Positions 1 to 21,083 of a stretch of 21,083 bases of DNA are shown here, piece by piece. Positions within the stretch are counted from its first letter, which is position 1. The number at the start of each line of letters is the position of its first letter. This DNA is from a virus. Both the position numbers and the translations under genes were made by a program. The stretch is from positions 1 to 21,083 of the IMG/VR virus record IMGVR_UViG_3300009488_000094. The stretch is one strand, 5' to 3'. The notes under the pieces are model-generated. The model worked only from the letters and a program-made list of their open reading frames with translations. It did not search any database and was not told the DNA's origin.

Positions 1-3
1 AAG

Positions 4-118
4 GATGCTATAGATGTTATACTTCCTTAGGATGTTATACATCCCTCTTAAGAAGGATGTTATAGATGTTATAGATGCTATACACCCTAAGGATGTTAGG
101 GATATTAGGGATGTTAAA
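4..118. repeat. Degenerate 9-bp tandem repeat, consensus GATGTTATA
   Basis: Copies of GATGYTATA or close variants start at 4, 13, 31, 56, 65, 74, 92, 101 and 110, mostly in 9-nt phase, with diverged units between (22-30, 83-91). The later copies drift to GATGTTAGG, GATATTAGG and GATGTTAAA. A small inverted repeat (GGATG-TTATA-CATCC) sits at 30-44. All + strand frames contain stops, so this is not a coding repeat on that strand. Iteron-like binding sites or simple slippage expansion are both possible. The left edge of the window may cut the array. Confidence 0.8.
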
Positions 119-427
119 GGCTAAGTGCGTTAGATGTGTTATATTGGGTCTGATTATACATGTTATTGCTAGGTAGCAGTTGGAAATAGGTGGTAAGGTG
201 AGCAGTAGCAGCAACTTAGGGCATAGTGGGGAACTGCGTATAATATATTATCTGTATAGTGGGCGACGCACCAGGCGGGCGGCATTATGTATACCTGGAA
301 TCCGTTTGAGAATCGGCAACGTAATTCCCTCCGACCTGAATCCCGGAGGGGGGTAGCGTCTTGTATATATATACCCCACACACTTTTTTGTAGTATTTTA
401 CACTTCTGTTGGTTATATTTGTGAGTC
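119..427. other. Non-coding stretch before the first ORF
   Basis: I see no credible gene here. It holds a GC-rich hairpin (327-350), an alternating TATATATATA tract (364-373) and a run of six T (384-389), all upstream of the small ORF at 428. The AT tract and T-run could form part of a promoter, but no well-spaced -35/-10 pair is evident. Confidence 0.5.
327..350 (+). other. GC-rich hairpin, CCCTCCG / CGGAGGG
   Basis: A perfect 7-bp inverted repeat (327-333 with 344-350) encloses a 10-nt loop. No U-tract follows directly; the nearest T-run is about 34 nt downstream. It is therefore not a classical rho-independent terminator. It could be an RNA structure or protein-binding site ahead of the small ORF at 428. 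Confidence 0.45.
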
Positions 428-619
428 ATGAAACAGATACCATTTAAGGTTAGGTCGGCGGATGGTCCTTTTGACGCTCTTATGACGATTCCATCGAGCG
501 AAATATGGACATGGACTAATGGAGAAATCAGGGAAATCTTTGATCGCGCCAAAGCAGACATTGTAGAGGGCCGAGTAACAGAAGTAACAGACTTGGATGA
601 CTTTCTTGATAAACTATAG
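428..619 (+). CDS. Small hypothetical phage protein (63 aa)
   Basis: This ATG-started frame encodes a 63-aa protein with a balanced, protein-like composition. The C-terminus is acidic and ends in a VTDLDDFLDKL-type helix. I do not recognise the family. The Shine-Dalgarno site is weak (GTGAG just upstream). The gene is isolated, with non-coding repeat-rich DNA on both sides, so it is not obviously part of the packaging operon starting at 1084. A longer minus-strand frame overlaps it but has an implausible composition and no ribosome-binding site. Reality of the gene is moderately likely; function is unknown. Confidence 0.5.
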   Translation: MKQIPFKVRSADGPFDALMTIPSSEIWTWTNGEIREIFDRAKADIVEGRVTEVTDLDDFLDKL

Positions 620-626
620 GGGTCTT

Positions 627-734
627 GAATCTGTGATCCGATACCAACGAATTTGATTGGGTCTCGGATGGCCACATTTAACTCATTGTTTATATGCGGC
701 TTAAGCATTCCGTGTTCGGGGATTCACAGGATTC
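627..734 (+). repeat. Long imperfect inverted repeat
   Basis: The left arm GAATCTGTGATCCG (627-640) pairs with the right arm CGGGGATTCACAGGATTC (717-734). The paired blocks are GAATC/GATTC, TGTG/CACA and ATCC/GGAT, separated by one- to two-nucleotide bulges. The arms enclose about 76 nt. The span is close to that of a tRNA, but no anticodon or T-arm could be fitted, so it is recorded only as a potential RNA structure. Confidence 0.5.
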
Positions 735-800
735 CTTGTCCACGTCCCCTCATGCCGAGGGCGGAAGCCATCCCCCGGCCAGGAATAACCCTTGGCGTGG

Positions 801-812
801 TTTGGTACCAAA
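801..812. promoter_or_regulatory. Perfect 12-bp palindrome TTTGGTACCAAA, possible operator
   Basis: A fully symmetric dodecamer lies in the gene-free stretch ahead of the packaging operon. A related half-site, GGTATCAAA, lies at 871-879. Symmetric sites of this size often bind dimeric regulators, but no binding protein can be assigned from this window. Confidence 0.3.
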
Positions 813-1083
813 TAGGGGATAAGGTGCCGTGACAGGGCTGTGAGGGGGTTTGCTGGGGATTACGGGGTGTGGTATCAAATGTCTTGCATAGGGGTGGCGG
901 ATTTCGTAAAATGCGAGGATGAAAAACCTCAGTCGTATTTGGGTGTGGATTCTGTGTCTTTTGGGGATGCACAAGCCGGCTCATGCCCCTTTTATGTACC
1001 TTGAAGATCTCATTTGCAGAAGGTGTTGGGGGTATCTTGGTTTGAATGATGATGATCCAGAACTAGGCAGGAGGGAGAGATAG

Positions 1084-1518
1084 ATGAAATTATTTAATAT
1101 TGCTGGGGTTAAGCCTATTAATGGCAATGATTCCCGGCACGGTTGGATAATGGTGCTGGAGGATAATGGCGCAATTTATGGTTGGAGCGACCACCGATAT
1201 AAAAAATTGCCTATTGGCAAGTGGATAAAGTTTGCCGGGAATAACCGAATGATAAAATCTACTATTGCTCCCGTTGGTGATGTTAAATCATACCCGAATG
1301 GATTCCATGCTATTTTTGGGCGTATTGATAGGGACGATTTGGATTATGCCCAACTCCTAGTCCCTAAGTGGGCAGCCATTAAACATAAAAAGGCAATGAA
1401 GGTTAAAGAATTAAAAGTTACTTTGAGGGGGATTGAACACGCTGGGGAAATGTTAATGGGGGATCATGGCCCTGATTATCTGGGCTGTGTCTGCCGGGAG
1501 ATTAGAATTAGTGCTTAA
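1084..1518 (+). CDS. Hypothetical phage protein (144 aa), first gene of packaging operon
   Basis: The ATG is preceded by a strong ribosome-binding site (AGGAGGGAGAG, 4 to 5 nt spacing), which makes this start secure. The product is a soluble, mildly basic protein with a Gly/Trp/Tyr-rich N-terminal half and a KKAMKVKELKVTLRG segment near residues 101-115. No signal peptide, membrane segment or catalytic motif is visible, and I do not recognise the family. Its last codons overlap the start of the next gene (GTG at 1511), so the two are probably translationally coupled. Position just upstream of the small terminase suggests an early packaging-region accessory protein; function is unknown. Confidence 0.75.
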   Translation: MKLFNIAGVKPINGNDSRHGWIMVLEDNGAIYGWSDHRYKKLPIGKWIKFAGNNRMIKSTIAPVGDVKSYPNGFHAIFGRIDRDDLDYAQLLVPKWAAIKHKKAMKVKELKVTLRGIEHAGEMLMGDHGPDYLGCVCREIRISA

Positions 1519-1747
1519 CCGGACTATTGCCGAAATTCAGGGGGCATATACTAATGAGACTGACCCGTTGGTATTTGAGGATTTGTTGGTGATGGAGAAG
1601 AAGGGCAAGAGGCGCAAGGTTTTGAAGCGATGGCTGAAAGAGAGGATAAAATCTCTTGAGCCCACACAGGATTTTCGTAATTCGGCTTACACAACTCTCA
1701 GCAAACCCCCCAAGGACAAAATAACCGGGATTCCCATCATTGGCTAA
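1511..1747 (+). CDS. Small helical protein with E-x2-GKxRK-x4-WLx(E/K) motif (78 aa)
   Basis: I chose the GTG at 1511 because GGGAG (1496-1500) lies 10 nt upstream and it overlaps the preceding gene by only 8 nt; an in-frame ATG at 1466 would overlap by 53 nt without a clear ribosome-binding site. The product contains a helical segment (about residues 20-46: VFEDLL, EKKGKRRKVLKRWLKERI). The same pattern recurs in the gene at 2524 (NFQEWL, ERDGKNRKTLVKWLEKQ), so the two are short paralogues flanking the small terminase. Helical segments with a GKNRKT-type core are common in phage proteins, but I cannot name the family. The stop overlaps the TTG start of the small terminase by 8 nt. Confidence 0.65.
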   Translation: MLNRTIAEIQGAYTNETDPLVFEDLLVMEKKGKRRKVLKRWLKERIKSLEPTQDFRNSAYTTLSKPPKDKITGIPIIG

Positions 1748-2522
1748 AACCCGAATCATTGCCAAGGTTGAGCACACCGTTTACGATTCGATGGCGGAGT
1801 TCAAGGCTGCTCATCCTGATGGCCTGGTGGCTTTAGAGTGGCGCAAGGGGCGTGAAGGTGATTGGGTCTTGGCTGATGACGGGACGGTTATGCAGGTCTT
1901 GAAATTCGGGGGGGTTACTTCTAAGTGCCCGCGAGAATATATCCGCACGGCTACCGGAACTTTTATACTGTCCCCCAAAACCCGGCTTGACAGTACCTTC
2001 AGGGAAAATATTCATAGTTTCGGGGGGCGTTGGCCGAGAGATAACAGGCCGTCAGCCCGGGAGCGGGCCTTTTACGCCTATGTCATTCTTGGGTGCAACC
2101 CAGTTAAGGCTTACACGGAGATATTTAAGTCGAAAAATGAGGGCTACGCCAGGAATCAATCCTATTTGCTACTTGGGAGAACAAGCATGGTAAGTGCAAT
2201 CAGAGACAGTATTGAGAAAGCCGGGGGGAAAACCGGCGCAACGCTGGAATGGGCAATGGGTTCGATCAAGGAAACCGTTGACGGCAGTGTGGACGAGAGG
2301 GTCAAGCTTAAAGGGGCGGACATGATTGCCGAATATCATGGGGCCAAGGGGAAAGATACCGCGCCCCAGGCAGCCCCCGCTGGCGCTTTCCAGGGATTTG
2401 GCGAGGAAGCACTTCCCGAAGGAGAAAAGAAACAAATCCCCGAACAGACGCAGGGGTTAGAGATTTTCCCCGCTACCGATGAATCAGTGGGGGAGCAACA
2501 ACCCCAACAACCAGGGAGTTAA
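1740..2522 (+). CDS. terS: Terminase small subunit-like protein (260 aa)
   Basis: This is the likely DNA-recognition subunit of the packaging motor. It starts at a TTG that overlaps the previous stop, with GGGA upstream; the next ATG (1791) would delete the N-terminus and has no ribosome-binding site. Residues 41-85 carry a DDGTVMQVL...YIRTATGTF segment that I associate with N-termini of some phage small terminases. Residues 105-160 look like the helix-turn-helix region (ARERAFYAYV, CNPVKAYTEIF, NQSYLLLGRTSMVSAI), matching the usual pattern of an AxxA helix, Leu-Leu and a short 'np.V..ai' helix. Residues 185-200 (RVKLKGADMIAEYHG) match the C-terminal 'rlkA.elL.k..g' segment. The tail is Gln/Pro-rich and probably disordered. 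The large terminase lies two genes downstream. Confidence 0.72.
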   Translation: MAKTRIIAKVEHTVYDSMAEFKAAHPDGLVALEWRKGREGDWVLADDGTVMQVLKFGGVTSKCPREYIRTATGTFILSPKTRLDSTFRENIHSFGGRWPRDNRPSARERAFYAYVILGCNPVKAYTEIFKSKNEGYARNQSYLLLGRTSMVSAIRDSIEKAGGKTGATLEWAMGSIKETVDGSVDERVKLKGADMIAEYHGAKGKDTAPQAAPAGAFQGFGEEALPEGEKKQIPEQTQGLEIFPATDESVGEQQPQQPGS

Positions 2523-2523
2523 T

Positions 2524-2925
2524 ATGTCAGCTCTAGATCAATCAGTGAAAAATGTAATAAAAACCCTTGAAGGGAAAAATGTGAATTTTCAGGAGTGGCT
2601 TGAACAGGAGAGAGACGGGAAGAATCGCAAAACTCTAGTCAAGTGGCTTGAAAAACAATGTGCTCAGAGTCCTCAAGTTCCACCCCAGGCGGAGGAAGAG
2701 TCCGCTACGGATGATCCTGCCCCGGAAGTTGAGTCAGTCCATGTCGAGCCGGAACCGTCCGCACCTGTAGTTGAAGCGATAGATGTTGTAGGCGGCGGAG
2801 AGATGTCAATTAGCGACCTCATCGCCGTATTGAGCGAAAAACGCGATAGTTGGCAGCGGGCAGCAAGTTGTGGGCTGGAGAATATCCGGGTGCATCTGCC
2901 GGAGATTAAAATAACGGTTCGATGA
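2524..2925 (+). CDS. Helical GKNRKT-motif protein with acidic linker (133 aa)
   Basis: The ATG at 2524 follows GGGAGTTAAT with good spacing and comes right after the small-terminase stop; an upstream in-frame ATG (2479) lies inside that gene. Residues 15-45 hold the helical motif shared with the gene at 1511 (NFQEWL, ERDGKNRKTLVKWLEKQ). A Pro/Glu-rich, negatively charged linker follows (about 50-90). The C-terminus (about 92-133) is a second compact segment ending in VHLPEIKITVR. The stop overlaps the large-terminase start in an ATGA quadruplet. Placement between the terminase subunits suggests a packaging accessory, but that is inference from position only. Confidence 0.7.
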   Translation: MSALDQSVKNVIKTLEGKNVNFQEWLEQERDGKNRKTLVKWLEKQCAQSPQVPPQAEEESATDDPAPEVESVHVEPEPSAPVVEAIDVVGGGEMSISDLIAVLSEKRDSWQRAASCGLENIRVHLPEIKITVR

Positions 2926-4589
2926 CCGTCTATTTCTGCACCCCCTGTAACCGCGAACACGTCTTGGAAGAGATGGGGGGTAAGCTGTGCCGGGATTACG
3001 TCTATTACACCTGCAAAGATGACTTGCCTAGTTTCGGATGGTATTTCCTCCCGGGTGATTTCAGGCGGAAATTTAAATCTCCGCCCTTCCATAAAGAAGT
3101 TGGGAACCGAATGGTATCTTCTGACCCTGGTCTGCATCTGGCCCTTATCGCATGGCGCGATTCCGCTAAATCCATGATGGCTAAGGCTGCACTCCTGAAT
3201 CATCTTGGTTATCGCAAAAGGGGGAGCCGAGAGAATGTAGTGTGGCTTTGCGAGACTGAAGATCAGGCTGTAGATCACATTAAGTATCTTCAGAGAAATC
3301 TTGAAACAAACCCGGCCTTCAGGTACTATTTCGGTGATTATTACGGGCGGGGGAATTGGACAAAGCGGGGGTTTGAAACCGAGCGTGGGGATTTGTTCAG
3401 GCCGTTAGGTATGACACAGAAACCGCGCGGACGCTCCCATTTCGTCGATTGGGAAGAAGGCTCTACGAGAATCACCAAGTTAGTCTTGGATGATTTTGAA
3501 TCTGAGAATAACACCAAGACGAGAGAGCGAAGAGCATATAATAAAGCCTTTGTTTCGGGTGCCCTTCTGCCGACACTGGATAAAACCCCCGGCAAAGAGG
3601 GCGTTGCGTGGCTTTTAGGTACTTTAGTGGCCCACGACACTTATATGTCTGATCTTGATAAAGAATTTTCAAGCCTAACCGAGGGGGAGAAGAAAGATTT
3701 CTGGGAAGTGTTCCGCTATCCCGCTACATTGGATGGTGCCCTTACCGATCATAGCATCCCTACCTGGCCGGATAAATTCCCCGTATCGGAACTACGCAAG
3801 ATTAAACGCAGAGACTTCTTTCTTGCGCCCAACCGATTCTGGATTGAGTATATGCAAGACCTTGATAATCCGGAAGATACATCAGTGGCATTGGAGAGCA
3901 TTCAGTATCATTCGGCAGAGTTTGTCTCCAGGGGTGGCTTTACTTATTTGGTAATTGGCGATAAGGCGATCCCCGTTTACATTTATATCGGAGTTGATCC
4001 GGCAGGCATTGGGGAATCAAAAAAACATGATTATCACGCTATTGTCGTTATGGCTGTTGATGGCGAGAGAAATAGATATGTGCTGGAAATATTCAACGAG
4101 CACATGCCACTTTACGACGTGGCTCCGGTTCTTCTAAGGCTTGGGGAGAAATATTCTCCCGTAAGGAGGGTTAACGTAGAAAAGAACGCCGCTGGCCACC
4201 TTTTCAAAGACTTGGTTTCACGGAAATCAATTAGCGAGTCAACTCTTTTGCCAGGGTTGTTTGAAGGTATCCCTGCTCCGCCTGGCGTTGAAAAGTCCGA
4301 TAGACTTATTTCCTGTTACGGGCGACTTTTAAGGGACAAAAAACTTTTCATCAGGCATGAGCATGACATATTGATGAATCAGATGAGGGGGCTACCAAGT
4401 CCACAAAATGATGACGCGCTTGATGCTGGCTGGTATGCGGACTTTTACGCAGGCGAACTCTACCCAAGTTCTCCCTGCTTCCCGGTGGATCAGATGGGAG
4501 AGAAGTCGCAAAAAAAGAAGGTCAGACGAAGAAGCTGGCGTGATTCCGTCTGGCAAGGGATAGACTGGCGTACAGGAGTTAGGGCATGA
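2922..4589 (+). CDS. terL: Terminase large subunit (ATPase plus nuclease, 555 aa)
   Basis: This is the packaging motor that cuts concatemeric DNA and drives it through the portal. Residues 77-84 (AWRDSAKS) form a deviant P-loop, as in terminases of the 'PRGhaKS' type. Residues 186-193 (KLVLDDFE) are Walker B with the catalytic acid. LLGTLVAHDTYM (231-242) matches the coupling motif. The RNase H-like nuclease has GVDPAG (D359), NVEKN (E420) and DDALDA (497-502) as its acidic residues. Length is typical. An unusual N-terminal segment has C6, C9, C23 and C31 and could bind zinc. The start overlaps the previous stop (ATGA) and the next gene overlaps its own stop the same way, implying coupled translation. 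Confidence 0.95.
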   Translation: MTVYFCTPCNREHVLEEMGGKLCRDYVYYTCKDDLPSFGWYFLPGDFRRKFKSPPFHKEVGNRMVSSDPGLHLALIAWRDSAKSMMAKAALLNHLGYRKRGSRENVVWLCETEDQAVDHIKYLQRNLETNPAFRYYFGDYYGRGNWTKRGFETERGDLFRPLGMTQKPRGRSHFVDWEEGSTRITKLVLDDFESENNTKTRERRAYNKAFVSGALLPTLDKTPGKEGVAWLLGTLVAHDTYMSDLDKEFSSLTEGEKKDFWEVFRYPATLDGALTDHSIPTWPDKFPVSELRKIKRRDFFLAPNRFWIEYMQDLDNPEDTSVALESIQYHSAEFVSRGGFTYLVIGDKAIPVYIYIGVDPAGIGESKKHDYHAIVVMAVDGERNRYVLEIFNEHMPLYDVAPVLLRLGEKYSPVRRVNVEKNAAGHLFKDLVSRKSISESTLLPGLFEGIPAPPGVEKSDRLISCYGRLLRDKKLFIRHEHDILMNQMRGLPSPQNDDALDAGWYADFYAGELYPSSPCFPVDQMGEKSQKKKVRRRSWRDSVWQGIDWRTGVRA

Positions 4590-4876
4590 AGATTTCAGGG
4601 GAAATCCGCCGCTACTCCGAAGAAAACGGTTGCGTCTTACATCAGAGACCCTGGAGAAAAAAGCATGATGGTTGTGAATGGTTCTTTGGCGATCTTGACT
4701 TGCGTCGAGGTGGTGATGCTCTCGCATACAGGGTTTTTGAGTTTTCCGAAGAGAAAGCGCGGTTATTTGACGAGGCTTGCGAGGGGATGTTGAAGGATGG
4801 CAAATTACGGTACTTGGGCCCTGCAATGGGGGATCAAGGGGCAATTTATGATTTTCGCACAGGGGTGAGAGTATGA
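4586..4876 (+). CDS. Hypothetical protein downstream of terL (96 aa)
   Basis: The start codon overlaps the terL stop (ATGA), with AGGAG about 6 nt upstream inside terL. The product is a small charged protein with two Trp-containing segments (RPWRKKHDGCEWFFG) and a mixed alpha/beta look. I do not recognise it. Its last residues (DFRTGVRV) mirror the last residues of the large terminase (DWRTGVRA); in both cases the codons carry the ribosome-binding site of the next gene. Function is unknown. Confidence 0.75.
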   Translation: MKISGEIRRYSEENGCVLHQRPWRKKHDGCEWFFGDLDLRRGGDALAYRVFEFSEEKARLFDEACEGMLKDGKLRYLGPAMGDQGAIYDFRTGVRV

Positions 4877-5055
4877 AGGCAATTTATGATTATTGCATAG
4901 AAGTGAGGAGATTGTGTTCGCGGACTGAAGATGATATGAAAAGATTTGCTCGTAGGGCAAATATTGAGATGGCGGAATTCCAAACCAGAGTCAAACGTGA
5001 TATTTGCTTCTGGAATTACATGAGGAAGATGAAAGTTCCTCAAAACATTGATTGA
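4873..5055 (+). CDS. Small basic helical protein (60 aa)
   Basis: The start overlaps the previous stop (ATGA), with GGGGTGAG just upstream. The product is a mostly helical, Arg/Lys-rich protein (EDDMKRFARRANIEMAEFQ) with no membrane segment and no family I recognise. Its first codons repeat a 14-nt stretch found 38 nt upstream near the end of the preceding gene (4840-4853 and 4878-4891). Spacing and coupling support a real gene; function is unknown. Confidence 0.65.
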   Translation: MKAIYDYCIEVRRLCSRTEDDMKRFARRANIEMAEFQTRVKRDICFWNYMRKMKVPQNID

Positions 5056-5063
5056 GGCCAAGA

Positions 5064-5489
5064 ATGTTACAAAAAATGTACTTTGATAAAGACGGGAACC
5101 TAGCAGGCCGGACTGGGCCGCTAGGCAGGGGGAGAACCGTTTACTTCATGGGGCGAACCGTTGATATCCCCGAAACGTTGGTGTACGTTTATAAAGATGG
5201 GGGCGGCCCCATCCCCATGTTCATCAATCTAACAGAGGGAGAAATTGAGGAGCGACTAACGACATTAGTAAAAAATGGGCATAAATTCGAGTTTCTCTCG
5301 CTATTATTCCCTAATGGCAAACAGTTTTGCCCAGTCCTTTATCCTGATCGTTCAAAAGATGGATTTTTCCCAGATGAATGGACTGGCAAACACGCCCGGA
5401 TTTATGAGCGTCTTGAATATAAGAGAAATCTTGGGGAGTGGCAGGAGATTGAGGATTCGTATAAACTTATAGAATTACCTGAAGTATAA
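5064..5489 (+). CDS. Hypothetical protein (141 aa)
   Basis: I chose the ATG at 5064 because TGAGG lies 6 to 7 nt upstream; an in-frame TTG at 5052 overlaps the previous stop and would add four residues. The N-terminal part has two short beta-like stretches rich in Gly and Arg (GRTGPLGRGRTVYFMGR). The middle has INLTEGEIEERLTTLVKNG, and the C-terminus is acidic. No motif lets me assign a function. It lies in the run of small genes between terL and the portal. Confidence 0.7.
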   Translation: MLQKMYFDKDGNLAGRTGPLGRGRTVYFMGRTVDIPETLVYVYKDGGGPIPMFINLTEGEIEERLTTLVKNGHKFEFLSLLFPNGKQFCPVLYPDRSKDGFFPDEWTGKHARIYERLEYKRNLGEWQEIEDSYKLIELPEV

Positions 5490-5502
5490 AGAGGAGATCC
5501 TA

Positions 5503-5676
5503 ATGTGTCCTAAGTGCAAGAGCAGGGCGCGGGTGCCATTTCCAGCCCATGTGATTCACGAGCGTTATTGGACTCGGAGGGATGGGCTGTTCAAAAGGGG
5601 TCGTATTAAAATCATAACTTTTGCCACTACCTTTTACTGCTCCAACTGCGGTTATGAATTAGGGAGATATGGATAA
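5503..5676 (+). CDS. Zinc-ribbon mini-protein, CxxC...CxxC (57 aa)
   Basis: This short frame has an excellent ribosome-binding site (GAGGAG, 6 nt before the ATG). It encodes a classic two-knuckle layout: MCPKCK at the N-terminus (C2, C5) and YCSNCGYELG near the C-terminus (C46, C49). About 40 basic and aromatic residues separate the knuckles. Four cysteines in two CxxC pairs are the usual ligands of a structural zinc. Such proteins bind nucleic acid or protein partners; which applies here is unknown. It lies 13 nt after the previous gene and abuts the next small ORF. Confidence 0.75.
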   Translation: MCPKCKSRARVPFPAHVIHERYWTRRDGLFKRGRIKIITFATTFYCSNCGYELGRYG

Positions 5677-5781
5677 ATGCCAATCCGACCCATTATATCT
5701 GAAAGGCTATTGAGTGAACTCTATCAGCTCCTGAAGTGTTTGGTTGTGCTTAATTTGCTTATCTGGGTGTTTTTAAAATAA
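5677..5781 (+). CDS. Tiny predicted membrane peptide (34 aa)
   Basis: The ATG follows the zinc-ribbon stop directly (TAAATG), with AGGGAG 10 nt upstream. The peptide has a polar N-terminus (MPIRPIISERLLSELYQ) and one hydrophobic helix (about residues 19-33, LLKCLVVLNLLIWVFLK) ending in Lys. A single-span inner-membrane peptide is the simplest reading. A holin/antiholin-like or toxin-like role is possible, but there is no neighbour evidence for lysis genes. The 10-nt gap to the portal gene and lack of alternatives support it as a real small gene. Confidence 0.5.
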   Translation: MPIRPIISERLLSELYQLLKCLVVLNLLIWVFLK

Positions 5782-5791
5782 GGACATTATA

Positions 5792-7843
5792 ATGCCTATT
5801 GTTCCTGTAGCAGACGACCCCCGCGCTGAACATAACCTCAATCTTTATCGCAAAGACCGGGATGCCCGGATAGCTTCGGGCTGGGATGATAAAGCTAGAG
5901 AGGATATTGATTTCTGGCTTGGGAATACCTATAGTGGGAAAGAATCCCAGCAGAAAAAGCAATGGGGGCAGGACGATCCGAGCATAGATCGCGTTTATGC
6001 CGGGATTGAGAAATTCAAATCGTTGCTCACCGCCAGAAGGCCGAAATACCGCATCGTAGGTAGGGAGAATTCCGATCAACGCATGGCGTTTGTGCGGCAG
6101 TCTATCATGGACTACATCTGGGATATTTCTGCCGGGAACCTGCGAATACGCCGGACTTTGCACGATTACAGCACAACTGGGCTTGGTTATGAATACACCT
6201 ATCTTGACAAGGATGCGGATTACGGCTTGGGGGATGTTAAGATCAAGGACGTTGATCCGTTCAGGGTGTATGTCCCTTTAATAACAGCAGACCGCTTCCA
6301 CGAAGATACCGCCTATCAGATACTTTCGACTATTCTCCCCGCCGAAGAGTTGACCTGGCTTTTCCCCGAACTTGGCTATGTTTCTAATGACGGGAAGTTG
6401 AATGGTATTCTACACGATCTTGCGCCCTACCTAGAAGATGATTATCCGGCAAGTTTAAGAGTTAATACGACCGGCTCTATAACGCCGGATAAAATTCGTG
6501 ATATTGATCCCTCGACCCTGCGTTATCAAGTTCTGGAACGATTCTATAAACTCAAGGTGCCGTTCATTAGGATCTTTAATGCAGAGACAGGGCAGAAATG
6601 GGTACTTTCCGAAGCTCAGTACGATGCTTTCTCGGAGATGGCCGGTTCCATCCCCGGCGCTAAGAACTTGAAAGAAGTCGAAATCACCCAGCCCAGAATC
6701 GGCCATGTTGCTACTGTCGGCCAGCACTTTCTCTATGAGGAAATCCTGAATACCGACATATATCCCCTCGTCCCATTCCCTAATGTGGATACGGGGACGG
6801 TTTTGCCGGACAGCGACATTACCAGGGTTAAAGACCCTCAACTGTTGCTTAATAGGATCTTCTCACTTATCCTGCTCCATGCCCAGAACTCTGCCGGTCT
6901 TAAACTAATTTATCCCAAGGGGTCGTTTGAGAACGAGGACGACATTGAAACGCTCTGGGCGCAGCCCAATGTTGCGCTGCCGTTCAATCCCGCTGCGGGG
7001 GGCAAGCCAGAGGCTTTTCAGCCCATTCCCTTATCTGGGGAGTTTTATCAATTGGTCAATCAGTTAACCTTCCAGATAGATTTTCTGTTGGGGATTCCCG
7101 AGATATTGCATGGATTCCCAGAAAAGGTGCCGGAGACAGCTAGGCAGACGGTGCTTCTGTCAGATTTTGCCCAAGGACGCCCCAAATCGAAACTCCAGGA
7201 CATAGAGTTCTCGCTGGGGCAACTTGGCAGGGTAGTCCATAACTATGCAATGGGGCATTACAGCGTGGAAAAACTTTTCAGCATTGCCCAGGCCAATAAT
7301 GACCGCGAAGGAATCATGGAAGGGTTTTACGACGACAGGTCGGCAGCTATTAAGGCCATTGATCGGGACAGGGTGCTGAGTCAGTATGATGTGCGCTTCC
7401 AAGGCGGGTCTACGCTTCCTAATGACGAGTTGGCTGATTTGAATATGTGGCGTGAACTTTACCGGGACGGGCTGGCGACCAAGAAGTATGTCTGGCGTGC
7501 CCATCCCGCCCTGTTCAATGCACGAGAATTGGACAAAGAGTTTGGTGAAATATCCACGCTGGCCCGTGAAAATGAGGCACTGCAAGCTCAGGTCAAACGA
7601 TTAGGGGGCGACCTGCAGACTACTCAGCGCGAAGCCCTACATGCCAGACTGGATAAGGTTGTCAGCAGGTATGAAACTGCCTTTAACAAGATTCTAGCTG
7701 AGGCCGAGGCTGGGAGAAAGATTGAAGTCTCCAAGTTTAGAGAGTTGCAGAAAGCCCTTAAAAAGGAACACGACGTTGCCATCAGGGAGATTGCTCTGGC
7801 TGCCGACTCATTTACCAAACAGGTTGTAGCAGAGGCCAAGTAA
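5792..7843 (+). CDS. Portal protein (683 aa)
   Basis: This should form the dodecameric ring at the capsid vertex through which DNA is packaged. Supporting features are its length, its position after terL, the N-terminal DDPSIDRVYAGIEKFKSLLTARRPKYRIVG stretch split over residues 61-90, and the wing-type segment DVDPFRVYVP (153-162). Later come LERFYKLKVPFIRIFN (about 249-264) and a long helical stem/crown with QIDFLLGIPEILHG. The last roughly 95 residues (about 587-683) are predicted coiled coil, as in large portals with helical barrels. AGGA lies 7 nt before the ATG. The stop overlaps the next start (TAATG). I see no frameshift. P22/SU10-like portals are the nearest type by look; subfamily is uncertain. 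Confidence 0.85.
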   Translation: MPIVPVADDPRAEHNLNLYRKDRDARIASGWDDKAREDIDFWLGNTYSGKESQQKKQWGQDDPSIDRVYAGIEKFKSLLTARRPKYRIVGRENSDQRMAFVRQSIMDYIWDISAGNLRIRRTLHDYSTTGLGYEYTYLDKDADYGLGDVKIKDVDPFRVYVPLITADRFHEDTAYQILSTILPAEELTWLFPELGYVSNDGKLNGILHDLAPYLEDDYPASLRVNTTGSITPDKIRDIDPSTLRYQVLERFYKLKVPFIRIFNAETGQKWVLSEAQYDAFSEMAGSIPGAKNLKEVEITQPRIGHVATVGQHFLYEEILNTDIYPLVPFPNVDTGTVLPDSDITRVKDPQLLLNRIFSLILLHAQNSAGLKLIYPKGSFENEDDIETLWAQPNVALPFNPAAGGKPEAFQPIPLSGEFYQLVNQLTFQIDFLLGIPEILHGFPEKVPETARQTVLLSDFAQGRPKSKLQDIEFSLGQLGRVVHNYAMGHYSVEKLFSIAQANNDREGIMEGFYDDRSAAIKAIDRDRVLSQYDVRFQGGSTLPNDELADLNMWRELYRDGLATKKYVWRAHPALFNARELDKEFGEISTLARENEALQAQVKRLGGDLQTTQREALHARLDKVVSRYETAFNKILAEAEAGRKIEVSKFRELQKALKKEHDVAIREIALAADSFTKQVVAEAK

Positions 7844-8064
7844 TGGATGGACCCTTTCAGAATCCTTATGAGCGGGAGGCTAGAGAGATGCGCCCGTCTG
7901 TCAGGGGACGGGAGCATCTTAGGATAAAAAGGGACTATGACCCGCTACCGGAAGTTGATGAGGAGACCATCAGTGACATTAAATCCCCTTGGCTAAAGCG
8001 GGTTTTTCTGAAGAGAGCACGGCGGCGGAATAAAAAACTTGCGGCTGACAGGAAGTCAAGATAA
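7843..8064 (+). CDS. Small basic hypothetical protein (73 aa)
   Basis: It starts inside the portal stop (TAATG). The product is short and charged, with an Arg-rich N-terminus, an acidic middle (PEVDEETISD) and a strongly basic C-terminus (KRVFLKRARRRNKKLAADRKSR). The basic tail suggests contact with nucleic acid or an acidic partner. I do not recognise the family. Coupling to the portal gene argues that it is expressed with it. Confidence 0.6.
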   Translation: MDGPFQNPYEREAREMRPSVRGREHLRIKRDYDPLPEVDEETISDIKSPWLKRVFLKRARRRNKKLAADRKSR

Positions 8065-8068
8065 ATTG

Positions 8069-8242
8069 ATGGTTGCGGAAAATATGAACAGAAGTCTTCT
8101 GGATAGGCTTTTGGAACTTTTGATTCGCTGGGTTGCTTTTCAACATGGAGGCCCGGATTATACGGGGCCGGTAACTTTTAACTTTAATCAGGGGAAACCC
8201 AACAGAGAGACAATTTACTTGAGAATACGGGCTAAGACCTAA
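8069..8242 (+). CDS. Small hypothetical protein (57 aa), last gene before terminator
   Basis: The ATG at 8069 is the most likely start, with AGGAAG about 13 nt upstream; TTG at 8066 or ATG at 8084 (GGAAAAT just upstream) are alternatives. The product has an amphipathic N-terminal helix (SLLDRLLELLIRWVAFQ) followed by a beta-like tail (PVTFNFNQ). It is the last gene before a strong terminator, so it closes the packaging operon. No family is recognised. Confidence 0.5.
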   Translation: MVAENMNRSLLDRLLELLIRWVAFQHGGPDYTGPVTFNFNQGKPNRETIYLRIRAKT

Positions 8243-8269
8243 ATAGACTAGGGCCATTGTACCCATTCA

Positions 8270-8310
8270 AGCCCCTCTATCCGTCAAGCGACGGGTGGTG
8301 GGGTTTTTTA
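8270..8310 (+). terminator. Strong rho-independent terminator
   Basis: CCCC at 8272-8275 pairs with GGGG at 8300-8303. After one T-T mismatch, CTATCCGTC (8277-8285) pairs with GACGGGTGG (8290-8298) around an AAGC loop (8286-8289). That makes a 13-bp stem followed at once by TTTTTTATT. It ends the terminase-portal transcription unit and separates it from the scaffold-capsid unit. Confidence 0.9.
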
Positions 8311-8387
8311 TTATGAGCAAAAATTAAGAACTGGTTCAATGCGTTATGACAACGGAAAATCAGAGAACAAGCAACAGGGGAGTAAGT

Positions 8388-8534
8388 GATTCTGGAGCAA
8401 TGACAGCATCTTCAGAAACGCCTTCCGAAAGGAGAATAAAATGTCCAGCATACTTGCTGTAGAAAGGCCTGATGAGACCGACTTGGGAGAAGAATCTGGA
8501 GCAACCGCAGCGCCTTCAGGTGAGACTTCCGAGG
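8388..8534 (+). repeat. 43-nt duplicated segment: leader copy and scaffold-gene copy
   Basis: The leader segment 8388-8430 aligns without gaps to scaffold codons at 8492-8534; about 30 of 43 bases match by eye. Translated in the matching frame, the leader reads DSGAMTASSETPSE and the gene reads ESGATAAPSGETSE. The leader copy lies in a 38-codon frame (8346-8462) that runs into the scaffold start in another frame and has no clear ribosome-binding site. This looks like a partial duplication of the scaffold 5' end. Confidence 0.6.
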
Positions 8535-9229
8535 AAAGTGGGGGAATTGAGGCGGCCGCGTATCGGAAACTTCAGGGTGAAAACGACAAGCTTAGAAGCC
8601 AATCGGACAATTTGCAAAGCGAATACGATGCTTTCAAGCAAGGAGTAGCACCCAAGGAGCAATTCTATGATGCGTTTCGGAATAGACCTGAATGGATCCC
8701 TGTAGTACAGAAGGCCATTGAGGGCTATGAAAAAGGCGAGACCGGAGTTGTGCAAGAGGGGTTCAATCCTGAAGAGGATTTTGTCTCTGAAGAGGCTTAT
8801 AGACCTGGAACGCCATCTTGTAAGTACCGCGAAGATAAAGAAGATAGGCGGATACAAAAAGCGGTTAGTACCGCTGTAGGTGGCATTCGTGAGGATATGC
8901 TTATGAGCCAGACCTTGAAGCAACTTGCCGCCGATGGGATGCCTGACGAAGTTGCTAGTGGATACATGGACTTCCTTAGCAATCCCGACAAGTATCCCGG
9001 CGGCAAGGAGCTCCTTATGGGGCCGATGGCAAAAGCCTTTGCGCAGTTTAAATCCGGCAAACCCGATGAAGGGACGGTTGCTGAAGAGGCGGCTGCAACG
9101 CAGGGTTCGTATCCGTCTGCTGGAGCTTATTCCGGTGGGGCAGAAGCGCCTCGTAGTGAAGTCGATAAAATAATGGACAACATTGTAGCAACCGGCCATA
9201 AACGATCAATTCTTAAAAATCCAATGTAA
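8441..9229 (+). CDS. Capsid assembly scaffolding protein (262 aa)
   Basis: This is the likely internal scaffold for procapsid assembly. It sits directly before the major capsid gene, is acidic and low-complexity at both ends, and has a predicted coiled coil at about residues 40-67 (YRKLQGENDKLRSQSDNLQ). It also has a helical middle (RIQKAVSTAVGGIREDM) and a short basic C-terminus (GHKRSILKNPM), where scaffolds often touch the coat. No protease motif is seen. AAAGGAG lies 7 nt before the ATG. The leader upstream contains a diverged copy of codons 18-32. Confidence 0.75.
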   Translation: MSSILAVERPDETDLGEESGATAAPSGETSEESGGIEAAAYRKLQGENDKLRSQSDNLQSEYDAFKQGVAPKEQFYDAFRNRPEWIPVVQKAIEGYEKGETGVVQEGFNPEEDFVSEEAYRPGTPSCKYREDKEDRRIQKAVSTAVGGIREDMLMSQTLKQLAADGMPDEVASGYMDFLSNPDKYPGGKELLMGPMAKAFAQFKSGKPDEGTVAEEAAATQGSYPSAGAYSGGAEAPRSEVDKIMDNIVATGHKRSILKNPM

Positions 9230-9230
9230 A

Positions 9231-9248
9231 ATCCGCCAGAGGGCGGAT
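9231..9248 (+). promoter_or_regulatory. Perfect 7-bp hairpin ahead of the capsid gene
   Basis: ATCCGCC (9231-9237) pairs with GGCGGAT (9242-9248) around an AGAG tetraloop. It starts 1 nt after the scaffold stop and ends 17 nt before the capsid GTG, with GAGG between. There is no U-tract, so it is unlikely to terminate. It may set the ratio of capsid to scaffold expression by affecting ribosome access or RNA processing. Confidence 0.5.
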
Positions 9249-9265
9249 AGAAATGAGGCAAAACT

Positions 9266-10654
9266 GTGGCAATTAACACTGGAACACTGCGGGCCTATGA
9301 CATCACTGCTGCCGCTACGGCGGCTGGTGAAGGCACAGCTCCAGATCAACGAAGGATATACAACTTCGGTGACCGGATTATCAAACTTAATCCCAACGCA
9401 CAGAAGTTTCTGACCTTCCTAATGGCACTCCGAAAGTTCCCAACTGACGATCCGGTCTTCAGGTATCTTCAGGACAGGCGAGCTACTTCCTGGACGGGCC
9501 GCGACTTCTATTTGGCGGCTGACGTCTATAGTTCGGCCACCGTTTCTGAGGGATCGACCTATGCCTTTAGCGTAGACGATGGTACGTCTGCCAGTATCGA
9601 CTGGCTGAAAAATGGCGACTTGTTTAACGTTATTACAGCTTATGGTACCAGCGGCTTTTCGGCAGTCACCGTAAGAGTGGAGGGGGCCGTTACCGATGCC
9701 GGTGCGACCTCGACATTCAACGGTAAGATCATCCAAGTAGCTGCGGGTGGTGTCGCAACAGGAACGTCAGATCAGCTCGACGATGGTGATCGTTGCCAGT
9801 ATGTCGGCAACGCCTTCGACGAAGATGCGGGAGCGCCGGATTCGGTCAGCGAAACCCTGGGCGATGCCTTCGGTAACTGTCAGTACATCAAGCACTCGTT
9901 TGAAATGACAGAAATCGCTATTGCGACTAAGTACCGAGGCTACGGCAATGAGTGGAATCCGCTCTGGGAGCTGACGATGGCAGAGCATAAGGCATCGTTG
10001 GCCCGGACAATGCTAATCGGTCCCCCAAAGGGTACGGTCAGCAATATCCGCTATTCCGACTCGCTCTTTGGCATGATCCTGGATAACGGAACATACGTCA
10101 CTGACAACTCGGTTCTGTCATACTCTGCGGGGACACCGTTCCTGCGGACAATGGCGGCATCTGAGGCTATCTACGACCGTTTCGTTACGGACTTCCAGGT
10201 CATATACGATCCCGCAAGGGGTAGTTCGGAAGAGAAGATCGGGCTATGTGCAATGGATGTATGGACCTATTTCAACAGGTTCGTATCCGGCTCGGGTTAT
10301 CTGGATCAATCAGTCAACGGGACTGAGGTCAGGTTTAACCGCCCGCTACCGCTTACACCTAATGAGGCGGTTCTGGGCATCAAGGTGAATACTGTCGAGA
10401 CCGGAAACGGTACGATGCACCTGGTACGGGAAGCGATCCTTCGTGGTCCTTATCGTCAACTCCTGCTACTGGCGGACATGAATAACTTGGCCTACCGGCC
10501 ACTGGTTGGGAACGGTCTGAACCTTGACACGAGGGTCAGAGCCAATGTCCAGAATCCCGATGAACCCATTAGGAAGTATGTGATGGAAACCGTTGCCGGT
10601 CTTGAGATTGGCATGGAAGAATCGCACATGGCCTATATCATAGAGGGGCTGTAA
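9266..10654 (+). CDS. Major capsid protein, SU10/DUF5309-like (462 aa)
   Basis: This should be the HK97-fold shell protein. It starts at GTG with GAGG 8 nt upstream. The N-terminal arm (RRIYNFGDRIIKLNP, residues 29-43) and the pair HSFEMTEIAIATKYRG (210-225) and EHKASLARTMLIG (240-252) resemble the capsid group typified by phage SU10. An insertion of about 100 residues (about 85-190), rich in Gly, Thr and Val, probably forms an extended loop or an added beta domain. Position after the scaffold and length support the call. Family assignment is from recollection of motifs, not a search. Confidence 0.82.
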   Translation: MAINTGTLRAYDITAAATAAGEGTAPDQRRIYNFGDRIIKLNPNAQKFLTFLMALRKFPTDDPVFRYLQDRRATSWTGRDFYLAADVYSSATVSEGSTYAFSVDDGTSASIDWLKNGDLFNVITAYGTSGFSAVTVRVEGAVTDAGATSTFNGKIIQVAAGGVATGTSDQLDDGDRCQYVGNAFDEDAGAPDSVSETLGDAFGNCQYIKHSFEMTEIAIATKYRGYGNEWNPLWELTMAEHKASLARTMLIGPPKGTVSNIRYSDSLFGMILDNGTYVTDNSVLSYSAGTPFLRTMAASEAIYDRFVTDFQVIYDPARGSSEEKIGLCAMDVWTYFNRFVSGSGYLDQSVNGTEVRFNRPLPLTPNEAVLGIKVNTVETGNGTMHLVREAILRGPYRQLLLLADMNNLAYRPLVGNGLNLDTRVRANVQNPDEPIRKYVMETVAGLEIGMEESHMAYIIEGL

Positions 10655-10655
10655 A

Positions 10656-11507
10656 ATGGCAACACCGATTAAGAAAGGCGTAAAAACCGATTTCCTGAAC
10701 AAAGCCTCTGGTGATTTCATGCGTATGTACTTGCTACCTAGCACGGTTTACGCAAGTTGGGCTGAGGCTAATCCCTATGGGCAACTCCTGATTATGGGTA
10801 AGGACGGTAACGTCGCCCAGACTGCGGGTCAGTCGTTCGACATGGGCCTGCAAGATGGCGAAGCCTACGGCATCGCCGCTGTTGGATTCTATGGCGATGA
10901 TGACGGTGACGATCTTGGTTCTCAATGGGCACGGCTCGTTGAGGCCCAGGTTACACTTACTGTTAGCCAGACCGGCAACACAACGCTCATGGCGTTGCGC
11001 GGGTGCGTTTGCCTAGTAGCCGATGTCCTGCCGACTCCTGATGCGTTCACTTCTGGCGTTGAGGGGCAAATCGAGCTCCTTGGCGACTGTGTAATGACGG
11101 CAGACTCTGCGGACGCCGTTGGCATGTCCGCTGGTCGGTTTATCGTTTCATGCGCGGGGAATGTAACAGTTCGCAGGGAGTTTGTTCTTTCTGGCGTAAG
11201 AGCTGAACTCGCGGTTACTAATGGCAAGTCCATTACACAGACAGGTTCGTCTGGTTCTCTTGTCGAAGGTGCATCTGCGGCTTTTGTGGCTGTATGTAAG
11301 ACGGGGACTAGAGGCGACTTGTGGGACGACGCTCTGTATATCGACGGCGCTAACAACGCTCTCGGATTCCGGGCTGTAGATGATAACTACAGTTGTGGGA
11401 TCAAGGCAGAAACGTCAACACCGTCAGGAGCTAAAACTCATAGCATCAGAATCAATGCAGCCGGTACCGCCGGTTACATCATGGTGTATGCGGCTGAAGG
11501 CGGTTAA
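10656..11507 (+). CDS. Probable capsid decoration protein (283 aa)
   Basis: It starts 1 nt after the capsid stop, with GAGGGG upstream, so it should be made with the coat. The sequence is rich in Gly, Ala, Thr, Val and short beta stretches, with few charged helices. Several segments read like beta-sandwich strands (VTLTVSQTGNTTLMALRG, ITQTGSSGSLVEGASAAF, KTHSIRINAAGTAGYIMVY). This placement and composition suit a head decoration or cement protein. I recognise no catalytic motif. A minor head protein or head fibre are alternatives. Confidence 0.55.
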   Translation: MATPIKKGVKTDFLNKASGDFMRMYLLPSTVYASWAEANPYGQLLIMGKDGNVAQTAGQSFDMGLQDGEAYGIAAVGFYGDDDGDDLGSQWARLVEAQVTLTVSQTGNTTLMALRGCVCLVADVLPTPDAFTSGVEGQIELLGDCVMTADSADAVGMSAGRFIVSCAGNVTVRREFVLSGVRAELAVTNGKSITQTGSSGSLVEGASAAFVAVCKTGTRGDLWDDALYIDGANNALGFRAVDDNYSCGIKAETSTPSGAKTHSIRINAAGTAGYIMVYAAEGG

Positions 11508-11523
11508 AATAAAGGGGCAATGA

Positions 11524-11865
11524 ATGAAAACGCTGGAGCTGAAAGAGTTCAAGGCTACTATGACAGATGGGAATGGCGAAGTCCAAGAGGCCCTTGTGTC
11601 CTACAAGGACTTGATTCAGGGGGCATTGAATTACATCCCCAGGGATCAATTTGGGCAATCTGTGGGACTTTCCCCAGATGACATGCGCCTTAGAATCAGG
11701 GTACTTGACAAACTCGACAATGGTGAAAAGACGGTGACTCTTGATGATGAAGATGTCAAGGTCATCTTCGAGTGTGTTAATGCACAGAAGTTCATTAGGG
11801 TCGATAAAGGTTTGGTGGAGTATTCCGATTACATCCAAGAACTCTACGCAAGCGAAGGCGAATAG
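11524..11865 (+). CDS. Conserved-looking phage protein (113 aa)
   Basis: AGGGGCA stands just before the ATG. The product has a layout I associate with an uncharacterised phage protein next to capsid genes: a short beta N-terminus, then SYKDLIQGALNYIP, a segment with SPDDMRLRIRVLDKLDNG (about 50-67), and an acidic LDDEDVKVIFECVNAQKF helix. No enzymatic motif is seen. It closes the head gene group before a GC hairpin at 11893-11917. Function is unknown. Confidence 0.7.
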   Translation: MKTLELKEFKATMTDGNGEVQEALVSYKDLIQGALNYIPRDQFGQSVGLSPDDMRLRIRVLDKLDNGEKTVTLDDEDVKVIFECVNAQKFIRVDKGLVEYSDYIQELYASEGE

Positions 11866-11892
11866 TTCAACCTTAATCTCTTGCAGTAGATT

Positions 11893-11917
11893 TGGGGTCG
11901 TCGTAAGGGCGGCCCCA
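11893..11917 (+). terminator. GC-rich hairpin after head genes, weak terminator candidate
   Basis: TGGGGTCG (11893-11900) pairs with CGGCCCCA (11910-11917) with one G-T wobble, around a 9-nt loop. The sequence that follows (TAAAACT) is not U-rich, so termination would be weak or factor-dependent. A second small hairpin (CCCT-GAA-AGGG) follows at about 11925-11935. The pair marks the boundary between the head genes and the sulfotransferase-like cargo. Confidence 0.4.
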
Positions 11918-11951
11918 TAAAACTGCCCTGAAAGGGACTTAGTTCTTTGAA

Positions 11952-12578
11952 ATGATACTCACGCCGCATTTTGTGATGCTACTGATGCCCAGAGCTGGCA
12001 GTACGTTCTGTGAAAGGGTGATTACACGCACAATGCCAACAGCAATGATGCACGCCACCCCTGCAATCTGGGCGACTATCGGTGGATTCACGAAGCACAA
12101 CTACCGTGGCGAGATGCCTCTTGAATATAAGTTTCATCAGGTTGTTGGAGTTAAACGTAACGTGCTGGATTTATGGGCTTCGTGGTATTTTTACGAGATG
12201 TGGGATGAGATGTTCGACAACAATGTCCCTTGGCCTGGTAATGTTTCCTTTGAGGAATATTACAGAACGGTAGAAAACACTGGGCGTAAACTCGTTAGGG
12301 CTAGTTCTGCTAGCGGATTCGCCAGGGATTTCTATGAAGCCATGTTTGGCAATGTTGGAGATGTCAGGTTTCTTGATTTCTCGAGCTTGAATCTTGAGGT
12401 TTACCGCCTGTTGAAAGAATATGGGCATGAAGACAAAAGGATTCTTGCGGAGCCGCCGATGAACGCTGATACGTGTAGAAATGGGCGGCATTGGGATAGT
12501 GTTATCAGCAAAGATATGGCTGAGTTGATTTTAGAAAGCGAAAAGGGTGGTATTTTGAATGGCATTGGAAGCGAATGA
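11952..12578 (+). CDS. Sulfotransferase-like protein, copy 1 (208 aa)
   Basis: This looks like a PAPS-dependent sulfotransferase, which moves a sulfuryl group to a hydroxyl or amine. Residues 12-19 (MPRAGSTF) match the 5'-phosphosulfate loop 'PR.GST', right after a first beta strand. KHN..R (48-52) is a candidate catalytic-His segment. VVGVKRNVLDLWASWYF (64-80) matches the 3'-phosphate motif, with Arg69 and Ser77 eight residues apart, as in known sulfotransferases. VRFLDFSSLN...LLKEYG (138-158) fits the later 'YEdL...L..flG' segment. At 208 aa it is shorter than most family members. The ribosome-binding site is weak. It is followed by a coupled paralogue, and all neighbours are structural. 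Substrate unknown. Confidence 0.68.
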   Translation: MILTPHFVMLLMPRAGSTFCERVITRTMPTAMMHATPAIWATIGGFTKHNYRGEMPLEYKFHQVVGVKRNVLDLWASWYFYEMWDEMFDNNVPWPGNVSFEEYYRTVENTGRKLVRASSASGFARDFYEAMFGNVGDVRFLDFSSLNLEVYRLLKEYGHEDKRILAEPPMNADTCRNGRHWDSVISKDMAELILESEKGGILNGIGSE

Positions 12579-13126
12579 TACTCACACCCCACTTTGTCCT
12601 TTTGCAGTTTCCAAGGACTGCTACGCGGTTTTGTAGAAGCGTGATTGCAGACAGAATGCCAAAAGCCAATGAGTATTGGGGCGACGGCCCTTGGGATAAG
12701 CACAATCACCGCTGTGACATTCCTCCAGAATGGAAGGATCTCCCGGTTGTTGGTGTGGAACGTGATGTGCTCGACCTCTGGGCCTCATGGTATTACGCCG
12801 GGATAGCGATAAACGAAACAACCTTTGAGGACTATTACCGGCGCATCAATGAAATCGGGGGGAACGTCAAGCAGGTGAGCAAAGGCACTGGCGGGTTCAT
12901 GCGTAAGTATCGTCATGCCATGTTCAGGAACGGACAAGACAATATTGATGATGTGTTATTTCTCGATTTTAAAAAGTTGAACCAGGAGATTTACTTGCTC
13001 TTAAAAGGATACGGACATAACGATTCAAGCATCCTCGAATCTCCGCCTCTGGAAGTGGGAGTTGAGCGGGCAGGCAAACCTTGGGAGGGGATTATCTCAC
13101 CATTGATGGCCGGGTTGATTCTGTAA
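12575..13126 (+). CDS. Sulfotransferase-like protein, copy 2, altered PSB loop (183 aa)
   Basis: This is a clear paralogue of the preceding gene, overlapping its stop (ATGA) with GGAAG upstream. The first eight residues are identical (MILTPHFV). The 3'-phosphate motif VVGVERDVLDLWASWYY keeps Arg63 and Ser71 at the eight-residue spacing. KHNHR (42-46) and FLDFKKLN...LLKGYGH (129-148) are also kept. The phosphosulfate loop reads FPRTATRF (12-19): Gly16 is Ala and Thr18 is Arg compared with copy 1, so donor binding may be changed or lost. It ends in LIL-stop where copy 1 continues LILESEK; the stop TAA aligns with a GAA codon. It may be active, structural, or decaying. Confidence 0.62.
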   Translation: MILTPHFVLLQFPRTATRFCRSVIADRMPKANEYWGDGPWDKHNHRCDIPPEWKDLPVVGVERDVLDLWASWYYAGIAINETTFEDYYRRINEIGGNVKQVSKGTGGFMRKYRHAMFRNGQDNIDDVLFLDFKKLNQEIYLLLKGYGHNDSSILESPPLEVGVERAGKPWEGIISPLMAGLIL

Positions 13127-13136
13127 AGCGAAAAGA

Positions 13137-13589
13137 ATGGCCCTGCCAACTGATTACGGTATTGAGATAAAACTCTTACTCAAATCCGACGGGGGTTGGG
13201 GGGGATTTTATACTTACTACAATCACGGGCTGGAGCCGCCTTTGGGTGGGGTAAGAAGCGACGCGGCAGATGAGGCTATATGGAAGGTTGAAAAGGCTGA
13301 GAGTCTTCTGCATTCCACCGATATTTGGATAAGGTATATCACAGATAACCTGAAGATTCCAAAGAACCACAACCCCGACCTGCCCTTGGAGTACTCATTA
13401 AGCGTAGAAGACAATGGGGACTTGTTGCTGGAGTTAAAGATGGAGACCCTGGAGTCTACAATAAGGTGGGATAAAGCCACTGGCAATATCACATTTAATG
13501 CCAGGGACGCTTTTGACCTTTCCTGGGATGGCTTTCTGTACTACAAGACAATCCTGGAGGATTTCGTGGCAAAGATCAAGGAGCAATGA
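13137..13589 (+). CDS. Hypothetical protein (150 aa)
   Basis: The ATG lies 11 nt after the end of the second sulfotransferase-like gene, inside sequence that matches the C-terminal coding tail of the first copy. The ribosome-binding site is weak (GCGAAAAGA). The product has a Gly/Tyr/Trp-rich N-terminal region (GGWGGFYTYYNHG) and alternating beta-like stretches (LEYSLSVEDNGDLLLELKM), ending in an aromatic helix. I do not recognise the family. It overlaps the next gene in an ATGA. Confidence 0.65.
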   Translation: MALPTDYGIEIKLLLKSDGGWGGFYTYYNHGLEPPLGGVRSDAADEAIWKVEKAESLLHSTDIWIRYITDNLKIPKNHNPDLPLEYSLSVEDNGDLLLELKMETLESTIRWDKATGNITFNARDAFDLSWDGFLYYKTILEDFVAKIKEQ

Positions 13590-13900
13590 TGCAAGAGTCT
13601 TTTCATGGCCGATACTGGTATTGCAGTAATTGCCGGGAATTCCCCCCTGTAGAGCTTACAGTCTGTGAGTGCGGACACCCGCGTTATCCGGCTGCTCAAC
13701 GCACTCTAAATCCCTTAATCCACGTATCGAAAATCCCGCCCGGGCTTCGGGGGGACAAGATGTACGTTTACCGCCAAAATGGGAAACAGGTCATGGACAA
13801 GATGCAAGCCAAGCAGAAAGAAAAGGAATTACAAAGGGTCAAGGAACGCAACGCCCAGCGTGCACCTAAGCCGTACGTGATTCAAGGAGGGACATCATAG
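13586..13900 (+). CDS. Zinc-ribbon-like protein with basic helical tail (104 aa)
   Basis: AAGGAG lies 2 nt before ATG 13586 and 5 nt before the next ATG (13589), so the second may be the real start. The N-terminus carries WYCSNC (C13, C16) and VCECGHPRY (C27, C29), likely zinc ligands in a short ribbon or knuckle. The C-terminal half is a basic helix (about 70-92, KQKEKELQRVKERNAQ). The pattern YCSNC also appears in the 57-aa zinc-ribbon protein at 5503. It ends at a TAG that overlaps the unusual ATA start of the next gene. A nucleic-acid or virion-assembly contact role is plausible. Confidence 0.7.
   Translation: MMQESFHGRYWYCSNCREFPPVELTVCECGHPRYPAAQRTLNPLIHVSKIPPGLRGDKMYVYRQNGKQVMDKMQAKQKEKELQRVKERNAQRAPKPYVIQGGTS
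13885..13890 (+). promoter_or_regulatory. Shine-Dalgarno AGGAGG that fixes an ATA start
   Basis: A perfect AGGAGG lies exactly 6 nt upstream of ATA at 13897, at the end of the preceding coding region. No ATG, GTG or TTG stands at the proper distance. This is the main evidence that the following gene begins at 13897 rather than at the in-frame GTG 105 nt later. Confidence 0.65.
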
Positions 13901-14259
13901 GAAACGAATTAAAATTCAAATTCTCGTTCGAGTATAGAAAGGGTAGCGGGAAACCTCACAAGGTCCGTAGTTCCCAAACTATAACAGTTACCGGGAATAA
14001 TGTGCGTGGGCTATCGTTACAAGCCATAGGCACTACCAAGGAGAACCTAGACAAACCCTCAGATATGGGCACTATTGGTTTTATCTATCTCCATAATCTG
14101 GACACAACCAATTTTTTAGCAATAGGTGATGATGCTGATGGACCTTCCCTTAAACTTAAGGCGGGCGAGGAGGTTTTCTTGAGGTGGGGGGCAAGCAACG
14201 TCTCTGTCCTTGCTGACACAGCAGGGTGTGATTTAGAATATATGCTTATTGAGGACTAG
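13897..14259 (+). CDS. Beta-rich neck/virion protein with apparent ATA start (120 aa)
   Basis: The frame is open from 13870 and protein-like from 13897 on (GNELKFKFSFEYRKGSGK, then QTITVTGNNVRGLSLQAIG). A perfect Shine-Dalgarno stands 6 nt before ATA 13897. The first standard start is GTG at 14002, which would remove 35 residues that fit the family. The C-terminal half (FIYLHNLDTTNFLAIGD, LKLKAGEEVFLRWG, DLEYMLIED) matches a small beta-sandwich protein I recall from neck regions of many phages. The gene at 16632 shows a related pattern. The ATA start may reflect a G-to-A change at 13899, or a sequencing error. ATC at 13894 is another possible start. Confidence 0.65.
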   Translation: MGNELKFKFSFEYRKGSGKPHKVRSSQTITVTGNNVRGLSLQAIGTTKENLDKPSDMGTIGFIYLHNLDTTNFLAIGDDADGPSLKLKAGEEVFLRWGASNVSVLADTAGCDLEYMLIED

Positions 14260-14388
14260 ATGGCTGTTAACAAAGGCATACTGACTTCACGAGACATCGG
14301 CGGGCCTGCTAAGGAAGCGGGCGAAGGGAAGAACCCCGACAAGCGGCGTAAGTACAACTTCAGGAAAACCCCCAGGAAGAAGAAATAA
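14260..14388 (+). CDS. Small very basic protein (42 aa)
   Basis: The ATG follows the previous stop directly (TAGATG), with GAGG 7 nt upstream, and the stop overlaps the next start (TAATG). The product is a 42-aa protein rich in Lys and Arg, ending in KYNFRKTPRKKK, with a Gly-rich middle. It is probably disordered until bound. Basic mini-proteins of this kind recur in phage neck regions (see also 18931). Function is unknown; DNA or capsid contact is a guess. Confidence 0.65.
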   Translation: MAVNKGILTSRDIGGPAKEAGEGKNPDKRRKYNFRKTPRKKK

Positions 14389-16619
14389 TGGCAGCCGCTA
14401 TTCAGACTTACGAACTGCAATTGCTTTCGCTAGTGGGCGAAGCCTTGGCTGGCGATCTTAACCTTGCTACTGCCGACCTGGACGACGCTGCAAGTTATGC
14501 TGTGCGAAATATTGTCTCAGGTCTTCCGCTAAGGCTTCTGGAGCACATGGGGGCGACGAATGCTTTAACCGCCGGTACTGGGGGGGTGGCGATTACGACC
14601 AACAAGATTCTGGGTGTTACTCGCGTTGATGCCAATGGAATCATCCGTCCGGCCCGTAAGGTTCCTTATGTTTTAGAGGAAAGATTAGAAGACACAAGCG
14701 ATTTACTGTACGCCCCGCCAACTGACCCAGCGTGGTATCCAAAGGATGGCAAAGTGTACGTTAAGCCTGATCCTACAACTGCTCAGACAGCGGCTGTTTC
14801 AGCCGTGTCTTATCCCACTATAGATGCCAGTGTTGATTCGACAGTCGCTGGTTTGCCAGACGAATTAGAACCCCTAGTTGTACTGGGGATGTTGATATGG
14901 GTCAAGTTAAGGGAAATGGGGCTTTCCAGGAGAAATTCCCAAACCGAACTTGAAGCGATAACCAGCTCGGGCTATCTGGCCGCCTTTGAAGGCGCTCTGC
15001 CTGTTTTTGTAGTCCCGGCGGAGCCGGATTTGCCGACCCTGATACTGGTGCCAATGAATCAAATCCCGACTCTTTCACTGTCGAGTGCAACAGATAGCTG
15101 GCCGACACTTACCCTTTCACCAAGTATTGTCCTGCCGTCATTGACGTTACCAACGATGGGAGACTTACCCGCTTATGTTAGTCCCGATATAGGTACAGCC
15201 GTGGGAACTCTATCTATCACGAGTAAAACTATAACCGACCCGGGGACTCTAACATTGCCGAATGATATAGTCCTTCCGGCTCTATCTCTAACTACTGCCC
15301 CTACATTTACCGATCTGGATTTGTCGGGGGTAAGCGTTCCCAGTGCGGTATTCTCGTATGAATCGGCTGGGGTTGAACCGGATGATACGATCACTGTAAC
15401 AGCTCCGCTGCCAGCATACGATGGGCCAACGGCTTTTACCTATGACACTACCCATACTGCCGATGCTTTGACACAGGCTCAGGAGATGATGGATGATAGC
15501 GGGATAGGGTCTAGTGACGTGGAGGCATATATTGACACATCTAAGCATTTGGACCAAGCCCGTGTTGGAATAGATGCCATAGGTATGGAACTGAGGCGAG
15601 CTCAGACATCTATTCAGGATCAACAAGTTCAACTTCAGGATGTTGTTGAAAAGATACGTGAGGCTTTAGGGAAGTTTAACGGTGGGATCGCTGTATATCA
15701 GGCTGCACTAGCGAAGGAAGAGGCAGAAGCTCGGGTCGATGTTCAGGCTTACACTGCTAAGATGCAGGATAATAGGAATAACCTTGAAGAGCAGATAGGC
15801 CAGTACCGAGGCGATGTAGATAAATATCAGGCTAGGGTTAATGCTGTCGTTACGGAATGGGTGTCTGAGGAAGTACAGTTCAAACTTCAGAAATGGCAGT
15901 CTCAGGTTCAATCGGAGATAGGGGAGTTCAGGGAAAGATTCAATTCTGTAGTTAACAAGTACCAAGCCGAATCTAACGCCAAGATAAATGAACATCGGGC
16001 AAAAGTTGAGCGTGTCATTCGGGAGTTTGAGGTTGAGATGAGAGCCGATGTTTCTGAATGGACTGAGCAGAAAAAGGCCGACCTGCAGAAGCTCTCGGCG
16101 GATATTCAGGGAGCACTGGGGAAACATCAGAACTCGGTAAATGCCGTCATAAATCAATTCCGTGAACTGTCTACTTCTGTGGTAAATGAATTTCAGGCAA
16201 AGGCAACTCCTCAGATTCAACAGTATATTGCTATTACTGGCGCAGAGGTAGCAGAGCACAGATCAAAGGTTGAAGCATACCTGAATGAACTCAGAACTCT
16301 TAGGGATTCCGAGATCGGGGAGTTCCAACAGAAGTCTGCCGCTTACACAAATGAGTATCAGGCCAAGAACACAGCACTTATCAGTGAGAAACAAACTGAA
16401 TCAAGGGCACTTATTGATAAATATGCGGCCCTGTTAAATGCAGATGTGCAGAAATTTAACGGCAAACTGGCGAAAGCAAGGTCCTATCTGGAAGAGGCGC
16501 AAATCAGGCTGGCGACAATGCAGAGTTTCGACCAGAAGAGCATCGCGGCCATGAACGAGGCGAAGGCGCTTCAGGCCGAATTTGACAAAAAACTAGAAGG
16601 ATATATTAAACAGTTCTAG
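14388..16619 (+). CDS. Head-tail adaptor fused to beta repeats and a hendecad coiled coil (743 aa)
   Basis: The N-terminal part (about 1-205) resembles head-tail adaptor proteins: a helical start, VYVKPDPT (123-130), and LPDELEPLVVLGMLIWVKLREMG (split over 156-178). Residues 215-310 carry repeated strand motifs of the form P-T-L-T-L (starting at 216, 227, 239, 250, 285, 297). From about 380 to the end is one long helix region. Anchors F514 to F690 fall every 11 residues with no break, preceded by Y480-W491 and W503-F514. Pure hendecads favour a straight or slightly right-handed coiled coil. The whole looks like a neck protein bearing a long fibre or whisker. TAATG overlap with the previous gene. 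No frameshift. Function is inferred. Confidence 0.7.
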   Translation: MAAAIQTYELQLLSLVGEALAGDLNLATADLDDAASYAVRNIVSGLPLRLLEHMGATNALTAGTGGVAITTNKILGVTRVDANGIIRPARKVPYVLEERLEDTSDLLYAPPTDPAWYPKDGKVYVKPDPTTAQTAAVSAVSYPTIDASVDSTVAGLPDELEPLVVLGMLIWVKLREMGLSRRNSQTELEAITSSGYLAAFEGALPVFVVPAEPDLPTLILVPMNQIPTLSLSSATDSWPTLTLSPSIVLPSLTLPTMGDLPAYVSPDIGTAVGTLSITSKTITDPGTLTLPNDIVLPALSLTTAPTFTDLDLSGVSVPSAVFSYESAGVEPDDTITVTAPLPAYDGPTAFTYDTTHTADALTQAQEMMDDSGIGSSDVEAYIDTSKHLDQARVGIDAIGMELRRAQTSIQDQQVQLQDVVEKIREALGKFNGGIAVYQAALAKEEAEARVDVQAYTAKMQDNRNNLEEQIGQYRGDVDKYQARVNAVVTEWVSEEVQFKLQKWQSQVQSEIGEFRERFNSVVNKYQAESNAKINEHRAKVERVIREFEVEMRADVSEWTEQKKADLQKLSADIQGALGKHQNSVNAVINQFRELSTSVVNEFQAKATPQIQQYIAITGAEVAEHRSKVEAYLNELRTLRDSEIGEFQQKSAAYTNEYQAKNTALISEKQTESRALIDKYAALLNADVQKFNGKLAKARSYLEEAQIRLATMQSFDQKSIAAMNEAKALQAEFDKKLEGYIKQF
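15927..16457 (+). repeat. 33-bp / 11-residue periodic coding repeat
   Basis: Within the 743-aa protein, 17 anchor residues (F514, Y525, H536, F547, W558, L569, H580, F591, F602, Y613, H624, L635, F646, Y657, K668, Y679, F690) fall at exact 11-residue steps. A working consensus is [aromatic]-Q-x-K-x-x-A-x-[VI]-x-[EK]. DNA copies have diverged too far to be simple tandem repeats, so the periodicity is kept at protein level. Confidence 0.85.
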
Positions 16620-16631
16620 GAGGAGTTAATA

Positions 16632-17156
16632 ATGGCAGCGACTTATAAAGTCAATTTTGCAGTTTCATGTACCCCGGTTGAAATACCGGCAGTTGAATAT
16701 GGGACTGCACAGGAGCAGATTTCCAGTGAGGTTGGCAAGTCACTGGGTGGCAGCGGCTCTATTGCGATGGCTGACTTCGCAGGCGGGGCGGCTGTCCAAG
16801 GCTACAACGATCAGACGGTCAACTACTTGGAGTGTGTGGATAACAGTTCAACTCAAATATCAAGCGAAACAACTGCTAAGTTTGTGTTTATTAAGAACAC
16901 CGGATACTTATTCAGTAGCGCCACTGTCCTTGGGGCGGCCCTGGCCGATCATTTGGTTAGTGTTACGGCTGAGGGGGGTACAGACACGGTTATCCTTGCT
17001 ACATTAAATGCTGGAGAGGCAGTTATATTTAAGGCTGAGGAGGTATCTAATCTCCCGATAAACTGCACTTATATCAAGGTAAGGACTTATGAATCTGATG
17101 GGTCTGCGGCTGGCGCAACGGATCATCTAGCAGTTGAATATTTGGTTACTGACTAA
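16632..17156 (+). CDS. Beta-rich virion protein (174 aa)
   Basis: AGGAGGAG lies about 7 nt before the ATG, one of the best sites in the window. The product is rich in Val, Thr, Ala and Gly with no charged helices. Its C-terminal half (KFVFIKNTGYL, LATLNAGEAVIFKA, LAVEYLVTD) shows the same order of strands as the protein at 13897 (IYLHNLD, LKLKAGEEVFLRWG, LEYMLIED), suggesting a shared fold. I infer a neck or surface beta-sandwich protein. Its stop overlaps the next start (TAATG). Confidence 0.65.
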   Translation: MAATYKVNFAVSCTPVEIPAVEYGTAQEQISSEVGKSLGGSGSIAMADFAGGAAVQGYNDQTVNYLECVDNSSTQISSETTAKFVFIKNTGYLFSSATVLGAALADHLVSVTAEGGTDTVILATLNAGEAVIFKAEEVSNLPINCTYIKVRTYESDGSAAGATDHLAVEYLVTD

Positions 17157-17458
17157 TGAGCGAGAATGCCAAAAGTTTCGCACAAATCTTTCAGGAAATC
17201 CAACAGGTTTTCCCTGATGCAGGCGAAGCTTACGTTAGGCGGATTTTGGATAATATCATTAACGAAATCTCAATAGAAAGAAACCTAAAGAAGAAAGAGA
17301 CCCCCATCAATTCGGTAGACGGGCAGATGTTCTACGATTTAAGCGTCTTGGGGCCTGCCAAGATATTCCGGGTGGACTTTATGAACGACGATGGAGACTA
17401 TGTCCTGATCCCTAGACTTTTGGACGGGGAGTTCATCCGCAAATGGGATATTACGTAG
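17156..17458 (+). CDS. Head-tail adaptor-like protein, N-terminal part ending at in-frame TAG (100 aa)
   Basis: This is the first half of what looks like one adaptor protein. It has an N-terminal helix pair (FAQIFQEIQQVFPDAGEAYVRRILDNI, broken over residues 8-34). Then comes VDGQMFYDL (54-62) and a strand set with FRVDF...YVLIPRLLDG, which in typical adaptors runs straight into 'W.I.gd.l'. Here it stops at TAG (17456-17458). The next frame at 17465 is in the same phase and supplies the missing half. Upstream coupling is a TAATG overlap. It may be a stand-alone short protein, a readthrough product, or one half of a split gene. Confidence 0.65.
   Translation: MSENAKSFAQIFQEIQQVFPDAGEAYVRRILDNIINEISIERNLKKKETPINSVDGQMFYDLSVLGPAKIFRVDFMNDDGDYVLIPRLLDGEFIRKWDIT
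17456..17458 (+). other. Single in-frame amber codon splitting the adaptor
   Basis: The frame from 17156 to 17881 is continuous except for this TAG. The codons around it read ACG TAG TTA GTT ATG. Other genes here also end in TAG with normal starts behind them (619, 11865, 13900, 14259, 16619), so general TAG reassignment is unlikely. Readthrough, suppression, a true split, or a sequence error remain possible. Confidence 0.7.
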
Positions 17459-17464
17459 TTAGTT

Positions 17465-17881
17465 ATGGCAAGTTCAATCACCAGGCCGGACAATAAACTC
17501 TCCTGGTTCATATCGGGGGATAGGCTGGCGGTTGCCACTAAAAGCAGTGGCTCGTGGGCAGCAATAAATGAAACCGTTACTGATGGGATACTGGTTCACT
17601 ACTATGGGGAGCCTGATCCCATACCGTATGACCAGCCCGAACAGTACCCCGACATTCATCCGGCGCTGCATTCGGCACTGGTGGATTATGTCAAGGGGAA
17701 GCTCTTTCTGGACAGAGCCGGACAGTTTGCCCAAGTCCCTGAGACTGCCGCTGTGTACCTGAGCCTTTCCAGAGAACACATGCGAGTTTGGAAGAACATG
17801 GTAAACCGGAGACTGCCGTCTCTGACAACTAAAATAGCGGGGCCTAGATTTATGGTGCCGCTACCAATTAACAGCAGATAA
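17465..17881 (+). CDS. Head-tail adaptor-like protein, C-terminal part (138 aa)
   Basis: The frame continues that of the preceding gene after TAG-TTA-GTT. The ATG at 17465 has no Shine-Dalgarno nearby, so reinitiation or readthrough would be needed. The content matches the second half of neck adaptor proteins: LSWFISGDRLAVATK, ILVHYYGEPDPIPYD, then a helix starting PDIHPALHSALVDYVKGKLFLD (split over residues about 62-84). With the upstream 100 aa and three codons it would make a protein of about 241 aa, a normal adaptor length. Confidence 0.65.
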   Translation: MASSITRPDNKLSWFISGDRLAVATKSSGSWAAINETVTDGILVHYYGEPDPIPYDQPEQYPDIHPALHSALVDYVKGKLFLDRAGQFAQVPETAAVYLSLSREHMRVWKNMVNRRLPSLTTKIAGPRFMVPLPINSR

Positions 17882-17890
17882 GGAGATATT

Positions 17891-18259
17891 GTGCCTGCTT
17901 TAGCAGATATAGGACGGGTGAAAGTTGATGTGCGTCACCCAAATTTCTGGAAGGCGACATTTAATACGGCAACGGCTCAAACTGCAAAAGAGCTTGTAGC
18001 AGCACCTAGCGCAGGGGAGCATCTTGTTTTGACAGACTTTTCAATGAGCGCCGAAGGGACGGCCAATACAATTAAGTTGGTTGAAAAAACCGCAAGCCAA
18101 ACAGATATTGTTGAAGTAATCTATCTTGCAGATAATGGTAACCTGTCACACAATTTTAAGATGCCGATGGCTCTTTCAAGTGCAGTGAATTTAGGGTTTG
18201 TCTCAAGCGTATCGGATAATCACAGTGTTACTGTCTCTGGTTATACTGAACCTGATTAA
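17891..18259 (+). CDS. Beta-rich virion protein, tandem copy A (122 aa)
   Basis: It starts at GTG with AAGGAG 5 nt upstream. The product is beta-rich with a conserved-looking core: ALADIGR, RHPNFW, EHLVLTDFSMS, NTIKLVE, PMALSSAVNLGF, HSVTVSGYTE. It is paralogous to the next gene, with about 79 of 121 aligned positions identical by hand count. I infer a small jelly-roll or beta-sandwich virion protein of the neck or tail; no enzymatic motif is seen. Confidence 0.7.
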   Translation: MPALADIGRVKVDVRHPNFWKATFNTATAQTAKELVAAPSAGEHLVLTDFSMSAEGTANTIKLVEKTASQTDIVEVIYLADNGNLSHNFKMPMALSSAVNLGFVSSVSDNHSVTVSGYTEPD

Positions 18260-18271
18260 AGGAGAATAATA

Positions 18272-18634
18272 ATGGCTTTAGCAGACGTGGGTCGAACAAA
18301 AGTTGATAATCGTCACCCAAATTTCTGGAGGTATACAATTAATACCTCTGCGGCTCAAACCTCTACAGAGATGGTAGCGGCTCCAGGTACTGGCAAGCAC
18401 CTGGTTTTAACGGACGTAATTATGAGTGCGCTTACGGCCAATTCGATAAAACTGGTTGAAGATACCACAAGCGCCGTGGACATCCATGAGATTGTCTATC
18501 TGGGTACTACCGGGAATTACTCACATAGTTTTGCGATACCAATGGCACTATCAAGCAACGTGAATCTGGGATTCACGTCATCGGCTTCTGCGGCCCATTC
18601 GGTGACTGTAACGGGATTTACAGAGGTTGATTAA
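18272..18634 (+). CDS. Beta-rich virion protein, tandem copy B (120 aa)
   Basis: AAAGGAG lies about 7 nt before the ATG, 12 nt after copy A. The two share ALAD.GR.KVD, RHPNFW, HLVLTD, IKLVE, PMALSS.VNLGF and HSVTV.G.TE; a stretch of 19 identical bases spans the RHPNFW codons. Differences sit mainly in loop-like parts (NTSAAQTSTEM, TTSAVDIHE). Tandem duplication followed by divergence is the simplest history; both keep good ribosome-binding sites, so both are probably made. Confidence 0.7.
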   Translation: MALADVGRTKVDNRHPNFWRYTINTSAAQTSTEMVAAPGTGKHLVLTDVIMSALTANSIKLVEDTTSAVDIHEIVYLGTTGNYSHSFAIPMALSSNVNLGFTSSASAAHSVTVTGFTEVD

Positions 18635-18640
18635 AGAACG

Positions 18641-18919
18641 ATGACTTACCACATCAGATGCAAAAAAGACGATAAGGTAGTCAGGGTTATCAAAGATGTC
18701 ATAGGCCATGCGCTCGTGCCAGACGCGCCAGGATTGCTCATGGTACAACTAGAGAATGACGAAAGGGTTTTTGTCAACTTTGACCACTTCGATTTCCTGG
18801 ACTTCAGCAACGGTTGGGCTAAGGGAGAAGCGATTGCTGCTCAGGCGGCGGCCAAGGCTGCGGAGGCAAAGAAGAACGACCCCAAGCCAGTAATAACCGG
18901 GCCTGGTGGCTCAAGCTGA
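18641..18919 (+). CDS. Hypothetical protein with Ala/Lys-rich tail (92 aa)
   Basis: The ATG lies 6 nt after the previous stop, with only a weak AAAGAACG ribosome-binding site. The N-terminal 60 residues are mixed beta (YHIRCKKDDKVVRVIKDV, LLMVQLENDERVFVNF). An Ala-rich helix (AIAAQAAAKAAEAKK, about 64-78) and a Pro/Gly-rich end follow. I do not recognise the family. Its place among virion genes suggests a small structural or chaperone-like part. Confidence 0.6.
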   Translation: MTYHIRCKKDDKVVRVIKDVIGHALVPDAPGLLMVQLENDERVFVNFDHFDFLDFSNGWAKGEAIAAQAAAKAAEAKKNDPKPVITGPGGSS

Positions 18920-18930
18920 AGGGAGACGAA

Positions 18931-19104
18931 ATGCCAAAGGGTGCTCATAAGAAGTTAACTAAAAAGAAAGCTAAGAAAATCCTCAAACATGGATCGGTAC
19001 GGGGGCATAAACTGACCAAGAAACAGAAAGGGTTTTTCGGCGCTAGGGCTGAAGGAGCGCCTGTCCGCCGCAAGACCTCCAGCAAAACCCGGAGGCGTAG
19101 ATAA
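18931..19104 (+). CDS. Very basic mini-protein, HGSVRGHKLTKKQKGFFGARA type (57 aa)
   Basis: GGGAG lies 6 nt before the ATG. The product is extremely rich in Lys and Arg, with a core KHGSVRGHKLTKKQKGFFG (about residues 19-37) that I recognise from many short, uncharacterised phage proteins in structural regions (pattern 'hG.v.Gk.Lt.kQ..fFGa'). The C-terminus is a run of Arg (TRRRR). The family has no assigned function that I know; DNA, capsid or tail contact is guesswork. Confidence 0.75.
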   Translation: MPKGAHKKLTKKKAKKILKHGSVRGHKLTKKQKGFFGARAEGAPVRRKTSSKTRRRR

Positions 19105-19109
19105 CCCTA

Positions 19110-19178
19110 ATGCCTAAAATTGCCCACAATAGGCCCAGGAGAGCGTTTAAGACAGGTTGTCGCTGGATTGGGGGCTAG
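19110..19178 (+). CDS. Possible 22-aa basic peptide
   Basis: A short frame lies between two secure genes. It starts 5 nt after the previous stop and its TAG abuts the next GTG start (TAGGTG). The peptide is basic and ends in a Gly pair (MPKIAHNRPRRAFKTGCRWIGG would exceed a short motif, so key parts are RPRRAF and CRWIGG). The only ribosome-binding site is a GGAGG too far upstream. Tight spacing on both sides is the main support. Confidence 0.35.
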   Translation: MPKIAHNRPRRAFKTGCRWIGG

Positions 19179-19694
19179 GTGGCCCTTAAACAGATAGCGT
19201 CTTCTAAAGTCCATCCCGGCACCCAGATGAAAGAGGGAGAGTGGCGGTTTGCGGCCAGACCCAGAAGGCTATTTCACAAGTATTTTGGGATTCTGCATGA
19301 GTTCTGGCCTGGGGAACCGTTGTTTGTTGATGGATCTAATAAGATGCGGCCGAGGGTGAACTTCCGAATTACGGGAGCCTTCGCCTCCGCAACGAAAACA
19401 ATTACAGTATCGGCAGACGATACAGATGTTTCAGGGATAAATATCCTTTTTATAAATCCTGGCGCTGCTTTGGTAATAGGCGGCTTTACTGGTGGGGTGG
19501 CAGGACAGATGTTGTTTATCTCTGCATTATCTAACGGACAGGATATAACTCTTGAGCATAATAAGGGAGTAAGTGACCAAGATGTATTCCTGCACACGGG
19601 AGGGGATGAAGCATTAAGCACAGAATATGGCGGCTGGACTTTAGCCTGTGACGGTTCAGATTGGTATGATACAGAACACTCAAAGCATGTTTAG
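19179..19694 (+). CDS. Tail/receptor-contact-like beta protein (171 aa)
   Basis: It starts at GTG directly behind a TAG, with GGGGG about 6 nt upstream. The N-terminal third is basic (ARPRRLFHKYFG). The rest is beta-rich: FRITGAF, KTITVSADDTDVSGINILFINPG (split), GGFTGGVAGQMLFI, ITLEHNKG, VFLHTGGDEAL, and a terminal YGGWTLACDGSDWYD. The last segment resembles C-terminal ends of phage tail-fibre or spike proteins that I recall. The gene is short for a full spike, so it may be a base or tip component. Confidence 0.6.
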   Translation: MALKQIASSKVHPGTQMKEGEWRFAARPRRLFHKYFGILHEFWPGEPLFVDGSNKMRPRVNFRITGAFASATKTITVSADDTDVSGINILFINPGAALVIGGFTGGVAGQMLFISALSNGQDITLEHNKGVSDQDVFLHTGGDEALSTEYGGWTLACDGSDWYDTEHSKHV

Positions 19695-19703
19695 GGCAAT
19701 GTA

Positions 19704-21083
19704 ATGGCTTTCCAATATGAAAAGATACCAGGATTTAAAGCGGGGCTTATCAACAGACCCGACCCGCGAGATATACGGCTGACCGATCCAAGGGGGTTAT
19801 CCAAGGCCCAGAACATCTCCCTGGATATAGGTGGCAAAATAAGGACTATCGGCGGGCTGGAGGATTTTACCAAGGTTGACGGGGCTACCGCACTTACCCA
19901 GACGGCTAAGATTTGTCCGGGTTCGGGGCTATTTCCCTATGGGAGCGATCACTGGAAGGGGACTATAACCGCGACCGATCTATTGGATGCCGGGACTGCT
20001 GTTTCATTAACAGGAGAAGCTGACAATGTTGGAGATTGGGTAACTGCAGGCGGTGGTGCGCCAGTACTCGATTCTGTAGATGACACGGATAGTGGCGCTA
20101 TTGCAACCAATGGTGGCGATTGGATTTTTAAACTTACTAGTGCCCAAAATGTTGGAATAAAAGAAACTGCAACCACGGTTGTAGGGCAGGGATATTTATG
20201 TTCTGTCGATGTATATAATGTGGACGCCCCATACGTTTATTTAACTGTTGGCACGTCCAGTGGAGCTCCCGTGCAAACACCACATGATACTACACAAGGG
20301 TCTTGGTTCACTCTACAGATTGAATATGTAGCTGTTACCACCAGCACGAGAGTTGATCTTACTGCAGCTATGAGTGCGGCTCAAACAATATATGCGGACG
20401 ATTTTTATTTAACCAAAATACCTACTGTTGATTTGGACACTAACTGGGTGGCATTGGCTGATGCTGCCAATGCACAAGTGGATTTGTATAATGTCAATGA
20501 TGATGCTTTAGGCTTTGTGCCAGCTCTGTTAGACTTTGGGACTGTATTCTCTTATGTTGGCACTGCTGATAAAATCAATTTTCCGACAACTAAGACAATT
20601 ACCGATGCCAATAGTGAGTTTCTAAACCAAGGGATTCGATCTGGGGATATTCGTGTTATTTCCGGTTGCACTAGCGAGACGGCAAACAATATAATGTTTG
20701 TTGTTGAGCATGTAACGGCAGGGACTATTACAGCACGAGGCAATCCCTTTACTGTGGCCGCTGATGAAGATGGAACTGTAACCCTTACCAAGTACAATCC
20801 AACGGCATTTCACTACGTCAACGAGGCTTTGAGGGCGAGTCCTGCTAACGGGGGAATCGCACTAAGGCCCAAACATTACTCTTTTGCAGATCGAATTCAT
20901 TTTGAGGGGGCGGGTTCATCTGAAAGGAAGTTCGCCAGCTGGTACGCAAACGATGTTGGCCCTGTTCCCCCCACTGATATTGCTTTTGATGCGGCTGTCG
21001 ATAGTGGACTTTCCGGCAATTTGACCGCTGGCGCAGGTTGGGAAGTTGGCATGACGGTAACTGCTGATGACGGCGAATGGCCT
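19704..21083 (+). CDS. Tail nozzle/stabilisation-like protein with CBM-like insertion, partial (460+ aa)
   Basis: The frame opens at ATG 19704 (AGGG 8 nt upstream) and has no stop to the window edge, so the gene is cut off. The N-terminus (GFKAGLINRP...GLSKAQNISLDIGGKIRTIGGLEDF, residues 10-55) matches the start of podovirus nozzle or DNA-stabilisation proteins ('N...d..G.lr...G'). Residues about 92-238 look like an inserted beta jelly roll: GDW, YLCSVDVYNVDAPYVYLTVG (broken at 164-183), SWFTLQIEYVA, and the closing IYADDFYL (229-236), a typical CBM4/9-like end. From about 278 more beta modules follow (RSGDIRVISG..., VEHVTAGTITARG). Role inferred: neck closure with a glycan- or surface-binding add-on. 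Confidence 0.65.
   Translation, partial: MAFQYEKIPGFKAGLINRPDPRDIRLTDPRGLSKAQNISLDIGGKIRTIGGLEDFTKVDGATALTQTAKICPGSGLFPYGSDHWKGTITATDLLDAGTAVSLTGEADNVGDWVTAGGGAPVLDSVDDTDSGAIATNGGDWIFKLTSAQNVGIKETATTVVGQGYLCSVDVYNVDAPYVYLTVGTSSGAPVQTPHDTTQGSWFTLQIEYVAVTTSTRVDLTAAMSAAQTIYADDFYLTKIPTVDLDTNWVALADAANAQVDLYNVNDDALGFVPALLDFGTVFSYVGTADKINFPTTKTITDANSEFLNQGIRSGDIRVISGCTSETANNIMFVVEHVTAGTITARGNPFTVAADEDGTVTLTKYNPTAFHYVNEALRASPANGGIALRPKHYSFADRIHFEGAGSSERKFASWYANDVGPVPPTDIAFDAAVDSGLSGNLTAGAGWEVGMTVTADDGEWP

Follow-up and report, generated by a model that had tools for sequence, protein, structure and literature searches.

The 743-aa protein encoded at positions 14388-16619 (plus strand) of the window, by which we mean the whole 21,083-base stretch of viral DNA analysed here, belongs to the adaptor family, judging from its sequence and from the predicted fold of a relative, and it probably carries a rod, folded back into four legs of equal length, inserted in the adaptor of an uncultured short-tailed phage. 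Blocks shared with the rest of the family are separated in the chain by two repeat arrays whose lengths are locked to each other, and in the relatives the helical array is symmetric about a conserved midpoint.

The 743-aa protein and its phage

Genes for a terminase, a portal like that of P22 (PF16510 P22_portal, E 2.4e-17), a major capsid protein of the SU10 kind (PF17236 SU10_MCP, E 3.9e-11) and, probably, a nozzle protein are present in the window, which is a virus record. The portal, the capsid protein and the nozzle-like gene indicate that, by its gene content, the source phage is short-tailed, and the SU10_adaptor domain described below is accompanied in the window by the portal, capsid and terminase genes of such a phage. 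The putative nozzle gene had no Pfam match and was named from the resemblance of its N-terminus to a 955-aa nozzle-like ORF of G006, a 57.9-kb relative. G006, whose genes were named in this analysis from N-terminal resemblance, also has large internal proteins and three separate fibre-like genes, so the adaptor-rod protein is not the sole appendage candidate. A long-tail gene set (tail tube, chaperones, tip) was recognised in neither the window nor G006. The features of the 743-aa protein and of the genes downstream are as follows.

14388..14999, plus strand: adaptor N-domain, residues 1-204, with helices, beta hairpins and alpha3 (PF24175 SU10_adaptor; hhalign)
15000..15422, plus strand: strand-like array, residues ~205-345 (PxLxL / LP repeats in the sequence)
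15423..15686, plus strand: conserved block between the arrays, residues ~346-433 (DALTQAQEMMDD ... ELRRAQ ... KFNGG)
15687..16484, plus strand: hendecad helix array, residues ~434-699 (period analysis, comb, AF2 helices)
15927..16457, plus strand: run F514-F690 of the earlier note, 16 steps of 11 (comb test)
16455..16616, plus strand: conserved C-terminal block, residues 690-743 (hhalign; adaptor matches of the relative L026)
17156..17458, plus strand: putative second adaptor, first half, 100 aa (position; similarity to ORFs of L013, L004 and L083)
17465..17881, plus strand: putative second adaptor, second half, 138 aa (weak PF24175 match; layout common to relatives)
19704..21083, plus strand: probable nozzle protein, running past the window end

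The PF24175 SU10_adaptor profile scored 28.5 bits on the whole protein and 29.9 bits on its first 442 residues (curated cut-off 27), which agrees with the adaptor-like N-terminus proposed in the earlier note and makes the neck location proposed with it probable. Comparison with the family profiles by hhalign gave a probability of 99.3 (E 1.8e-20) for the N-domain, 98.9 (E 3.6e-17) for the block between the arrays and 98.2 (E 3.9e-14) for the C-terminal block. The protein ends with this last block, homologous to the family C-terminus, and no domain follows the coil; neither Pfam nor profile comparison of the window protein found a trimerisation or receptor-binding domain C-terminal to it.

The earlier note had described sixteen consecutive exact 11-residue steps from F514 to F690, and this run is real and far beyond chance. 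The F514 codon is located at 15927-15929 and the F690 codon at 16455-16457, a span of 176 residues (16 x 11). The best 17-tooth comb of step 11 collected 11 F/W/Y residues, against a mean of 4.2 when that region of the protein was shuffled 5,000 times (reached in 0/5,000); among the other steps between 5 and 16, none gave more than 5. The aromatic consensus given for the anchors stands for these 11 of the 17 positions (in order F,Y,H,F,W,L,H,F,F,Y,H,L,F,Y,K,Y,F), the rest being His (3), Leu (2) and Lys (1). Within the repeat, column 9 is I/V/L in 15/16 copies, column 7 is A/S/G in 14/16 and column 11 is E/K/Q in 16/16. Fourier analysis of the protein showed peaks at 3.65, 5.5 and 10.9-11 residues, the 11-residue peak of a hendecad among them, with further lags of 7 and 18. 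A long helical element with an 11-residue period is thereby supported, and the run has the extent quoted, but the helical array exceeds it, covering residues ~385-743. The two additional 11-residue steps claimed upstream of F514 were not recovered, as the actual spacing there is mixed (7, 11, 12 and 18).

Two tandem pairs of ORFs were also observed in the window. The ORFs at 11952-12578 and 12575-13126 are similar to each other, have no Pfam match and contain a PRxxSTxFC-like motif resembling a sulfotransferase P-loop; those at 17891-18259 and 18272-18634 (122 and 120 aa) are clearly related and probably encode small virion proteins.

Relatives of the adaptor protein

Relatives were obtained from IMG/VR (~60 loci, of which 38 entered the length-locking analysis and 33 the equal-arm analysis). 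The window protein alone retrieved one relative, and an alignment a second one of 1,211 aa; the latter, used as a query, retrieved L013, which as a single query gave 60 loci. The first alignments used as queries had found two loci only, and searching with one protein, a more typical family member, succeeded. No match to the window protein was found among INPHARED phages by tblastn, no relative was found in genome_contigs, and sequence searches of the PDB returned no relative, only apolipoprotein-like or chance matches. The INPHARED matches of the relatives were coils of Helicobacter prophages, which were rejected as kin as their N-termini are unrelated. One such prophage protein, of 675 aa (L005:11074-13101), has its own long 11-residue array of the EYNQNADxKLE type and an unrelated N-terminus.

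Family proteins range from 249 to 1211 aa. Profile comparison showed three blocks common to the window protein and the family, namely the N-domain, the inter-array block and the C-terminus; these are separated by two repeat arrays that vary in size. The first array is strand-like and made of LP motifs, with a commonest spacing of 10 residues in the family. The second is helical, with a period of 18 residues (7+11) in the main branch and of 11 residues in a branch comprising the window, L002, L004, L048, L052 and L061. The 249-aa relative, L072, kept the N-domain and the C-terminus, lacks both arrays and is the plain adaptor form.

Further domains were noted in some relatives. The N-domains of L043, L058, L061 and L074 have an extra domain of ~65-70 residues (TVTLSSTTGLQVGMLVTGTGIPNGTTI type) in the adaptor beta region, and the 1,211-aa protein of L004 (7998-11633) has a small domain (SVTVTHNSGFYPIVQVID...) within the strand array, which also stands alone in a 78-aa ORF of the same contig (L004:12618-12854). 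In the relative G003, a 3,007-aa ORF with helicase-like stretches (L019:3261-12284) is found among probable internal virion proteins.

Genomes of this family encode two adaptor-like proteins. The second is split into two ORFs in the window, L004, L013 and L083 (L004:7295-7998; L013:9800-10551; L083:13097-13860) and is a single fused ORF in L002 (8198-8998). At the split point, L004, L013 and L083 have a TAATG stop-start overlap, and in the window an ATG comes after an in-frame stop. The L013, L004 and L083 counterparts of the first half match PF24175 positions 1-80, and PF24175 is matched by the first half in 12/13 further genomes; the second half in the window matches positions 112-163 weakly (E 0.11). 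An error at the stop between the small ORFs was considered and rejected, the split being shared by other genomes.

Predicted fold of a relative

From three sequences, AF2 gave a model of the window protein with a pLDDT of 39, low-confidence helices at residues 375-569 and 587-742 and a strand-like array without regular secondary structure. The 560-aa relative L026, modelled as a monomer from 26 sequences, gave a mean pLDDT of 73. Its model has helices at 328-424 and 429-539 with a pLDDT of 85-90, separated by a break at 425-428 located exactly at a motif conserved in the family, and an LP array with a pLDDT of 72-83 in which no hydrogen-bonded strands are formed.

Comparison of the L026 model by VIA-align retrieved the adaptor-size chains of seven portal-tail complexes, those of cyanophage A4 (Z 11.3), Pa223 (10.8), GP4 (10.2), SU10 (9.4), Moo19 (9.2), VP1 (8.8) and KHP30 (8.6), although by the program's own note a Z of 8-11 is not high for helical models. 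All seven matches cover residues 1 to 541-560, which places the predicted adaptor fold in the N-domain plus the last helix, with the arrays inserted between them. The model contains the helix bundle with a beta insertion of this fold, and the lengths of the matched Moo19 and B2 chains agree with the adaptor length published for these phages, 234 (PMC11654681); the fold assigned to L026 rests on these several agreeing lines, not on Z alone. The model also matched the Smc arm chains 5nnv, 8i21 and 8i4v, which are antiparallel two-helix coils, suggesting that the two long helices of L026 are antiparallel, a hairpin deduced from the helix break and the structure matches without sight of the coordinates.

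We propose that the protein is an adaptor of the SU10/T7/P22 type whose bundle accommodates, between its last two helices, a very long rod of variable length. The chain would leave the bundle as the extended LP strand array, run out and come back, and then form a long helix that turns midway and rejoins the bundle to become its last helix, the role proposed for the C-terminal block. Since this helix must rejoin the bundle, every leg would start or end at the neck, and the four legs (two of strand, two of helix) would have to keep an equal axial length. The main-branch unit would be ~27 A, equivalent to 10 strand residues or 18 helix residues, and the 11-residue repeat of the window would be the helix repeat of one family branch.

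Aromatic markers every 11 residues are also known from tape measure proteins, with F/W at 11, 7/18 shifts and mixed 11-11-18 steps (PMC3271669). Those proteins resemble this family in having 11-residue aromatic units, fixed ends and a variable middle, and weak PHROG tape-measure matches occurred in some relatives. A tape-measure or ejection-type internal helical protein is nevertheless hardly credible here: the gene set is that of a short-tailed phage without siphovirus tail genes, an adaptor domain occupies both chain ends, a second, locked array is present, and relatives have separate large internal proteins.

Length locking and the proposed rod

Strand and helix lengths, measured with identical anchors in all members, were strongly correlated (n=38, r=0.989), with a slope of 1.61 helix residues per strand residue. 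The correlation was 0.997 in the 18-residue branch and 0.990 for independent contrasts on the N-domain tree, while the control, N-domain length, gave r=-0.16. The window lies near the regression line, with 212 strand residues and 343 helix residues where 325 are predicted. With 1.5 A taken as the rise per helical residue, the slope corresponds to ~2.4-2.8 A per strand residue, that is, a near-extended chain.

The locked strand array is left unexplained if the helices form an amphipathic, lipid-binding array of the apolipoprotein kind. Pfam Apolipoprotein (PF01442) did match the window protein (40.8 bits, E 2.6e-10) and, more strongly, L002 (64.8 bits, E 1.1e-17), but both scores are below the cut-off of 90 and a common 11-residue period can yield such scores; we give this reading a very small chance.

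In the main branch, a conserved break, KExAxxGxDVxxY, is found in the middle of the helix array, and the arms on its two sides have 87/86, 98/104, 134/136, 170/172 and 260/262 residues; a profile of the break gave the same placement with a clear margin. Three members of the 11-residue branch have another conserved motif, KYTAIEQVRM, at the midpoint, with arms of 132/124, 165/157 and 165/157. Over the members measured, the lengths of the two arms were correlated (n=33, r=0.973, slope 0.99), and the centre was within 0.45-0.55 of the helix-array length in 97% (32/33) of the members, L034 being an outlier with arms of 190 and 109. For the window and the two members closest to it, no position could be assigned to the helix turn, as the candidates 553-558, 570-586 and P608 were not distinguishable; every length difference between the window and these two relatives falls within window residues ~585-626. 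The fold-back of the window protein itself would thus be carried over from its relatives.

Comparison of closely related members showed that length changes occur in fours, although the gap positions inside repeats are uncertain and only the totals are firm. L052, 82% identical to L048, has 17 + 19 extra strand residues flanking the conserved centre and 33 + 33 extra helix residues flanking the midpoint motif; 33 helix residues equal 49.5 A, as do 18 extended residues at 2.75 A. The differences between L025 and L037 were 50 + 47 (strand) and 90 + 90 (helix), those between L026 and L021 were 20 + 20 and 36 + 32, and those between L026 and L031 were 10 + 10 and 11 + 18.

The exception was the pair L034:4997-7189 and L036:3650-6112 (78% identical), which differ by 34 strand residues (less 6) early in the strand array and by 61 helix residues late in the helix array, within a single arm. 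Both changes amount to ~92 A, so the strand-helix length match is kept while the equal-arm rule is broken. This pair is better suited by a one-way composite rod of ~51 nm in the window, in which the strand array would run from neck to tip and the helix array back, with a hinge midway. Such a rod predicts the same strand-helix locking, and the register of the 11-residue branch, which passes the midpoint without a shift, is consistent with it. However, it leaves unexplained the central position of the motif in 32/33 members and the indels in fours, and the AF2 helix break at the centre and the antiparallel-coil matches speak against it; we consider it unlikely. The equal helix arms and the indels in fours make the folded-back rod likelier than this one-way hairpin.

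The equal arms also bear on the fibre reading of the earlier note, taken here as a homotrimer of parallel chains, at the neck or tail, that forms a hendecad coiled coil. A long helix with an 11-residue period and an adaptor-like start would suit such a fibre. A plain parallel trimer ending in free space is made unlikely, however, by the C-terminal block, which belongs to the adaptor fold, by the equal helix arms about the conserved midpoint in relatives and by the upstream strand-like array, absent from the earlier note and length-locked to the helix array. The coil is followed by no trimerisation or receptor-binding domain, and G006 has its three other fibre-like genes; we regard a trimeric fibre as very improbable.

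In the folded-back rod, the 343 helical residues of the window, folded in two, would give a length of ~26 nm. The rod of 25-30 nm predicted in the earlier note is close to this figure, which is reached by folding back ~343 helical residues and not by extending 180. Rod length would range across the family from none to ~45 nm. There would be one rod per adaptor subunit and, as the SU10 adaptor forms a ring of 12 (PMC9509320), probably up to 12 rods per virion neck, by analogy. The rods may serve as spacers, as whisker-like neck appendages or as a sleeve beside the tail; with no binding domain visible, such roles are likelier than specific receptor binding. A deployable, measured neck arm, folded at rest with its elbow at the conserved midpoint, is a more speculative version that we think doubtful. 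Its proximal half would consist of the first strand leg and the second helix arm and its distal half, of equal length, of the second strand leg and the first helix arm; the inter-array block would be docked at the neck, and the arm would open to twice its length on host contact.

The SU10 adaptor gp11 (PF24175; PDB 7z47; PMC9509320) and the T7 and P22 adaptors belong to the same N-domain sequence family and are alike in the predicted fold of the N-domain plus last helix, and SU10 is also alike in genome context (portal and SU10-like capsid protein). Known adaptors of this type have ~200-235 aa, whereas here up to ~1,000 array residues precede the last helix. The nearest precedent is gp83 of the Pseudomonas phage DEV, a podophage adaptor whose helical bundle likewise contains an insertion; its insert is a lectin-like domain of 101 residues (PMC10925440), whereas here it would be a repetitive rod of variable length. 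DEV gp53, the N4 appendages and other neck fibres are also elongated neck appendages of short-tailed phages. These are separate trimeric proteins with receptor-binding ends, while the rod proposed here would be within the adaptor chain. The joint length variation of the strand and helix halves across ~40 relatives points to a neck appendage that is measured and folded back; as far as our literature search reached, no paper reports such an appendage or a repetitive rod in an adaptor.

If this reading is correct, a compact ring protein of ~200 residues became the base of a rod of zero to over 40 nm, in which two kinds of repeat keep exact step while the rod length varies. The locked arrays are a natural ruler with ~40 natural variants, in which 10 strand residues are set against 18 helix residues over ~27 A, and this strand-helix ruler would be of use to protein design and virology. 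The folded-back rod would also suggest where hundreds of residues annotated as coiled-coil or hypothetical probably lie and how they are built, and would make a clear prediction for electron microscopy.
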